Origin: Halorubrum sp. 2020YC2
GTDB taxonomy: Archaea; Halobacteriota; Halobacteria; Halobacteriales; Haloferacaceae
Assembly: GCF_018623055.1 (NCBI RefSeq)
Contig: NZ_CP076019.1
Location: 496,001 to 560,000 of the forward strand
Direction of reading: 5' to 3'
Length of the DNA stretch: 64,000 bases
This document shows, piece after piece, positions 1-64,000 of this stretch. Position numbers and translations under genes: made by a program. The notes beneath the pieces were generated by a model. It was not told where the DNA came from. It saw nothing but the letters and a program-made list of their open reading frames with translations, and ran no database searches. Position 1 is the stretch's first letter. Every line of letters starts with the position of its first letter.

Positions 1-240
1 CTCCACGTACTGGCCGGAGTCGACGTCCATCCCCACCATGGCGATCGACTGCGAGGAGAGCTTCTTCGGGTCGACCTCCGCGGAGTAGCCGACGATCACG
101 CCCCGATCTTCGAGCCGGTCGATGTACTTCCGCACCGTGGGTTTCGAGACGTCCGCTCGCTCCGCGATCTCTCCGCAGGACGCTTGTGCGTCCTCTTCTA
201 ACACAGAGAGGATCCGTTCCTCCGTCGATACGGTACTCAT
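1..240 (-). CDS. Lrp/AsnC-family transcriptional regulator (N-terminal part, cut by window edge)
   Basis: Only the first 80 codons are present, starting at the ATG at 240 on the minus strand (MSTVSTEERIL). They form a winged helix-turn-helix of the Lrp/AsnC type: an ILSVLEEDA helix, then EIAERADVSKPTVRKYIDRL as the recognition helix, then GVIVGYSAEVDPKKL leading into the ligand-binding (RAM) domain, which lies outside the window. Such proteins are DNA-binding regulators that often sense amino acids or central metabolites. The gene sits 83 bp downstream of porB on the same strand, and an AT-rich box (TATTTTTT on the minus strand, about 25 bp before the ATG) suggests its own promoter. A link to control of porAB is inference from adjacency. 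Confidence 0.9.
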   Translation of the reverse strand, partial: MSTVSTEERILSVLEEDAQASCGEIAERADVSKPTVRKYIDRLEDRGVIVGYSAEVDPKKLSSQSIAMVGMDVDSGQYVE

Positions 241-323
241 ACGACTGGGTTTGTCACCAATGAAAAAATACCTTCCGAATCAAAAAACGAACTCCCCGCG
301 CCGTGAACGACTCTCGGCCCCGC

Positions 324-1262
324 TCAGGCGTGTTTGTCGAGGAACATGTCGTGGGAGCGCTCCCACTCGTAGTCGTCGTCCCAGTAGCGCTCGGCCAGCG
401 GTTCGTCGGGCATCTCGCCGATCGCCTGTTTCTCCGCGCCGTAGGACGGGCGGTCGTCGTCGACGTAGTAACGACCGGTGAGGACTTTCCCTTCGTGGAG
501 CGCCTCCTCCGTCTCGCGCATCATCTCCGCGGCCTCGACCTTATCCGTCGTGTCGAAGTCGTAGTCTTCCGACTCCTGTACGTCGATGTACGGAACGTAC
601 TGGCGCGCGTCCTTGTTCCAGGTCGGGCACTGGGTGAGGAAGTCGACGTGCGCGAACCCGTCGTGTTCGATCGCCTCGGCGATGATCTCTTTCGCTTGGT
701 TCGGATTCACCGCGGCCGTGCGGGCGACGTAGGAGGCGCCGGCGTTGAGCGACATCGAGAGCGGCTTGAGCGGCTCCTTAGCGCTGCCCGAGGGCTGCGT
801 CTTCGACTTGTGGCCCTTCGGGCTCGTCGGGGAGGTCTGCCCCTTCGTCAGCCCGAAGATCTCGTTGTTGAACACGATGTACGTCATGTCGTGGTTCTCC
901 CGGGCCGTGTGGATGAAGTGGTTCCCGCCGATCCCGTAGCCGTCGCCGTCGCCGCCGGCGGCAATGACCTCGAGGTCGTGGTTCGCGAGCTTCGCGGCGC
1001 GGGCCACGGGCAGCGAGCGCCCGTGGATCGTGTGGAACCCGTACGTGTCGAGGTAGCTGTTCAGCTTGCCCGAACAGCCGATCCCGGTACACAGCAGGGT
1101 CTCCTCGGGCGTACGCCCGACCTCCGGGAGCGCCTGCTTGAGCGCCTTCAGGACGCTGAAGTCACCGCAGCCCGGACACCAGGTCGGCTGCGGCTCCACG
1201 CCGGGGGTGTACTCGTCGCGGTCGATCTCTCGCTCCTCTCCGATCGCTGAAAACGTGCTCAT
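324..1262 (-). CDS. porB: Pyruvate:ferredoxin oxidoreductase (pyruvate synthase), beta subunit
   Basis: 312-aa thiamine-diphosphate subunit of a two-subunit 2-oxoacid:ferredoxin oxidoreductase, which decarboxylates pyruvate to acetyl-CoA and reduces ferredoxin in the cytoplasm. Visible features are CPGCG (residues 29-33), a further cysteine pair around residues 58-63 that could hold the Fe-S cluster, and the TPP/Mg motif GGDGDGYGIGGNH (about 103-115) followed by NNEIFGLTKGQTSPTS. A length of 312 aa, paired with a 631-aa alpha subunit, matches the haloarchaeal PorAB pair rather than the shorter 2-oxoglutarate enzyme KorAB, as I recall those families. It starts 3 bp after the porA stop, so the two are one operon. 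Substrate assignment rests on subunit lengths, so a 2-oxoglutarate role is not strictly excluded. Confidence 0.9.
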   Translation of the reverse strand: MSTFSAIGEEREIDRDEYTPGVEPQPTWCPGCGDFSVLKALKQALPEVGRTPEETLLCTGIGCSGKLNSYLDTYGFHTIHGRSLPVARAAKLANHDLEVIAAGGDGDGYGIGGNHFIHTARENHDMTYIVFNNEIFGLTKGQTSPTSPKGHKSKTQPSGSAKEPLKPLSMSLNAGASYVARTAAVNPNQAKEIIAEAIEHDGFAHVDFLTQCPTWNKDARQYVPYIDVQESEDYDFDTTDKVEAAEMMRETEEALHEGKVLTGRYYVDDDRPSYGAEKQAIGEMPDEPLAERYWDDDYEWERSHDMFLDKHA

Positions 1263-1265
1263 TGG

Positions 1266-3161
1266 TTAGTCACCTGCGGCTGGGACGAAGGTAGTCTGGT
1301 GGTCGGGCGCGTCGCCGTCGCCCTCGACGATCGCGGACTCGAACCCGTCGACGACCTCCGCCGGCTCGAACGGGTTCCCGTTGTACTTCAGCAGGCTCGA
1401 CAGCTTCTCGCCGTAGCGGCCGAGGTTCTTCTGGACGAGCCCGCGGAACTGTCCCGAGGCGGTCATCTCGACGACGAGGACCTCGTCGACGCTCTCGATG
1501 AACTCCGCGACCTGCTCGGTCGGGAACGGGAGCATGTCGGAGACGCCGTACGACTTCACCGAGACGCCGGCGTCGTTGAGCCGACCGACCGCCTCCTCGA
1601 CGGTGCCCTGCTGGCTGCCGAACGTGAGGATGCCGTACTGCGCGTCGTCGGGACCGGCGTACGAGCCGGTGTCCTCCCCATCGAGGTCGTCACGGATCGC
1701 CTCCAGCTTCTGGGCCCGCCGGTCGATCTGCGCGACACGGTTGTCCGGGGACTCGCTGATGTGGCCGGTCGGGTCGTGCTCGTTGCCGGTCGCGAGGAAG
1801 CGACCGCCCTTCTGGCCGGGAACCGACCGCGGGGAGACGCCGTCGTCGACGTCGTGCTGGAAGCGGTGGAACTTCCCGTCCTCGCTGTGGGGCTGCTCGG
1901 ACAGCGCGTCCTCCGAGAGCGTCTTCCCGAGCGTCGGGTTCGGATCGCGGTCGAAGTGGCTCTTCGGGACGTTCTTCAGCTCGCCGCCGAGCTTCTGGTC
2001 GTACAGCAGGATCGTCGGGATCTGGTACTCGTAGGCGAGCCGGAAGGCGAGCCGCGACTGCTCGTACGCCTCCTCGACGGTGCCGGGCGCCAGCACGACG
2101 CGCTGGGAGTCACCCTGCGAGGTGTAGAGGACGTGTTCGAGGTCGGACTGCTCCGGCTTCGTCGGCATCCCGGTCGAGGGACCGGCGCGCATGGCCTCGA
2201 CGAGGACGACGGGCGTCTCCGTCATCTCCGCCAGCCCGAGCGGCTCGGACATCAGCGCGAACCCGCCGCCGGAGGAGCCGGACATCGCCTTGACGCCGGC
2301 GTGCGAGGCGCCGACGGCGAGCGCGGCCGCGGCGATCTCGTCTTCGACCTGCTCGGAGATCCCGTCGAGCTTCGGCAGGTTCTGGCTCATGATGGTGAAC
2401 ACCTCGGTCCACGGCGTCATCGGGTAGCCGGCGATGAAGCGGCACCCCTCGTCGATGGCGCCGTAGGCGATGGCGTCCGACCCGGACATGAGCAGCTGGG
2501 TCTCGTCGTGTTCGCCCGTCGGTACCGACACGTCGGGCGCGTCCACGTCGTACTCCTCGCGGACCTGGTCGTAGGCGGTCTCTAAGATCTCGAGGTTCGG
2601 TTCGAGGATCTTGTCCGGCATCGCGTCGCGCATCAGGTCCTCGACGTGGTCGAGTTCCATGCCGGTCAGCGCACAGGTCGCGCCGACGCCGGCCGTGTTG
2701 CGCATGACCTCGCGACCCATATCGCGGGCGAGCCCACGGAGGTCGAGGGGGTAGACGTGCCAGCCGTTCTCCTCGACGCGCTCCTCGAAGTTCGGAATCT
2801 CCGAGGTGTCGAGGAGCCCCTCGTCGTAGACGATGACGCCGCCCTCGCGGAGTTCGTCCAAGTTCTCCGAGAGCGGCTTGATCTCTTCGTTCCCGTAGAC
2901 GGCCCCCTCCTGCGGGTTGCGCGCGAACGAGTCGCCCAGCGCCAGCAGGAAGTTGTAGCCGTCACCGCGGGATTCGACCGAGTCCGCCGCCGCGCGGACC
3001 TCGGTGTACGTGTGACCGCCGCGGATCCGCGACGGGTAGTGCCGATGCGTGAAGACGTTGAGCCCCGATCGCATCAAGGCCTTCGCGAAGTTCTGGCTGG
3101 TCGAAGCGATCCCGTCACCGGATCCCCCCGATATCCGCCAGATGAGTTCGTCGTCAGTCAT
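1266..3161 (-). CDS. porA: Pyruvate:ferredoxin oxidoreductase, fused gamma-alpha subunit
   Basis: 631-aa partner of PorB. The N-terminal ~190 residues are the gamma-type domain (WRISGGSGDGIAS at residues 8-20, then SRIRGGHTY). A linker leads to the alpha pyrimidine-binding domain from about residue 225 (GSDAIAYGAIDEGCRF, AGYPMTPWTE, SGSSGGGFALMSEPLGLAEM), followed by the C-terminal domain with FGSQQGTVEEAV. Together with PorB it forms the enzyme that feeds acetyl-CoA to the TCA cycle with ferredoxin as acceptor. The chosen ATG at 3161 gives MTDDELIWRI directly before the first strand of the gamma domain. A perfect 12-bp palindrome (3174-3185) lies just upstream of the start and could be an operator or a leader hairpin. 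Confidence 0.9.
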   Translation of the reverse strand: MTDDELIWRISGGSGDGIASTSQNFAKALMRSGLNVFTHRHYPSRIRGGHTYTEVRAAADSVESRGDGYNFLLALGDSFARNPQEGAVYGNEEIKPLSENLDELREGGVIVYDEGLLDTSEIPNFEERVEENGWHVYPLDLRGLARDMGREVMRNTAGVGATCALTGMELDHVEDLMRDAMPDKILEPNLEILETAYDQVREEYDVDAPDVSVPTGEHDETQLLMSGSDAIAYGAIDEGCRFIAGYPMTPWTEVFTIMSQNLPKLDGISEQVEDEIAAAALAVGASHAGVKAMSGSSGGGFALMSEPLGLAEMTETPVVLVEAMRAGPSTGMPTKPEQSDLEHVLYTSQGDSQRVVLAPGTVEEAYEQSRLAFRLAYEYQIPTILLYDQKLGGELKNVPKSHFDRDPNPTLGKTLSEDALSEQPHSEDGKFHRFQHDVDDGVSPRSVPGQKGGRFLATGNEHDPTGHISESPDNRVAQIDRRAQKLEAIRDDLDGEDTGSYAGPDDAQYGILTFGSQQGTVEEAVGRLNDAGVSVKSYGVSDMLPFPTEQVAEFIESVDEVLVVEMTASGQFRGLVQKNLGRYGEKLSSLLKYNGNPFEPAEVVDGFESAIVEGDGDAPDHQTTFVPAAGD

Positions 3162-3350
3162 AGTGGTGTGTGAGCCCGTACGGGCCTCGTGGGTCGATGT
3201 TACATTGGTTCCCTCTTAGGGCTTGCTATGGAATCACAAGGAACAATCATGAAGGTCTATTAGGGTGCCACTCCGTCACACGCCGTCGACCCGTGGTCTG
3301 CGTCCCCCGTGTTCCGCGTCCTTTTACTGCGCCGCGCGCGGAGCGCTCGC

Positions 3351-4148
3351 ATGCTCACGTTCATCGGGCTCGGTCTCTACGACGAGCGTTCTATCACCGT
3401 CGAGGGTCGGGAGGCGCTCCGGCAGGCCGACCGCGTCTTCGCGGAGTTCTACACCAGCCGGCTGGTCGGCGCCGACGTCGCGGACCTAGAGGCGTACCAC
3501 GACGTCGACGTCGAGGTCCGCGACCGCGCCGGCGTGGAGCAGGATCCGGGGCCGGTCCTCGACGCGGCCGAGTCCGGCGACGCCGCGTTCCTCACCGCGG
3601 GCGACACCCTGATCTCGACCACCCACACCGACCTCCGACTCCGCGCCGAGGAGCGCGGGATCGACACGCGGGTGATCCACGGGGTGACCGCGCAGTCGGC
3701 GGCGTCGAGCCTCACCGGTCTCCAGAACTACCGGTTCGGGAAGGCGACGACGCTCCCGTTCCCGTACGCGCACGGCGGGGACGACGTGCCTGCGAGCGTG
3801 CTCGAGACGATCGAGGCGAACCGGGAGCGCGGCCTCCACACCGTCGTCTACCTCGACATCAAGGTGGGGACCGGGCCGACCGGCCCGGACCCCGACCACG
3901 AGGAGTACATGACCGCGGACGTCGCCGCCGGCCTCCTCGCGGACGAGTGGGCGGACGAACTCGCCGTCGTCGTCGCGCGCGCCGGCTCCCCCAACGCGGT
4001 CGTCGCCGCCGACCGACTGCGCGCGATCGCGGACCGCGAGTTCGGAGCCCCGCTCCACCTGCTCGTGATCCCCGGCGACCTCCATCACGTCGAGGCGGAC
4101 GCCCTCGTCGGACTCGCGGGCGCTCCCGAGTCGCTCGTCGAGGAGTGA
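3351..4148 (+). CDS. dphB: Diphthine synthase
   Basis: 265-aa SAM-dependent methyltransferase of the tetrapyrrole-methylase fold that methylates the modified histidine of translation elongation factor 2 during diphthamide synthesis. The N-terminus MLTFIGLGLYDERSITVEG is the typical DphB opening. Later motifs are TAGDTLISTTH, VIHGVTAQSAASSLTGLQNY and VYLDIKVG, and the C-terminal domain contains VARAGSPNAVVAADRL. Length fits the family. The ATG at 3351 is preferred over the in-frame upstream codon at 3309 because the family begins at MLTFIGLG and an AT-rich box (CTTTTACT, about 3321-3328) lies about 26 bp before it, consistent with a leaderless mRNA. Confidence 0.95.
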   Translation: MLTFIGLGLYDERSITVEGREALRQADRVFAEFYTSRLVGADVADLEAYHDVDVEVRDRAGVEQDPGPVLDAAESGDAAFLTAGDTLISTTHTDLRLRAEERGIDTRVIHGVTAQSAASSLTGLQNYRFGKATTLPFPYAHGGDDVPASVLETIEANRERGLHTVVYLDIKVGTGPTGPDPDHEEYMTADVAAGLLADEWADELAVVVARAGSPNAVVAADRLRAIADREFGAPLHLLVIPGDLHHVEADALVGLAGAPESLVEE

Positions 4149-4225
4149 GCCGCGTCTCGGTCGGCTCCCGCCGAGTTCCGGACCGACCGGACGTTTGATT
4201 ATCTTGGTGAGCGTTACCACAATAC

Positions 4226-4612
4226 ATGAACGACGTTCCCGTCGACCGGCTCATGTCGACCGACCTCACGACCATCGAATGCGGTGCCGCCGCCGCCGAC
4301 GCGGCGAGGGAGATGCGCGAGACCGGGGTCAGCTCGATCCTCGTCGTCGAACCGGACGGGACCCTCGCCGGGCTGATCACCGCCACGGACTTCGTCGCGC
4401 TCGTCCGTGACAACGACCCGAAAGACCGGACCTCGGTCGAGGCGTTCATGACGACCGACGTCGTCACCGTGGGCCGCGAGGACACCGTCGCGGAACTGGC
4501 GGAGCCGACCGCGCGCGGATACACGCACCTCCCGGTGACCGACGGCGACGGCAGACCGATCGGGATGGTGTCCACGACGGACCTCACGGCGCACCTCTCG
4601 AAGGGGAAGTGA
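4226..4612 (+). CDS. CBS-pair protein
   Basis: 128-aa protein made of two CBS motifs and nothing else (first about residues 8-60, second about 70-125, ending GMVSTTDLTAHL). Stand-alone CBS pairs bind adenosyl nucleotides or related ligands in the cytoplasm and regulate partner proteins; the ligand here is unknown. An AT-rich box (TTTGATTATC, about 4193-4202) lies about 28 bp before the ATG. It is followed 128 bp later by a second CBS-pair gene with the same ending pattern, so the two look like a tandem duplication. Confidence 0.88.
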   Translation: MNDVPVDRLMSTDLTTIECGAAAADAAREMRETGVSSILVVEPDGTLAGLITATDFVALVRDNDPKDRTSVEAFMTTDVVTVGREDTVAELAEPTARGYTHLPVTDGDGRPIGMVSTTDLTAHLSKGK

Positions 4613-4740
4613 CGGCCGTCCGGGACGTGTTCGGGTCGAACCTCGCCTCCGGCCCCGTTCCGGTCGGACCGGAACCGAGCCGCGTCCGCCTGGTTGCGCG
4701 TTCCGGAAGAGTAATCATACGTGGTAACACACGCCGTGAT

Positions 4741-5115
4741 ATGGACCTCGAAGACAGAACGCGCGTCGCGGACGTCATGTCGACGCCGCTGGAGACCGTC
4801 GGAGCGGACGCGCCCCTTCGGGAGGTCGCCCGTCGCATGCGCGATCAGGACATCAGCGCGCTCGTCGTGACGACCGGCGGCGGCTGTATCGTGACCCAGA
4901 GCGACGTCGTCGGAGCGGTCGCAGACGACCGCGACCTCGCGGAGACGACGGTCCGGGACGTGATGACCGAGGCCGTCGAGACGGTGACGCCCGACCTCAT
5001 GATGCAGGAGGTCGCCGCGATGATGACGATGTACGACGTGAAACACCTCCCGGTTGTCGACGACGACTACGTGGGGATGGTGTCGTCGACGGACGTCGCG
5101 GAACACCTCTCTTGA
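4741..5115 (+). CDS. CBS-pair protein (tandem paralogue)
   Basis: 124-aa CBS-pair protein, MDLEDRTRVADVMSTPLETV at the N-terminus and GMVSSTDVAEHLS at the C-terminus. The second motif carries KHLPVVDDDYVGMV. The ATG at 4741 is preferred over an in-frame codon at 4609 because the longer form would add a low-complexity Arg/Val stretch across what looks like a promoter (AGTAATCATACG at about 4709-4720). Function is inferred to be nucleotide-ligand sensing. It probably arose with the preceding gene by duplication, but has its own promoter-like sequence. Confidence 0.88.
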   Translation: MDLEDRTRVADVMSTPLETVGADAPLREVARRMRDQDISALVVTTGGGCIVTQSDVVGAVADDRDLAETTVRDVMTEAVETVTPDLMMQEVAAMMTMYDVKHLPVVDDDYVGMVSSTDVAEHLS

Positions 5116-5160
5116 GGCCCGACCCGGCGCGCAACCCCGACTCGACGGCGGTCCGCCCCC

Positions 5161-6408
5161 TCACAACAGCAGCAGCGGCAGCCCGGCCGCGACCCCCACG
5201 GCGATCAACAGGAGGTTCCAGATGAACACCGGCCGGACCAGTTCCCGCGCGATGCTGGCCGCGAAGGCGGTCTTGATCAGGATGCTGGCGGCCGTGCCGG
5301 CGACCACGCCCGCGACCGCGGTGTCGACCCCGATCTGTCCGGTCCCGAGCAGCGAGACCGCCGTGGTCGTGGAGGTCCCCGAGGACACCAGCCCGGCGAG
5401 GAAGGAGGTGGCGACGAACCCGCCCGCGCCGAACGCCCGCTCCGCGGCCGCGGAGACGAGCAGCACGACGATAAAGAGCGCGCCGAAGGTGAGCGCGTTG
5501 CCGAGGCTGAACGGCGAGGTCAGCTCCGCCTCCACGTTTGTCCGCCAGTCGCTGCGCCACACGGCGACGCCGATCCCCGCGACGGTGATCGCGCCCAGCG
5601 GCGCCCCGACGACGAGCGCCGCCTCCGGGACGAAGGCGGCCACCACCGCGGCGTTCCGGAACGCCATCGCCGCGTTCGCGAGGAGGATCGACCCCACGGC
5701 TATCTCCCCGAGGTCCGCCCGCCCCTTCGCGCGCTTCGCCATCTCCGCGACCACCGCCGTCGAGTTCACCAGCCCGCCGAAAAAGCCCGTGACGGCGTAG
5801 CCGCGCCCCTGATAGCGCTTCACAAGCACGTAGTTGACGAAGCCGATGGCGCTGACCGCGACCACGAGCGACCAGACGAGCCGCGGCTGGACCGCGTTCC
5901 ACGGGTCGACGGTCTCGGCCGGCAACAGCGGGAAGACGACGAACGCGAGGATGGTGAACTCCACCGCGCTGCGGACCTCCTCGCGGGAGAGCCCCCACGC
6001 GAACTCGTGGAGCTCCCGCTTCAACACCAAGAGCAGCGACGACAGCACCGCCACCGTCACCGACTCGATGAAGAGCCCCTCCGCGACGAGGACCCCGACC
6101 CCGTAGGCGACGAGCATCGACGCCGACGTCGTCAGCGAGAGCCCGCCGGCGTCCTCCTCGACGAAGCTCCGGACGGCCAGAAGCACCGCGCTGGCGACCA
6201 CCAGCACGCCGCCGACGACGAGGAGTCCGGGCTCGCCGAGTATCGAGAACACCGCCGCCGCGAGGCTGACGAGCGCGAAGGTCCGGATCCCCGCCGACTT
6301 CTGTGACCACTCCCGCTCCAGCCCGAGGAACATGCCGAGCGCGGTCGCCAACACCAGCTTGGCGACGTTCGTCTCCAGATACACGAACGGGTCGACCGCG
6401 CCCATCAC
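5161..6408 (-). CDS. MgtC/SapB-DUF4010 family integral membrane protein
   Basis: 415-aa, strongly hydrophobic protein with roughly 10-12 membrane segments. The N-terminal third has the MgtC/SapB-like sequence LGLEREWSQKSAGIRTFALV, and the C-terminal two thirds is the DUF4010 domain (GLVNSTAVVAEMAKRAK, FLAGLVSSGTSTTTAVSLL). Family members are found in bacteria and archaea, and a role in ion or metabolite transport or magnesium homeostasis has been suggested, but no substrate can be read from the sequence. It appears to be transcribed alone. A second Met (6405) is an equally possible start. Confidence 0.85.
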   Translation of the reverse strand: MMGAVDPFVYLETNVAKLVLATALGMFLGLEREWSQKSAGIRTFALVSLAAAVFSILGEPGLLVVGGVLVVASAVLLAVRSFVEEDAGGLSLTTSASMLVAYGVGVLVAEGLFIESVTVAVLSSLLLVLKRELHEFAWGLSREEVRSAVEFTILAFVVFPLLPAETVDPWNAVQPRLVWSLVVAVSAIGFVNYVLVKRYQGRGYAVTGFFGGLVNSTAVVAEMAKRAKGRADLGEIAVGSILLANAAMAFRNAAVVAAFVPEAALVVGAPLGAITVAGIGVAVWRSDWRTNVEAELTSPFSLGNALTFGALFIVVLLVSAAAERAFGAGGFVATSFLAGLVSSGTSTTTAVSLLGTGQIGVDTAVAGVVAGTAASILIKTAFAASIARELVRPVFIWNLLLIAVGVAAGLPLLLL

Positions 6409-6586
6409 CGCCGACCACCTCGCCGCGTCCGCGCCCCCGGCGGAGAGCCCGCCGACCCGAATCGCGCCCTCGCAGTCATGCTCGTCCGTACCCGTCGGCC
6501 ACGTCTATAGCTTGCTATATATTGCTATGTATTTCCGGAGTGACTCGGGACACGACCGCCTCCGCGGGCCGTCGGTCGCCCCCGGG

Positions 6587-7549
6587 CTACCGGTTCGTCG
6601 GCTCGCGCGGGAGGTCGAGCGCCTCCGTCAGGTCGTGTTCCTCGCCGGTGAGGAGGTAGAGGACGTCCTCTAAGATGACCGCCAGCTCGGGCAGCTCGCG
6701 CACCGCGAGGAAGGTGATCGCGATGAGCGCCACGACGGCCAGCAGCTGGCTCATGATCCGGTCGGAGACGAGGAACGAGACCCGATACGGGTCGTTCGCG
6801 CCGAACATCGTCAACACGAGGTCCGGGTACCAGTGCATGTACTGGTTGCCCGACACCACCGAGATGAACGTCGTCCGGAGGATGTTCAGGACGTAGATGA
6901 GCGGGATCGACACCGCGAGCGCGCGGAGCTTCCGGGAGAGCGGCGCGTCGACGGCGGCGACGAGACCGCCGAAGATGGCCATGCTCCCCAGTCCCGTACA
7001 CGCCAACACGATGTGAATGATGACGGTGTGGCCGTCCGCGAGCGTCCACGCGTACGCCGCGTCGTACCCCTCGCTGCTCGCCACCGCCTCCGGGGCGTAC
7101 CCGAGGAGGTCGATGAGCATCCCGGTCTGGGTCGCGACGACCTCGATGAGGACCCGGCGCGGCTCCGGGACCGTAACCCCGGCGACGGTGAACGCCGGAA
7201 TCGTCTCGAACGGGAGATAGATGAGGAGCATGATCGCGATGGCCCGGGTGAGGGTGAAAAGCGACGCGCGGCCGTCGTACAGGAGGTAGCCCGCGTACAC
7301 GCTGGCGGGGAACCCGACCAAGGCGAGGATCGACTCCACGTAGCTCTGGTGTTCGAACGCGAAGTACGGCACCGTCGATAGCCAGAAGAGGCCGAACAGC
7401 GCCCACGTCGCGGCCGCGAGCGTGCGGCCCGCGGACAGCCCGCGGCTGTCCAGCAGCCACGCCGCGGCGAAGAGCACCGCGACGACCCACGCGAACGTGA
7501 ACGTGTCGGGGATCACGCTCAACACCGCCGGCACGCCGTGGCCGAACAT
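6587..7549 (-). CDS. artA: Archaeosortase A
   Basis: 320-aa polytopic membrane protein of the exosortase/archaeosortase family, which removes the PGF-CTERM signal from surface proteins and enables C-terminal lipid anchoring. The catalytic triad is visible: Cys184 in LACTGLGSM, Arg225 in LRTTFIS and Arg264 in SDRI. The spacings 184-225-264 (41 and 39) equal those I recall for Haloferax volcanii ArtA (173-214-253). About eight membrane helices surround them. A TATA-like box (CTTTATTC on the minus strand, about 7571-7578) lies about 25 bp before the ATG, suggesting a leaderless transcript. Two likely substrates in this window end in PGF-CTERM: the genes at 17419 and 54589. Confidence 0.95.
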   Translation of the reverse strand: MFGHGVPAVLSVIPDTFTFAWVVAVLFAAAWLLDSRGLSAGRTLAAATWALFGLFWLSTVPYFAFEHQSYVESILALVGFPASVYAGYLLYDGRASLFTLTRAIAIMLLIYLPFETIPAFTVAGVTVPEPRRVLIEVVATQTGMLIDLLGYAPEAVASSEGYDAAYAWTLADGHTVIIHIVLACTGLGSMAIFGGLVAAVDAPLSRKLRALAVSIPLIYVLNILRTTFISVVSGNQYMHWYPDLVLTMFGANDPYRVSFLVSDRIMSQLLAVVALIAITFLAVRELPELAVILEDVLYLLTGEEHDLTEALDLPREPTNR

Positions 7550-7598
7550 ATCCGTACGCTCCGTCGTCGTCGAATAAAGCCCTTGTCGTTGCGTTCGA

Positions 7599-7620
7599 GC
7601 CCGGCGTCAGAGCGCCGGGC
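7599..7620 (-). terminator. GC-rich hairpin downstream of spt5
   Basis: Perfect 8-bp inverted repeat (GCCCGGCG / CGCCGGGC) with a 6-nt loop, 52 nt after the spt5 stop. No clear T-run follows on the minus strand, so it is only a weak terminator candidate; it could also be an mRNA 3'-end hairpin. Confidence 0.3.
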
Positions 7621-7671
7621 CGAGCGGCTGCGACTCCGCCGCGCGTCGCGCCGCTCGCACGATACGAGGAG

Positions 7672-8124
7672 CTACCGCTCTTCGCTGTCGAGCACGCGGA
7701 TCTGGTCGCCGCGGACCGTCACCGGAATCGGGACGGTCGCCTCGTACAGCTCGACGGTCACCTGGTCTTTGCCCTCGTCGATCCGCTGGACGCGCGCCTT
7801 CTCGCCTTTGAACGGGCCGGCGATCAGCTCGACGATGTCCCCTTCGGCTATCCCCTCCACGTCCGGGGTCGGAGAGAGGAAGTGTTCGACCTCGGAGAAG
7901 GGGCTCTCGGCGGGACCGTCGCCGCCCTGAATGACGCCGTTGGCGTGCGGAATCTCGCCGAGGATCCGCTCGAACACCGTCCCGTCCGTCGCCTCGACCA
8001 TCACGTAGCTCGTGAGCTGGTCGGGGGCGATGACGGCCTGGATCTCGGGCATCTCCTTCTCGGCGAGCATGTCGGCGACGGTGCGCTCCTGGCTCGCCGT
8101 CGTCTTGACCGAGTAGATCGGCAT
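7672..8124 (-). CDS. spt5: Transcription elongation factor Spt5 (NusG homologue)
   Basis: 150-aa archaeal Spt5: an NGN domain (residues 1-~85, MPIYSVKTTASQERTVADML, then VMVEATDGTVFERIL) followed by a KOW domain (EGDIVELIAGPFKGEKARVQRID). It binds the RNA polymerase clamp and raises processivity. Its ATG overlaps the secE stop (TAATG), so translation is coupled to secE. The secE-spt5 pair next to ftsZ1 is a conserved haloarchaeal arrangement. Confidence 0.97.
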   Translation of the reverse strand: MPIYSVKTTASQERTVADMLAEKEMPEIQAVIAPDQLTSYVMVEATDGTVFERILGEIPHANGVIQGGDGPAESPFSEVEHFLSPTPDVEGIAEGDIVELIAGPFKGEKARVQRIDEGKDQVTVELYEATVPIPVTVRGDQIRVLDSEER

Positions 8125-8300
8125 TACGCGCCGACCCCCGGGATGAGGCTCATGACCGCGAAGATCAGGAAGCCGATGAACCCGATCAGCAGGACCCCGG
8201 CGCCGGCGATCTTCGACACCTGGAGGAACTCGTCGGTGCTCGGCGTGCTCGCCAGCTTCAGCACCCGAATGTAACTGTTGAGATCGTACGGAACGTCCAT
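8124..8300 (-). CDS. secE: Protein translocase subunit SecE (Sec61 gamma)
   Basis: 58-aa single-span protein, MDVPYDLNSYIRVLKLAS at the N-terminus with an amphipathic segment and one membrane helix (VLLIGFIGFLIFAVMSLI, about residues 36-53). It is the SecE/Sec61-gamma clamp of the SecYEG channel in the cytoplasmic membrane. The stop codon overlaps the spt5 start by one base. A TATA-like AT-rich stretch (GGTAAAAACC on the minus strand, about 8328-8337) lies about 30 bp upstream, so this is the first gene of the secE-spt5 operon. Confidence 0.93.
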   Translation of the reverse strand: MDVPYDLNSYIRVLKLASTPSTDEFLQVSKIAGAGVLLIGFIGFLIFAVMSLIPGVGA

Positions 8301-8407
8301 GTTGTCAGCAGATTCGAGACGAGACGGTTTTTACCTTTTGATGCGGCGCCGGAGCGGCGCGACGCGACCCCCCGTCCGCGGGCCCGGCGCCCGCCCCCGG
8401 AGCTCCG

Positions 8408-9565
8408 TCACTCGACGTAGTCGATGTCCTCGACGTCGCTGGGCGCGCCGCCCTCCGGCGGCTCGCCGTTGTTCCCGTAGATCTGCGGCGACTCGACGCC
8501 GGTCACGACGATCATCGTCCGCATCTCGCCCTCGAGGTCGTCGTCGACGGAGGTCCCCCAGATGATCCGCGCGTCCGGGTCGATCCGGTCGTATATCTCC
8601 TCGACGACCCCCTCGGCCTCCTCGATGGACATGTCGGTACCGCCCGTGACGTTGACCAGCGCGGAGTTCGCGCCGGAGATGTCGACGTCCAGGAGCGGCG
8701 AGCGGAGCGCCGACTTCACCGAGTCCTGCGCCTTCGAGTCGGAGTCAGACTCTCCGAGACCGATCATCGCGACGCCGCCCTTCTCCATCACGGTGCGGAC
8801 GTCGGCGAAGTCGAGGTTGACGAGCCCGGGCATCGTGATGAGCTCCGTGATCCCCTTCACCGAGCGCATCAGCACCTCGTCGGACACCTTGAACGCCTGC
8901 CGGACGGGGAGCTTGCCGACCGCGTCGAGCAGGCGGTCGTTCGGAACGACGATGACGGTGTCGCTCACGTCGCGGAGCCGTTCGAGGCCGGCCTCGGCGT
9001 TCGTCCGGCGGACCTCGCCCTCGGCCGTGAAGGGGGTCGTGACGATGGCGATGGTCAGGGCCCCCGACTCGCGGGCGGCCTTCGCGACGACCGGCGCGGA
9101 GCCGGTCCCGGTCCCCCCGCCCAGCCCCGCGGTGACGAACACCATGTCGGAGCCGTCGATGGCGTCTTGGATCTCCTCTTGGGACTCGATGGCGGCCTCC
9201 TCGCCCACCTGCGGGAGCGAGCCCGCGCCGCGGCCCTGCGTCTTCTGCTGGCCCATGAGGATCTTCGTGTCGGCGTCGATGTTGACGAGGTGCTGGACGT
9301 CGGTGTTGGCGGCGACCAGCTTCGCGCCGTGGATCCCCTCCTCTCGCATTCGGTTCACCGTGTTCCCGCCGGCGCCCCCGCAGCCGACGACGGTGATGTT
9401 CGTCTGCAGGTCCTGGAGGACGTCCTGTAGCTCGTCGTCGGTCATCGTCCCCGTCTGTGGCGGCGCGCCGGCGCTCCCTCCGGCGGCGCTCTCGCCGGCT
9501 CCCCCGGCGTCGTCTGCGGGGGCCTCTTCGGCTTCGTCGATGGCGTCCTCTACGATGGAGTCCAT
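8408..9565 (-). CDS. ftsZ1: Cell division GTPase FtsZ1
   Basis: 385-aa tubulin-superfamily GTPase that forms the division ring at mid-cell. After an acidic, Gly/Ala-rich N-terminal tail (~40 residues) come the nucleotide-binding [13 protein letters not shown] (61-73), the tubulin signature GGGTGTGS (149-156) and the synergy region [20 protein letters not shown]. The N-terminal tail, the C-terminal extension [12 protein letters not shown] and the location next to secE-spt5 fit FtsZ1 rather than FtsZ2. A TATA-like AAATAAATAC element on the minus strand lies about 28 bp before the ATG at 9565. Confidence 0.95.
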
Positions 9566-9714
9566 TATATCGTGTCGTTGCGACCGGACGTATTTATTTT
9601 TACCCGAATGTCTGACGCGGGTCGGACGCCGAAATCACCGGCGTTCGCCGCCGACCACCGAGAGTACGGGTACCACACCCGCGATCGGCCGGCTCGACGA
9701 CGTATATAAATCAG

Positions 9715-11157
9715 TCAGTCCAGCGCGTCGGCGTCGACCGGGAACCTCTCCGTCCGCGTCCGCGACACGTCCCCCGGCTCCACGGTCTCGCCGTCGACCT
9801 CGACGGGCTCCCCGTCGGCCAGTCGGCCGAACGCCGGCCCTTCCGGCACGCCTCGCTCGGCCGCCAGCGACGGGTCGAACGCCGTCTCGCGGGCGACGAC
9901 CGCGCTCTCTTCGGGCGCCACCTCGACCGCCTCGTAGCCCGTCTCCAGTACGTCCGCCAACCCGTCGACGAGGTCGGCGTACCCCGGCGACTCGGGGTCC
10001 GTCGCGAACGCGACGCGACCGGCCGCGCGGGTGCCGCCCTGCTCCGTGTCGAACGCGACGGCGACGGACTCGACCGCCTCCCGCGCCGCGTCGGCGTCGA
10101 GCCCCTGCGCCCGAGCGAGCAGGTCGGCCGGGAGGTCGCGGACGCGGACCGCCCCGCCGACGGCGTCGGGCGCGGATTCGCTGCCTTCGGTCTCCTCGGC
10201 CGTGACCGCGGTCTCGGCCGCCTCGTCGACGACCGCGCCGAACCGAAGCCCCTCGTCGACGGGACCGATCGCCGCCTCCAACTCCGCGACGAGCGGGAGC
10301 GGCGCGTCCCCGACCTCGCGGACCCACGTCTCGCTCACCACCCGATGGCCGAGATCCTCGACGACCGCGGCGAGGTCGGGGCGGTCCCCGTCGATCACGG
10401 CGCGCTCGGCGCGGCTCCGCTCGAAGGCGGCCTCGATCACGTCGCGGTTCGCCCCCGGCGCGCCGAGGTCCGCGAGCGCCCAGTCGGCGCCGACGTGGCC
10501 CACCGCCCACTCGGTCTCGCGGACGATCCGCGTGAACCGCGGCGCGTAGTGGCCCCCGCCGAAGCCGACGACGTGTCGGGGGTGGCTCTCGGAGTCATCG
10601 GGTAAGTCCGCGCCGGTCCCCCGGAGGTCGAGGACCGCGCGCGCGACCGCCCGGGCCGCCTCCGGGTCCGCCCACTGCGGCTCGTCGGAGCCGAGTTCGA
10701 CGAACAGCGACGGGACGGCCACGTCGGTCGGTCCGTGGTGGGTGCACTCGATGCCGACCTCGTAGCCGTCGGGCGCGTGTCGCGCGAGCGCCGCGACGAC
10801 CCGCTTCTCGGCGCCGGGCGCGGCCCGCGCCAGCGACTCGGGGTCGCCGCCGTACTCGGCGCCGCCGAAGTTCCCGGTGACGTGCGCGGTGAGGAGTTCG
10901 CCGGTCTCGCCCGAGTGTCGCGAGACGAACGCGAGGAACTCCGGGTCGCAGTCGAACGCGGCGACCGGGTCCGACAGGCGGATGTGGAGGTCGTCGAACT
11001 CGCGGAGTTCGAACCCCGCCGTCCGGTAGTAGGTCCCGCCCCCGTCGGCGTCCGGCAGCGAGTCGTCCTCGCGGGTCTCCCAGTCACCGACCTCCAAGAG
11101 CCGCTCGCCGATGTGCGCCGAGGCGCTGTCGGCCCGGCTGACGACGATCGCTATCAC
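9715..11157 (-). CDS. dtdA: D-aminoacyl-tRNA deacylase (DTD2/GEK1 type, extended)
   Basis: 480-aa protein. The N-terminal ~290 residues match the archaeal/plant D-aminoacyl-tRNA deacylase: MIAIVVSRADSASAHIGERL, then ECTHHGPTDVAVPSLFVELG and VGFGGGHYAPRFTRIV, including the conserved histidines thought to bind zinc. It hydrolyses D-amino acids from mischarged tRNA in the cytosol. The C-terminal ~190 residues are an acidic extension that I recall from other haloarchaeal members and whose role is not clear. It is flanked by ftsZ1 and an antiporter on the same strand; co-transcription cannot be shown. Confidence 0.9.
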   Translation of the reverse strand: MIAIVVSRADSASAHIGERLLEVGDWETREDDSLPDADGGGTYYRTAGFELREFDDLHIRLSDPVAAFDCDPEFLAFVSRHSGETGELLTAHVTGNFGGAEYGGDPESLARAAPGAEKRVVAALARHAPDGYEVGIECTHHGPTDVAVPSLFVELGSDEPQWADPEAARAVARAVLDLRGTGADLPDDSESHPRHVVGFGGGHYAPRFTRIVRETEWAVGHVGADWALADLGAPGANRDVIEAAFERSRAERAVIDGDRPDLAAVVEDLGHRVVSETWVREVGDAPLPLVAELEAAIGPVDEGLRFGAVVDEAAETAVTAEETEGSESAPDAVGGAVRVRDLPADLLARAQGLDADAAREAVESVAVAFDTEQGGTRAAGRVAFATDPESPGYADLVDGLADVLETGYEAVEVAPEESAVVARETAFDPSLAAERGVPEGPAFGRLADGEPVEVDGETVEPGDVSRTRTERFPVDADALD

Positions 11158-11242
11158 GCCACCGGCTCCGCCGCCCGGGACCGAATACCCGTCGGTTCCG
11201 GTGTCCGAGACCGCCCCGCCGCGCTCGCGCCGACCGCTCTCG

Positions 11243-12220
11243 TTACGGGAGCAGCAGGTACACGAAGACGCCGTAGCCGACCGTGAGGACCGCGCCGTCG
11301 ACGCGGCCGATCCGCTCGCCGTACGCCATCATCCCGACGGCGACCGCCGTGAACGCGAGCAGCGCGGGGAACTCGAACCCGCGGACGCCCGGGGCGACGC
11401 CGATGGGGGTCACCACCGCGACGATACCGATGACCGCGAGGACGTTGTAGATGTTCGAGCCGACGACGTTGCCGACGCTGAACTCGGCCTCGCCGCGGGC
11501 CGCGGCGACGACGCTCGCGGCCAGTTCCGGCAGCGACGTGCCGAGCGCCAGCACCGTGAGCCCGATGAAGATGTCGGAGAAGCCGGCGGCCGACAGGAGC
11601 GACTCGCCGCCGTCGATCAGCCACCGGGAGCCGAGGACGAGCGCGACGATGCCCCCGACCACCATCGCGGCGTCGCGTCCCCTCGCGTCGGGCATCTCGT
11701 CACGCTGTTCGTCGGTGATCGCCGACTGGTTCCGCTGGACGTTCCGGAGGACCGCGGCGGTGAACGCGGCGAGCGCCGCGAGCAGCACCGCACCGTCGAA
11801 GAGCCCGATCCGGCCGTCCCAGCCGAGGCCGACGAGCAGCAGCGCGGCGATCACCATGAACGGGACGTGCCGGCGGAACACGGTGTCGGAGAGGTCGAGC
11901 GGTCGGATGAGCGCGGAGATACCCAACACCAGTCCGATGTTCGCGATGTTCGATCCGACGATGGCGCCCAACCCGATGTCGGTCGACACGGTGACCGCGC
12001 CGAGGAGGGAGACGAACAGTTCCGGGGCGGTCGTCGCGAACGCGACGACGGTGACGCCGACGGTCGACGCCTTCAGCCCCACGGCGAGCGCGAGGTCGCT
12101 CGCGCCCGACACGAGGAGTTCGGCGCCGGCGTAGAGGAGGGCGACGCCGCCGGCGATCAACAGCAGTTCGACGAGTGGCGACCCGGGCAGCACGGCTCCG
12201 GGTTCACGGCGCCGTCTCAA
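11243..12220 (-). CDS. Calcium/sodium (cation) antiporter, CaCA superfamily
   Basis: 325-aa integral membrane protein with two inverted halves of about five helices each. Both alpha-repeats are visible: ATTAPELFVSLLGA with GSNIANIGLVLGISALI in the first half, and GTSLPELAASVVAA with GSNIYNVLAVIGIVAVV in the second. These Glu- and Asn-containing signatures define YrbG-type Na+/Ca2+ exchangers. It likely exports Ca2+ or another cation at the expense of Na+ or H+, which is plausible in a halophile; the ion is inferred from the family. Confidence 0.92.
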   Translation of the reverse strand: MRRRREPGAVLPGSPLVELLLIAGGVALLYAGAELLVSGASDLALAVGLKASTVGVTVVAFATTAPELFVSLLGAVTVSTDIGLGAIVGSNIANIGLVLGISALIRPLDLSDTVFRRHVPFMVIAALLLVGLGWDGRIGLFDGAVLLAALAAFTAAVLRNVQRNQSAITDEQRDEMPDARGRDAAMVVGGIVALVLGSRWLIDGGESLLSAAGFSDIFIGLTVLALGTSLPELAASVVAAARGEAEFSVGNVVGSNIYNVLAVIGIVAVVTPIGVAPGVRGFEFPALLAFTAVAVGMMAYGERIGRVDGAVLTVGYGVFVYLLLP

Positions 12221-12272
12221 AAGGGTCGTGATCCCCCGCCGCTCGGTGCGACGCCCGGATACCGCTCCGCGG

Positions 12273-12467
12273 TCAGGCGTGCGCCGACCGGAACTCGCCG
12301 TGTTTCACGCCGATCGCGAACGCGAGCGCCCCGAAGACGAGCATCGACGGGACGACCATCATCAGCGTCGTCTGGAGGGGCATCATCCCCGCGCCGATGA
12401 GGCCGCCGGCGCCGACCGCGACGATCAGTACGAGGATCGCTGCCGCGCGTGGAAGGTCGAACTCCAT
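12273..12467 (-). CDS. Small two-helix membrane protein (hypothetical)
   Basis: 64 aa with two predicted membrane helices (about residues 9-28 and 33-54) and a short polar C-terminus KHGEFRSAHA. Start MEFDLPRAAAIL. Coding potential is supported by the clean hydrophobic pattern and by compact spacing between two same-strand genes. Small proteins of this kind are common in haloarchaea; no function can be assigned. Confidence 0.7.
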   Translation of the reverse strand: MEFDLPRAAAILVLIVAVGAGGLIGAGMMPLQTTLMMVVPSMLVFGALAFAIGVKHGEFRSAHA

Positions 12468-12551
12468 AGACGCGGTACGTCGCGAGCGATGCTAAACGTT
12501 CGGTCTCGGGCGTCCGCTGCGGAGAGACGGTCCCCGGCTCGGAAACCGGGC

Positions 12552-13460
12552 TCAGGCCTCGATGATCTCGTCGTCCTCGTCGTCTGGGATCCGGATCTCG
12601 CCGTCGAGCGCGACCGTCGCCCGCCCGCCGACGCGGACTCCCTCGGCCTCGACGCGCACGCGGACGTGTCCGGAGCGGTCGACGAAGTGCCCCTGCTCGA
12701 AGCGGAGTTCGTCCGGATCGTCGCCGTCGAACGCGTCGACGTGCCGGAGGTACCCGCCGACGGCTCCGCTCGCGGTCCCGGTCACGGGGTCCTCCGAGAT
12801 GCCGAGCGACGGGACGAACGCCCGGCCGTGGAGCGTCGAGTCGGCGTCGAGCGCGTCGAATGTGAACGCGTACACGCCCGCGGCGTCGAACTCCTCGGAG
12901 AGGCGCTCGACCGCCTCGTCGTCCGGGTCGGCCTCCCCGAGTCGCTCGAGGAAGTTCACGGGGACGACGAGGAACGGCAGCCCGGTCGACGCGACCGCGA
13001 CGGGGAGGTCCGCGCCCACGTCGCGCAGCGCCGCCGGGTCGATTCCGAGCGCGGTCGCGACCCGGCCGAGGTCGACGTCGACGACCTCGACGCTCGGCGC
13101 CTGCTGGCGCATCCAGACGGTGCCGTCGTCGTCGACCGCGACCGTGACGTCCCCGACGTTCGTGCGGAGCGTGCGCTCGCCCCCGTCGAGCGCCCCCTCG
13201 GCGGACAGGGCGGCGTAGGTCGCTATCGTGGCGTGCCCGCAGAGGTCGACCTCCGTGGCCGGCGAGAAGTAGCGGAGCCGGTCGTCGGCCGCGCCGTCGC
13301 CCGCGGTCAGGAACGCCGTCTCCGAGGCGCCGAGTTCGGCGGCCACGGCGGCCATCTGGTCGTCGCTCAGTCCCTCCGCGTCGGGGACGACGCCGGCGGC
13401 GTTCCCGGCCAGCGGCTCCGCGGCGAACGCGTCGACGAGCAGCGCGCGTCGGGTCTCCAT
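12552..13460 (-). CDS. PhzF-family isomerase/epimerase
   Basis: 302-aa protein of the PhzF/DapF fold, two similar halves. The conserved SETAFL (catalytic glutamate) sits near residue 46, followed by RYFSPATEVDLCGHATIATY, and the second half has the GISEDPVTGTASGAVGGYL signature. Family members isomerise small acids; the true substrate of the haloarchaeal enzymes is unknown and phenazine synthesis is not implied. The ATG at 13460 opens METRRALLVDAF. Confidence 0.92.
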   Translation of the reverse strand: METRRALLVDAFAAEPLAGNAAGVVPDAEGLSDDQMAAVAAELGASETAFLTAGDGAADDRLRYFSPATEVDLCGHATIATYAALSAEGALDGGERTLRTNVGDVTVAVDDDGTVWMRQQAPSVEVVDVDLGRVATALGIDPAALRDVGADLPVAVASTGLPFLVVPVNFLERLGEADPDDEAVERLSEEFDAAGVYAFTFDALDADSTLHGRAFVPSLGISEDPVTGTASGAVGGYLRHVDAFDGDDPDELRFEQGHFVDRSGHVRVRVEAEGVRVGGRATVALDGEIRIPDDEDDEIIEA

Positions 13461-13661
13461 GTCGAACCCCTCGACGGGTCACGGACAAAAAGCCTCCCGA
13501 GCGGGCCGGCGGGGTCGGACCGCGTTCGACGGGCCGCGCCGCCGCCGTCTACGGCCGTCGCCCGCACGGATCGCCGGTCCGACCGCGGTCGGACCGGGGG
13601 CTTCCCGGTCCCGGCGCGCGCCGATGTCAATCCTTTTGCCTCCGACCGCGGATGGGTGTGT

Positions 13662-15008
13662 ATGGGTCTCTTCGACCGGCTGCGAGGGAGCGACACCCCC
13701 CGCGTGGCGTTCATCGGGATCGACGGCCTCTCGTATCGGCTGGTCGCCGACAACCCGGAGACGTTCCCGACGCTGTCGGCGATCGCGGCCGACGGCGAGG
13801 GCGGACGGATCGACAGCATCGTGCCGCCGGAGTCGAGCGCGTGCTGGCCGAGCCTCACGACGGGCAAGAACCCCGGAGAGACGGGCGTGTACGGGTTCCA
13901 GGACCGCGAGGTCGGCACCTACGACACGTACGTGCCGATGGGGCGGGACGTCCAGGTCCCCCGGGTGTGGGACCGCGCGACCGACGCGGGGCTCGACGCG
14001 ACGGTGATGAACGTCCCCGTCACCTTCCCGCCGCAGCGCACCGTCCAGCGGATGGTCTCGGGCTACCTCTCGCCCGACCTCGACGCGGCCGCCCACCCCG
14101 AGGAGCTGCGCGAGTACCTCACCGACGGCGACTACCGCCTGTCGGTCAACGCGAAGCTCGGCCACAAGGCGGACAAGACGGCGTTCTTAGAGCACGCCCG
14201 CGAAACCGTCGACGCCCGCGCCGCGGCGTTCGAGCGGTACGTCGAGCGCGACGACTGGGACCTCTTCGTCGGCGTCTTCACCGCCCCCGACCGCGTCGAC
14301 CACTTCCTGTGGGGCGACTACGAGGACGGCGGGGAGTACCGCGACGAACTGCTGTCCTTCCACGCCGCCCTCGACGAGCACATCGGATCGATCCGCGAGG
14401 CGCTCCCGGACGACGTGACGCTCGTCGTCGGCTCCACGCACGGGTTCAGACGCCTCCGCTACGACGTCTACTGTAACGAGTGGCTCGAACGCGAGGGCTG
14501 GCTCTCCTACGAGGGCGACGACCACGACTCGCTGTCCGACATCGACGACGACGCCCGCGCGTACTCGCTCGTCCCCGGCCGCTTCTACCTCAACGTCGAG
14601 GGCCGCGAGCCGGACGGCGTCGTCCCCGAGTCCGAGTACGAGGAGACGCGCGCGGAGCTGCGCGAGGCGCTGGAGTCGTGGACCGGCCCCGACGGGAACC
14701 TCGTCGCGGACCGCGTCGTCGACAGCGAGACCGTGTTCCGCGGCGACCACGCCGCCATCGCGCCCGACCTCGTCGTCGTCCCGAACGACGGCTTCGACCT
14801 CAAGTCCGGGTTCCGCCCGCACGACGGCGTGTTCGACGCCGACGGACCGCGGACCGGGATGCACGCCTTCGACGACGCCGCGCTGTTCGTCGACCACCCG
14901 GACGCGACGGTCGACGACGCCGACCTCCTCGACGTCACGCCCACCCTCCTCCGCCTGCTCGACGTCGACTACGGCCGCACCGACTTCGACGGCGCCAGCC
15001 TCGTCTGA
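13662..15008 (+). CDS. Alkaline phosphatase-superfamily hydrolase (nucleotide pyrophosphatase/phosphodiesterase type)
   Basis: 448-aa cytoplasmic protein. AFIGIDGLSYRLV carries the first metal aspartate; the nucleophile region is SSACWPSLTTGKNPGETGVYGF; further metal-site segments are APDRVDHFLW and VVGSTHGF; the C-terminal HDGVF..GMHAF region supplies the last histidine. This pattern belongs to type I phosphodiesterases/NPPs in the AlkP superfamily. Haloarchaeal relatives often sit near glycosylation loci, but no such neighbours are present. An in-frame extension further upstream would run antisense across the PhzF gene; the ATG at 13662 (MGLFDRLRGSD) is clearly the start. Confidence 0.88.
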   Translation: MGLFDRLRGSDTPRVAFIGIDGLSYRLVADNPETFPTLSAIAADGEGGRIDSIVPPESSACWPSLTTGKNPGETGVYGFQDREVGTYDTYVPMGRDVQVPRVWDRATDAGLDATVMNVPVTFPPQRTVQRMVSGYLSPDLDAAAHPEELREYLTDGDYRLSVNAKLGHKADKTAFLEHARETVDARAAAFERYVERDDWDLFVGVFTAPDRVDHFLWGDYEDGGEYRDELLSFHAALDEHIGSIREALPDDVTLVVGSTHGFRRLRYDVYCNEWLEREGWLSYEGDDHDSLSDIDDDARAYSLVPGRFYLNVEGREPDGVVPESEYEETRAELREALESWTGPDGNLVADRVVDSETVFRGDHAAIAPDLVVVPNDGFDLKSGFRPHDGVFDADGPRTGMHAFDDAALFVDHPDATVDDADLLDVTPTLLRLLDVDYGRTDFDGASLV

Positions 15009-15077
15009 GCCCCTCGCGCCTCCCGCACCCCCGCTCCGGCCGACCGAATTGAAGTGCGTCCGTCGCCACCGACCGGT

Positions 15078-15587
15078 ATGGAGCGTACCCCCGACGGGAC
15101 CCCCGTCGGCGTCGACGACCCGTACGCGGCCGCCGGCGTCTGCGACCACCTCACCGACGACGGTCGGTGTCGCTTCGCGCTGACCCGCGCGGGTGACGAC
15201 CCCGAGTTCGCGGCCGGCCGGCGGGCCGACGGCTACGACTGTCACGTCGGCGCCGACGGCGAGTGGCGCGCGTGTCCGCACTACCGGTCGACGACCGACG
15301 CGAAGACCTGCGTCAGATGCGGACTGGATGACGTTCGACTGGCCCACGACGACTCCCGGCCGCTCGTGGAGGAACACCACCTCTCGTACGGCGGCGACGA
15401 CTCACACGAGATCACGGTCGGCCTGTGTCGCTGGTGTCACGCCAAGGTCCACGAGTCGATCGCCCGGATCGACGACGACGCGAGTCCGGACCCCGAGGCG
15501 ACCGCGGAACGCGAGCGACGGCGCGAGGCGCAGCGCTCGGCGTCGGCGTTCGAAACGGCGGGCGAGAAGTACGACGCCGAGAAGTAG
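15078..15587 (+). CDS. HNH-like zinc protein of unknown function
   Basis: 169-aa acidic protein. Two cysteine pairs (CPHYRSTTDAKTCVRCGLDD region) and a C-terminal HHLSYGG...LCRWCHAKVHES resemble the HNH/treble-clef fold of McrA-type nucleases. An earlier Cys-rich part (CDHLTDDGRCRF) could bind another metal. No catalytic activity is proven, and the family may be structural or nucleic-acid binding. The C-terminal ~35 residues are charged and probably disordered or coiled. The Met at 15078 is chosen over the one at 15054 because an AT-rich stretch precedes it and the family-like region starts after it. Confidence 0.75.
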   Translation: MERTPDGTPVGVDDPYAAAGVCDHLTDDGRCRFALTRAGDDPEFAAGRRADGYDCHVGADGEWRACPHYRSTTDAKTCVRCGLDDVRLAHDDSRPLVEEHHLSYGGDDSHEITVGLCRWCHAKVHESIARIDDDASPDPEATAERERRREAQRSASAFETAGEKYDAEK

Positions 15588-15597
15588 GTCGGCGGAG

Positions 15598-16365
15598 TCA
15601 GGCGTCGGGCGCCGGCCGGATCAGGTTCGCCAGCGCGACGAGCAGCCCGAGGAACCACCCGAGCGGCACCGAGATACCGATCCACATCAGCACGTATCCC
15701 AGTCCCGGCAGCCCCCACTGCTCGCCGAAGGTCTCTAAGTCGAACGCGCCGCGGAGCGTCTCGTTGATCCCGCCCACCGAGAGGAACGTGTCGAGGATCC
15801 ACCGCGCCAGCTCGTAGCTCGGCGGTAAGATCAGCTCCTCTAGCGTCGGCGTGACGAGCGCGGCGACGACCGGGGGTAAAAACAGCGCGCTCATCGCGAA
15901 CGGGTACGCGAGCAGCACGCTGACGAACCGCCCGCCGAGCTTCGAGAAGCCGGCCGCGAGCGCGGCCGAGACGACCGCCACCGCGCTGGCGGCGCCGACC
16001 GCGATCACCGCGTCGAACGGGAGTTGGAGGTGCGTGATCACCGTCAGCGTCCCCCAGACGACGGCGGCGACGACCACGGCCCCGGCGACGCCGATACGGG
16101 TGACCGCCGAGTCGAGCTTCGCCGCGTAGTAGCGCGTGGCGAACCCGACGAGCAAGAGCGGGTACGCGACCGCGACGAGCGGCGCGCCCAGCACCGCCCA
16201 GAGGTAGTACCCGACCGACTGGACGGTCGTCTCGGGCTTCCATTTCCCCAAGACGGCGCTCGGGTCGAGCTGTCGCGGGAAGACGACCTCCATCCACGTC
16301 TCGTGGAGGCGAATCACGTCTAAGAAGAGCGCTTCCACCAGCCCGGTTTGTCCTCGGCGTTCCAT
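15598..16365 (-). CDS. Multi-pass membrane protein (hypothetical)
   Basis: 255 aa with about six hydrophobic segments after a soluble N-terminus (MERRGQTGLVEALFLDVIRL). The opening, describing a short cytosolic helix before the first span, and the internal helix-breaking motifs recall Yip1-like membrane proteins, but I see no firm family signature. The Met at 16365 is chosen because the upstream in-frame extension is Ser/Arg-rich and non-acidic, unlike haloarchaeal proteins. It is convergent with the HNH-like gene, whose stop lies 10 bp away. Confidence 0.75.
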   Translation of the reverse strand: MERRGQTGLVEALFLDVIRLHETWMEVVFPRQLDPSAVLGKWKPETTVQSVGYYLWAVLGAPLVAVAYPLLLVGFATRYYAAKLDSAVTRIGVAGAVVVAAVVWGTLTVITHLQLPFDAVIAVGAASAVAVVSAALAAGFSKLGGRFVSVLLAYPFAMSALFLPPVVAALVTPTLEELILPPSYELARWILDTFLSVGGINETLRGAFDLETFGEQWGLPGLGYVLMWIGISVPLGWFLGLLVALANLIRPAPDA

Positions 16366-16478
16366 TTGCCTCACGTCGCGCGCGCCCCGACGTGAACTTT
16401 GTGCCTTCGGCTGCGGCGTTCTCGCGACCGATATCCGCGCCGATAGGCTTAAAGAAGCGAACTGGCCTACGTGATGGT

Positions 16479-17144
16479 ATGAAACGACGTGGGCTGCTCG
16501 TGGCACTCGCCGCGTCGACTTCCGTGGCCGTCGCCGGGTGTACCGGCGAAAACCAGAGCTTCGACCTCGACGCGGATCCCGCGCGGGTCCCGGAGAGCGC
16601 CTACGCCGAAGGGTACTCCGGTCAGGACCCGCAGTCGTTCTCCATCGACCAGGCGTTCAACGCCACGGGCGTGAACGTGGAGGTGTCGGCAACGACGTGG
16701 GTCGCCCGGTACACCAACGAGACCATCGGCTCGGCGCTGTTCGTGGTGAGCACTCCGGACGAGTCGGTCGCCGGACAGTCCGTCAACCCGCTCGTCAGAG
16801 CCAGCGGCGCGGACCTCATCCGGCGGCTCCTCGACCAGATCGACCAGCAGGGGATCGGCGGTAACGGGACCGAAATCCAAACGGACGACATCGAGGAGGC
16901 GGGCGAGGAGACGCAGACGATCCTCGGTCAAGACGACGTCACCGTCTCGAAGCTCAAGACGACGGTCGACGCGGACGTCGAGGGCCCGAACGGCCAGGAG
17001 GGTTCCGTCGAAGACGTTCCCGTCCTCGTCTACATCGCGACCGTCCGACACGACGGAGACGTCGTCATGCTGGTCGGCATCCACCCGGAGGACCTCGACC
17101 AGTCCGACCAGTTGCTCTCGATGATGGGATCGGTCGAGCACTAA
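16479..17144 (+). CDS. Secreted lipoprotein, DUF6517-like
   Basis: 221-aa protein with a twin-arginine-like/lipoprotein signal: MKRRGLLVALAASTSVAVAGC with lipobox VAGC at about residue 21, so it is probably exported and lipid-anchored on the outside of the cytoplasmic membrane. The mature part is acidic, has several N-X-S/T sequons, and is built of beta-rich sequence (TTWVARYTNETIGSALFVVS). It resembles the haloarchaeal DUF6517 family, of unknown function. The promoter-like GGCTTAAAG (about 16446-16454) lies about 28 bp before the ATG. Confidence 0.82.
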   Translation: MKRRGLLVALAASTSVAVAGCTGENQSFDLDADPARVPESAYAEGYSGQDPQSFSIDQAFNATGVNVEVSATTWVARYTNETIGSALFVVSTPDESVAGQSVNPLVRASGADLIRRLLDQIDQQGIGGNGTEIQTDDIEEAGEETQTILGQDDVTVSKLKTTVDADVEGPNGQEGSVEDVPVLVYIATVRHDGDVVMLVGIHPEDLDQSDQLLSMMGSVEH

Positions 17145-17418
17145 CCGGCGTCGACTACTCTCGCGCCCCCGTCGCTACCTCCCACCTCTCAGAACTTCAA
17201 GACGACTCGATCCTTCCGCTCAGAATTCCGCTACCCCGCCGTAGTCTTGCGGTTATTTCCCCGATCGGAAGCTTTCAGATTCGGAACCCATTTATAACTA
17301 TTCGCTCCGAGTGATATCTCGCGTGGTGTGACGAGAGGCGCCTCGTGGGTGTTGCGGTCGATCTTCGACGCCGTGCTGCCCCGGGAGCGGTCGCTCTGAC
17401 ACCCGTGGCCCGTTAGCT
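17145..17418. other. Leader region of the surface-protein gene, with a micro-ORF
   Basis: The segment holds a TATA-like box (TTTATAAC, 17291-17298) and, about 30 bp later, a possible leaderless 23-codon ORF (GTG at 17328 to TGA at 17399). The surface-protein ATG follows at 17419. The first ~140 bases show no gene. The micro-ORF could be an upstream regulatory peptide or the remnant of a displaced gene start; it is too short to judge by codon use. Confidence 0.3.
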
Positions 17419-20400
17419 ATGATCCGAAGGCGATCCCTTCGATGGCTGTCGGTCAGCATCGTCGTTTGTCTTGTGATTAGTACTGCTGTGCTACTACTAG
17501 GGGCAAACACAGCTGTTGGCCAAAGTTCAGATAGCACACCGTATTTAAATAAAACTGGAAATCCAGACCCGATTCGTGTCGGCCAATCTGAGCAGAATAT
17601 CTCCGATATTGAAATATTATTTTCAAATAAAACAGATAAAAATAAAGAAGTCAAATTGTATATTGATCTGGGTAGTATTGAATCGAAAGGGGCCAATACC
17701 TCTTCAGCCTCCATAGCAGTTAATGATCTTAAGAATGGCCGAGTTATTGATACTCAACGACTGGAATCACGGAATAACACACTACTGAAGGCTACGATTC
17801 GCGTAGATGGATCAAATCATCCAGTACAAATAGGCTCGGTTCAAATATCTGGTATTAACACCGGTAACGCCCATCGATCGGGAGATATACACTATAATAT
17901 TAGTATTATCGGTGGAAATCAGTCGTTCTCTGCTAAATCTGTGAGATACACAAAAACTGATCCGTTTAAAATTATCAACGGAAGTGTTCACATTCCTGAT
18001 CAAGCTACACTCTCACCACAATTACACCGAGATAGATATACAACTGCGGGAATAACAGTCAATAATCTTAGTGGGAACACAAATTCAACATTGTTTATTA
18101 CTAAAGGAAAAGAAAACAAAATCATCGGGGTTCGAAATATATCTAAAAATGTTCTCAGGACAAAACAGACAGTCTCTGTCGGCACGCGCCTCCTCGGAGG
18201 CGATGTAAATGGGTTTCTCATTGCTAACTCTACACTCGGATCTGCCAGTTATCAAATAAAAAGAACACTACCGTCCAATATAACCAATTCTGCTCTCGCA
18301 ACAAGTGAAGGCCGGATGCTTACTGCTAATGTAAACTTGACCAATATGTCGTATGACTCCCCGCAAACAGATCGGATAAAAATACCTAATGCTAAAGTCA
18401 CGGATACAATTGATGATGAGACGCCGTACATAATCTCATTACACCCCGTCAACTCCACTGGACATCTGTTACAAGATAAACCGATAGCTAGCTCAAGAGT
18501 ATTAACGGGATGGAGCGACAATATAAGTCTATATTTCAATACCACGGCTCACGGATCAGGCATCTTCCGCAGTAACCGTTACGCAGCGGTTATTCAACTG
18601 TCATATGGATCCCAGACTGGTGAAATAATATCCCCAGAGAAGTCCGACTTACTGCGAAATTCAGACCTGAATAATCAGTTTGTTACAGACGGTGTCGCGG
18701 ACTCTGGGGTGGTTTCTATAAACAGTTCTGTCAACGTATATGAAAATAATTCAGATACTGGAATTCTGATTAGTCGTGATAAATCATTAAATAGACCCGT
18801 TTACTCTGGACAAAAGTTGTACTTTGAATCTAATCTGAATAAACACTATGTTGAGCTACACAAAGTGAGCAACAATAACTCGCGTATTGTCTCTGTGGGA
18901 ACCAGGCTGAACAATTCTTCCAAAATTGGATACAACACGTCTAATCTTTCATCTGGAACATATTATATACACTCTAATGGTGGAAATTCGGAACGTTTCA
19001 AAATTATCGGAGATGGCGATAAGAATATTAATCTAGTGGAAGTTCCGAACAAATTCACTAATGGTGATAGTACTCGAATCTTAATATCTCATAGAGTTCC
19101 ATATTTAAGCCTAAATCTGAACAATGTATCTAATAGTACTACCACAGTTAATCTCTCAACCACAGGAACAGGCCCGACACCCATCACGATCAACACGTAC
19201 GCCTCTCCAGATTCTCCGTCGGACTTCATCACGACCGGGTCCGGCGTCAGCGTCGATTCGATCAGCGGGACCACCGACCCGATCTCGCCCGGGACGTACA
19301 ACCTCACGCTGCGGTCCGAACACGGCACCGCGGTCGCGAACGAAACCGTCTCGGTCACGATAGCGCCTCGGTCGACGGCCGACCTGACCGCGTACACTAC
19401 CACCGAGACCGCTCCGGGGGAGTTCGAGAACGCGTCCGCGATTCGGAGCGCGATCGCCGACGGGACGCTCACGGAAGCGACGACCGCCACCGCGAACGAC
19501 ACGGTCGCGTACGCCGTGAACGCGACCGGACTGACGGGACTCCCGGCGGCCGCGAACGCGTCGCTGGACCGCGGCGCGGACCTCGGTCGCCTCGACGGCC
19601 TCTCGTTCGGCGTGACGCGAACGACCGCGGACGGCGCCAACGGCTCCGACGGGGGCGGGGCGCTCGGCTCGGTCCCGAACGAGTCCGCGGTCCACCTCGA
19701 CCGAGACGGCCTGTTCCTCGTCGCGGACGGCGAGACGGCGTTCGGCACCGAGTCGCCGCCCGCGGACGGCGAGACGTTCGAGGCTGCCTTCAGGGTCGAC
19801 GACGACCGACTGCGCAGGCGCGGGGAAGACGCGAACCGGGTGACGACGCGGCTGACCCACGTCGCTCCCGACCCGACCGGCGAACGGACGCAAACCGGGG
19901 GAGGAGGCGAGTCCGCCGCGACGCCGTCCGCCGGACCCGAACCAACGGGGACGAGCGCACCGTCTGGGACCGGAACCACCGCCGGGTCGGGCGGGTCGGG
20001 CGGTGCCGGCGCCTCGGCCGGTTCCGGCGGCTCCGGTGGTACGACCGGCTCCGGCGGGTCGGCCGCGACCGACGTCGCTCCCGGCGCCGGGCGCTCTCCC
20101 GGCTCGGGCGATTCGGCCGCCGGCGGCGATCCCCCGGGCGGGGGTGGTGGGGGTGCGGCCGGCGGGTCACGCGGCTCGGGCGACGACCCCGGAACGACTC
20201 GTCCGGGGGCCGGAGGCGCCGCCGATCCCGGCGCGTCCGAGGTTCCGCCGCCCGCGGGCCCCCCGAGACCCTTCGCAACCGAGCGAACGGGCGGCGGCGC
20301 GGACGGGACCTCGACTCCGGGGTCCCGCCCGAGCGACGGGCGACCGAACGGCGACCGGGCGTCCGGAACCGACGGCGAACCGGCGACCGGGCCGGCCGGG

Positions 20401-20574
20401 TCGGGCGACGCGTCCGAGACGGGCGACTCCGTCTCCGACGAGGCCGCCGCGAGGGACCTCGGGTACGACGACGCGCCGATCCGGTCGACCGCGTACGACC
20501 TCCCCGGGTTCGGTCCCGTCGGGTCCCTCGCGGCGGTCGCGTGCGTGTTGCTGCTCGTCCGTCGTCGTACGTGA
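17419..20574 (+). CDS. Large PGF-CTERM cell-surface glycoprotein with mosaic composition
   Basis: 1051-aa secreted protein. Signal peptide: residues 1-~36 (RRRSLRWLS then a hydrophobic core, cleavage near NTAVG). The ectodomain up to about residue 580 is Asn/Ser/Thr-rich with more than twenty N-X-S/T sequons; the next part is Ala/Thr/acidic, then a Gly/Ser/Pro-rich stalk (~residues 830-1010). The C-terminus LPGFGPVGSL plus a hydrophobic helix and RRRT is a PGF-CTERM signal, so it should be processed by archaeosortase A. Codon use is AT-rich from about 17500 to 19150 and GC-rich after that, with no break in the frame: the ectodomain looks imported by recombination. Function is probably S-layer or other envelope component; the exact family is not recognised. 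Confidence 0.85.
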   Translation: MIRRRSLRWLSVSIVVCLVISTAVLLLGANTAVGQSSDSTPYLNKTGNPDPIRVGQSEQNISDIEILFSNKTDKNKEVKLYIDLGSIESKGANTSSASIAVNDLKNGRVIDTQRLESRNNTLLKATIRVDGSNHPVQIGSVQISGINTGNAHRSGDIHYNISIIGGNQSFSAKSVRYTKTDPFKIINGSVHIPDQATLSPQLHRDRYTTAGITVNNLSGNTNSTLFITKGKENKIIGVRNISKNVLRTKQTVSVGTRLLGGDVNGFLIANSTLGSASYQIKRTLPSNITNSALATSEGRMLTANVNLTNMSYDSPQTDRIKIPNAKVTDTIDDETPYIISLHPVNSTGHLLQDKPIASSRVLTGWSDNISLYFNTTAHGSGIFRSNRYAAVIQLSYGSQTGEIISPEKSDLLRNSDLNNQFVTDGVADSGVVSINSSVNVYENNSDTGILISRDKSLNRPVYSGQKLYFESNLNKHYVELHKVSNNNSRIVSVGTRLNNSSKIGYNTSNLSSGTYYIHSNGGNSERFKIIGDGDKNINLVEVPNKFTNGDSTRILISHRVPYLSLNLNNVSNSTTTVNLSTTGTGPTPITINTYASPDSPSDFITTGSGVSVDSISGTTDPISPGTYNLTLRSEHGTAVANETVSVTIAPRSTADLTAYTTTETAPGEFENASAIRSAIADGTLTEATTATANDTVAYAVNATGLTGLPAAANASLDRGADLGRLDGLSFGVTRTTADGANGSDGGGALGSVPNESAVHLDRDGLFLVADGETAFGTESPPADGETFEAAFRVDDDRLRRRGEDANRVTTRLTHVAPDPTGERTQTGGGGESAATPSAGPEPTGTSAPSGTGTTAGSGGSGGAGASAGSGGSGGTTGSGGSAATDVAPGAGRSPGSGDSAAGGDPPGGGGGGAAGGSRGSGDDPGTTRPGAGGAADPGASEVPPPAGPPRPFATERTGGGADGTSTPGSRPSDGRPNGDRASGTDGEPATGPAGSGDASETGDSVSDEAAARDLGYDDAPIRSTAYDLPGFGPVGSLAAVACVLLLVRRRT

Positions 20575-20727
20575 GAGGGTTGCGGTGAGTCGTCGGGGCG
20601 TCCCGAGCGCCGGACCGACACCGCCGGAGCATCTTGGCCGGCCAAACGACACCGGAGGGACCGTTGTGCTCCGCCCGCTGCCGCCGAACGCCGATATCTT
20701 TTTTCGGCGTCGACGGTTCGATAGCGT

Positions 20728-20895
20728 ATGGGCGTGACAATTACACCGCCGAAGAACCGGACCTGTGAGCTGTGCGGGCGCCGAGAGCGGTGGGACGGCG
20801 AGGCCGACGGGTGGCGGATCGCTGACGACCCCGGGAACGTCTACTGTATCCACGAGTGGGACATCAACGGGACGTTCGTTCCCCTCGACGAGTGA
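20728..20895 (+). CDS. HEWD family small zinc-finger-like protein
   Basis: 55-aa protein with a CELCGRRE knuckle (residues 13-16) and the eponymous IHEWDINGTF near its C-terminus, which identifies the haloarchaeal HEWD family. The conserved Cys at residue 40 and His42 may complete a metal site. Function is unknown. Upstream TATCTTTTTTCGG (about 20694-20706) is a plausible promoter ~25 bp before the ATG at 20728. Confidence 0.85.
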   Translation: MGVTITPPKNRTCELCGRRERWDGEADGWRIADDPGNVYCIHEWDINGTFVPLDE

Positions 20896-21007
20896 GTTTC
20901 TACTGGACGTTTCGCCACTCGTTTCGGAATGCGTGAAACGTTCTCAGATCCACATCGAGATATCCGTTGGAAAATCGCCTGAAAACGCGAATTACTGATC
21001 GTACCTA

Positions 21008-21107
21008 AGGTGTGTGATTTGTTCACCACCCGTGATGAATAATTACCTTATATTCCCTAATGTGTGTACGATGGATCCTACCCCTATCAGGGTCATATCT
21101 TTAACTA
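21008..21107 (+). promoter_or_regulatory. Promoter region of gltB with operator-like repeat
   Basis: A TATA-like CTTTAACTATTC (about 21099-21110) lies about 25 bp before the ATG at 21127, favouring that codon as a leaderless start. About 100 bp further up, AGGTGTGTGATT (21008-21019) is followed by ACCAC (21025-21029), forming a GGTG/CACC dyad. The same 12-nt string and trailing ACCAC recur at 61471-61491. Confidence 0.5.
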
Positions 21108-21126
21108 TTCGTTCATGAGAAGGCAT

Positions 21127-24100
21127 ATGACCAAGTCACGTAGTACCACCCGGGGCGTACGCGGCTCGGATTCCTCGGGCCGGGAGGGGGGACTCGCGGC
21201 GCCGACGGACGACCGGTCGAACTGCGGTATCGGCGGCGTCGTCGACCTCGACGGCGAACCGACCCACGAGGCCGTCACGGACGCGATCACGCTGCTCGAA
21301 AACCTCGAACACCGAGGGACGACCGGCGCGGAGGAGAACACCGGAGACGGCGCGGGGATCATGGTGGCCCGCCCCGACGGGTTCTTTCGAGAAGTCGTCG
21401 ACGCCGACCTGCCGGAAGAGTACGCGGTCGGCTCCGTGTTCATGCCGCCGGAACCGGGCGTTCAGGCGGAGATCCACGACGTCATCGCTGAGGTGTGTTC
21501 GGTTTACGGGCTGGAGGTGCTGGCGTGGCGCTCGGTCCCGACCGACAACGCCGACCTCGGCGCCACCGCGCTCGACTCCGAGCCGGAGGTATCGCAGGTG
21601 TTCGTCGCGCCCGTCGAGGGCGCGGGGCTCGCCCGGCGGTTCACCAGCGAAGAGAACCGGCCGGACGACGCCGACCCCGACCTGCTCGGGTTCGACCGCG
21701 CGCTGTACGCGGCCCGCCGCGAGATCGAGAACGCGGTGTCCGAGGTCGACGGCGCCGGTCGCTTCTACGTCTGTTCGCTCGACCGCCAGCGCGTCGTCTA
21801 CAAGGGCCTGCTGAAGGGGTCGCAGCTCGCGGACTACTACTCGGACCTGACCGACGAGCGGTTCGCGAGCCACGTCGCCCTGGTCCACGCGCGCTTCTCG
21901 ACGAACACGCTCGGCGCGTGGCACCTCGCGCACCCGTACCGCAACATCGTCCACAACGGCGAGTTCAACACGATCCGGGGGAACGTCAACTGGATGCGCG
22001 CCCGCGAGAACGACCTCGAACACCCGGCGTTCGGGGCCGAACTCGACACGATCAAGCCGGTGATCGACGACCCGAACCAGTCGGACACCGCGAGCGTCGA
22101 CAACGCGCTCGAACTCCTGCTCCAGACCGACCGCGACCTCCCGCACGCGCTTCGGATGCTGATCCCCGAGGCGTTCCGCGGCGACGACCTGATGGACGAC
22201 GACCGCGCGGAGTTCTACGACTACCACGCCTCGCTCGTCGAGCCGTGGGACGGTCCCGCCCTCGTCATCGGCTTCGACGGCGAGCGCGTCGCCGGCGTCC
22301 TCGACCGCAACGGCCTCCGCCCGTGCCGCTACGAGGTGACGACCGACGACCGCCTCGTCGTCGGCAGCGAGGTCGGCGCGCTCCCGACTGACCCCGCAGA
22401 CGTGCGGCGTCGCGGCCGGCTCCAGCCCGGCGAGATATTCGTCGCGGACCCCGAGGCGGGCCGTATCGTCCCCGACGACGAGGTGTTCGAGGACCTCACC
22501 GACGAGAAGTACGGCGAGTGGGTCGACCGCGGACAGGTCGACCTCGACGAGCTCACCGACGAGGACGGCGTCGCGGCTGGAATCGACGCCTCCGGTGACG
22601 ACGCGACGGACGCGGTCGACTCGGAAGCGACCGATTCGGACTCGACCGATTCCGAGGCGACCGACCCCGACGAGACCGAACCGGCCGTCCGCGCCCATCA
22701 GGCCGCGTTCGGCTACACGACCGACTCGCTGAACCACCTCGTCGAGCCGATGGCGAAGGGGGGGAAGGACCCGGTCGGATCGATGGGCGACGACACGCCG
22801 CTGTCGGTCCTCGCGGACATCGACCGCCCCCTCTTCACCTACTTCAAGCAGCTGTTCGCGCAGGTGTCGAACCCGCCGATCGACTACATCCGCGAGGAGC
22901 TGGTCACTTCCCTCGAGACCCGGATCGGGAACCAGCGCAACCTCCTCGACGAGACGCCGGAACACGCCGAGCAGATCGTCGCGGACACGCCGGTCCTGAC
23001 CGACGCCGAGACGGCCGCCCTCCGCGACCTCCCGGGGCCGGGCGAACGGACGCCCGGCGACAGCGACGCGGACGCGGCCGACGACCCCTCGTTCACCTCC
23101 GTGGCCGTCGACGTCGCCTACGACCGCGACGGGTCGCTCGTCGACGCCGTCAACCGGGTCCGCGAGGACGCGGCGGCCGCCATCGAGGACGGCGCCGACG
23201 TCGTCGTACTCTCGGACCGCGCCGTCGGCCCGGACCGCCTCGCGGTGCCGAGCCTGCTCGCGACCGGTGCGGTCCACCACCACCTCGTCCGCAAGGGGCT
23301 CCGCAACCGCGCGGGCGTCGTCGTCGAGTCGGGCGAGCCACACGAGGTCCACCACCTCGCGACGCTCGTCGGCTACGGCGCCGACGCGGTCGACCCGTAC
23401 CTCGCGTACGCCTCCATCGCTGACGTGGTCGCCGGCCCGGACGGCGCCGACGAGGACGAGGCGCTCGCGGCGTACCGGCACGCGCTGGAGGACGGCCTCC
23501 TCAAGACGATGGCGAAGATGGGCATCTCCACGATGGAGTCGTACCAGGGCGCCCAGATCTTCGAGGCGGTCGGACTCGACTCCGAGTTCGTCGCCGAGTA
23601 CTTCGAGGGGACGGAGATCCGCACCGAGGGGATCGGGATCGAGCAGATCGAAGACGACCTCCGCACCCGTCACGCGATGGCGTTCGGCGCCGACCCCGAA
23701 CTGGAGACCACCGGCGAGTACGAGCACCGCTCGTCGGGCGTGAAACACGGGTGGAACCCCCAGACCGTCGGCACGCTCCAGCAGGCGGTCCGCGGCGGCG
23801 ACTACGGGCAGTACCGCGAGTTCGCCGAGCTGGTGAACGACCAGACGGAGGAGCTGCAGTCGCTTCGTGGCCTCCTGGAGTTCGACTCCGACCGCGACCC
23901 GGTCCCGGTCGAGCAGGTCGAGCCGGTCGAGTCGATCGTCGAGCGCTTCTCGACGGCCGCGATGAGCCTCGGGAGCATCTCCCCCGAGGCCCACGAGAAC
24001 AACGCCATCGCGATGAACCGGCTGGGCGCGAAGTCGAACACCGGCGAGGGCGGCGAGCCGCCGGAGCGGTTCGACACGGAGAAGGAGTGCACCGTCAAGC

Positions 24101-25875
24101 AGGTCGCCTCGGGTCGCTTCGGCGTCACCTCGGAGTACCTCGCGAACGCGGAGGAGCTCCAGATCAAGATGGCGCAGGGGTCGAAGCCGGGCGAGGGCGG
24201 TCACCTCCCCGGCGAGAAGGTCAACGAGATGATCGCGCACGTCCGGTGTTCCACGCCCGGCGTCGGCCTCATCTCGCCGCCGCCCCAACACGACATCTAC
24301 TCGATCGAGGACCTCAAACAGCTGATCTTCGACCTGAAGGCAGCGAGCCCCGAGGCCGACGTCAACGTGAAGCTGGTCTCGGAGGCCGGCATCGGCACCA
24401 TCGCGGCCGGCGTCGCGAAGGCGAACGCCGACGTGGTCCACGTCTCGGGCCACGACGGCGGCACGGGCGCCTCACCGAAGACCTCGATCAAGAACGCCGG
24501 CCTGCCATGGGAGCTGGGGCTCGCGGAGGCGAACCAGATGCTCCGCGCCACCGGCCTGCGCGACCGCATCCGCGTCTCGGCCGACGGCGGGCTGCGGACC
24601 GGCCGCGACGTCGCGGTCGCGGCCGCCTTGGGCGCCGAGGAGTACATCTTCGGGACCGCGTCGCTCGTCACCTCTGGCTGCGTGATGGCCCGCCAGTGCC
24701 ACGAGAACACCTGTCCGGTCGGCGTCGCCACCCAGCGCGAGGACCTCCGGCAGCGCTTCCCGGGCCAGCCGGACCACGTGGTCAACTACATGACGTTCAT
24801 CGCGCAGGAGCTTCGGGAGATCATGGCCGAGCAGGGGTACACCGAACTGGAGGAGTTCATCGGCCGCCCCGAACTGCTCGCCCAGCGCGACACGGACCAC
24901 GAGAAGGCGAAGCACCTCGACCTGTCGGCGGTCATCGCCGAGCCCGCGGGCGAAGCCCGCACGAAGGTCCGCGAGCAGGCGCACGGCGGCGTCGACGACC
25001 TGCTCGACTGGGACCTCATCGACGAGGCCGCGCCGGCCATCGAGGACGGCGCGCCGGTCGCGCTCACCCGCGACGTGCGCAACGTCGACCGCGCGGTCGG
25101 CGCGACCCTCTCGAACCGGGTCGTCTCCGAACACGGCGGCGACGGGCTCCCGGACGACACCGTCTCCTGCCGGTTCGACGGCGAGGCGGGCCAGAGCTTC
25201 GGCGCGTTCCTCGCGTCCGGGATCACGATGGAGCTGTCGGGCGCCGCCAACGACTACGTGGGTAAGGGCCTCTCCGGCGGTCGGCTCGTGATCGACACGC
25301 CCGCCGAGGCGTCGTACGACCCGACCGAGAACGTCGTCGCCGGCAACGTCTGTCTGTACGGCGCCACCGCGGGCGAGATGTACGTCAACGGCGTCGCGGG
25401 CGAGCGGTTCGGCGTCCGCAACTCGGGCGTCAGCGCGGTCGTCGAGGGCGTCGGCGACCACGGCTGCGAGTACATGACCGGCGGCGTCGTCGCCGTCCTC
25501 GGGGACACGGGCCGCAACTTCGCGGCCGGGATGTCGGGCGGTATCGCGTACGTGTACGACCCTGACGACCGGTTCGACGAGCGCGTGAACCGCGGGATGG
25601 TGTCCGTCTCCGAGACGCTGGAGGAGTCCGACGAGCGGATGCTCCGGCGGCTCGTCGAGAACCACCGCGCGTACACCGAAAGCGAGCGCGCGGCCGACTT
25701 ACTCGACGACTGGGAGGCCGCGCTCGACGACTTCGTCCGCGTCTTCCCCGACGCGTACGCCGACGTCATCGCCGAGGGCATCGGTGACGACGTGCGCGAC
25801 GAACCGCCCGCGCCCGCCGCCGCGGTGCCGGACGCCGGCGCCGACGCGGCCGGACAGGTATCGGGCGACGACTGA
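21127..25875 (+). CDS. gltB: Glutamate synthase, large subunit (ferredoxin-type)
   Basis: 1582 aa. A ~32-residue propeptide precedes Cys33 (NCGIGGVVDLDG), the nucleophile of the class II glutamine amidotransferase domain (to ~residue 430, ending DRNGLRPCRYEV). Then come the central domain, the FMN-binding synthase domain (SISPEAHENNAIAMNRLGAK, GEGGEPPERF, SGHDGGTGASPK), a 3Fe-4S motif CVMARQCHENTCPVG, and the GXGXG C-terminal domain. It transfers glutamine amide nitrogen to 2-oxoglutarate. No gltD-type small subunit is nearby, as in haloarchaea that use ferredoxin. An acidic Asp/Thr/Ser-rich insertion with short repeats (about 22,560-22,690) interrupts the region after the amidotransferase domain. 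The ATG at 21127 is preferred over 21064 and 21115 because of the TATA-like box. Confidence 0.95.
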   Translation: MTKSRSTTRGVRGSDSSGREGGLAAPTDDRSNCGIGGVVDLDGEPTHEAVTDAITLLENLEHRGTTGAEENTGDGAGIMVARPDGFFREVVDADLPEEYAVGSVFMPPEPGVQAEIHDVIAEVCSVYGLEVLAWRSVPTDNADLGATALDSEPEVSQVFVAPVEGAGLARRFTSEENRPDDADPDLLGFDRALYAARREIENAVSEVDGAGRFYVCSLDRQRVVYKGLLKGSQLADYYSDLTDERFASHVALVHARFSTNTLGAWHLAHPYRNIVHNGEFNTIRGNVNWMRARENDLEHPAFGAELDTIKPVIDDPNQSDTASVDNALELLLQTDRDLPHALRMLIPEAFRGDDLMDDDRAEFYDYHASLVEPWDGPALVIGFDGERVAGVLDRNGLRPCRYEVTTDDRLVVGSEVGALPTDPADVRRRGRLQPGEIFVADPEAGRIVPDDEVFEDLTDEKYGEWVDRGQVDLDELTDEDGVAAGIDASGDDATDAVDSEATDSDSTDSEATDPDETEPAVRAHQAAFGYTTDSLNHLVEPMAKGGKDPVGSMGDDTPLSVLADIDRPLFTYFKQLFAQVSNPPIDYIREELVTSLETRIGNQRNLLDETPEHAEQIVADTPVLTDAETAALRDLPGPGERTPGDSDADAADDPSFTSVAVDVAYDRDGSLVDAVNRVREDAAAAIEDGADVVVLSDRAVGPDRLAVPSLLATGAVHHHLVRKGLRNRAGVVVESGEPHEVHHLATLVGYGADAVDPYLAYASIADVVAGPDGADEDEALAAYRHALEDGLLKTMAKMGISTMESYQGAQIFEAVGLDSEFVAEYFEGTEIRTEGIGIEQIEDDLRTRHAMAFGADPELETTGEYEHRSSGVKHGWNPQTVGTLQQAVRGGDYGQYREFAELVNDQTEELQSLRGLLEFDSDRDPVPVEQVEPVESIVERFSTAAMSLGSISPEAHENNAIAMNRLGAKSNTGEGGEPPERFDTEKECTVKQVASGRFGVTSEYLANAEELQIKMAQGSKPGEGGHLPGEKVNEMIAHVRCSTPGVGLISPPPQHDIYSIEDLKQLIFDLKAASPEADVNVKLVSEAGIGTIAAGVAKANADVVHVSGHDGGTGASPKTSIKNAGLPWELGLAEANQMLRATGLRDRIRVSADGGLRTGRDVAVAAALGAEEYIFGTASLVTSGCVMARQCHENTCPVGVATQREDLRQRFPGQPDHVVNYMTFIAQELREIMAEQGYTELEEFIGRPELLAQRDTDHEKAKHLDLSAVIAEPAGEARTKVREQAHGGVDDLLDWDLIDEAAPAIEDGAPVALTRDVRNVDRAVGATLSNRVVSEHGGDGLPDDTVSCRFDGEAGQSFGAFLASGITMELSGAANDYVGKGLSGGRLVIDTPAEASYDPTENVVAGNVCLYGATAGEMYVNGVAGERFGVRNSGVSAVVEGVGDHGCEYMTGGVVAVLGDTGRNFAAGMSGGIAYVYDPDDRFDERVNRGMVSVSETLEESDERMLRRLVENHRAYTESERAADLLDDWEAALDDFVRVFPDAYADVIAEGIGDDVRDEPPAPAAAVPDAGADAAGQVSGDD

Positions 25876-25900
25876 GTCGCGGGAACCCCGGAGAAACGCC

Positions 25901-28051
25901 TTATTCGAGCGTCTCGGACTCGACCTCGCTCTCGGCGGTCGCTCGCTCGACCGCGCGGTCGACGTGGCGCTCGCGGGCGCGCTCGACGAACTCCTCAGGG
26001 AGCTCGTCGATTTCGCCGGCCTGAACGCCCCAGAGCTTCGCGTATAGCCCGTCCTCGGCCAGCAGCTCCTCGTGGCTCCCGCGCTCGACGACCGCGCCGT
26101 CCTCCAACACGAGCGCGGTGTCGGCGTCGGTCACCGTCGAGAGGCGGTGCGCGATGACGAAGGTGGTGCGGTCGGCCGCGAGGCGGTCGAGCGAGCGCTG
26201 GATAAGCATCTCCGTCTCGGTGTCGACTGCCGAGGTCGCCTCGTCCAAGATTAAGATTGCGGGGTCCTGGAGGACGACCCGGGCGATGGCGAGCCGCTGT
26301 CGCTGGCCGCCGGAGAGCTTCACGCCGCGCTCGCCGATCCGCGTCTCGTAGCCGTTCGGCAGCGAGTCGATGAACTCGTGGGCCTCCGCGGCCTTCGCGG
26401 CCTCGACCACGCGCTCGCGGATCGCCTCCGCGTCGTCGCCCTCCTTGCCGGCTCCCGCGTCGCTTCCCCCGGCACCGTCCTCACCCTCGTCGATCCGGGT
26501 AAAGCGCCCGTAGCGGATGTTCTCCGCGATGGTGCCGTCGAACAGCGTGGTGTCCTGGGCCACGTAGCCGACCGACGAGCGCAGGCTCTCGACGGTCACG
26601 TCGCGCACGTCGTGGCCGTCGACGTAGATGGCACCGTCGGTGACGTCGTACAGCCGGAGGAGCAGTTTGAGCAGCGTCGACTTACCGGCGCCGGTCGGGC
26701 CGACGAGGGCGACGGTGTCGCCCGGGTCGGCCGAAAAGGAGACGCCGCGGAGGACCTCTTCGTCGGCGTCCGCGGGGTCCTGTAAGGCGTTCTCGGGGTA
26801 CGCGAAGGAGACGTCGTCGTATTCGACGGCGCCCGCGACGCCGCCGTGGCCGCCGGCCCCGCCCGCTCCGCGGTCGTCCACGTCGGTTCCGCGGTCGCCC
26901 TGGCCGCTGTCGTCCCGGCTCCCGCCGTCCCCCCGGGTCTCGCCGCCGAGTTCGACCGCGTCGTCGGCGTCCTCGATGCGGACCGGGATGTCGCGCAGGC
27001 CGAACACGCGCTCGCAGGAGGCCTTCGCGTTCTCGTACTGGTCGATGATGTTCGACACCTCCGCGAGGGGGGCGACGAACTGCTGGGTGAGGAGGACGAA
27101 GGTGACGAACGTCCCCACCGTCAGCTCCGTCGTGAACGGGCCCGGGGCGCCGTTCTCCAGCCAGTAGCCGCCGACCGCGAAGGTGGCGGCGAACGCCAGC
27201 CCGGCGAGCAGCTCCATCCCGGGCCGGTAGACGTAGTTGAGCCGGAGGATCGACATCGTGCGCTGGAAGTACGAGAAGGAGGCGTCCTCGACGCGCTCGC
27301 TCTCGTGGGCCTCCGTGTTGGAGGTCTTCACGAGTTCGACGCCGGAGAGCGCGTTCTCGAGGGCGGTGTTGAGGTCCCCGACGACCGAGCGCTGCGCGAC
27401 GTACCGCGGCTCGACCGCGCGCATGAACCAGAGCGTGAAGAGGACCATCAGCGGGATCGCGGCGAGGGTGACGACCGCCAGCTCGTAGTTGTAGTAGACG
27501 AGGACGCCTGCGATACCCACGAGCATCACGCCGAGACGCGCGGAGTTCTGGAGGGCGTTATCGAGGAACACCTCCAGGTTCGAGGCGTCGTTGTTGAGGA
27601 CGGACATGACCTCGCCGGTCTGTTTGTCGTCGAAGAAGGTCATGTCGAGCCGCTGCATCCGGTCGAAGGAGTCGGTGCGCACCGCGTGCATCACGCGGTG
27701 GGCGAAGTTGTTCGCGGCGATGCCGTAGACGTACGTGAACACGCCCGTCACGATGAACGAGCCGAAGATGAGCAGCACCGAGAGCCGGAACTGCGCGTCT
27801 TCCGCGCCCGGGAGCCACGCGTCCGGCACGATCGGGAGCGTGTACGGGCCGGTGCCGGTGAAGACGGCGTCGATGGCGACGCCGAGGACCACCGGCGGGA
27901 TCAGCCCCGAGACTCGGGCGACCACGTTGGCGGCCATCCCGATCACGAGCCAGTGCGCTTCGGACGCGCCGTACTCGCGGAACAGCCGACTCAGGGGTCG
28001 GTTGACCCGGTCGCGGTACACTTCGAAGGCGTTGCGGTCGTCGGCGGCCAT
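25901..28051 (-). CDS. ABC-type exporter, fused permease and ATPase (MsbA/MDR type)
   Basis: 716-aa half-transporter. Residues ~1-350 are the transmembrane domain with six helices; an acidic Gly/Asp-rich linker follows; the ATPase domain starts near residue 420 with a Walker A GPTGAGKST, Q-loop YVAQDTT, signature KLSGGQRQRLAIARV, Walker B ILILDEATSAVD and H-loop IAHRLSTV. It contains a second acidic, Gly-rich insertion in the ATPase domain (DEGEDGAGGSDAGAGKEGDD). It should work as a homodimer exporting lipid, drug or peptide; substrate unknown. It is convergent with gltB and 25 bp from it. Confidence 0.92.
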   Translation of the reverse strand: MAADDRNAFEVYRDRVNRPLSRLFREYGASEAHWLVIGMAANVVARVSGLIPPVVLGVAIDAVFTGTGPYTLPIVPDAWLPGAEDAQFRLSVLLIFGSFIVTGVFTYVYGIAANNFAHRVMHAVRTDSFDRMQRLDMTFFDDKQTGEVMSVLNNDASNLEVFLDNALQNSARLGVMLVGIAGVLVYYNYELAVVTLAAIPLMVLFTLWFMRAVEPRYVAQRSVVGDLNTALENALSGVELVKTSNTEAHESERVEDASFSYFQRTMSILRLNYVYRPGMELLAGLAFAATFAVGGYWLENGAPGPFTTELTVGTFVTFVLLTQQFVAPLAEVSNIIDQYENAKASCERVFGLRDIPVRIEDADDAVELGGETRGDGGSRDDSGQGDRGTDVDDRGAGGAGGHGGVAGAVEYDDVSFAYPENALQDPADADEEVLRGVSFSADPGDTVALVGPTGAGKSTLLKLLLRLYDVTDGAIYVDGHDVRDVTVESLRSSVGYVAQDTTLFDGTIAENIRYGRFTRIDEGEDGAGGSDAGAGKEGDDAEAIRERVVEAAKAAEAHEFIDSLPNGYETRIGERGVKLSGGQRQRLAIARVVLQDPAILILDEATSAVDTETEMLIQRSLDRLAADRTTFVIAHRLSTVTDADTALVLEDGAVVERGSHEELLAEDGLYAKLWGVQAGEIDELPEEFVERARERHVDRAVERATAESEVESETLE

Positions 28052-28162
28052 GGGCGTAGAAACGCGGCGACTCCCATGTATCCGGCGGCTTCGGCGGCCC
28101 GTTCCGGGTTCCGACGATCACGGTTCTCGACCCGTTGATCCGTTATAAATAACCAGACAAGA

Positions 28163-28415
28163 GCGGTGGCGCGTGCCTACGAGCGGCCGCCATCGGCGGC
28201 CGCGAGGAGCACGCGCGAGGGAGTCGGGCGGCCGGAGCAACGCGGAGGCCGGCCGACGAGGCTGGGGAGGCGTGAGGCTGTGGTGCTGTGCGGGGCGGGA
28301 CTCAAAGGGGCAGCCGCGAGGTCGCCGCAGACGACGCAAGCACCGCAGTAAGTGAGCGAAGCGAACGAACGAGGAGCGCAGCGAGTGTGCGGCGACCTCG
28401 CGGCTGGGGCTTTGG
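28163..28415 (+). repeat. Dispersed repeat module, copy A (noncoding)
   Basis: About 250 bp of GC-rich sequence nearly the same as the reverse complement of 52968-53235. Landmarks: GCGGTGGCGCG at 28163, a block starting GAGGCTGGGGAGGCGTGAGG at 28258, CGGGGCGGGACTCAAAGGGG, and a final GCGGCTGGGGCTTTGG (28400-28415). Inside it 28311-28329 and 28388-28406 form a perfect 19-bp inverted repeat with a 58-nt loop. It ends exactly at the first unit of the tandem array. All six frames are open over long stretches by virtue of composition, and the predicted peptides (Arg/Pro-rich) do not resemble haloarchaeal proteins, so I take it as noncoding. Confidence 0.75.
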
Positions 28416-28800
28416 AGGTGTTCGTCGCGGGACCGCTGGCAGCAATTTATAAGCGAGCGGCTGGGGCTTTGGAGGTGTTCGTCGCGGGACCGCTGGCAGC
28501 AATTTATAAGCGAGCGGCTGGGGCTTTGGAGGTGTTCGTCGCGGGACCGCTGGCAGCAATTTATAAGCGAGCGGCTGGGGCTTTGGAGGTGTTCGTCGCG
28601 GGACCGCTGGCAGCAATTTATAAGCGAGCGGCTGGGGCTTTGGAGGTGTTCGTCGCGGGACCGCTGGCAGCAATTTATAAGCGAGCGGCTGGGGCTTTGG
28701 AGGTGTTCGCCGTCGATCCGCAATCGACTATTTATAAACGAACGACTGGGGATTCGACAGCGATCACCGCAGAAACACAGATCACGTATCGCGCCGGTCC
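28400..28800 (+). repeat. Tandem array of 57-bp units, each with a TATA-like box
   Basis: Unit starts: 28400, 28457, 28514, 28571, 28628 (five near-identical units), 28685 (diverged after GGTGTTCG), and a degraded seventh at 28742. Each starts with GCGGCTGGGGCTTTGG and ends in TTTATAAGCGA or TTTATAAACGA, which looks like a haloarchaeal TATA box. The last, diverged part ends in GTTTAATAAGCG (28801-28812), the likely promoter of the SRPBCC gene at 28831. Units lack unique spacers, so this is not CRISPR. Confidence 0.9.
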
Positions 28801-28830
28801 GTTTAATAAGCGCCGCCCGAACCTCAGCAC

Positions 28831-29358
28831 GTGGACGAACTCGTCGTAAGCACGAAGGTGTACGCCGGCGCCGAGGAGGTGTACACGTTCCTGCTCGATT
28901 TCCCGCGGTACGCGAACTACTCGGAGTACCTCCGGGAGGTCCGGACCGTCACCGGCGACGGCGGTCCCGGGACCAAGTACGCGCTCACGTTCGCGTGGTG
29001 GAAGATATCCTACACCGCTCGCTCGGAGGTGACGGGCGTCGAGCCGCCCGAGCGGATCGACTGGGCGATCACGAAGGACATCGACGCGGGCGGCTGCTGG
29101 CGGGTGACGCCTCCGGAATCCGACCGGCCCGACGACGCCCCCTGCGAGGTCGCGCTCGAAGTCGAGTTCGACCCCGGCTCCGCCAGCTCCGACGCCCTCG
29201 ATCTCCCGCGCTTGGTGTCGTTCGACTGGGTGTTGAAGAAGGCGATCCCGCTGATCAAAGACGAGGCCGAGCGCGTCGTCGAGCGCGCCGTGCGCGACCT
29301 CGAAGGCTCGACGCGGGACGTCGACCTCGACGTGTACGTGGACTCCGACCGGATCTGA
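28831..29358 (+). CDS. SRPBCC/START-like polyketide cyclase-type protein
   Basis: 175-aa protein with the SRPBCC fold: MDELVVSTKVYAGAEEVYTFL at the N-terminus, then FPRYANYSEYLREV, and a C-terminal helix with KKAIPLIKDEAERVVERAV. COQ10-like and lipid-binding relatives have this layout; ligand and role are unknown. The start is the GTG at 28831. The TATA-like TTTAATAAG (about 28802-28810) lies about 25 bp upstream and is itself the remnant end of the tandem array, so the array may supply several promoter copies to this gene. Confidence 0.85.
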   Translation: MDELVVSTKVYAGAEEVYTFLLDFPRYANYSEYLREVRTVTGDGGPGTKYALTFAWWKISYTARSEVTGVEPPERIDWAITKDIDAGGCWRVTPPESDRPDDAPCEVALEVEFDPGSASSDALDLPRLVSFDWVLKKAIPLIKDEAERVVERAVRDLEGSTRDVDLDVYVDSDRI

Positions 29359-29440
29359 CGCCCCGCGGCGGCGTCGCGCGGTCCCGTCCCCGAGTCGAAG
29401 GCCTTAATATATCCAGCGGGGAACGAACGAATGCGTTCGC

Positions 29441-29512
29441 GGGCTCGTAGATCAGTGGTAGATCATCCCCCTGGCACGGGGAAGGCCCGGGGTTCAAATC
29501 CCCGCGAGTCCA
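29441..29512 (+). tRNA. tRNA-Ala (anticodon GGC)
   Basis: Cloverleaf of 72 nt: acceptor GGGCTCG/CGAGTCC with a G3:U70 pair (alanine identity element), D arm GATC, anticodon stem TCCCC/GGGGA around CTGGCAC (anticodon GGC), T arm CGGGG-TTCAAAT-CCCCG and discriminator A. CCA is not fully encoded. The AT-rich TTAATATATCC (about 29404-29414) ~30 bp upstream is a promoter candidate. Confidence 0.96.
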
Positions 29513-29586
29513 CTCCTGCGCTCACTTTGTTCGCTTAGTCGTTCCCTCGCGTGGTCCCACTCGCTCCCTACGGTCGCTCGCGGGAC

Positions 29587-29598
29587 CCCCGCGAGTCC
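29587..29598 (+). repeat. Duplicate of tRNA-Ala 3' end (possible attachment-site scar)
   Basis: CCCCGCGAGTCC is identical to the last 12 bases of the tRNA-Ala acceptor/T stem (29500-29511) and lies 87 bp downstream of them. Such direct repeats of a tRNA end mark integration sites. The DNA between them is short and contains no integrase; the AT-richer gene at 29776 follows. Confidence 0.5.
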
Positions 29599-29775
29599 CT
29601 CCGATAACCCAATTCCAACTGGTGTTTCCAAATACCCCGCAGAAACGGTTCTATCTCGTCTGACGCCAGAACAACGTCTATCTTTGAAGTTCATTCGACA
29701 GATCCGGCACCTGCGGAACGTGTTGTTTAACAGACTTTTTCACAGGTCAGAAAGTAACAGTCCGTTAATAGTCTA

Positions 29776-30576
29776 ATGCGCGTTCAGAACACAGGTCCGA
29801 AAACAGAATACTACGCCCTATTTTCGGCAGGAGTTGTGTTTGCGGCTGGTTGGGCGATCTCGATAATTCTCATCGAGGAAGGTTCGATCAATAGCGTGCC
29901 ACAATGGAAATCGACTCTCTGGTATTTCCTCACTAACCACGGGATCCCGCTTTCAACTGCGTACAACACACAGTCTTCAATTGAGGTTTCGAGTCCACTC
30001 TTGGCGACTGAAGAACCCAGCTTTGTTAGAGCTATTCCGGTCGTCGCAACGGCCGTTGCTGGTGTGTACACGAGTCATAAGGGATCCTCTCGTGGCATCA
30101 AAAACGCAACCTCGAACGCTCTTACAGCGGGATCTGCGTACTTTCTGATTGCGCTACTGGCAATCGTTCTTACCGATATCCAACCAGAACTCTCCTCGTT
30201 GCTACTTATTGGGGCCCTAATCGCAGGTGCGGCTTGGCTGGGCTCATCGTTCTTCGGTAGCTTCACTCGTGGCATCCCGATCATCGGCGTCGCGTCAGTT
30301 GGGACCATCTTCGCGCTTGGATTCATTCTGATAGCAGGTAGCGCCGCGATCATCTCGGTTCTCTGGGAACTGATCGCTATCTCCTATGTTGGAGCAGCTG
30401 TCGGTGGTGCTGCGGTCGGGGCAGAGAAAGCAGTCAGGCGCCGCGGGAAGCGGAAAGACACCGATACGCCGAGACTAGCTGGCGTGAAAATGCTAGTTAA
30501 GGAGAACTTGACAGAGATCGTGGTTGTCGTTTCGGTGGCTGTGCTCCTGTACGCAGCGATAACTGGGGCGGTGTAA
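29776..30576 (+). CDS. Multi-pass membrane protein of unknown family (AT-richer, possibly acquired)
   Basis: 266 aa with about six membrane helices; a soluble basic loop (VRRRGKRKDTDTPRLAGVK) precedes the last helix, which ends the protein. Short loops hold NTQSSIEVSS and KGSSRGIKNATSN. Base composition is lower in GC than neighbours and codon third positions are less GC-biased. The start MRVQNTGPKTEYYAL at 29776 follows a TTAATAG stretch (about 29764-29770). No family is recognised. Position next to a duplicated tRNA end suggests horizontal acquisition. Confidence 0.75.
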   Translation: MRVQNTGPKTEYYALFSAGVVFAAGWAISIILIEEGSINSVPQWKSTLWYFLTNHGIPLSTAYNTQSSIEVSSPLLATEEPSFVRAIPVVATAVAGVYTSHKGSSRGIKNATSNALTAGSAYFLIALLAIVLTDIQPELSSLLLIGALIAGAAWLGSSFFGSFTRGIPIIGVASVGTIFALGFILIAGSAAIISVLWELIAISYVGAAVGGAAVGAEKAVRRRGKRKDTDTPRLAGVKMLVKENLTEIVVVVSVAVLLYAAITGAV

Positions 30577-30628
30577 TTGTCTAACCCGATACGATCAGCG
30601 AGGCTCCGCCGGACGCGACGCCCGCCGC

Positions 30629-32170
30629 TCACTCCGGCCACGCCTCGCGCTCCCGCCGGTCCGTCTCGCGCGTGAGTTCCAGCGGCACCTCTTCCAACAG
30701 TACCGGCGCGAACGAGGCGCCGACGTGCCACGCGACCACCTCGTCGTCCACCCTCTCCAGCCGCACGTCCTGCTGGCCGTAGTACTCGCCGTCGACCGTA
30801 CAGGACCCGCCGCCGTCCGCGAAGCACACCTCGCCGCGGTCGTCGTAGGTGATCTGGACGTGCGCCTCCCGCGCGCTGTCGACGAACTCCCACGCGAACC
30901 CGTCGCTCCCGGCGAGGTCGTCGCGCGTCGCGAAGTGGTCGAGCGCGGCGGCCACCTCCTCTTCGACGCGTCTCGGGACGCTCCCGTCGTCGGCGCGCAG
31001 GTGGACCGTCACCGGTCGGTGCGTCGCGACCGTGCTCGTCGCGCTCATGAGCCCGACGGGCTCCTCGCCGTGTTCGAGTCCCTGAACGTGACCGAGTTCG
31101 TGGACGATCGTCGCGTTCATCTCCGCGTCGGAGATTCGGGGGTCGACGGTCGCGGTCATCGGCGTCCGCGGCTCGTCGACGAGGAGGTCCGCGCAGCCGA
31201 AGTACCGCGTCTCGTTGGTCTCCTCCACGCCGCACCGCTCCACGCGGTCGAACCGCAGGACGACGTCCGCCCGGTCCGCGTCCGCCGTCCGCTCGTATTC
31301 GACCGGGTAGCCGAGGTAACGCTCGTCGGTCCGCTCCCAGTAGCCCGTCGCGGCCGCGACGACGCCGGAGACGTTCCGGTCGACCGCGCCGTCGTCGACG
31401 TGGAGCCGGAGCGTCGTCTTCTCGTACGGGCTCGGGTGGACCAGGGTCACGGTCCGCTCCCGCGTCCGGTTCGCGGTCGCGACGACGAGCGGGTGGTCGC
31501 CGCCGTCGAGCTGTACGTCCGCCAGCGAGACGGACACGCGCGCCTCCGCCCCGCCGTCGAGCGCGACCGTTCGGTTCGCTGTCGCCCCGGTACCGTACCG
31601 GACCGCGACGGTCTGGTTGCCCGCCAGGTCGCCGGCGTTCCTCACGGTCGCGGCGACCGACAGGTCCTCGCCGTACGCCACGCGCTCCGGCGCGTCGACC
31701 TCGGAGACGGCGAACGTCGCCGCCCGCGCCTCCTCGACGATGACCGTCCGCGTCGCGGCCGCCTCACCGACCGTCACCGAAAGCTCGTGTTCCCCCGGAT
31801 CGAGCGCCGCGGCGTCGACCTCGGCCGTCACCGCCATCGATCCGTTCGCCGGCACGGACCGGTTCTCCGCGAGCAGCGTCCGATTACCGACCCGGACCCC
31901 GACTCGGACCGGGTCGAGCGTCGCGTTCGCACCCGCCTCGTCAGCCGAGCCGCCGTCGCCGTCCGCCGAGCCGTCCGCGTCGCCGGCGAGTCCCTCCCAC
32001 CGCACCGTGGCCTCGACCGTCGCCCGCTCGTCGTGGCCGAGCGAGTCGGGCGCGGAGACGGACTCGATCGACGGTGGCGGCGCTCCGGGCGGTCCCGCTC
32101 CTCCCAGTCCGCCGCAGCCGGCGAGCGCGACGAGCAGGGCGACGGCCACGGCGGCGGTGACGTCTCGCAT
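30629..32170 (-). CDS. Matrixin-like metalloprotease lipoprotein with CARDB-type repeats
   Basis: 513-aa exported lipoprotein: MRDVTAAVAVALLVALAGCGG carries a lipobox (LAGC) after a short basic N-terminus. Residues ~30-230 consist of beta-sandwich repeats of CARDB style (DPVRVGVRVGNRTLLAENRS; PERVAYGEDLSVAATVRNAG). The C-terminal part holds the zinc-binding HELGHVQGLEH (HExxHxxxxxH, about residue 355) followed by a Met-turn GLMS, typical of matrixin/metzincin peptidases. It is probably an extracellular peptidase. The Met at 32170 is preferred over the one at 32200 because it begins the signal peptide. Confidence 0.83.
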   Translation of the reverse strand: MRDVTAAVAVALLVALAGCGGLGGAGPPGAPPPSIESVSAPDSLGHDERATVEATVRWEGLAGDADGSADGDGGSADEAGANATLDPVRVGVRVGNRTLLAENRSVPANGSMAVTAEVDAAALDPGEHELSVTVGEAAATRTVIVEEARAATFAVSEVDAPERVAYGEDLSVAATVRNAGDLAGNQTVAVRYGTGATANRTVALDGGAEARVSVSLADVQLDGGDHPLVVATANRTRERTVTLVHPSPYEKTTLRLHVDDGAVDRNVSGVVAAATGYWERTDERYLGYPVEYERTADADRADVVLRFDRVERCGVEETNETRYFGCADLLVDEPRTPMTATVDPRISDAEMNATIVHELGHVQGLEHGEEPVGLMSATSTVATHRPVTVHLRADDGSVPRRVEEEVAAALDHFATRDDLAGSDGFAWEFVDSAREAHVQITYDDRGEVCFADGGGSCTVDGEYYGQQDVRLERVDDEVVAWHVGASFAPVLLEEVPLELTRETDRREREAWPE

Positions 32171-32325
32171 CTGTCGTCCGGACCTCGGGGACGGACGCAC
32201 ATAACCTTCGTTTCAGTCAGCGACAACGTCGCGCGCCGAGCGCGCCGCGGATTGCGCCCGCCCGCCCGGCCGTCCGCGTCCGTCGGAACGACACCGGCTT
32301 TGCGCTCCGCCCCCTCGATCCGCAC

Positions 32326-32877
32326 GTGACGCTTCGACGCGACGCCCTCGCGGCGGTCGACGCCGGCCGCGGCTCGTTCCGGACCGCCGTCTCGGCGCTG
32401 CTCGACGACCACGGCCTCGCGGTCGGGCGACCGCCGACGCCGGTCGACCACCCCGCCGACCGATCGGAGCGCGAGGCGCTCCTCGTCGACCGCGTCCGGG
32501 CGCTCGACGACCTCCCGATCGGGCTCACCCTCACCGGACCGGCGTACCGCGACACCCCGATCGTCTACGTCAACCGCTGGTTCCGCGAGCGGACCGGCTA
32601 CGCGCTCGACGAACTGCGAGGCCGGAACCCCAGACTGTTTCAGGGGCCCGCCGCCGGCGAGGCGGCCCGCGCGGACTTCCGTGAGGCCCTGTCGACCTGG
32701 TCCGAGGTCACCGTCGAACTCCGCAACCGGCGCCGGGACGGGACGCCGTTCGCGAACCGGGTCTCGCTGCGACCGCTGTCCGGGGACGCGGGGACGATCA
32801 CGCACTGGATCGCCGCGCAGGAGCCGAGACCGATCGACGCGCGGGCGGGAGTCGAGGACGGGACCCCTGTGGAGTGA
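32326..32877 (+). CDS. Stand-alone PAS/LOV-like domain protein lacking the LOV cysteine
   Basis: 183-aa protein. Residues ~65-170 are a PAS domain: GPAYRDTPIVYVNRWFRERTGY, then GRNPRLFQGP (~99-108) and ELRNRRRDGTPFANRVSLRPL. This is close to LOV flavin domains, whose motif is GRNCRFLQ, but the photoreactive cysteine is Pro here, so a LOV adduct is not possible. There is no kinase or HTH output domain; it may act through a partner. The start is the GTG at 32326. A 14-bp direct duplication (GTGGAGTGACGGCC) spans its stop codon. Confidence 0.85.
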   Translation: MTLRRDALAAVDAGRGSFRTAVSALLDDHGLAVGRPPTPVDHPADRSEREALLVDRVRALDDLPIGLTLTGPAYRDTPIVYVNRWFRERTGYALDELRGRNPRLFQGPAAGEAARADFREALSTWSEVTVELRNRRRDGTPFANRVSLRPLSGDAGTITHWIAAQEPRPIDARAGVEDGTPVE

Positions 32878-32928
32878 CGGCCGTGGAGTGACGGCCCGCG
32901 AGCCGAGCGGCGAACGACGAACCGCCGC

Positions 32929-34527
32929 TCACCGCAGCGTCGACGTCGGCACGACGGACGGGAGCACGCCGCTCCCGGTCGCGTCCTCGACGACGGCCTC
33001 CGCGACGTGCTCGCCGCTGAGCAGGCACATCGGCATCCCGATGCCGGGGTTGGTGTACGCCCCGACGTAGTAGAGCCCGTCGACGCCGGGCGCGCGGTGC
33101 GCGGGGCGGAGCGGCCCCGTCTGTTCGAGCGTGTGCGACAGCGCCAGCGCGGTACCCCGGGGCGCGTTGAACTGCTGCCGGAAGTCGTCGACGCAGGCGG
33201 TCTCCTCGAAGACGATCCGGTCGCGGAAGTCGACGCCGGCGTGTTCGGCCAGGTCGTCGAACACCAGTTCGCGGAACCGCTCGCGGGTCTCCGGGTCGTC
33301 CTCCAACCCGGCCGCGAGCGGGACGAGCAGGAAGACCGCCTCGTGGCCGTCGGGCGCCGCCTCGGGGTCAGTCTTCGAGGGGACGTGGACGTAGTAGGCG
33401 GGGTCGTCCGGCCACCCCGGCTCGTCGAAGATGTCGTCGAAGTGGGGCCGCCAGTCCGTCGGGAACACCAGCGTGTGGTGCTCCAAGTCGACGTCGCCCT
33501 CGACGCCGATGTACGAGAGGTACGCCGAGGGCGCGTACGTCCGGGACTCCCAGTACGACTCGCGGTCGACCGTCCCCGCGGGGAGGAGGTCGCGCTCGAC
33601 GTGCGGCGGCGGCGCGTTCGCCACGACGCGGTCGAAGCGCGTGCTCGACCCCGCCGTCGCGGCCGGGTCGCCATCGCCCCCCCGCCGCTCCGTCTCGACG
33701 GTGAACTTCGGAGTCGCGGCCGGCACCGACGGCTCGATCGCGGTCACCGGCTCGCTCGTCCGGATCGAGACTCCGAGCTCCCGCGCGAGGTCGGCCATCG
33801 CGTCGACGACGCTCGCGATCCCGCCGGTCGGGTGGTAGACGCCGAGGTTCATGTCGACGTGGCTCATCAGCGTGTAGATGGCGGGCGTGTTGTACGGCGA
33901 GCCGCCGAGGAAGACGAGTTTGTACTCCGCGATCTGGCGGAGCTTCTCGCTGTCGAAGTAGTCGCTCACGTAGTCGTCCATCTCCCGGAGCTTCGGGAGC
34001 GCGCGGCCCGACCGGAGCACGTCGGCGTCGACCATGTCCCGCAGCCGCGAGCGGCTCGGGTAGACGAACCGGTCCATGCCGAGTTCGTACGCCTCCGCCG
34101 CGTCAGCGAGGTACTCGTCGAGCACGTCGCCGGCGCCCGACTCGTACGACTCGAACAGCGCCTTCTGCCCCGCGCGGTCGGCCGGCATCGACGCGCGGTC
34201 GCCGTCCTTCCAGACCACGTCGTACAGCGGGTCTAATTCGATCAGGTCGTAGTAGTCGTCGGTCGAGCGCCCGAACGTCTCGAAGAAGCGGTCGAACACC
34301 TCCGGCATGAGGTACCACGACGGGCCGGTGTCGATCCGGAACCCGTCGCGCTCGATCCGTCCGGCGTACCCGCCCGGGTGTTCGTTCCGCTCGAACACCG
34401 TCACGTCCGCTCCGGCGTCGGCCAGGTAACTGGCCGCGGAGAGCCCGCCGAAGCCGGCGCCGACGACCGCGATCGACTCCCCGGCGAGCGGCTCGTCCGA
34501 CAGGTCCGCGTCCGGTTTGGTAGGCAT
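32929..34527 (-). CDS. crtI: Phytoene desaturase/carotenoid dehydrogenase (CrtI family)
   Basis: 532-aa FAD enzyme: Rossmann GAGFGGLSAASYLADAGAD followed by the acidic VFERNEHPGGYAGR, then RIDTGPSWYLMPEVF. The C-terminal signature YYVGAYTNPGIGMPMCLLSG is typical of CrtI. It introduces double bonds into phytoene or a later carotenoid intermediate on the way to bacterioruberin. A small acidic loop (RRGGDGDPAATAGSS) is a haloarchaeal insertion. Which desaturation step it performs (CrtI or CrtD type) cannot be told from sequence alone; no other carotenoid genes are adjacent. Confidence 0.88.
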   Translation of the reverse strand: MPTKPDADLSDEPLAGESIAVVGAGFGGLSAASYLADAGADVTVFERNEHPGGYAGRIERDGFRIDTGPSWYLMPEVFDRFFETFGRSTDDYYDLIELDPLYDVVWKDGDRASMPADRAGQKALFESYESGAGDVLDEYLADAAEAYELGMDRFVYPSRSRLRDMVDADVLRSGRALPKLREMDDYVSDYFDSEKLRQIAEYKLVFLGGSPYNTPAIYTLMSHVDMNLGVYHPTGGIASVVDAMADLARELGVSIRTSEPVTAIEPSVPAATPKFTVETERRGGDGDPAATAGSSTRFDRVVANAPPPHVERDLLPAGTVDRESYWESRTYAPSAYLSYIGVEGDVDLEHHTLVFPTDWRPHFDDIFDEPGWPDDPAYYVHVPSKTDPEAAPDGHEAVFLLVPLAAGLEDDPETRERFRELVFDDLAEHAGVDFRDRIVFEETACVDDFRQQFNAPRGTALALSHTLEQTGPLRPAHRAPGVDGLYYVGAYTNPGIGMPMCLLSGEHVAEAVVEDATGSGVLPSVVPTSTLR

Positions 34528-34637
34528 TACGTCCGACTACGCGTCCGCCGAGGTTTACCCTGCGGTCATACCATGTTAGGGGCGTCGCAGTCGTGTGATT
34601 TCAGGCGCGTCGCCGTCGTGCGATCCCCTCGCGGCCG

Positions 34638-35315
34638 TCAGGCGTCCTCCCCGACGCCGTCCCCCTGAAGCCGCCGCGCGCCGAGCGCGAACAGCCCCAA
34701 GCCGATCAGGTAGAGCCGCCAGCCGGTGTTCGCGACCGGGAACCGCCGGTCGACCGGCTCCTCGACGTTGAGGTCGGGGTCGCGCGGCTGGACCGGGTTG
34801 TCGACGTGGACCGACTCGCTGGTCCCGCCCGCGCCCGCGTCGACCGCCCGCGACCCCGTCTCCGGGTCGACCCGCACGTCGACGAACGTCTGGACGAACC
34901 CGTCGGCCGTCGAGTACAGTACCTCTCCGTCGAGGGCGAAAAAGCGGTCGCGGAGGGGCCAGAACGCGTTCACGCCGTCGAGGTGCGTCCAGTCCAGCGC
35001 GACGTGCGCGAAGACGTGGACGAAGAGCGCGACCCACGCGACCGCGATCCACCGGGGGGAGAGCCGCTCGCGGATCCACGACTCCTCCCGGACGCGGGTG
35101 TCGTAGTACAGCGCCAGCGCGGCGGCCGCGGGGAGGACGAAGTTGTGTCCCACCGTGCGGTGCGCGCCCTCCATGATCACCCCGAGGAAGCTGTCGGCCT
35201 CCGGGAGCACGAGGACGACGAGCAGGACCGCGAGCGCCCGCCGGTCGTAGTACGCCCCGAGCAGCCCCGCCGCGAGCAGCAGCGCGAACCCGGCGTGAAC
35301 GACCGTCGAGGGCAT
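34638..35315 (-). CDS. YdjM/LexA-regulated-type membrane-bound hydrolase-like protein
   Basis: 225-aa membrane protein with about five helices. The MPSTVVHAGFALLLAAGL start and histidines around GAHRTVGHNFVLP and HVFAHVALDWTH resemble the metal-dependent inner-membrane hydrolase family (DUF457/YdjM). Its start follows the stop of the upstream paralogue with no gap, so they form an operon. The acidic C-terminal half (about residues 150-200) is soluble. Catalysis is not shown. Confidence 0.75.
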   Translation of the reverse strand: MPSTVVHAGFALLLAAGLLGAYYDRRALAVLLVVLVLPEADSFLGVIMEGAHRTVGHNFVLPAAAALALYYDTRVREESWIRERLSPRWIAVAWVALFVHVFAHVALDWTHLDGVNAFWPLRDRFFALDGEVLYSTADGFVQTFVDVRVDPETGSRAVDAGAGGTSESVHVDNPVQPRDPDLNVEEPVDRRFPVANTGWRLYLIGLGLFALGARRLQGDGVGEDA

Positions 35316-35993
35316 TCAGCGGCTCACCCCGTCGCCGTCCGTCGCGCCCCCGTCCCGCCGGGACCGGACCGCGAGCGTCGCGGCCGCGGCGGCGACGACG
35401 ACCGCCTGCCACCCCCCGTCGACGAACCGGAACTCGCGGTCGGCGCCCGGGTCGACCCCCGGCCGGCCGTCCGGATTGATCCACGAGGCGACCGGGTCCG
35501 CGACCGCCCCGCCGGCGCGCCTGAGCGGCAGCGCGCCAGACCCGTCGCCGCCCAGCGAGAGGAACGTCTGGACGACCCCTTCCTGCGTCGAGAACACGAG
35601 TCGTCCGCGGACGACGTAGCGCGCGTCTTCAAGCGGGTAGAGGAGCGCAGCGCCCTCGCCGGCGAACAGCGCCGACCCGACCCCGGCGACGGCGAACGAC
35701 GCGAGCGCGACCCACGCGACCCGGACCCCGCGGAGACCGTACCGGTCGCGCAGCGTCGACGACGCGCGCAGCGCCGTGTCCCAGTACAGCAGCCCGCCGA
35801 CGAGGAGGGGCGCCCAGACCGCGTGGAGGAGAGCGTTCGTCGCGCCCGGGACGACGAGGCTCGCGGCCGCGTCGAGCGAGGGGACGAGCGCGGCCGCGAC
35901 GACGACCGCCACCGCGCGCCGGTCGAACGCGAACCCCAGCAGCGCGGCCGCGAGCAGCGCCCCCACGGCGGCGCTCACGAGCGTCGGTGCCAT
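35316..35993 (-). CDS. Paralogous YdjM-like membrane protein with degenerate histidines
   Basis: 225 aa, the same length and architecture as the following gene: MAPTLVSAAVGALLAAALLG, PGATNALLHAVWAPLLVGG, and the shared YVVRGRLVFSTQEGVVQTF versus FFALDGEVLYSTADGFVQTF. Several metal-ligand-like histidines of the downstream copy are replaced here (LDWTH region reads GSALFAGEG), so this copy may have lost activity or serve a regulatory role. Tandem duplication followed by divergence is the simplest reading. Confidence 0.75.
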   Translation of the reverse strand: MAPTLVSAAVGALLAAALLGFAFDRRAVAVVVAAALVPSLDAAASLVVPGATNALLHAVWAPLLVGGLLYWDTALRASSTLRDRYGLRGVRVAWVALASFAVAGVGSALFAGEGAALLYPLEDARYVVRGRLVFSTQEGVVQTFLSLGGDGSGALPLRRAGGAVADPVASWINPDGRPGVDPGADREFRFVDGGWQAVVVAAAAATLAVRSRRDGGATDGDGVSR

Positions 35994-36035
35994 ACCGGTC
36001 CTGACGCTCGGAGGCGAATAAGCGCTCCGGGCGGC

Positions 36036-36803
36036 TCAGTCGCGGTCGCCGCGAGCGTCGTCATCGGCGCGGCTGTCGCCGTCGACCCCGTCGCTGTGGG
36101 CCGATCCGGCGTCGTCAGAGCCGCGGCCGTCAGGCTTTTCGCACGCCTCCGAGCCGGCCTCGTCACCGAGCAGCGCGACGGCCATCAGCCGGGCGCCGCC
36201 CGCGATCAGGTTCGTGAGGTGGAGTCCGACGAGCAGGCCGACGACCCCCGCCCCGACCGCGAGCGCGGCCTCGGGCGCCGTATCGATTGCCCACACCGCG
36301 GGCTCGCCGTTCACCTCGCCGAGCGTCGTCTCGTACGGGTACCGGACCGGCGCGGCCACGAGCGGGAGCGCGCTCGCGAGGACGGCGAGCGGCACGAACG
36401 CCGCCACCGTGACCCAGAACTTCAGCGAGACGAAGCCGAGCCCGCGCCACGTCGACGGCGCCGACAGGTAGGCCCGGACCGTCGCGACCGCGCCCGCGTC
36501 GCCGTCGGCCGCGGCGGCCGGGAGGTCGTCCACCGCGACCAGATCGGTGCCGAGCAGTCGGTTCGCGAGCCACCGTTCGAGCCCGGCGACCAGCCGCGAG
36601 CCGACGACGGCCGCGATCAGGAGGCCAACTCCGACGAGGACGACCGAGAGGAGGAGCCCGAACACGAGAGCGAACGATCCGATTCCCGAGTAGAGGGATC
36701 CCAGCGGCACCGCGATCAGCAGGTACAGCAGGTGGCGATACGTGCGGCCGTCGGCTAGCACGCCGACGACTGGGAGAGCGGCGAGCGGTCGGAGGGAGAC
36801 CAT
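36036..36803 (-). CDS. Sensor-domain-like multi-pass membrane protein
   Basis: 255 aa with four or more membrane helices and an acidic Asp/Ser-rich C-terminus. The N-terminal YLLIAVPLGSLYSGIGSFALV and later GLGFVSLKFWVTVAAFVPLAV fit the 'putative sensor' family (four helices in two hairpins), which usually precedes signalling domains. No kinase or HTH is fused here. Ligand and partner are unknown. It is transcribed alone, divergent from nothing obvious. Confidence 0.72.
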   Translation of the reverse strand: MVSLRPLAALPVVGVLADGRTYRHLLYLLIAVPLGSLYSGIGSFALVFGLLLSVVLVGVGLLIAAVVGSRLVAGLERWLANRLLGTDLVAVDDLPAAAADGDAGAVATVRAYLSAPSTWRGLGFVSLKFWVTVAAFVPLAVLASALPLVAAPVRYPYETTLGEVNGEPAVWAIDTAPEAALAVGAGVVGLLVGLHLTNLIAGGARLMAVALLGDEAGSEACEKPDGRGSDDAGSAHSDGVDGDSRADDDARGDRD

Positions 36804-36876
36804 ACCGCGACTGGTTCCTCGTCCGACAAAAATCGGTCGCTCGCGGAGCGGGGACCGGTCGCTCCCCCGCCCCGAC

Positions 36877-37197
36877 TCAGCCGAGGAAGAAGTCGATCGC
36901 GTTCCCGGACGACTGGCCCTTGTACAGCTCCGAGTAGCCGCAGTCCGCGCAGGAGACGACGAGGAACTTCCGGTTCTGGACGTCGAACATCTTGGTGAGT
37001 CCCGTCCCGCTGGTGGCTATCTCGTCGGTCTCCGTCTCGGTGCCGCCGCACTTCGGACAGCCGTCCCCGCCGTCACCGCCGAGGGAGGCGGGGCGCTCGT
37101 CGGCCCGTGCGTCGGGGGTACCGCGGTCGTCGGTCTCGTTTTCGGCCGGTTCGTCGTCAAAGACGGAGTACTCCGTCTCGCTGTCGTCGGAGGGCAT
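36877..37197 (-). CDS. C-terminal zinc-ribbon protein (nucleic-acid-binding type)
   Basis: 106-aa protein: an acidic disordered N-terminal half followed by a zinc ribbon with CPKC (47-50) and CADC (83-86), reading GTGLTKMFDVQNRKFLVVSC between them. This is the pattern of small archaeal Zn-ribbon proteins annotated as possible nucleic-acid binders (DUF2072-like). The Met at 37197 is chosen because the upstream extension is not acidic. It is divergent from the SDR gene, with starts 104 bp apart. Confidence 0.82.
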   Translation of the reverse strand: MPSDDSETEYSVFDDEPAENETDDRGTPDARADERPASLGGDGGDGCPKCGGTETETDEIATSGTGLTKMFDVQNRKFLVVSCADCGYSELYKGQSSGNAIDFFLG

Positions 37198-37300
37198 CGT
37201 CGGCGCCTCGTCCCCCTCGGAATTGAGCGTTACGGTCGGAGGGGCGGCGGGCGCCCCGCCGGTGCCAAACGTATATGATCGCCGAGCGCCTCGATCGTCC

Positions 37301-37951
37301 ATGACGCGAGTCGCGGTGATCGCCGGCGTCGGCCCGACGATCGGGACCGCCGTCGCGCGGCGCTTCCACGACGACGGGTTCGCGGTCGCGCTGCTGGCGC
37401 GCACCGAGGAGCGCGTGCGGACGCTCGCCGACGACCTCGGGGACGACGCCGTCGCGATCCCGACCGACGTGACCGACGAGGCGGCGGTCCGTTCGGCGGT
37501 CGAGCGCGTTCGCGACGAGCTCGGTCCGGTCGAGGTACTCGTGTCGAACGCGGCGGCCGGCGGGGGTAACCCGGTCGACGACGCGACCGCCGACCGGCTC
37601 CGCGAGCTGTTCGACGTGCGCGTCGCCGGATCGATGGCGTGCGTCCGCGCCGCGCTGCCGGACCTCCGCGAGACCGAGGGGACGGTGCTTTTCAGCGGGA
37701 CGACGTACGCGGAGCCGCCGGTGACGGCGCAGGTCGAGTGAGGCGCGGTCGCGCCGGCCGCGCGGGGGCTCGCGGTCTCGCTGGACGCGGCCCTCGACGA
37801 CGTGTCGGTGACGTACGTCCGGATCGGCTCCGCCGTCCGCCCCGACGCCGGACCGACGGCGATCGACGCCGACGACGTCGCCGCGGAGTACCGCCGCCTC
37901 GTCGACCGCCCCGGCGTCTCCACGCGGGAACTCGACCTCCGACAGCGCTGA
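37301..37951 (+). pseudogene. Short-chain dehydrogenase/reductase gene with in-frame TGA
   Basis: Reading from the ATG at 37301 gives the SDR start MTRVAVIAGVGPTIGTAVAR (glycine-rich cofactor loop) and NAAAGGGNPVDD, then stops at TGA (37739-37741) after 146 codons. The same frame then continues without interruption to 37951: GAVAPAARGLAVSLDAAL, VTYVRIGSAV. This is normal SDR sequence, so the gene is a 216-codon SDR broken by one nonsense codon, most likely TGG (Trp) changed to TGA. Either a real inactivating mutation or a base-calling error. Confidence 0.85.
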
Positions 37952-37958
37952 GCGGACG

Positions 37959-39512
37959 TTACCCGTCCGCTTCGCCCGGTTCGTCTACCAGCTCGTCGGC
38001 GAACCCGGTGTAGCCCGCCGGCGTCAGCGCCTTCAGCTCCTCGCGGACCGACTCGTCGACGTCGAGTTCGTCGAACAGCTCGCGGAAGTCGTCCAGCGTC
38101 ACCGACCGGCCGCGCGAGAGCGCCTTCACGCGCTCGTAGGCCTCGGTGTCGCCCTCTCGGCGCAGGATCGTCTGGACCGCTTCGCCTATCACCTCGGGGG
38201 TCGCGTCCAGCTCCTCGCGCATCACCGCCTCGTTCGGGACGACCTTGCCGATCCCGTCGGCGGCCTTCGAGTAGCCGATGAGGCAGTGCGCGAGGGCGGC
38301 GCCGACGTTGCGCTTGACGGTGGAGTCGGAGAGGTCGCGCTGGAGCCGCGAGGTCGTCACGTAGTCCGCGAGGAAGGTGAGATCCGAGTTCGCCTTCGAG
38401 AGGTTCCCCTCGCTGTTCTCGAAGTCGATCGGGTTCACCTTGTGGGGCATCGTCGACGACCCCGTCTCGCCCTCGACGGCCTCCTGCCCGAGGTAGCGGT
38501 CGGAGACGTACAGCCACGCGTCCAGGTCCAGATCGAGCAGGACGTTGTTGACGCCCCGGAGCGCGTCGAACAGCGCGGCGAGGTCGTCGCAGGGGTTCAC
38601 CTGCGTCGCGAGCGCGGTGTGTTCGAGATCGAGGCCGCGCACGAACGACTCGGAGAACCCCCGCCAGTCGACGTCGGGGTAGGCGACGCGGTGGGCGGCG
38701 AAGGTGCCCGAGGCGCCCGCGAGCTTGCCGGAGAGGTCCTCGTTCGCGACGACGACCCGCCCCAGCGCGCGGCCGAGCCGCGCGGCGTACACCGCCATCT
38801 CCTTGCCGAACGTGGTCGGCGTCGCGGGCTGGCCGTGCGTGCGCGCCAGCATCGGCGTGTCGCGGTAGTCGTGCGCCAACTCGACCAAGGCGTCGCGCAC
38901 CTCGCGGACCGCGGGGACGATCACCTCGCTCACCGCGGGCTTGACGAGGAGCCGCTGCGCGAGGTTGTTCACGTCCTCGCTCGTCAGCCCGAAGTGGATC
39001 CACGGGTACAGCGACTCGGCGTCGTCGAGCGCGGCGTCGGTCTCCCCGCCGGTCCCGCCCTCGGCCAGTTCCGACAGCCGGACGCGGAGGAAGTACTCGA
39101 CCGCCTTCACGTCGTGGTTGGTCGCGTCGTACCCCGCGGCCCCCTCGGTCTCTAACTCCTTTATCAGTCGCGCGTCCTCGGCCGAGAACCCCTCGTAGAT
39201 CCCGCGGAGCGCCGCCTCGGTCGCCTCGTCGAACTCTATCGGCGTCACGTCGAGTCCCCCCAGCGCGAGCAGGTACTCGACCTCGACGCGGGTCCGGGCG
39301 CGCATCAGCGCGGCCTCGCTCGCGTACGGCGACAGCGGCGCGGTCCGGCCGGCGTAGCGGCCGTCGAGCGGCGAGACCGCCGCGAGCGGGTCCGAGCGCG
39401 ACAGTCCGGCGATGGCGTCGTCGGCCGCCGATCCGTCGTTGTCGGCCGCCGATCCGTCGTTGTCGGCCGCCGATCCGTCGTTGTCGGCCGTCGGGTCGGA
39501 GTCGTCGGTCAT
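37959..39512 (-). CDS. purB: Adenylosuccinate lyase
   Basis: 517-aa enzyme of the fumarase/aspartase superfamily. It cleaves SAICAR to AICAR and adenylosuccinate to AMP in purine synthesis. Visible motifs: SPLDGRYAGRTAPLSPY near the N-terminus, TSEDVNNLAQRLL, TPMLARTHGQPATPTTFGKE, and the family signature GSSTMPHKVNP. The N-terminus carries a 21-bp tandem repeat coding for DNDGSAA (three copies, about 39,420-39,495) that is absent from usual PurB and is probably a disordered linker. It is divergent from purN/purH (starts 167 bp apart). Confidence 0.95.
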   Translation of the reverse strand: MTDDSDPTADNDGSAADNDGSAADNDGSAADDAIAGLSRSDPLAAVSPLDGRYAGRTAPLSPYASEAALMRARTRVEVEYLLALGGLDVTPIEFDEATEAALRGIYEGFSAEDARLIKELETEGAAGYDATNHDVKAVEYFLRVRLSELAEGGTGGETDAALDDAESLYPWIHFGLTSEDVNNLAQRLLVKPAVSEVIVPAVREVRDALVELAHDYRDTPMLARTHGQPATPTTFGKEMAVYAARLGRALGRVVVANEDLSGKLAGASGTFAAHRVAYPDVDWRGFSESFVRGLDLEHTALATQVNPCDDLAALFDALRGVNNVLLDLDLDAWLYVSDRYLGQEAVEGETGSSTMPHKVNPIDFENSEGNLSKANSDLTFLADYVTTSRLQRDLSDSTVKRNVGAALAHCLIGYSKAADGIGKVVPNEAVMREELDATPEVIGEAVQTILRREGDTEAYERVKALSRGRSVTLDDFRELFDELDVDESVREELKALTPAGYTGFADELVDEPGEADG

Positions 39513-39679
39513 GCCCGCGACTGCCCCCGGAGCCGGCAAAAGCGTGTCGATGAGGCGACGCACGGACGTGGATCCGTCACGCGCTCTCCGCGCTTCGAGA
39601 GCGCGATACGATCCGCGTTCGTGGACACACCCGCGCAACAGACCGCAATCGATATACCCGATCGGTCGGAGGCTCACAC
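39513..39679. promoter_or_regulatory. Divergent promoter region purB / purN-purH
   Basis: 167 bp between two divergent purine genes. A TATA-like ATCGATATACCC (about 39,648-39,659) sits about 25 bp before the purN/H start. No clear shared operator is visible by eye. Confidence 0.4.
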
Positions 39680-41284
39680 ATGAAGATCGCGGGACTCGCG
39701 AGCAACCGAGGACGGAACCTCAGACACATCGCCGACGCCGCGCCCGGGGGGGCGGAGCTGTCGGTCGTCCTGACGAACCGCGAGCAGGCGCCCGTGTTGG
39801 AGGCCGCGACGGAGCGCCGCGTGCCGACCGAGGTCGTCGAGCGGGACGAGGGGGAGTCGCGGGAGGCACACGAGCGCCGGATCGTCGAGCGGCTGTCGGA
39901 CTACGACGTCGACCTCGTCTGTCTGGACGGCTACATGCGCGTGCTGACGGACGCGTTCCTCGCCGCCGTCCCGACGACGCTGAACGTCCACCCCTCGTTG
40001 CTCCCGTCGTTCCCCGGCACGGACGCCTACGAGCAGGTGTTAGAGGCCGGCGTCCGCACGACCGGCTGTACGGTCCACGTCGTCACCGAGGAGGTCGACG
40101 CCGGCCCGGTCGTCACCCAGGAGCCGATCCCGGTGTACGAGGACGACGACGCCGACTCGCTGAAGGCGCGCGTCCTCCGCGAGGCCGAGTTCACGGCGTA
40201 CCCGCGGGCCGTCCGCTGGTTCGCTGAGGGGCGCGTGACCGTCGAGCGCGACGCCGACGGCGCCCCCGTCGAGGTCGCGGTCGAGGGCGACGTGGGCGGC
40301 GACTTCCCGGAGCGACGCTTCGTCTCCGAGGAGCGCGCCGCCTCGCTGCGCTACGGCGAGAACCCGCACCAGGACGCCGCGCTGTACGTCGACGACGGCT
40401 CCGAGGAGGCGAGCGTCGTCGACGCCGCCCAGCTGAACCCCGGCGCGAAGGGGATGGGGTACAACAACTACAACGACGCCGACGCGGCCCTCGAGTTAGT
40501 CAAGGAGTTCGACGACCCCGCGGCCGCGGTGATCAAACACACCAACCCCGCTGGCTGCGCCGTCGGCTCGGACCTCGCGGACGCGTACGACCGCGCGCTG
40601 CGCACGGACGCGAAGTCGGCGTTCGGCGGCATCGTCGCCCTGAACCGCGAGTGCGACGCCGACACCGCGACCGCGGTGGCGGACTCGTTCAAGGAGGTCG
40701 TCGTCGCCCCCGGCTACACCGACAGCGCGCTCGACGTGCTCACGGAGAAGAAGAACCTCCGCGTGCTCGACGTCGGCCCGCTGGGCGAGGGCGACGAGCG
40801 CTTCTCCGAGCGGTTCACCGAGAAGCCGGTGGTCGGCGGCCGCCTCGTTCAGGAGCGCGACCGCCAGTCCCCGAGTGCGGAGGACCTGGAGTTCGTCACC
40901 GAGCGCGAGCCGACCGACGAGCAGGTCGAGACGATGCTGTTCGCGTGGCAGACGCTGAAACACGTGAAATCCAACGGCATCCTCTTCGCGACCGGCACCG
41001 AGACGGTCGGCGTCGGGATGGGGCAGGTGTCCCGCGTCGACGCCGTGACGCTCGCGGCGATGAAAGCCGAGAAGGACGCCGAGGGGAAGTCCGCCGAGGG
41101 CGCCGTGATGGCCTCGGACGCCTTCTTCCCGTTCCCGGACGCGGTCGAGGAGGCGGCCGACGCGGGCATCGAGGCGATAATCCAGCCCGGCGGCTCCGTC
41201 AACGACGAGGACGTGATCGCCGCGGCCGACGAGCGCGACATGGCGATGGCGTTCACCGGGTCGCGCTGCTTCCGGCACGACTAG
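39680..41284 (+). CDS. purH: PurN-type glycinamide formyltransferase fused to AICAR transformylase domain
   Basis: 534-aa fusion. Residues 1-~205 are a PurN-like formyltransferase (MKIAGLASNRGRNLRHIAD, LCLDGYMRVL, NVHPSLLPSFPGTDAY, VHVVTEEVDAGPVV). Residues ~210-534 are the AICAR transformylase half of PurH (LRYGENPHQDAALY, GMGYNNYNDADAALEL, IKHTNPAGCAVG, GSVNDEDVIAAADE). The IMP cyclohydrolase (MGS) domain of bacterial PurH is absent, as I recall for haloarchaea, where cyclohydrolysis is done by a separate enzyme. It performs the folate-dependent transfers in purine synthesis. Confidence 0.94.
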   Translation: MKIAGLASNRGRNLRHIADAAPGGAELSVVLTNREQAPVLEAATERRVPTEVVERDEGESREAHERRIVERLSDYDVDLVCLDGYMRVLTDAFLAAVPTTLNVHPSLLPSFPGTDAYEQVLEAGVRTTGCTVHVVTEEVDAGPVVTQEPIPVYEDDDADSLKARVLREAEFTAYPRAVRWFAEGRVTVERDADGAPVEVAVEGDVGGDFPERRFVSEERAASLRYGENPHQDAALYVDDGSEEASVVDAAQLNPGAKGMGYNNYNDADAALELVKEFDDPAAAVIKHTNPAGCAVGSDLADAYDRALRTDAKSAFGGIVALNRECDADTATAVADSFKEVVVAPGYTDSALDVLTEKKNLRVLDVGPLGEGDERFSERFTEKPVVGGRLVQERDRQSPSAEDLEFVTEREPTDEQVETMLFAWQTLKHVKSNGILFATGTETVGVGMGQVSRVDAVTLAAMKAEKDAEGKSAEGAVMASDAFFPFPDAVEEAADAGIEAIIQPGGSVNDEDVIAAADERDMAMAFTGSRCFRHD

Positions 41285-41753
41285 GCTCGGTCGGCTCCGT
41301 TGCCGCGCTCCCTCAATCACTCGAGTAGGGCCAGCGGCGGCCGATAGCGAAAGCGGAGCGTCAGATCGGCGGTAGCGATAGGATATGTAAAAGTCGTGAG
41401 CGGCGGCAATCACTTATAAACGTGGGCGGTGGCGTCGCCGGCGCGTAGCGCCGGCTGCCAGGGAATCTTCGATTCTCGCTGGCGTCGCGGTCGCCTCGAA
41501 GCGGCCGCGACGAGGCTGGGGGAGGCGTGCGGTGGGCGGCGGTGCGGAGCAGGGCGGGGCTCGGATCTCCTCTGCGTCGTCGGTCATTTATAAATGCGTG
41601 GCCGACACCCAAATTCGACTTATAAACGACCTCTCCGCCGATCCGATCCATCTGCTCTCGCGACCGATCGAGGCGCACCTTTCAGCTAACCGCCGTTTCA
41701 TTCCGTTTCGTGCCTAAAGAATCGAACTCTCACAGGGCGGTTTCGCCGTAATC
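41285..41753. repeat. Intergenic region with degenerate relative of the dispersed repeat module (copy B)
   Basis: Between two convergent genes. CTTATAAACGTGGGCGGTGGCG (41,411-on) resembles the upstream edge of copy A (TTATAAATAACC... GCGGTGGCGCG); GAGGCTGGGGGAGGCGTG at 41,512 matches the 28,258 block; then two TTATAAA stretches (about 41,588 and 41,620) recall the array units. The interior is more diverged than in A and C. No gene is visible. Confidence 0.55.
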
Positions 41754-42992
41754 CTACTGTCGCTCGTCGTATCGGATCGGGAGCGACTCGACGCCGTAGA
41801 TGAACGAGCTTCGGGTCGGCTGGAGGGACGTCTCCGCGAGCCGCACGTTCTCGACGCGGTCGAGTAGCTCAGACAGCCCGACCTTGGCTTCGAGTCGGGC
41901 GAGCGGCGCACCAAGACAGTAGTGCGTCCCGTGACCGAATCCGAGATGCTGGGTGGGCGATCGCTCCGGTCGGAACGTGTCCGCCGCTTCGAACTGGCGC
42001 TCGTCGCGGTTCGCGGAGCCGAGCCAGACGATGACGCGGTCGCCCGCTTCGATGGTCTCGCCGCGCATCGTCACGTCTTCGGTGGCGACCCGGCTCATGG
42101 CCTGTACCGGCGACCGGTATCGCAGCACCTCCTCGACGGCGCCCGTGAGCGCGCGGTCGTCCCCGCGTAGCTCGTCGAACAGGTCCCCGTCCGCCTCGGC
42201 GAAACACCGGACCGCGTTCGCGATGAGGTTGGTCGTCGTGATGTTCCCCGCGACGAGCAGCAGGATACACATCCCGAGCGCCTCCTCGCGAGAGAGCGTC
42301 TCGCCCGCGTCGGACTCGGCGGTGACGATGACGGAGAGGAGGTCATCCTGGGGGTTCTCGCGGCGGTCTTCTATCATCTCCAGGAAGTACTGGGCCATCT
42401 CCATCTGGATCTGCTGCTGGCGCTCCGCGAACGCGTCCGCGCTCTCGTCGTCGCTCGCGGCCTCCACGAGCGTGTTCGACCACGTCTTGAACCGGTCGCG
42501 GTCCGACGCCGGGACGCCGAGCAGTTCGGCGATGACCGCCACCGGGAACGGGTACGCGAGGTCCTCGACGACGTCCATCTGCCCGCCTGTCCCGACGGCG
42601 TCGTCGAGCAACTCCCCCGCCAGGTCTCGGAAGTGAGGCTCGCGGTCGGCGAGCGTTCGGGGCTGGAACCACTCGTCTACGACGTTCCGCAGCTCGTCGT
42701 GACGGGGCGGGTCCTCGAACAGCATCGTATCGAGGATCAGCCCCTCTCCCGGCCCTTCGGGTTCGACGAAGTCGTCCGCCGCCTCCGGGTCCGCCGAGAA
42801 CACGTCGTCGTCGTCCAGGACGCGTTTCACGTCCTCGTACCGGAAGACGTCCCACGTGCGACGCTCGGGGTCGTAGCGGACCGGCGCCTCCTCACGCATC
42901 CGCTCGTACCAGTCGAACGGGTCGAGCCACGCCTCGCGATCGTGTAGCTCTTCGGGAACGGCTTGGAGCCCCTGGGGACCTGCTGAACTCAT
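41754..42992 (-). CDS. Cytochrome P450
   Basis: 412-aa soluble P450. Heme-ligand motif FGHGTHYCLGAPLAR with Cys359; I-helix AGNITTTN (248-255) with the conserved Thr; ExxR pair Glu288/Arg291 (EEVLRYRSPV). Class I bacterial-type P450s need a ferredoxin partner, and none is adjacent. Substrate unknown; carotenoid, terpenoid or fatty-acid hydroxylation are possible. Stop at 41754 is followed by the repeat-derived intergenic DNA. Confidence 0.95.
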   Translation of the reverse strand: MSSAGPQGLQAVPEELHDREAWLDPFDWYERMREEAPVRYDPERRTWDVFRYEDVKRVLDDDDVFSADPEAADDFVEPEGPGEGLILDTMLFEDPPRHDELRNVVDEWFQPRTLADREPHFRDLAGELLDDAVGTGGQMDVVEDLAYPFPVAVIAELLGVPASDRDRFKTWSNTLVEAASDDESADAFAERQQQIQMEMAQYFLEMIEDRRENPQDDLLSVIVTAESDAGETLSREEALGMCILLLVAGNITTTNLIANAVRCFAEADGDLFDELRGDDRALTGAVEEVLRYRSPVQAMSRVATEDVTMRGETIEAGDRVIVWLGSANRDERQFEAADTFRPERSPTQHLGFGHGTHYCLGAPLARLEAKVGLSELLDRVENVRLAETSLQPTRSSFIYGVESLPIRYDERQ

Positions 42993-43267
42993 GTTTCAAC
43001 GATTAGAGACAAACGAGATAAAATTACTGGACGGAATCATTTAAATAGGTCTACGCGGCGTTTCGGACGTTCTCCGTTACTGATGCGTCTCCGCCGGTAC
43101 GCCGAGTACGATCGCCGCACTCGGCCGGGCGGCTCCCCGCGATACCTGCTGATCTCAACGTGGCCGCCCGGCCGAACATCGACCAACTGAAACGATAACC
43201 CCACCCGGACCGCCGGATCTGAGGCCCTTTTTTCTCGGGGCGTCGTTGCCACCGATCAGAGACGACC
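42993..43267. other. Divergent intergenic region between P450 and MFS genes
   Basis: 275 bp with an AT-rich stretch (CATTTAAATAGG, about 43038-43049) usable as a core promoter in either direction. No gene or strong repeat is visible. Confidence 0.4.
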
Positions 43268-44569
43268 GTGGCGAAGTTCGGCAACTCGGTACGGCTGCTC
43301 GGGGACCGCGAGTTCGCGGCGCTCGCCGGGACCGCGTTCGCGCGCAGTCAGGCGTACTCGACGATCCTCATCGCCCTCGCGCTGTACGCGGACCTCTTCG
43401 GCACCACCGGATTCATCGAGGGCCTGTTCGGCACCGCGTTCGCGATCGTCCAACTGGTCATCGTCCTGCCGCTGGGGCGAAAGGTCGACACCGGTAACGC
43501 GAAGCGGTGGCTGCTCGGCGGCTTCCTGATCAACGTCGCCGTCTTCGTCGGCTTCGCCTTGGTCGACAGCTCCGTCCACATCATCCTCGTGCGGATGGTC
43601 CAGGGGCTCGGCGCGAGCGTCCTCTGGATCACGGGCGCGACTGTGATCGGGGAGATCAGCCCGGACGACGAGCAGGGACGGTGGCTCGGCTCGTACAACC
43701 AGTTCGCCTCCTTCTCGTCGCTCGCGGGCGACCTCGTCGGCGGCTACCTCCTGTACGCCTACGGGTTCTCCGAGACGTACCTCGTCTTGACCGTCGTCAC
43801 GCTCGCCGCGTTCGCCCTCGTCTTCGCCTTCCTCCGCGACAACCCGGGCGGGCGGAAGGACCCCGAGGACGCGGGCGGGATCGAGACGTTCCGCTCGCTG
43901 CTCGGCCTCCCGATGTTGCGCGCGCTGGTCTTCTTCCGGTTCACCTTCAGCGTCGGGAAGATGGCGGTGATCATCTTCCTCCCCATCTACGCGCGGACGA
44001 CGTTCGGCATCTCCGCGTTCGCCATCGGCTGGATCATGGCCGGCGGGAAGCTGACGAAGGCGCTCACGCAGGGGTTCGTGGGCGACCTCACCGACCGCTA
44101 CGAGCGCACCTACCTGTTCGTCGCGGTCGGCGCGCTCCTGTACGGCGTCGGCACCGCGATGGTCCCGCTCGCGGCGTACTTCGAGGGGACACTCGCGCCG
44201 GTCACCGTCTCGTACCTCGGGGACTCCCAGACGCTCGGCGGGGCCTTCTTCGCGCTGTTCGCCGCCTACTCGCTCCTGGGGATCGCCGACTCGATCCGGC
44301 TCCCGGCGAGCATGTCGCTGTTCGTTAACGAGGGGGAGGCGTACGACTCCGTCGCGAGCGCGATGAGCCTGCGCTCCGTCTCGTGGAAGGTCGGGCAGGT
44401 CGTCGGTCCCGTGCTGGTCGGGACGACGATGGACTGGACGACCACGGAGACGGGGTTCCTGCTCGCGGCCGGGTTCATCGCGTTCGCGACGACCGGCTTC
44501 GCGTGGCAGGCGCGGGGCGCCCACCGCGCGGGTCGGGAGCCGGGAGCGGCGGTCCCGAGCGACGACTGA
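43268..44569 (+). CDS. Major facilitator superfamily transporter
   Basis: 433-aa, about 12 membrane helices, opening MAKFGNSVRLLGDREFAALAG (GTG start). An MFS loop 2-3-like motif GRKVDTGNAKRW follows the second helix, and the second half has GFVGDLTDRYERTYL. The family exports drugs or imports sugars and metabolites; the substrate cannot be read. It is convergent with the M42 peptidase (stop-stop gap 22 bp). Confidence 0.9.
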   Translation: MAKFGNSVRLLGDREFAALAGTAFARSQAYSTILIALALYADLFGTTGFIEGLFGTAFAIVQLVIVLPLGRKVDTGNAKRWLLGGFLINVAVFVGFALVDSSVHIILVRMVQGLGASVLWITGATVIGEISPDDEQGRWLGSYNQFASFSSLAGDLVGGYLLYAYGFSETYLVLTVVTLAAFALVFAFLRDNPGGRKDPEDAGGIETFRSLLGLPMLRALVFFRFTFSVGKMAVIIFLPIYARTTFGISAFAIGWIMAGGKLTKALTQGFVGDLTDRYERTYLFVAVGALLYGVGTAMVPLAAYFEGTLAPVTVSYLGDSQTLGGAFFALFAAYSLLGIADSIRLPASMSLFVNEGEAYDSVASAMSLRSVSWKVGQVVGPVLVGTTMDWTTTETGFLLAAGFIAFATTGFAWQARGAHRAGREPGAAVPSDD

Positions 44570-44591
44570 TAGCGGTCAGCGGGAAGTCATT

Positions 44592-45650
44592 TTAAAGGGT
44601 GTAGTCGTGCTCGCCCGTCTCCGACTCTAGGAAGGCCGTCAGCAGGTCAATCGTCGCCTCGACGTCGCCGCCGTCCGCGGTCTCGGTGACGGTGTGGAGG
44701 TACCGCGTCGGGACCGAGATGGCGCCGACCGGCTTCGCGCCCGCCGCGTTCTGGAACCCCGCGGTGTCGGTGCCGCCCGCGGGCAACACCTCGTGCTGGT
44801 GGGCGATTTCCTCCTCCTCGGCTACCTCAGTCAGCCGGCCGTGGACCTTCGGGCTGGTGATCACCGAGGAGTCCTTCAGCTTCACCGCCGTTCCCTCGCC
44901 GAGTTCGGTGACGGCGTCGGCCGGGTCGCCGATCTGCGGCACGTCGTTGGCCACGGTGACGTCGAGGGCGACGGCGAGGTCGGGGTCGACGTCCACACCG
45001 AGCGCCTGCGCGCCCCGGAGGCCGACCTCCTCTTGGACCGTCGCCGCGAAGTGGATCGTGACGTCGGGATTCTCGATCCGGCGGGCGGCTTCGAGCATCG
45101 CGAACAGGCAGATCCGGTCGTCGAGCGCCTTCCCCGTGATCCGGTCGCCCATCCGGGTCGTGGTCTGGTCGAGGGTGACGAGGTCGCCCACGCTCACCAG
45201 CCCGTCGACCGCCTCCGCGTCGCGGCCGAGGTCGATGAAGACGTCTTTCACCTCGTCGTCCTTCTCCTGTTGTTCCTCAGTCAGCGTGTGCGGCGGGACG
45301 GAGCCGATGACGCCCGTCAGGTCCTCGTCGCCGTGGACGGTGACGCGCTGCGCGCGCAGCACCCGCGCGTCGAACCCGCCGAGCGGGTCGACCTGGACGA
45401 ACCCCTCGTCGGTGACGTGGCGGACCATGAACCCGATCTCGTCCATGTGGGCCGCGACGGCGACCGAGTAGTCCGCGTCGCCCCCGATCGTCCCGACGAC
45501 GTTGCCCATCGCGTCGCTCCGGACGCGGTCGACGCTGTCCGCGAACTCGCGGCGGACGACCTCGCGGACGTCGTCCTCGTAGCCGGGGACGCCGCGGGCC
45601 TCGGTCAGCTCTCGGAGCAGGTCGAACTCGAAGTCGAACTCGCGTGACAT
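44592..45650 (-). CDS. M42-family metallo-aminopeptidase (glutamyl aminopeptidase/endoglucanase type)
   Basis: 352-aa cytoplasmic peptidase forming TET-like dodecamers in characterised relatives. Metal-site segments: AAHMDEIGFMVRHV (His), KALDDRICLFAML (Asp), QEEVGLRGAQ (Glu-Glu pair), ALDVTVANDVP (Asp), and a C-terminal SVPTRYLHTVTE (His). It trims peptides released by the proteasome. The Met at 45650 opens MSREFDFEFDLLRELTEARG, the normal M42 start; a longer in-frame upstream extension is rejected as out of family. Confidence 0.93.
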   Translation of the reverse strand: MSREFDFEFDLLRELTEARGVPGYEDDVREVVRREFADSVDRVRSDAMGNVVGTIGGDADYSVAVAAHMDEIGFMVRHVTDEGFVQVDPLGGFDARVLRAQRVTVHGDEDLTGVIGSVPPHTLTEEQQEKDDEVKDVFIDLGRDAEAVDGLVSVGDLVTLDQTTTRMGDRITGKALDDRICLFAMLEAARRIENPDVTIHFAATVQEEVGLRGAQALGVDVDPDLAVALDVTVANDVPQIGDPADAVTELGEGTAVKLKDSSVITSPKVHGRLTEVAEEEEIAHQHEVLPAGGTDTAGFQNAAGAKPVGAISVPTRYLHTVTETADGGDVEATIDLLTAFLESETGEHDYTL

Positions 45651-45789
45651 ACCGGGAACTGTCCGCGCCAGCGACAAAGTTCCGCAGGATCCGGCACGGG
45701 GGTCGGGGTTCGCCGCGCGCTTCTCAACCCTAAATGAGTTCACCGTTGTTCCGCAACCCTTTTGCGGGCGCTCGCGGGATGAAGTGTGT

Positions 45790-46047
45790 ATGAGCGACGT
45801 GAGAGCGGAACTCCGCGAACAGTTCTTAGACGCGTTCGGCGGCGCAGACTTCCCCGTCGAGAACCAGATGGACCTCGTTCCGGCGCTGCCGGACGGCCCC
45901 GGCACGAAGTTCGAGGCCGGCGACGTGAGCTTCACCGCCATGGAGATGGCGGCGAAGCTCGGCAGCGAACAGGAGTTCCCCTACGACACCCCCGAGGCGC
46001 TCGTCGACGACATCCTCGACGGGCTGGAAGCGAAGGGGATGATCTGA
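45790..46047 (+). CDS. MTH865-like family protein
   Basis: 85-aa protein, MSDVRAELREQFLDAFGGAD then FPVENQMDLVPALPDG and VSFTAMEMAAKLG; these mark the MTH865 family of small helical (EF-hand-like fold) archaeal proteins with no known function. Alone on its transcript; the region before it has AT-rich CCTAAATGAG (~45,729-45,738) and AACCCTTTTGC closer to the start. Confidence 0.88.
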   Translation: MSDVRAELREQFLDAFGGADFPVENQMDLVPALPDGPGTKFEAGDVSFTAMEMAAKLGSEQEFPYDTPEALVDDILDGLEAKGMI

Positions 46048-46191
46048 GCCGGTCGGTCCGCGGAGACTGAGTCGCCCGGTCCGAAGAGAACTTTCTGCCC
46101 TTGATTCGCAGTCCGACGACCCGCGGGGCCCTCGGCCACGTAGCCCGCGGGCCGGCGGGAGGTTGATTACCGGGGAGCCGCTACGGCGGGT

Positions 46192-46953
46192 GTGTTCGCC
46201 GAGCTCACGACGCTGCTGCCGCGGTGGGTCCTCTGGGGGATCGGCCTTGGGGCCGTCGCCACCGCCTTCGTCGCGGTCGCCTTTTACCTCGGGGGCCGGT
46301 TCGCTCCGGCCCCCGCCGCGGCGGCCGGTCGCCGCGGCGCCGCCGGCGACGAGCGCCGCCGCCGCGAGATCCGGACGTACCTGAGCGCGGCCGGCGAGCG
46401 CTTCGACGAGGACCACGCGTTCGACGACGTGTCGGTCCCCTTCTACCTCCCCGAGCGCGGCGTCGCCATCACCTTCGACGCGCACGACTACTTCCGGCTA
46501 GAGGGCGAGGGCGTCTACACCGTCCTCTGTGAGCACGAGATGCCGGGCCGCGGGCTCGGCCGTCGGCTCCCGTTCGACGTCGACGAGCCCGACTGGGCGA
46601 CCGACGAGTCGGCGGGTTCGGAGGCCGCGCGGTCGGGACGCTTCGGCGGCGACCGCTTCGGTACCGGCCGCTCCGCCACCGGCCCGTCGCGGCCCCGCGG
46701 CTCCGCCGGCCGCGCCGACCCCGTGGGCGACGCCTTCGACGAGCTGGGCGTCTCCCGAGACGCGGACCTCGACGCGGTGAAGGGCGCCTACCGAGAGCGC
46801 GTCAAGGAGACGCACCCCGACCAGGGCGGCGACGAGGAGTCGTTCCGGCGCGTCCGCGAGGCGTACGCGACCGCCCGCAACCACGTCGACGGCGGTCCGG
46901 CCGACCGCGACGCGGACCGCCGCCGCGAGCGTCAGACCGGGTACGGCCGGTGA
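46192..46953 (+). CDS. Membrane-anchored J-domain protein
   Basis: 253-aa protein with one N-terminal membrane helix (~residues 10-33), a folded middle part, a Gly/Ser/Arg-rich linker, and a C-terminal J domain (~residues 180-245): DELGVSRDADLDAVKGAY, then the invariant HPD in KETHPDQGG, then FRRVREAYATA. J domains stimulate DnaK ATPase, so this is probably a membrane-recruited DnaK co-chaperone. It starts with GTG at 46192 and its stop overlaps the start of the phosphoesterase gene. Confidence 0.85.
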   Translation: MFAELTTLLPRWVLWGIGLGAVATAFVAVAFYLGGRFAPAPAAAAGRRGAAGDERRRREIRTYLSAAGERFDEDHAFDDVSVPFYLPERGVAITFDAHDYFRLEGEGVYTVLCEHEMPGRGLGRRLPFDVDEPDWATDESAGSEAARSGRFGGDRFGTGRSATGPSRPRGSAGRADPVGDAFDELGVSRDADLDAVKGAYRERVKETHPDQGGDEESFRRVREAYATARNHVDGGPADRDADRRRERQTGYGR

Positions 46954-47759
46954 CGGAAGCAGACGGCGAGGCCGACATCGGGGGCGATACGGACGCCGAG
47001 GCCGGGGCCGGAGACGAAATCGGGACCGCGACCCCCTTCTCCGACGTCGCGTTCGCGGAGCGCGCCGTCTACCTCTCCGGATCCGACGCGCTCGTCGTTT
47101 CCGACCTCCACGCCGGCCGCGGCGAGGCCTCCGCCGTCTCGCTCCCGCTCGGCGAGCGGGCGGACCTCGTCGACCGGCTCGGCAGCCTCCTTGACCGGTT
47201 CGACCCCGAAACGGTCGTCGTCGCCGGCGACGTCGTCCACACCTTCGACCGGGTGAGCGACCGCGCGGCCGAGACGCTCCGCGCGCTCCGCGACACCTGC
47301 GAGGCGCGCGGTGCCGCCTTCGAACTCGTCGCGGGGAATCACGACGCCGCGCTCGCGGAGGCGTGGGAGGGCCCGGTCCGCGAGGAGTTGGTCCTCGGTG
47401 GGTCCGGGGACCGCGCCGCGAGTGACGGACCCCGAACCGTCGTCTGTCACGGCCACGAGGCGCCGTCCGCGGCGGCGGACCGGTACGTGATCGGCCACGT
47501 CCACCCGACGATCGAGATCGAGGGCGACCGCCGCCCCTGCGTCCTCCGCGGCGAGGGGGCCTTCCGGGGCGCCGACGTGCTACTCCTCCCCGCGTTCACC
47601 CGCCTCGCCGCCGGCGTCCCGGTCAACGACGCGGCGAGGGAGGGGCTGGACTCGCCGCTCGTCGAGGACGCGGCGGCGTTCGCCCCGACGGTGTACGATC
47701 CGGGCAGCGAGGAGCCGCTCCGGTTCCCGCCGCTCGGGGAGTTCGACCGGCTGCTGTGA
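46950..47759 (+). CDS. Calcineurin-like metallophosphoesterase
   Basis: 269-aa protein with the canonical blocks SDLHAGRGE, GDVVHTF, GNHDA, CHGHEAPS and GHVHP for binding two metals. Haloarchaeal relatives are often placed near DNA-repair helicases; here it is coupled to a J-domain gene by a GTGA overlap (start GTG 46950 within the preceding stop). The substrate is unknown. The acidic N-terminal ~40 residues look disordered. Confidence 0.9.
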   Translation: MTEADGEADIGGDTDAEAGAGDEIGTATPFSDVAFAERAVYLSGSDALVVSDLHAGRGEASAVSLPLGERADLVDRLGSLLDRFDPETVVVAGDVVHTFDRVSDRAAETLRALRDTCEARGAAFELVAGNHDAALAEAWEGPVREELVLGGSGDRAASDGPRTVVCHGHEAPSAAADRYVIGHVHPTIEIEGDRRPCVLRGEGAFRGADVLLLPAFTRLAAGVPVNDAAREGLDSPLVEDAAAFAPTVYDPGSEEPLRFPPLGEFDRLL

Positions 47760-47861
47760 ACCCGCGGCCGGAGGCGACCGCCGGCGTCCCGCCGGACCGC
47801 CGAGCGCCCCCGCGGAGTACTCGACGAACGTTTATGTGAACTCCCCGAGACGGTGTCACCC

Positions 47862-48902
47862 ATGGAAGCAGCCAGACTCCACGAGTACACGGACGACATG
47901 AGCGAGGGGCTCGCCATCGACGAGGTCGACCGCCCCGAGGCGACCGGCCCGGACGACGTGATCGTCGAGGTCGAGGGGGCGGGCTGGTGCCAGACGGACA
48001 ACCACATCATCGAGGGGATGTGGGCCGAGTACGTCCCGCAGGAGCTCCCATTGACCTTAGGCCACGAGAACGCCGGGACCGTCGTTGAGACGGGGGATAA
48101 CGTCGATCTGGTCTCGCCGGGCGACCCGGTCATCTGCCACCCGGTCCAGACCTGCGGGACGTGTCGCCCGTGTCGGCTGGGCGAGACGATGCACTGCGAG
48201 AACGACGCGTTCAACGGCCTCACCACGGACGGCGGCTTCGCGGAGTACCTCCACACGAGCGAGCGCTCGGTGATCCCGCTGCCGAGCGGGGTCGACCCGA
48301 TCGACATCGCTCCCCACGCCGACGCCGGCATCACCGCGTACCACGCCGTCAAGAAGGCGGCCGCGGAGCTGAACCCCGGCGACCACGCGGTCGTCGTCGG
48401 CGTCGGCGGCCTGGGTCACATCGGTCTCCAGTGTCTCGACGCGATGAGCGCGGCGCGGATCACCGCGGTCGACCTGAAGGAGTCGGCGCTGAACCTGGCG
48501 GACAGCTACGGCGCGGACCACCTGATAAATCCGAGCGAGGCGGACGTGCCCGCCGAGATAGAGGGGATCACGGACGGGACGGGCGCGGCGCAGGTGCTCG
48601 ACTTCGTGGGCGAGGACGTGACGACCTCGTACGCCCCGGAGATCACCGCGGCGGGCGGCGACCACCACATCATCGGCTACGGCGGGCACGTCCACGAGCC
48701 GTCGCAGGCGCTGGTGAACGGCGAGTTCTCCTTCGTCGGCAACATCGTCGGGCGGTACGCCGAGCTGCAGGAGCTCGTCGCGCTCGTCGAGCAGGGCGAC
48801 GTCGACCTCCACACCAGCCGGTACGACCTCGGTGAGATCAACGCCGTCGCGGAGAAGCTCGAACGCCGCGAGATCGACGGGCGCGCGGTCATCACGCCCT
48901 GA
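47862..48902 (+). CDS. Zinc-dependent alcohol dehydrogenase, NAD(P)-type
   Basis: 346-aa medium-chain dehydrogenase. Catalytic zinc ligands Cys43 (GWCQTDNH) and His68-Glu69 (LGHENAG); structural zinc cysteines 98, 101, 104 and 112; cofactor motif VVGVGGLGHIGLQ. Oxidises or reduces a small alcohol/aldehyde. A TATA-like TTTATGTG (about 47,831-47,838) is ~25 bp before the ATG at 47862. Physiological substrate not clear. Confidence 0.92.
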   Translation: MEAARLHEYTDDMSEGLAIDEVDRPEATGPDDVIVEVEGAGWCQTDNHIIEGMWAEYVPQELPLTLGHENAGTVVETGDNVDLVSPGDPVICHPVQTCGTCRPCRLGETMHCENDAFNGLTTDGGFAEYLHTSERSVIPLPSGVDPIDIAPHADAGITAYHAVKKAAAELNPGDHAVVVGVGGLGHIGLQCLDAMSAARITAVDLKESALNLADSYGADHLINPSEADVPAEIEGITDGTGAAQVLDFVGEDVTTSYAPEITAAGGDHHIIGYGGHVHEPSQALVNGEFSFVGNIVGRYAELQELVALVEQGDVDLHTSRYDLGEINAVAEKLERREIDGRAVITP

Positions 48903-48968
48903 GCCGGAGGCTAAAACCGGCGCTTCACTCACGGACAGGCTCTCCTACCATCCCCGCGATCACCCCGC

Positions 48969-49415
48969 ATGGAACGCTCCGTCTCGTCCGGCTCCGCGCT
49001 CTCGCGCCGGTGGTCCATCCTCGCCGGCGTCCACGCCCTCGGCTGCGGCGCGGTCACCGCCGGCCTGCTGTCGGACGTCCTGCGCGTCTTCACCGAGGTG
49101 ATCGGCCTCTCCGAGTCGTTCCCGGTGCCGCTCCTCGCCGCGCCGGCGCTGCTCGTCGGCGGCGGGCTCTGGTGGGCGGTCGTCGAACGCCGAGCGGCGT
49201 ACACCTACCCGGCCGCGGTCGCGTACGGCGCGTTCACGGCGCTGGGGACCGGCCTCGTCTGGACCGCGTGGTTCCTCGTCGTCTGGAGCGTCGACCTGCT
49301 CGCCGCCGGTCCGACCCCGCTCCTCGTCGGCCTCGTGCTGGCGCTGACGGCGGCTGCCGGGGCGCTGATCGGTCCCCCGATGCTCTTCGCCCGCCGGCGG
49401 TACGCGGGGCGGTGA
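48969..49415 (+). CDS. Four-helix membrane protein (hypothetical)
   Basis: 148 aa, Met 48969, about four hydrophobic segments (LAGVHALGCGAVTAGLL and others) and a basic C-terminus ARRRYAGR. Normal GC and codon use. No family recognised; adjacent ADH and E1-alpha genes give no functional hint. Confidence 0.7.
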   Translation: MERSVSSGSALSRRWSILAGVHALGCGAVTAGLLSDVLRVFTEVIGLSESFPVPLLAAPALLVGGGLWWAVVERRAAYTYPAAVAYGAFTALGTGLVWTAWFLVVWSVDLLAAGPTPLLVGLVLALTAAAGALIGPPMLFARRRYAGR

Positions 49416-49467
49416 GGGACGGCCGCGACCGCTAGTTCCTTGTGATCTCGGCGCACACCAGTCGCGC

Positions 49468-50649
49468 ATGAACGAGAACGGCGCCGACGGCGCCGACCCC
49501 GACGCTGACCCCGCCGCTGACCCCGCCGCCCCCGCGGCCGACCCCCTTGCCGACGAGGACCTCTACCGCGTGCTCGGCCCGGACGGAAGCCCGCTGCCGG
49601 GCGCAACCGTTCCGGACCTGTCGGACGAGCAGTTCCGCGCCATCTACCGCGACCTCGTGGTGACGCGCCGGTTCGACGAGCGGGCCGTGAGCCTCCAGCG
49701 ACAGGGTCGGATCGGGACGTACGCGCCCTGCGCGGGTCAGGAAGGGTCGGCGGTCGGGTCGACGCACGCGCTCGCGGACCGGGACCTGATCAGCTACCAG
49801 TACCGCGAGCACGGCGCGGTCGTCGTCCGCGACCTGCTGGCCGAGTACCTCCCCTACTGGATGGGTCACGAGTCGGGGACCGAGGCGATCGAGGACGGCA
49901 ACGTCTTCCCTCTCAACATCGGTATCGCGGCGCATCTCCCGCACGCGGTCGGCGCCGCGTGGGCGTTCGACTACCGCGACGAGGACCGGGTCGTCGCCTG
50001 CCACTTCGGGGACGGCGCGACGAGCGAGGGCGACTTCCACGAGGCGATGAACTTCGCGGGCGTGTTCGACACGCCGACGATATTCTGCTGTCACAACAAC
50101 GGCTGGGCCATCTCGATCCCCGAGTCGCGACAGACCGCGAGCGACACCTTCGCGCAGAAGGCGACCGCCTACGGCTTCGACGGCGTCCGCGTCGACGGGA
50201 CCGACCCGCTCGCCAGCTACGCGGTCACGCGGGAGGCGGCCGAGCGCGCGCGGGGCGATACTGCCGGCACCGAGGGAGAGGGACCGCGTCCCGCGCTCAT
50301 CGAGTTCGTCGAGTACCGGTTCGGCGCGCACACGACCGCGGACGACCCGACCGCCTACCGCGACCCCGACGACGTGGACCCGTGGCGCGCGCTCGACCCG
50401 CTCGACCGGATGGAGGCGTTCCTCCGCGAGACGGGGCGGATCGACGACGAGGGGGTCGCGGCGATCCGCGAGGAGGCGGACGACGTCGTCGCGGACGCGA
50501 TCGATTTCGCGGAGTCCGTCGAGGCCGGCCCGAGCGACATGTTCGGGGACGCGTACGCCGAACTCCCGCCGGAGATCCGGCGCCAGCGCGACGAACTGCT
50601 CGCGGCCGTCGAGGAGCACGGCGAGGACGCGTTCCTGCGGGAGGAGTAG
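49468..50649 (+). CDS. 2-oxoacid dehydrogenase E1 component, alpha subunit (isolated)
   Basis: 393-aa E1-alpha of the PDH/BCKDH/AcoA family. TPP-binding motif GDGATSEGDFHEAMNF, then HNNGWAIS, and RFGAHTTADDPTAYRD; the Asp/Ala-rich N-terminus is a disordered lead. Normally it forms an alpha2beta2 heterotetramer with E1-beta. No E1-beta, E2 or E3 gene lies in this window on either side, so its partner must be elsewhere or it is an orphan. Confidence 0.88.
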   Translation: MNENGADGADPDADPAADPAAPAADPLADEDLYRVLGPDGSPLPGATVPDLSDEQFRAIYRDLVVTRRFDERAVSLQRQGRIGTYAPCAGQEGSAVGSTHALADRDLISYQYREHGAVVVRDLLAEYLPYWMGHESGTEAIEDGNVFPLNIGIAAHLPHAVGAAWAFDYRDEDRVVACHFGDGATSEGDFHEAMNFAGVFDTPTIFCCHNNGWAISIPESRQTASDTFAQKATAYGFDGVRVDGTDPLASYAVTREAAERARGDTAGTEGEGPRPALIEFVEYRFGAHTTADDPTAYRDPDDVDPWRALDPLDRMEAFLRETGRIDDEGVAAIREEADDVVADAIDFAESVEAGPSDMFGDAYAELPPEIRRQRDELLAAVEEHGEDAFLREE

Positions 50650-50684
50650 GAGCGCGAGGAGTCGCGGCGGCGGGGGCGTGCGAC

Positions 50685-52010
50685 CTATTTATCGTACTCT
50701 GTCGCCGTCTCGGCCGCGTTCCGCCCGCTCTCCAAGGCGCCCTGAATCGACGACCACTCCGTGTAGTCGCCGGCGAGGACGACCGGTCCCTCCGGGTCGT
50801 CGGGATCCGGGAGGTCGGCGTGGACGCCCGGGGGCTGCGCGAACTGCGCGAAGCGGATCCGGTGGACGTCGAGGGTCTCCAGCCCGCCGAAGCCGCGCTC
50901 GGGGAACCACGCCTCCAGCGCGTCGCGGACGTCGTCGCGGAGGTCCTCGGCGTCGCGGTCCAAGGAGTCTTCGCCGAGGAACGTCGCCGCGAGCAGCGCG
51001 CGGTCGCCCGGGGCGTACTCGGGCGCGACCTCCGACATCGGCACCACGGCGTTGGGGGACTCGTCGGCCGCGTTGAGCAGGATGCGCCCGCCCGTCTCGA
51101 AGGACTCGCCCGCGGGGAGCGCGAACCAGCCGGTGACGTTCGGCACGCCCTCGGTCGGGACCGACTCGACGCCGGTGAGCCGGCGCGCCTCCGGCGGCGA
51201 GGCCGCGACGACGACCGCGTCGGTCTCGCGGGTCGAGCCGTCCGCGAGTTCGACGGTGGCGCCCTCGGCGTCGGCCTTTCCGGTTCGGAAGGGGATCCGA
51301 CCCTGTCCGGCGACGCGGACCGCCTCCACGTCCTCGCCGGTCCGTATCTCGACGCCCGCCTCGCGCGCGCGGTCCGCGAGCGCGGCGGGGAGCGCGGCCA
51401 TCCCCTCGGCGGGGACCCCGATCGACCCGCGGCCCATCGCGCGGAACGTGTACTCGAACACCTGTTTCGAGGTCGAGAGGGTGCGGTCCAAGGTGATCCC
51501 CCCGTAGAACGGCTCCACGAAGTTTTCGACGTAGTCGTCCGCGAACCCCCAGTCGCGGAGGTACTCGCGGATCGAGGCGTCGGGGCCGGCGAAAAAGTCC
51601 GACTCGTCGCGGTTCGCGAGGTCATACCGGAGCGCCAGCGTCCGGAGCTTATCGGAGAACGAGACCTCGTCGTTCAACAGCGACGGGAGCGCGGACAGCG
51701 GGTCGCGGAGCGGGTCACCGAGCGTCGAGCGCGATCCCGGTCGACAGATCGTCGCGCCCGGGGCGAACGTCCGGAGGTCGAGGGCCGCGAGTCCCTCGGC
51801 GCCGAGTTCGCGCTCGACGGCGGGGTAGCTGGAGAAGAGGACCTGAAAGCCGCGGTCGAGGGTGAAGCCGTCGACCGTCTCCGTCCGCACGCGGCCGCCG
51901 ACCTCGGGGCGTCGCTCGTACAGCGTCACGTCCGCGCCCGCCTCGGCCAGCCGCGTCGCCGCGACCAGCCCCGCCAGTCCGCCGCCGACGACCGTGGCGT
52001 CTCCGTTCAT
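50685..52010 (-). CDS. FAD-dependent amine-oxidase/protoporphyrinogen-oxidase-like oxidoreductase
   Basis: 441-aa flavoenzyme: GGGLAGLVAATRLAEAGAD and VTLYERRPEVGGRVRTETVDG at the N-terminus, C-terminal VLAGDYTEWSSIQGALESG typical of amine oxidase/phytoene desaturase-like proteins. The substrate is unknown; relation to carotenoid or heme oxidation is only a family-level guess. TTATAAAC on the minus strand ~25 bp before the ATG gives a leaderless promoter, shared in position with the divergent neighbour. Confidence 0.85.
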   Translation of the reverse strand: MNGDATVVGGGLAGLVAATRLAEAGADVTLYERRPEVGGRVRTETVDGFTLDRGFQVLFSSYPAVERELGAEGLAALDLRTFAPGATICRPGSRSTLGDPLRDPLSALPSLLNDEVSFSDKLRTLALRYDLANRDESDFFAGPDASIREYLRDWGFADDYVENFVEPFYGGITLDRTLSTSKQVFEYTFRAMGRGSIGVPAEGMAALPAALADRAREAGVEIRTGEDVEAVRVAGQGRIPFRTGKADAEGATVELADGSTRETDAVVVAASPPEARRLTGVESVPTEGVPNVTGWFALPAGESFETGGRILLNAADESPNAVVPMSEVAPEYAPGDRALLAATFLGEDSLDRDAEDLRDDVRDALEAWFPERGFGGLETLDVHRIRFAQFAQPPGVHADLPDPDDPEGPVVLAGDYTEWSSIQGALESGRNAAETATEYDK

Positions 52011-52102
52011 ACGCGTCGTTTCGGGTCGCGGGTTTATAAGCGCCTGCGGGACGAGTCCGTCGCGGTGACCACGCTTTTGTTCGGACCGGGCGCATTCGGT
52101 CT
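52011..52102. promoter_or_regulatory. Divergent core-promoter region
   Basis: GTTTATAAGC (52,031-52,040) can serve as the TATA-like box for the minus-strand flavoenzyme starting at 52010; a separate AT-richer CGCTTTTGT sits nearer the plus-strand gene. Confidence 0.4.
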
Positions 52103-52672
52103 GTGGATCGGGTCGAACTCGGCCGGTGGCTCTCCCTCGCCCTCGTCCCGCTCGGCGTCTGGCTGTTCGTCGGCGGTCCGACCGCGAGCGCCGCGCTCGG
52201 CGTGCCGGTCGTCCTGCTCGGACTGACCGGATTCGGGCTGTCGGACCGAGTGTTCGACCCGGACGCCGCCTCGTCGGAGGGTGGCGTCGACGCGCGGGCC
52301 GCGGACCTCGTTCAACTCGGCGCGTCGCTCCTCGTCTTCGGGCTTCTCACCGTCGCCTCGGGCCGGTCCGAGTCCGCCTCGGTCGTCATCGCTTCCATCC
52401 GGTCTCCGGGACCGCCCGCCCTCGTCGCCGTCGTCGCCGGGGCGTTTCTCGGCGGCGGAATGTCGGTTCTCACGTACCGATGGGGTCGGCTCCGCGCCGT
52501 GAGTCAGACGATCTGGTTCCGAGCGGTCGGCGGCGCCGCCACGTTCGGGACGCACCTCGCGCTCCTCGTCGCGGCGCCCTCGTAGGCGTTCCTGTACGCC
52601 GCCGTGTACGCGACCGGTCGGCTGATCGCGCTCTTCCGACTGCCACCCTCCTCGCGGTGGGGAGTTTCTTGA
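52103..52672 (+). pseudogene. Membrane protein gene with in-frame TAG
   Basis: From the GTG at 52103 the frame reads a four-helix membrane protein and stops at TAG (52583-52585) after 160 codons. The same frame continues for 29 further codons of hydrophobic then basic sequence (AFLYAAVYATGRLIALFR) to TGA at 52670-52672, which would complete the last helix and end in a positive-inside tail. So the TAG looks like a nonsense mutation or base error in a 189-codon gene. No function is known. Confidence 0.6.
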
Positions 52673-52689
52673 GCGGGCGAACGGTTCGG

Positions 52690-52983
52690 ATTCGATTGTG
52701 TCGCGGGATCGGATTGTCACTTATAAGTCCGATCGAACACGAACGCCCTCGAAGCCCCAGCCGCTAGTTTATAAATAATCGACGACGGATCAACGGTGAA
52801 CACCCACAAAGCCCCAGCCGCTCGTCAGTACGTGATCGATAATTCCGCGGTGACCACTTCCAAAGCCCCAGCCGCTCGTCAGTACGTGATCGATAATTCC
52901 GCGGTGACCACTTCCAAAGCCCCAGCCGCTCGTCAGTACGTGATCGATAATTCCGCGGTGACCAATTCCAAAGCCCCAGCCGC
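52690..52983 (-). repeat. Tandem array of 54/57-bp units (copy C, inverted)
   Basis: On the minus strand each unit begins with the same 16-nt core as the 28.4-kb array (here CCAAAGCCCCAGCCGC on plus). Cores at 52968, 52914, 52860 with near-identical 54-bp spacing, a variant at 52806, and a further one (CGAAGCCCC...) at about 52750, 57 bp away. The distal two, diverged units contain TTTATAAA/TTATAAG; the proximal homogenised units carry GAATTATCGATCACG instead. Confidence 0.85.
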
Positions 52984-53235
52984 GAGGACTCGCGTGACTC
53001 GCTGCGCTCCTCGGTCGCTCACTCCGTTCGCTCCCTGTGGTGCTTGCGTCGTCAGGCTTCGCCCTCGCGGCTGCCCCTTTGAGTCCCGCCCCGCACAGCA
53101 CCGCAACTGCACCTCACGCCTCCCCAGCCTCGCGGCTCGTTCGGGGCTCCCTGCGGTCGCCCCTCACTCACCGCGTCCCTCGCGCGTGCTACTCGCGGCC
53201 GCCAGGGGCGGCCGCTCGCAGGCGCGCGCCACCGC
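52968..53235 (-). repeat. Dispersed repeat module, copy C
   Basis: Reverse complement of 52968-53235 aligns over nearly its whole length with copy A (28163-28415), including the GAGGCTGGGG block, CGGGGCGGGACTCAAAGGGG and the final core. Inverted repeat 53063-53073 / 52977-52987 (11 bp) corresponds to the 19-bp stem of copy A. Apparent peptides in any frame are not acidic and are taken as shadows. Confidence 0.75.
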
Positions 53236-53311
53236 GTTGTTGTGGTGTCAGTCTGCCGGCGGTCCAGTCCCGAGTGCGAAGCGATTAGTCGCCGCCGCCG
53301 CAAGGTTCGGT
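53236..53311. other. Short intergenic lead to threonine synthase
   Basis: Short GC-rich stretch between the repeat module and the next ATG; contains only a CGATTAGTCG-like box of uncertain meaning. Confidence 0.3.
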
Positions 53312-54558
53312 ATGGCTGACTTCGAGACCACGCCGGCGTTTCGCGGGTTAAAGAGCCGGGCGTCGGGACGCGTTCACGAGACCGCCGACGCGGCGGAAAT
53401 CGACGGCGACGAGCGGGCGCGCGGACTCGACCCCGCCTACGACTACGACGCGGTCGACCCGGACGACCTGTTCGACCCCGCGGCCCGCGGCGCGAGCGGC
53501 GACGCGCGGACCGCGCCAGCGACCGCACGAGGCCACTGGCGGTTCGACGCGCTCCTCCCCTTCCCGGCCGCGGACGCGCTCACCGCGGGCGAGGGCGGCA
53601 CGCCGCTCGTCGCCACCGACCGGCTCGCGGAGGAGCTGGACGTCGACGCCATGTACGTCAAAGACGAGGGGCGGAACCCCACGGGGACCGTCCTCGACCG
53701 CGGCCTCTCGCTCGCCGTGACCGCGGTGGCGAAACGGGCGGCCGAGGGGGCGGACGTCGAGCCGCTCGTCTGCGCCAGCCCCGGCAACGCCGGGCAGTCG
53801 ATGGCGGCGTACGCGGGGCGGGCGGACCTGCGCTCGTACTCCTTCGTCCCCTCGCGGTGCGCGTTCTCGAACAAGTCGATGACGAACGTCCACGGCGGCG
53901 AGATGCGCGTGGTCGGCGGGCGCTTCCCGGACGCCGCCGCGGCGGTCGACGAGCAGCTGGAGACCGAGTACGCCGACCTCGCGGAGTTCGCCACGCCGTA
54001 CCGCCACGAGGGCGCGAAGACGGTCGCCTTCGAACTCGTCGCGGACCTCGGGGACGCCCCGACGTCGTCGTCGTCCCGACCGGCTCCGGCGAGGTCGTCG
54101 CCGGCGTTTATAAGGGGTTCGACGAGCTCGACCGGGTCGGCGCGATCGACGGGACTCCGAAGGTCGTCGCCGCGCAGGCCGCCGGCTGCGCCCCGATCGC
54201 GGCCGCCGTCGAGCGCGGCCTCGACGAGCCGGAGCCGTGGGGCACGCCGGACACCATCTGCGGCGAGCTTGAGATCCCGGACCCCGCCGGCGGCGCCGCG
54301 GCGGTCGAGGCGGTCACCGAAAGCGGCGGGACCGCGGTCGGCGTCGACGACGACGACATCCTCGCGAGCGCGGTCGCCGTGGCGCAAAACGAGGTCGTCG
54401 AGATGGGCGCCACGGGCGGCGCGGCCCCCGCCGGCGCGTGGGCGCTCGCGGAGGACGGCTTCTTCGACGGCGACGAGACCGTCGTACTGCTCAACAGCGA
54501 CGCCGGCTTGAAGACGCCAGACGTCCTCCGCAGCCACCTGATGGGTCAGGGAATTTAA
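53312..54558 (+). pseudogene. Threonine synthase-like PLP enzyme with one-base frameshift
   Basis: The first frame (from ATG 53312) reads MADFETTPAFRGLKSRASGR, then GEGGTPLVATDRLAEE, the PLP-lysine region MYVKDEGRNPTGTVLDRG and CASPGNAGQSMAAYAGR to about 54,055. After that, the coding sequence continues one base out of frame: DVVVVPTGSGEVVAGVYKGF, then VAVAQNEVVEMGATGGA, to TGA-equivalent stop at 54558. A one-base loss near 54,055-54,063 (GACGCCCCGACGTC) explains it. Product would convert O-phosphohomoserine to threonine, or act on a related substrate. Genuine inactivation or sequence error cannot be separated here. Confidence 0.85.
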
Positions 54559-54588
54559 AAAGAAGCGCCGGTCCGAAACCGCTCCGCG

Positions 54589-55830
54589 TCAGTCGCGCCG
54601 CGCGAGCAGCCCGGTCGCGAGCAGCGCGAGGGCGGCCGCGACGACGCCGAATCCGGGCGACTCCGCGCCCGTGTCCCCGGCGCTTTCGTCTTCGTCGCTT
54701 TCGTTCCCGTCCTCGTCGCTTTCGTTCCCGTCCTCGCCGTCGGTCGACGAGTCGTCGGCCGAGTCGTCGTCGCCCGACGAATCGCCGTCCGAGGAGTCGC
54801 CGTCAGCCGAACCGTCCGTCGAGTTGCCGTCGGTCGACTCGCTCCCGTCGGCCTGAATCTCGACCACCGCGTTCGACAGCGTCGTCGTCGACTCGATCAC
54901 GCTGCGCGGCGCCGGCTGGTTGAGGTAGTTCTCGTTCATCACGACGTAGCTGTCCTCGGTGCCCGCGGTCGTGCTGGCGTACGGCTCCGAGTCGAGGATG
55001 GCGGCCTCGGCGTCGGTGACTAAGAGTAGTTCGGGGTCCGTTTCGAGGATGACCTCGTCGGAGAGCTGCGGGTACGCCTCGTACTCCGAGGCGACGTTGG
55101 CGGTGCCGCCGGCGTTCATGATCGCGTCGATGAACGTGTCGTTCGCCGCGACGTAGCCGCCGCCGAGCGGGTACAGCGCCGCCGGGCGGTCGACGTCAGC
55201 GGTCCGCTCCTCCGCGGCCGCGACCGCGTCGTTCATCTCCGCGTTGGCCTCCGCGGCGGCGTCGCACGCGCCGACGAGCCGGCCGATGGTCTCCGTCTTC
55301 TCCGCGATGTCCTCGACCGAGGTCGCCGCCTCGAAGTGGTAGACGGTCAGCCCCTGCTCGCGGAGCGGCTCGACGTCGGCGGCCGAGGAGTTCGGCGCGA
55401 GGACGAGGTCGGGGTCGGTGTCGACGACGCGCTCGACGCTCGCGCCGAACTCGGCGGAGACGTTCGCGCGCTCCTCGGCGCCGTCGAGGTAGAACGCGAA
55501 CTGGCTCACGCCGACGACGCGGTCCTGTACGCCCAGCTCCCACAGCGTCTGCGCGGCCGACGGGTTCAGCGTCGTGATCCGCTCCGGACGCTCCTCCAGC
55601 GTCACCGTCTCGCCGGTGGCGTCCGTGGCGTTGACCGGGAACCCGCAGGCGTCGTCGGTCTGCGCCGGGGCGGTCCCCGACGCGCCCGCGGCCCCGACCG
55701 CCGGGTGCGCCCCCGCGGTCGGGCCGTCGGTCGATATCGTCGGCTGTGCGCCCGCGGCGGTCCCGGCGACGCCGCCGAGCAGGGCGGTCGTCACCAGCAC
55801 GGCCATCGCGATCGCGAAGCTGTCTCGCAT
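54589..55830 (-). CDS. btuF: Cobalamin/iron-siderophore-type binding protein with PGF-CTERM anchor (BtuF-like)
   Basis: 413-aa exported protein: signal peptide (~residues 1-28), a periplasmic-binding-protein fold (VTLEERPERITTLNPSAAQT, VVGVSQFAFYLDGAEERANV, DPDLVLAPNSS, GGTANVASEYEAYPQLS), an Asp/Ser-rich linker (~330-388) and a PGF-CTERM (ESPGFGVV plus helix plus RRD, ~390-413). It delivers substrate to the BtuCD-type ABC transporter divergent from it. Substrate (B12, heme or siderophore) is inferred only from family. Should be a substrate of archaeosortase A. Confidence 0.85.
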   Translation of the reverse strand: MRDSFAIAMAVLVTTALLGGVAGTAAGAQPTISTDGPTAGAHPAVGAAGASGTAPAQTDDACGFPVNATDATGETVTLEERPERITTLNPSAAQTLWELGVQDRVVGVSQFAFYLDGAEERANVSAEFGASVERVVDTDPDLVLAPNSSAADVEPLREQGLTVYHFEAATSVEDIAEKTETIGRLVGACDAAAEANAEMNDAVAAAEERTADVDRPAALYPLGGGYVAANDTFIDAIMNAGGTANVASEYEAYPQLSDEVILETDPELLLVTDAEAAILDSEPYASTTAGTEDSYVVMNENYLNQPAPRSVIESTTTLSNAVVEIQADGSESTDGNSTDGSADGDSSDGDSSGDDDSADDSSTDGEDGNESDEDGNESDEDESAGDTGAESPGFGVVAAALALLATGLLARRD

Positions 55831-55892
55831 CGGATCGACGACCGGCTTCGTCCAATAAGTATTTACCTACTACAAGTTGTGTTGGGGAACGT
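55831..55892. promoter_or_regulatory. Divergent promoter of btuF and btuC
   Basis: 62 bp between start codons with an AT-rich centre (AATAAGTATTTACCTAC, about 55,854-55,870) that can place core promoters for both genes. No cobalamin riboswitch is visible; space is too small for one. Confidence 0.5.
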
Positions 55893-57058
55893 ATGCGACC
55901 GTGGGTCCGGTCGGCGGTCTGGTCGGCGGCGGTAGCGGCGCTTTTAGCCGTCGTCGTCGTCGTCAGCGCCGCGATCGGTCCCGTCAGGATTCCGCCCGAG
56001 ACCGTCGTCAAGTCGGTGTTGAACGCGCTCTCGGTGCCGGCGGGGATCGAGACGAGCGCGAGCGGCGTCGGGCCGCTGGCGATACCCGGCGTCGGCCCGC
56101 TCACGCTCCCGGGCGTCGACCTCGCGTTCGCCTCGCCGTTCGCGTTCCCCGTCGACTCCGTTCACCAGCAGATCGTCGTGGGCGTGCGGCTCCCGCGGAT
56201 CCTGCTCGCCGCGCTCGTCGGCTTCGCGCTCGCGGCCGCCGGCACGGTGATGCAGGGGTTCTTCCGCAACCCGATGGCGGACCCGTCGATCATCGGCGTC
56301 TCCTCGGGGGCGGCGGTCGGCGCGGTCGCGTTCATCGTCTACCCCGCCGCGCTCTCGACGACCGTCGCCCTCCCGTTCGTCGGCCCCGTCGAGGTCGCGC
56401 TCTCGCGCGGCGCGGGCACCAGCCTCTTCGCGTTCGTCGGTGCGCTCGTCGCCGCGTTCGGCGTGTACGCCATCGCGACCCGAGCGGTCGGACGCCGGTC
56501 GCCACTCTCCTCCTCGCGGGCGTCGCGGTCCAGACGTTCCTCGGCGCGGTCGTCTCGTACCTCCAGCTACAGGCCGGGGAGTCGCTCCGGCAGGTCGTCG
56601 CGTGGCTTATGGGCCACCTCTCCGGCGCCGCGTGGAGCGAGGTCGCCGCCACCGCCGTCGTCGTCCCGCCGCTTTTCGCCGTGCTGCTCGCGTACGCCCG
56701 CGACCTCAACGTCCTCCTGCTGGGCGAGGAGGAGGCCCGCGGGCTGGGCATCGCGGTCGAGCGCACCAAGCGGGTGCTGCTCGCGGCCTCGGCGCTCGTC
56801 ACGGCCGCCGGCGTCGCGTTCGCCGGCGTGATCGGGTTCGTCGGCCTGATCGTCCCGCACATGCTCCGGCTCGTCGTCGGTCCCGACCACCGGGTGCTGC
56901 TCCCGACCGCCGCGCTCGCGGGCGGCACGTTCCTCGTCGCGGCCGACACGGTCGCCCGCTCCGCGGCCGCGGAGTACCCGGTCGGGATCATCACCGCCGC
57001 GGTCGGCGCGCCCTTCTTCGTCTACCTGCTCGTGACCCGGGAGGTGACGGAGCTTTGA
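55893..57058 (+). pseudogene. btuC: BtuC-type ABC permease with one-base frameshift
   Basis: Starts [20 protein letters not shown]; conserved permease segments are [39 protein letters not shown] and [13 protein letters not shown]. Around 56,484-56,490 the frame is lost and the coding sense continues one base off: [20 protein letters not shown], then LWE-like [26 protein letters not shown] one-base deletion explains this. With it corrected the product is a ~389-aa, roughly 10-helix inner-membrane subunit. The stop overlaps the btuD start. Confidence 0.85.
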
Positions 57059-58314
57059 GCGCGGACCGTCCCGACGACGGCAGCGCTCCTGCGTCCGCGC
57101 CCGACCCCGAATCGCTTCCCGACACGGCGCTCTCCTTTGGCGACGCGTCGCTCCTGTCGGCCTCGGACGTGGCCGTCTCCTTCGGCGACGTCGACGTGGT
57201 CTCCGGCGTCGACCTCCGGGTCGAACCCGGCTCGCTCGTCGGCCTCGTCGGGCCGAACGGCGCGGGCAAGACCACCGTGTTGCGCGCGGTGACCGGCGCC
57301 GTCGAACCGGACGCGGGGACCGTCGAAATCGGCGGCGACCCGGCGGCGTCGCTGTCGGTCAAGGAGGTGGGGCGCCGCGTCGCGAGCGTCCCGCAGGCGA
57401 CGAACCTCGCGTTCGACTTCCGCGTGCGCCACGTCGTCGAGATGGGGCGGACGCCGCACCTCGGCCGGTTCGACGCCCACGGCGTCGAGGACGACGAGGC
57501 GGTCGACGCGGCGATGGCGGCCGCGGACGTCGAGCGCTTCGCGGACCGGTCGATCACTGAGGTCTCGGGCGGCGAGCGCCAGCGCGTGCTGCTCGCCCGG
57601 GCGCTCGCGCAGGCGGCTCCCCTCCTCCTCTTGGACGAGCCGACCGCCAGCCTCGACGTGAACCACGCGGTCGAGACGCTCGAACTGGTCCGCGCGTTCG
57701 TCGACGACGGCGACCGCGGGGCGATCGCCGCGATCCACGACCTCGACGCGGCCGCCCGGTACTGCGACGAGGTGGTCGTCCTCGCGAACGGCGGGGTTCG
57801 GGCCGCCGGCCCGCCGGAGTCGGTGCTGTCCGCGTCCGCCGTCGGCGCCGCCTTCGACGCGGAGGCGTTCGTCGGCCGCAACCCGGCGACCGGGACGCCC
57901 GCGGTGACGGCGTTCCCGCACAGCGACGCCGAACCCCGTCGGGTTCACGTGATCGGGACGGGGCGGCCGGCTGCGCGCGCCGTCGCTCGGTTGGCGGCCG
58001 CGGGCCACGAGCCGTCGGTCGGCGTGGTCCCCGAGGGCGACGCGGCCGCCGGCGCCGCTGCGGACGCGGGCGCGATCGCCGTGACGGTTCCCCCCTTCGA
58101 GGACCCGTCCCCGGAGGCGCTCGCGGCGGCGCGGGACCTCGCCGCGGACGCGGACGCGACGCTCGCGGTCGGGAGCGCCGAGGGCGCCCCCGCGACCGCC
58201 GACGGTCCGAACGCCCAGGTGGCCGCGGCCGCGGACCGCGTCGTTCCGGTCGCCTCCGACGCGAGCGACGCGGAACTGCTCGACGCGGTCGCGGACGCCG
58301 CCGAGCGGGAGTGA
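57055..58314 (+). CDS. btuD: BtuD-type ABC ATPase with extra C-terminal domain
   Basis: 419 aa. ATPase domain ~35-270: Walker [10 protein letters not shown] (~66-74), signature [16 protein letters not shown], Walker [13 protein letters not shown], and H-loop [13 protein letters not shown]. The following ~150 residues ([20 protein letters not shown] to [10 protein letters not shown]) form an added domain that I recall in other haloarchaeal BtuD. The start is the TTG at 57055, whose last two bases overlap the btuC TGA, giving coupled translation. Confidence 0.88.
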
Positions 58315-58377
58315 TCCCGCACTCCGCCCGGCCCGCGAAGCGTCACCGTTTATTCGGTCGGTCGCCTCCACCCGACG

Positions 58378-59373
58378 ATGAGCGTTCCCTGCGTCGCCGT
58401 CGCCCGCGAGCGCGGCGAGACCGTCCGGAGCCGGCTCGCCGCGGCCGACGCCCTCGACGGCGACCACCAGATCGCGGTCGAGGACGGCACGATATACATC
58501 CCCGTCGCGGACCGCGGCCGGGTGCCCGCCGACCTCGCGGACCGGGTCGTCGAGCGCGACGCCGCGGCCCGGGACCGCCCCACGACGCCCGCGGAGATCC
58601 TCGGCTACGAGCCCTCGCTGGAGCGGCTGGGCGACATCGTCATCGTCGACGAGGACGACGACGAGCGCGCCCGCGAGATAGCCGACGCCGTGATGGCGGC
58701 CGACCTCCCCTGCGAGACCGTCCTCAACCGCGCGTCGCCAATCGAGGGCGAACTCCGGGTCCGGAAGTGGGACGTGCTGGCCGGGAACGGCACCGAAACG
58801 GTCCACCGCGAGTACGGCCACGAGTTCGCGCTCGACGTCGCCGCGGTGTACTTCTCGCCGCGGCTCGCGACCGAGCGGCACCGCGTCGTCGAGCAGGTCG
58901 AATCCGGGGAGTCGGCGGTCGACATGTTCGCCGGCGTGGGACCGTACGCGGTGCCATCGGCCTCCCGCGGCGCCGACGTGGTCGCCTGCGACCTCAACGA
59001 GCGCGCGGTCGAGTACCTCCGCGAGAACGCCGAGCGCAACGGTGTCACGGACCGCGTGACGGCGATATCCGGCGACGTTCGGGACCTCGCGGACTCGCAC
59101 GCGGACACCGCGGACCGACTGGTGATGAACCTCCCGCACTCGGCCGAGGAGTTCCTAGAGACTGCCGTCGCGCTCGCCGGCGACGAGTGCGTGATCCACT
59201 ACTACGACATCCAACACGAGGACGACCCGTTCGGCCCGGGTCGCCGCGCGGTCGAGGCCGCCGCGGGCGACGCCTACGAGGTCGCGGTCGAGACCGAGCG
59301 CGTCGTCCGGTCGTACGCCCCCCACGAGTACAACGTCTGCCTCGACGTTTGCCTGACGCGAACCGACGGCTGA
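58378..59373 (+). CDS. tRNA (guanine-N1-)-methyltransferase, Trm5/TYW2 type
   Basis: 331-aa class I SAM methyltransferase. SAM motif DMFAGVGPYAVP at residue ~182, DVVACDLNERAVEYLRENAERNG (acidic loop), and the Trm5-type NLPH at 251-254 in VMNLPHSAEEFLE. It methylates G37 of tRNA (m1G37) or the related wyosine step; Trm5 and TYW2 cannot be separated with confidence by eye. Starts 63 bp after btuD with a modest AT-rich TTTATTC (about 58,350), perhaps its own promoter. Confidence 0.88.
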   Translation: MSVPCVAVARERGETVRSRLAAADALDGDHQIAVEDGTIYIPVADRGRVPADLADRVVERDAAARDRPTTPAEILGYEPSLERLGDIVIVDEDDDERAREIADAVMAADLPCETVLNRASPIEGELRVRKWDVLAGNGTETVHREYGHEFALDVAAVYFSPRLATERHRVVEQVESGESAVDMFAGVGPYAVPSASRGADVVACDLNERAVEYLRENAERNGVTDRVTAISGDVRDLADSHADTADRLVMNLPHSAEEFLETAVALAGDECVIHYYDIQHEDDPFGPGRRAVEAAAGDAYEVAVETERVVRSYAPHEYNVCLDVCLTRTDG

Positions 59374-59411
59374 GTCCGCCGAGACGGAGTTGAGCCCCCC
59401 GACCGCGAGGA

Positions 59412-59452
59412 CGTGTTAGGGAGTTCACTTATGTGTGTCGATACCTAACACG
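59412..59452 (+). promoter_or_regulatory. Inverted repeat flanking a core promoter
   Basis: CGTGTTAGG (59,412-59,420) and CCTAACACG (59,444-59,452) are a perfect 9-bp inverted repeat with a 23-bp spacer that contains CACTTATGTG, a TATA-like box. The right half ends 7 bp before the ATG at 59460. This is the layout of an operator around a promoter; a hairpin in the mRNA leader is a second reading. Confidence 0.55.
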
Positions 59453-59459
59453 ACGGCGT

Positions 59460-59681
59460 ATGAGCGACGCCGCAGATCCCGAAGAGCGCATCGACGAGAC
59501 GACCACCTGGCCGGATCTGGCGATCGGACTGTACGACCGACTGACCGGCCGGAACGCCGAGATCCACTACCAGTTCGACGACCTGACCGTCGAGGTGCCG
59601 AGCGGCACGGGCGACGACGCCGAGCACGCCGAGTGGCGCGTCGACGGCGGGGTTCGGGTCACGACGAGTGAGTCCGAGTGA
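59460..59681 (+). CDS. Small acidic hypothetical protein
   Basis: 73-aa protein, MSDAADPEERIDETTTWPDLA then IGLYDRLTGRNAEIHYQFD. Acidic and consistent with haloarchaeal usage. No family recognised. The next gene would start in a GTGA overlap with its stop. Confidence 0.72.
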   Translation: MSDAADPEERIDETTTWPDLAIGLYDRLTGRNAEIHYQFDDLTVEVPSGTGDDAEHAEWRVDGGVRVTTSESE

Positions 59682-60056
59682 GTCGGGCGGCGGCTCTCGG
59701 TCGAGACGGAGGATCTGACGCTATCGGTCGACGGCGTCGACGCCGCGGTCCACGCGACGGACCGGCGGCTGTTCGTCGAGGTCGAGCGGGTCAGCGACGC
59801 CCTCCGCGTCGCCCGCCGCCTCCCGGACGAGTCCGTCTCGAACCGCGCAGTCGCGGAGTTGGTCCGCGCGGGTCTCACCGCCGAGGTCAGAGTCCGCGGG
59901 CGAACGGTCGCGGTCGCGGGAGCCGACGCGCGCCCCGGTCCACTCTCGCACCGCCTCGGCGTCGCTCCGGCCGAACTGCGGCTCGCGGGGGTCGCCGGCG
60001 CCGGCTACGGCGGCCTCTCCGCGGCGGTCCGCCGAGCGCGGCGGCTGTTCGTTTAG
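59678..60056 (+). pseudogene. Small hypothetical gene with frameshift near the start
   Basis: The frame that ends at TAG 60056 reads well as LSVETEDLTLSVDGVDAAV, RRLFVEVERVSDALRVARRL, GLTAEVRVRGRTVAVAGADA, but has no start codon before a stop at 59,679-59,681. The GTG at 59678, which overlaps the upstream stop (GTGA), lies one base off. A single inserted base in CGGGCGGCGG (59,684-59,693) would connect them. Conserved hypothetical pair with the preceding gene; no function known. Confidence 0.55.
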
Positions 60057-60109
60057 CGCTGGGCTACGGCGAGAGAATCGGCGGCGACGCTCGCGGATCG
60101 CGTCGAGAC

Positions 60110-60153
60110 AGCGAAAACGCCGCGCCGCCCCGAGGGGGACCGGGGCGGCGCGG
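60110..60153 (-). terminator. Strong stem-loop followed by T-run (minus strand)
   Basis: CCGCGCCGCCCCG / CGGGGCGGCGCGG, a perfect 13-bp inverted repeat with an 8-nt loop (60,120-60,153), followed on the minus strand by CGTTTTCGC. This looks like an intrinsic terminator for something transcribed from high to low coordinates. Confidence 0.6.
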
Positions 60154-60425
60154 CTGGGGGCCCGTCACATGACAAGCGGTCGCGGCTGCGGTCGTCGGAC
60201 CAGAGGCGATTCTGCGCTTGGCACGTCTGAGACGTGTTTCACACGGTCGCCGCGACGGAACGCTGCTGGGGATGACGGCCGCGCCGAGTCGCCGTGGGGG
60301 TGGCGACCGACGGGGCTATCGCCGCCCGGTACGGGCTTCGACCGGGCACGCACCGCCGGGGGAGTCGATCCCCGCCGTCTCGGCACGCGGGCGGTGTTAT
60401 CACACTCAGTTGGAAGTCCGAACAC
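60154..60425 (-). ncRNA. Candidate small transcript ending at the 60.1-kb terminator
   Basis: The T-rich terminator implies a minus-strand transcript. About 300 bp upstream on that strand are GTGTATAAGG and CTAAATACG (about 60,425-60,455), possible TATA-like elements. An 86-codon frame exists here but its composition (Arg/Pro-rich) is unlike haloarchaeal proteins. I compared it mentally with SRP and RNase P RNA motifs and saw no match. Promoter, product and extent are tentative. Confidence 0.25.
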
Positions 60426-60628
60426 GTATTTAGTCCTTTTCCTTATACACTTGTATTGTATCCCGATTCTCCTTGTGTATCAAGATGTCGTTCGACACGA
60501 AATACGACGAACGTCTGCTTATAATAGGTGAATTTGGCCGGTTTCGGGACGGGACACCACGTCTCCGATCGCTGCCCCGTCCCCGTTTCGGAACCCTTAT
60601 TTTTCCGTCCGGGAATTGAAGCATGCGT

Positions 60629-60701
60629 GCCGGGGTAGCTCAGCTGGCAGAGCGATTCCTTCGTAAGGAATAGGTCGAGGGTTCAAATCCCTCCTCCGGC
60701 T
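60629..60701 (+). tRNA. tRNA-Thr (anticodon CGT)
   Basis: 73-nt cloverleaf: acceptor GCCGGGG/CTCCGGC, D arm GCTC, anticodon stem ATTCC/GGAAT around TTCGTAA (anticodon CGT), T arm GAGGG-TTCAAAT-CCCTC and discriminator T, as in archaeal tRNA-Thr. TTATTTTTCC (about 60,597-60,606) ~25 bp upstream may be its promoter. Confidence 0.95.
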
Positions 60702-60738
60702 TTCTGCTGTGAACAACGCGAGCAGCGAAAGCCACGGA

Positions 60739-60796
60739 GGATTTGAATCAAAGAGCAGTCTGCTGTAACCGCGGTTCACGATCCCCTCCTCCGGCT
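60739..60796 (+). repeat. tRNA-Thr-derived fragments downstream of the gene
   Basis: CCCTCCTCCGGCT (60,784-60,796) repeats the last 13 bases of tRNA-Thr. Between them GGATTTGAA (60,739-60,747) is the reverse complement of the T-loop TTCAAATCC. These are remnants of duplication at a tRNA end; no integrase is nearby. Confidence 0.5.
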
Positions 60797-60960
60797 CACT
60801 CCTCCGGGCCCAAAGCGTAGCCACAGCGCCGCAGCCGGCGTGCTTTTGGGTCCGTCTTCGACGACTCTGTATGCCGTAAGTGTCGCATACCGATTTCTCA
60901 CGGCTTGTAACGACGAATTACCGGCAGCAGGGTTATCCAGCGGGGGACCGTACGCGGTCT

Positions 60961-61368
60961 ATGACGAGAGCACAGCAGAGCGAGTTTCTGGACGAGTTCG
61001 ACGAGCGGATAGACCGCCTCCCGAACACTGTCGACCGAGCGGCGGTCAAGCGCATACGGTACGTCGCGTACGTGCTCGACGAAGGGGTCCGCGTTCCGGG
61101 AATCGGGTATCGCGTCGGCATCGATCCGCTGCTCGGTATCCTCCCGGGGGCGGGAGACGTACTCACCGGCGGAATCTCACTGTACATCGTGGTCGAAGCG
61201 GCCCGTCTCGGCGTGTCCTACACGACGCTGCTCAGAATGATCGCGAACGTCTCTCTGGACGTGGCCGCGGGAGCGGTCCCGGTCGTCGGCGACCTCTTCG
61301 ACGTCATCTGGAAGGCCAACACGCGCAACCTCGAACTGGTGTTAGAAGAGCTCACGCCGGACGCGTAG
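60961..61368 (+). CDS. DUF4112 domain membrane protein
   Basis: 135-aa protein: cytosolic helix (MTRAQQSEFLDEFDERIDRL), then VRVPGIGYRVGIDPLLGILP typical of DUF4112, then two membrane-associated hydrophobic stretches and an amphipathic end KANTRNLELVLEELTP. Function unknown. The Met at 60961 is preferred over 60880 because the longer N-terminus is Arg-rich and not acidic. Confidence 0.85.
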   Translation: MTRAQQSEFLDEFDERIDRLPNTVDRAAVKRIRYVAYVLDEGVRVPGIGYRVGIDPLLGILPGAGDVLTGGISLYIVVEAARLGVSYTTLLRMIANVSLDVAAGAVPVVGDLFDVIWKANTRNLELVLEELTPDA

Positions 61369-61443
61369 GCGCTCACCGGGACTCCCTCGCTCTGAGACCC
61401 GCCGATTTCGGGATTTCGATCGTTCGGTCACCCTTCTCCGCGG

Positions 61444-61491
61444 GTTTATTTATACTATTCAAACAATATTAGGTGTGTGATTATCTACCAC
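61444..61491 (+). promoter_or_regulatory. Promoter with operator-like dyad ahead of zinc-knuckle gene
   Basis: TATA-like TTTATTTATAC (61,445-61,455) is followed by AGGTGTGTGATT (61,471-61,482) and ACCAC (61,487-61,491), the same arrangement as at 21008-21029 before gltB. In position it would overlap the transcription start of the small zinc-knuckle gene. Confidence 0.5.
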
Positions 61492-61509
61492 GGGAGCGTA
61501 TCGGCGTAT

Positions 61510-61641
61510 ATGCGACCAAAGTACGACTGCGACGGCGAGGAAGTGTACGAGTGTTTCGAATGCGGGCGACGGACCGACTCGCCCGGCGAGTGCGACTGCG
61601 GCGGCGAACTGCGACACATCGGGCGCTCGCGGGACCTGTGA
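61510..61641 (+). CDS. Rubrerythrin-like small zinc-knuckle protein
   Basis: 43-aa protein with two CxxC-type knuckles: ECFECGRR and CDCGGELRH. Such haloarchaeal proteins are named for the rubrerythrin-like metal-binding fold; they may bind zinc or iron. The ATG at 61510 follows a TATA box and an operator-like dyad. A very small gene of unknown role. Confidence 0.75.
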   Translation: MRPKYDCDGEEVYECFECGRRTDSPGECDCGGELRHIGRSRDL

Positions 61642-61683
61642 CCGGGACCGAGTCGAGCCCGTCCCGGACCGCTGTCGGTCGGG

Positions 61684-62934
61684 TCAGTCGCCCCCGGTAG
61701 CGTCGCGCTCGTCGTCGGGGTCGCCTTCGCCATCCCCGCCATCCCCGTTTGAATCCCCCTCCGGATCGTAGTCGGGCAGCGAGAGGACGTTCTCGCGGCC
61801 CAGTCGGAAACCGTCCAGGTCGCCCTCGTCGCGCAGTCCGGTCACAACTTGGCTCGTCTTCGCGGCGGTCCAGTCCAGCTCCTCGGCCACCCGCTTCTGT
61901 TTCATCCGCCCGCCCTCCGACTCGACGAGCCGGAGGACCTGTTCTTCGTTGCTCAGCAGGTCGCCGTCGACGGCCGGCGCGCCGCCCGCGCCGGACGCCG
62001 ACCCGTCCGCCGACTCGCCGCGCCCGTCGTCCGTTTCGGACCCCTCCGCGGCGGTGTCGGTGGACGCCGCCTCGGGGTCGTCCGCACCCGCGCCGGCCGC
62101 TGCCGCCGTCGCGTCGGCCGCCGCGGCGTCCCCTCCGGTGACGGCTCCCGCGCCCTCGTCGACGCCCCGGCGGCGATAGGCGACGGCGCCCCCGGCGACG
62201 ACGAGGAGGGCGACGAGCGCGACCAGCCCGGCGGCCGGGACTCCGGAGAGCGGCCCCGCGGGAGCGGCCGTGACCCGCGGCTGGCCGGCCGAGAAGTCGA
62301 CCGGGCCGTTCCAGACGACCGACCGCTCGCGGACCTCGCTCGGCTCCGGCGCCGTCTCCCCGAGGCGGTACCCCTCCGGCCACGAGACGATGAGCGAGGA
62401 GGAGTCGTCCAAGAACAGCCCGTCGACCGCGTCGCCGGCGCGCAGCCGGTCGCCGTCGACGGCGGCGAAGTTCGTCCACTCGAACCGGTAGGTCAACACG
62501 CCGTACGACTGCGGGAGCTCGCGCCGCTCGGCGGTCACCGTCGCGTTCGAGACGGTCATGTCGCGGCCGGTCGTCTCCTCCGCGGTCGCCGCGGTCGAGA
62601 CCATCCGCTCGCGGAACCGGCTCGTGTACGCCTCGGTGTCGTTCTCCACGTCCCCGCGGAGCTGTTCGAACGCCCGCTCCTCCTCGTCGGTGCCGAGCCG
62701 GATCCGGTACTCGACTGTCCACTCCGCGTCGCCGTCCGGCCGGACGTCGACCGCTATCGAGACGTCGTCCGGCTCGACGTCCATCTGCGCGAACCCGCCC
62801 TCGAACGGGACGGCGCCCGCGCCGCCGGCGCCGAACGCGAGCCCGACGGCTCCGACGAGGGCGACGACGACGAGGAGAAGCGACGCTCGCTGCACGGCGG
62901 AGTTCACAGGAGGGACGGTAAAGTTCCTTCTCAT
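61684..62934 (-). CDS. Membrane-anchored HTH regulator with extracytoplasmic domain
   Basis: 416 aa. Signal peptide/anchor (~residues 15-40), an ectodomain (~45-230: DVSIAVDVRPDGDAEWTVEY, RFEWTNFAAVDGDRL), one membrane helix (~235-258, AAGLVALVALLVVAGGAVAY), a linker of Ala/Asp/Gly, and a C-terminal winged HTH (EEQVLRLVESEGGRMKQKRV, ELDWTAAKTSQVVTGLRDEG). This architecture (DUF7345-DUF7343-like) suggests a membrane-bound transcription regulator that senses an external or envelope cue. Its target is unknown; adjacent DUF7096-like gene is on the same strand. Confidence 0.83.
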   Translation of the reverse strand: MRRNFTVPPVNSAVQRASLLLVVVALVGAVGLAFGAGGAGAVPFEGGFAQMDVEPDDVSIAVDVRPDGDAEWTVEYRIRLGTDEEERAFEQLRGDVENDTEAYTSRFRERMVSTAATAEETTGRDMTVSNATVTAERRELPQSYGVLTYRFEWTNFAAVDGDRLRAGDAVDGLFLDDSSSLIVSWPEGYRLGETAPEPSEVRERSVVWNGPVDFSAGQPRVTAAPAGPLSGVPAAGLVALVALLVVAGGAVAYRRRGVDEGAGAVTGGDAAAADATAAAAGAGADDPEAASTDTAAEGSETDDGRGESADGSASGAGGAPAVDGDLLSNEEQVLRLVESEGGRMKQKRVAEELDWTAAKTSQVVTGLRDEGDLDGFRLGRENVLSLPDYDPEGDSNGDGGDGEGDPDDERDATGGD

Positions 62935-63003
62935 CCGCGGTCGTCCCGGTCCTCCGCTGCGAGTCGGAGCGGATCCGTCTCGGCGGTCATTGTTCGCCGC
63001 CGC

Positions 63004-64000
63004 TCACGCACCGAGGCCCAGTAGACCGCCGACGCGCGCGGTCAGCGCGGCGACCGCGCGTTCGACGGACGGGCGGTCGCCGCCGTCGCCCGCGGCGTCG
63101 CCGCCGCTCGAACCGCCTCCGTCCCCGGACCCGTCTCCGGGGCCGGCCGGCGTGCCGGCCGATCCGTTACCAGAGTCGCCGGTCGACCCGCTACCCGAGT
63201 CACCGTCCGTCGCGTTCCCGCCCTCCGGCGGACCGGAAGCGGTCGACCCGTTCGCGGCGCCGGTCTCCGAGCCGTTCACTCCCCCCGCTCCGGAGGCACC
63301 GCCCGCTCCAGGACCGTCGGTCGAGCCGTTTTCGGGACCTCCTTCTGACGGTCCCGCGCTCCCGTTTCCGGGACCCGCTTCCGGCGGTCCCGCGCTCCCG
63401 TTTCCGGGACTCCCGGCGGACCCGTTTCCCGGCGGCCCGACGTCGCCCGGCGCTCCGGCGGACCCGTTCTCGGGGGGGCCGGCGTCGGCCGGCGGACCGC
63501 GCTCGGTCCCGTTCCCGGGCGGACCGCGCCGCTCCGGACCGACCGGGCCGCCGACGCCCGGGCCGGCCACGCCGCGGGCAATGGCGGCGACCTCGGGACC
63601 GCGGAGGTCGTTCGCGCGCTCTCGGAGGGTCGCCAGCCGCTCGTCGTCGACCCCGCGGTCCTCGCGGACGGCGGCGGGGAGCGAGGCGGACGCGTTCGCG
63701 CTCCGGTTCAGTCCGCGGGCGAGCGACTCGATCCGTGCGCTCGTCGTCGCCATCCGCGCGGCGTACGCCCCCTGACTCAACTCCCCGTCGGCGCGGCGCT
63801 CGCGGAGTTCCTCCTGCCGCCGCTCTAACTCCGCGAGGCGCTTCTCGGTCCGGTTCAGCCGCTCCGCGACCACGGCGGCGCGGCTCTCGTTCGTCTCGGC
63901 CTCCCGAAGCCCGACCTCGAACGCCCTCGACTCGACCTCTCCTTCTATCTCGGCGCCCTGAACGCCGACGACCCCGGCGAGGCGCTCACCGGGACTGAGG
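63004..64000 (-). CDS. DUF7096-like envelope protein (5' end outside window)
   Basis: At least 332 codons, running off the window's right edge. The N-terminal visible part is charged and helical (coiled-coil-like: TEKRLAELERRQEELRER), with LSPGERLAGVVGVQGAEIEG near the edge; the C-terminal part is a long Gly/Ser/Pro/Asn-rich low-complexity segment before a short hydrophobic end (VERAVAALTARVGGLLGLGA). Similar haloarchaeal proteins (DUF7096) sit beside HTH membrane regulators. Function unknown. Confidence 0.7.
   Translation of the reverse strand, partial: LSPGERLAGVVGVQGAEIEGEVESRAFEVGLREAETNESRAAVVAERLNRTEKRLAELERRQEELRERRADGELSQGAYAARMATTSARIESLARGLNRSANASASLPAAVREDRGVDDERLATLRERANDLRGPEVAAIARGVAGPGVGGPVGPERRGPPGNGTERGPPADAGPPENGSAGAPGDVGPPGNGSAGSPGNGSAGPPEAGPGNGSAGPSEGGPENGSTDGPGAGGASGAGGVNGSETGAANGSTASGPPEGGNATDGDSGSGSTGDSGNGSAGTPAGPGDGSGDGGGSSGGDAAGDGGDRPSVERAVAALTARVGGLLGLGA

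What the first reader, a model, noticed from the sequence alone, without database searches (positions are those of the whole stretch)
28163..28415. A ~250-bp noncoding module repeated inverted 25 kb away, possibly an undescribed haloarchaeal element family
Copy A (28163-28415) and the reverse complement of copy C (52968-53235) align along most of their length, with the strongest blocks around CGGGGCGGGACTCAAAGGGG and the terminal 16-nt core. Neither encodes plausible protein, has no transposase, and no obvious target-site duplication. Such conserved, mobile-looking noncoding DNA next to tandem arrays does not correspond to any element family I can name.
Basis: partly seen in the sequence, partly recalled or inferred. 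Interest (0 to 1): 0.85.

Follow-up and report, generated by a model that had tools for sequence, protein, structure and literature searches.

The report
Haloarchaeal fixed-site structured dispersed repeats
The two look-alike stretches belong to a family of at least about 150 copies, each about 250 bases long, that sits between genes throughout this salt-loving archaeon's chromosome and folds into a shape kept by paired mutations; copies sit at the same places in a related species while their inner parts have been shuffled, and I found no published description of the family, though not all literature could be searched.

Summary
Observation confirmed and enlarged. It is present in all 34 same-genus genomes of the first relatives search and at least 150 times in a second complete one. 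A shorter form, the P4 hairpin, occurs across haloarchaea and in none of the sampled phylum members outside the order. There is no Rfam match and no ORF or partner gene. Covariation is very strong: 98.4% of pair cells pair (27-43% when slid) and 37 of 55 pairs have double changes. G·T versus A·C pairs (233 vs 26) show that one strand folds. Four G-tracts meet at the foot of P4, a candidate G-quadruplex. The elements do not look mobile now: 15 of 30 copies tested in the second genome lie at sites shared with my partial set of copies, about what full sharing predicts. Yet the element carries no orthologue signal (75.0% vs 74.6% to random copies), and P1, P2 and the P4 tip vary almost independently: modules have most likely been exchanged. 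I read it as an undescribed REP/BIME-like class of structured chromosomal elements, probably acting as RNA; function is inferred.

The parts
28163..28416 (+). Copy A, whole element (about 254 nt), 5' to 3' on the + strand
   Evidence: 252 bits
28169..28218 (+). P1 hairpin (GCGCGTGC...GCACGCGC with tandem G.A step); 16 of 17 pairs have double changes
28223..28257 (+). P2 hairpin (GTCGG...CCGAC); recurrent exact alleles shared between loci and species
   Evidence: direct sequence reading
28258..28270 (+). Conserved unpaired GAGGCTGGGGAGG
   Evidence: invariant columns; 100 of 104 copies
28293..28310 (+). Conserved G-tracts GGG-C-GGG-ACTCAAAG-GGG (3 of 4 tracts of a candidate G-quadruplex)
28302..28414 (+). 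P4 hairpin arm, the only part shared by all haloarchaeal members; its foot holds a GGG/GGG internal loop
28406..28409 (+). Fourth G-tract, in the 3' strand of P4 (CTGGGGCTTTGG core)
28400..28751 (+). Downstream tandem array of 57-bp units, each starting with the core GCGGCTGGGGCTTTGG and ending TTTATAAGCGA; unit number differs between species
52967..53235 (-). Copy C, whole element, 5' to 3' on the - strand (5' end next to a threonine-synthase-like gene starting at 53312)
   Evidence: 202.7 bits
52740..52983 (-). Tandem array (54-bp units) on the 3' side of copy C

Best explanation
Shown: copies A and C belong to a haloarchaea-specific family of chromosomal, intergenic elements of about 250 nt (P1, P2, a G-rich linker, P4, then an optional tandem array) whose one strand is held to a complex fold by selection. 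The copies examined sit at the same positions and in the same orientation in a related species, while their modules assort almost independently. Inferred, high: modules are exchanged between the dispersed copies by gene conversion or short-tract recombination, which erases the orthologue signal without homogenising the pool. Inferred, moderate: the folded form works as RNA (a transcript, or part of a neighbouring transcript), and the four G-tracts at the foot of P4 close a G-quadruplex on the hairpin, favoured by the molar K+ of haloarchaeal cytoplasm, to make a platform for a host protein. In biological role I think it is closest to bacterial REP/BIME elements: a fixed boundary or RNA-stability element between transcription units, not a transposon.
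For: Copy number and spread. Fold: 98.4% paired, 37 of 55 pairs with double changes, 0/500 shuffles; 19 of 26 pairs in P4 across haloarchaea; z = -5.2. Strand specificity: (G.T 233 vs A.C 26 in P1+P4). G-tracts: 90 of 104 copies keep all four; a tract outside the search pattern kept in 118 of 126 loci. Fixed sites. No orthologue signal. Modules in near linkage equilibrium (P1-P2 r=-0.05, P1-P4 tip r=-0.12, against r=0.62 for the two strands of P4). Exact P2 alleles shared by unrelated loci and species. Intergenic in 40/40, only 3/40 between divergent genes. TATA-like box upstream in many copies.
Against: No transcript evidence could be obtained. The TATA-like box often lies only 12-15 nt from the element, so a start about 27 nt downstream would fall inside P1. 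Head-to-head P4 dimers 20-25 nt apart are awkward for an RNA gene with its own promoter. Most P4 tips are C(GNA)G triloops, a class known from general knowledge to be exceptionally stable as DNA. Gene context differs outside the genus (the divergent class is largest among fully resolved contexts), so a 3'-end role is not general. Saturation by fast compensatory change could mimic part of the lost orthologue signal.
Confidence: 0.5

Rival explanations
1. The same family works as DNA: the G-rich strand folds when single-stranded (replication, transcription bubble, cruciform), and the hairpin plus G-quadruplex is a site for a nucleoid, topoisomerase or recombination protein, which would also explain the frequent exchange between copies.
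For: C(GNA)G triloops and tandem G.A steps, head-to-head dimers with a partly palindromic linker, roughly one copy per 20 kb on both strands, no consistent gene context, module exchange.
Against: The multi-helix architecture with many conserved unpaired positions is more typical of RNA; strand-specific G.U tolerance fits RNA at least as well.
Confidence: 0.3
2. Old non-autonomous transposons (MITE, PATE or SMR-like) that amplified in a haloarchaeal ancestor and are now fixed, kept alike only by gene conversion.
For: Hundreds of dispersed copies, inverted dimers, absence at the copy-A site in G009 (L224); Haloquadratum has about 110-bp SMR-A and PATE repeats without target duplications (PMC3119063).
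Against: Compensatory changes throughout, shared sites across species, rarity on plasmids and absence from phages, no IS200/IS605 copy adjacent (the nearest is separated by other genes), no enriched transposase among neighbours.
Confidence: 0.17

Closest known systems
REP / BIME / REPIN elements of bacteria
   Same: Hundreds of intergenic, foldable, dispersed copies; inverted dimers occur; long vertical persistence; gene conversion has been proposed for REPs (general knowledge).
   Different: REPs are 20-40 bp with a GTAG or CGTC tag (PMC3733652); this element is about 110-260 nt with three arms, four G-tracts and no adjacent Y1 transposase.
PATE and SMR-A repeats of Haloquadratum walsbyi (PMC3119063)
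   Same: Haloarchaeal, short, no transposase, no target duplication; SMR-A about 110 bp with inverted ends, like P4 alone.
   Different: Those were defined as mobile (strain-specific insertions; PATE ends match IS605-type transposons). Here sites are shared between species and no IS605 link was found.
HEARO and other omega-RNA-type elements
   Same: Structured RNA-like elements that can be dispersed without a protein gene (general knowledge).
   Different: No Rfam similarity, no enriched nuclease among neighbours.
Halovirus HF2 class I intergenic repeats (PMC8707807)
   Same: 56-58-bp repeats with an AT-rich promoter motif, about the size of the array unit here.
   Different: The motif sequences quoted in the paper do not match; no phage record matches the element.

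Membership tests
Rfam families (any of 4227) | Covariance-model match | tested here: not met
   lenient E-value searches on copy A and 9 diverse loci: only tRNAs and chance hits
REP/BIME/REPIN | 20-40 bp palindrome with GTAG or CGTC tag | tested here: not met
   110-260 nt, conserved ends GGGYGGGACTGAAAGGGGC...GGGGGCTTTC
REP/BIME/REPIN | High-copy, intergenic, foldable dispersed repeat | tested here: met
REP/BIME/REPIN | Cognate Y1 transposase (RAYT) next to copies | tested here: not met
   three Y1 hits in the genome, none adjacent to an element
MITE / PATE / SMR | Recent mobility: sites differ between close genomes | tested here: not met
   15 of 30 copies in G061 at sites shared with 76 fetched own copies, near the maximum expected from partial sampling; strain-level data not tested
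MITE / PATE / SMR | Ends match a resident IS (IS200/IS605) | tested here: inconclusive
   no element match near the two intact Y1 genes; IS ends not delimited; HqIRS sequences not held
CRISPR array | Identical repeats with differing spacers | tested here: not met
   whole 54-57-bp units repeat, spacers included
Self-standing ncRNA gene family | Covarying secondary structure on one strand | tested here: met
Self-standing ncRNA gene family | Transcript | not testable with these tools
   no expression data available
G-quadruplex element | Four conserved runs of three or more G on one strand | tested here: met
G-quadruplex element | Quadruplex actually forms | not testable with these tools
   needs CD, DMS or NMR in molar KCl

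The most novel reading that the evidence does not exclude
Haloarchaea carry a very large prokaryotic family of paralogous structured RNAs: 150 or more loci per genome at fixed positions, each a hairpin-G-quadruplex RNA, whose modules recombine freely among loci so that the genome holds an allele pool instead of orthologous genes.
Probability: 0.3. Interest if true: 0.93.

Novelty: new variant of a known kind. Interest (0 to 1): 0.8.

Why it matters
More than 1% of the chromosome of a well-studied group of archaea may be a structured element family with no entry in Rfam. It combines three things rarely seen together: selection on shape, fixed positions across species, and near-free exchange of parts among dispersed copies. 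This makes dispersed gene conversion in polyploid archaea directly measurable and offers a natural hairpin-quadruplex for study in molar potassium. It also warns that spurious long ORFs and 'hypothetical proteins' may be called across these GC-rich elements.

Tried and rejected
rRNA- or known-RNA-derived: no Rfam match. Protein-coding: predicted genes overlap none of 40 copies; frames across copy A are taken to be GC-rich artefacts. CRISPR: whole units repeat. IS605/PATE: one element scored near a disrupted Y1 gene, but two other ORFs lie between. Partner gene: Pfam scan of 100 neighbours in other haloarchaea gave no enriched family; the four tRNA-endonuclease hits are one shared site in Natrinema/Haloterrigena. 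Species-wise homogenisation: within-genome identity is no higher than between-genome (0.776 vs 0.791), so simple concerted evolution was dropped for module exchange in a large pool. The TATA-like box as promoter of the whole element: spacing often too short. Collinearity counting of shared sites was only roughly informative (58 vs 29 of 132 at 5 kb). Orthologue search for the copy-C site failed twice on the server.

Full report
WHAT IS THERE. Copies A (28163-28416, +) and C (52967-53235, -) are real and related (80% identity, E=5.7e-59). A BLAST search of the window's own 3.06-Mb chromosome gave 40 full-length copies, its scoring cap. The 14-nt core at the 3' end has 197 exact occurrences against 1 for the reversed pattern. 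The arrays of 54-57-bp units lie always on the 3' side and begin with the same core that ends the element.

ANATOMY. Element 5' to 3': P1, a hairpin with a tandem G.A step; P2, a hairpin; conserved GAGGCTGGGGAGG; a G-rich linker; P4, a long arm whose foot pairs CAAAG with CTTTG around a GGG/GGG internal loop. On 104 copies, 98.4% of pair cells pair, against 27-43% when partners are slid; 37 of 55 pairs show changes on both sides; no shuffle reaches the observed values (this alignment was fitted to the structure, so it leans towards it). The unfitted MAFFT alignment of 34 copies already gave 24 pairs with double changes. In P1 and P4, G.T wobbles number 233 against 26 A.C, so the functional fold is on the strand read P1 to P4, although part of that total comes from two nearly fixed T-G columns. 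Copy A folds with z=-5.2.

G-TRACTS. In 90 of 104 copies four runs of three or more G are kept: GGG-N-GGG-ACTCAAAG-GGG ... CTGGGG. In other haloarchaea the 5'-most run, which was not part of the search pattern, is kept in 118 of 126 loci. The four runs can meet at the foot of P4, so a three-layer quadruplex is plausible in molar K+. This is inference.

DISTRIBUTION. All 34 same-genus genomes of the first relatives search match. G061, a single-contig genome, has at least 150 strong copies. Other haloarchaea range from 1 to 88. The part common to all is P4 alone: GGGYGGGACTGAAAGGGGC-[variable stem]-AAGCACCGCAG-[hairpin]-GAGGAGCGCAGCGAG-[stem']-GGGGGCTTTC, with double changes in 19 of 26 pairs. 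A P4 model matched 25 of the 30 listed genomes inside the order and none of the sampled phylum members outside it. Only 6 of 72,556 plasmid records and no phage record match.

POSITIONS ARE FIXED. At the copy-A site, between an ABC-transporter gene and an SRPBCC-like gene, the element is present in the same orientation in at least 12 other species, absent from G009, and the neighbourhood differs in G004 and G059. Genome-wide, 15 of the 30 best G061 copies have both flanks matching one of my 76 located own copies, about half of the own set, which is what nearly complete sharing would give. In Natrinema and Haloterrigena one copy sits between the same two genes in four genomes, with all stems different and all paired.

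BUT THE SEQUENCE IS NOT INHERITED WITH THE SITE. At those 15 shared sites the flanks mostly match at 84-94% while the element is 75.0% identical to its orthologue and 74.6% to a random copy; no segment shows an orthologue signal. Distances in P1, P2 and the P4 tip are nearly uncorrelated among own copies (r about 0 to -0.12, P1 against P2 or the P4 tip), whereas the two strands of the P4 stem correlate at 0.62. Exact P2 alleles recur at unrelated loci and in other species. Within-genome identity is not above between-genome identity. The simplest reading is short-tract exchange within a large pool of copies; very fast compensatory evolution could contribute.

CONTEXT AND FUNCTION. 40 of 40 copies are intergenic and only 3 lie between divergent genes, but outside the genus the divergent class is the largest of the fully resolved ones, so no single regulatory position explains the family. 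Copies less than 4 kb apart are convergent in 10 of 13 cases. Other haloarchaea often have head-to-head P4 dimers with a 20-25-nt linker. No transposase, nuclease or other partner gene was found. I judge an RNA-level element more likely than a DNA-level one (about 0.5 to 0.3) because of the multi-arm architecture with conserved unpaired positions; a purely selfish relic is least likely. None of this is a demonstration of function.

LIMITS. Copy numbers are lower bounds. The literature search covers open-access papers only, and the Haloquadratum SMR/PATE sequences could not be compared, so 'undescribed' is likely, not proven.

Noticed in passing
L104, L107, L134, L136, L147, L161, L205 (positions; sequences): A second, unrelated but conserved interior (roughly GGTCGTCTGAGCGACCCCTATC..GATATGTCGCTCAGCGACC) sits on the same P4 foot and G-tracts, mostly in Halorussus, Haladaptatus and Haloarcula relatives.
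   Followed up: partly
own genome, e.g. 596643+/597620- and 2638319+/2639560-: Element pairs closer than 4 kb are convergent, 3' cores facing each other, in 10 of 13 cases, usually 1-2 kb apart.
   Followed up: no
G085, G129, L112, L167, L193, L203: Head-to-head P4 dimers joined by a 20-25-nt, partly palindromic linker.
   Followed up: partly
window 28400-28751 and 52740-52983: Each tandem unit ends in a TATA-like TTTATAAG about 27 nt upstream of the conserved GGTGTTC tail, as if each unit carried a promoter; unit number varies between species.
   Followed up: no
L213, L218, L223, L225, L230: Extra hairpins inserted in peripheral loops of some copies, leaving the core fold mostly intact (disrupted in L225).
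   Followed up: no
window 39416-39508 and 63326-63579: Short in-frame-length tandem repeats (21 bp; 36-42 bp), probably repetitive proteins.
   Followed up: no
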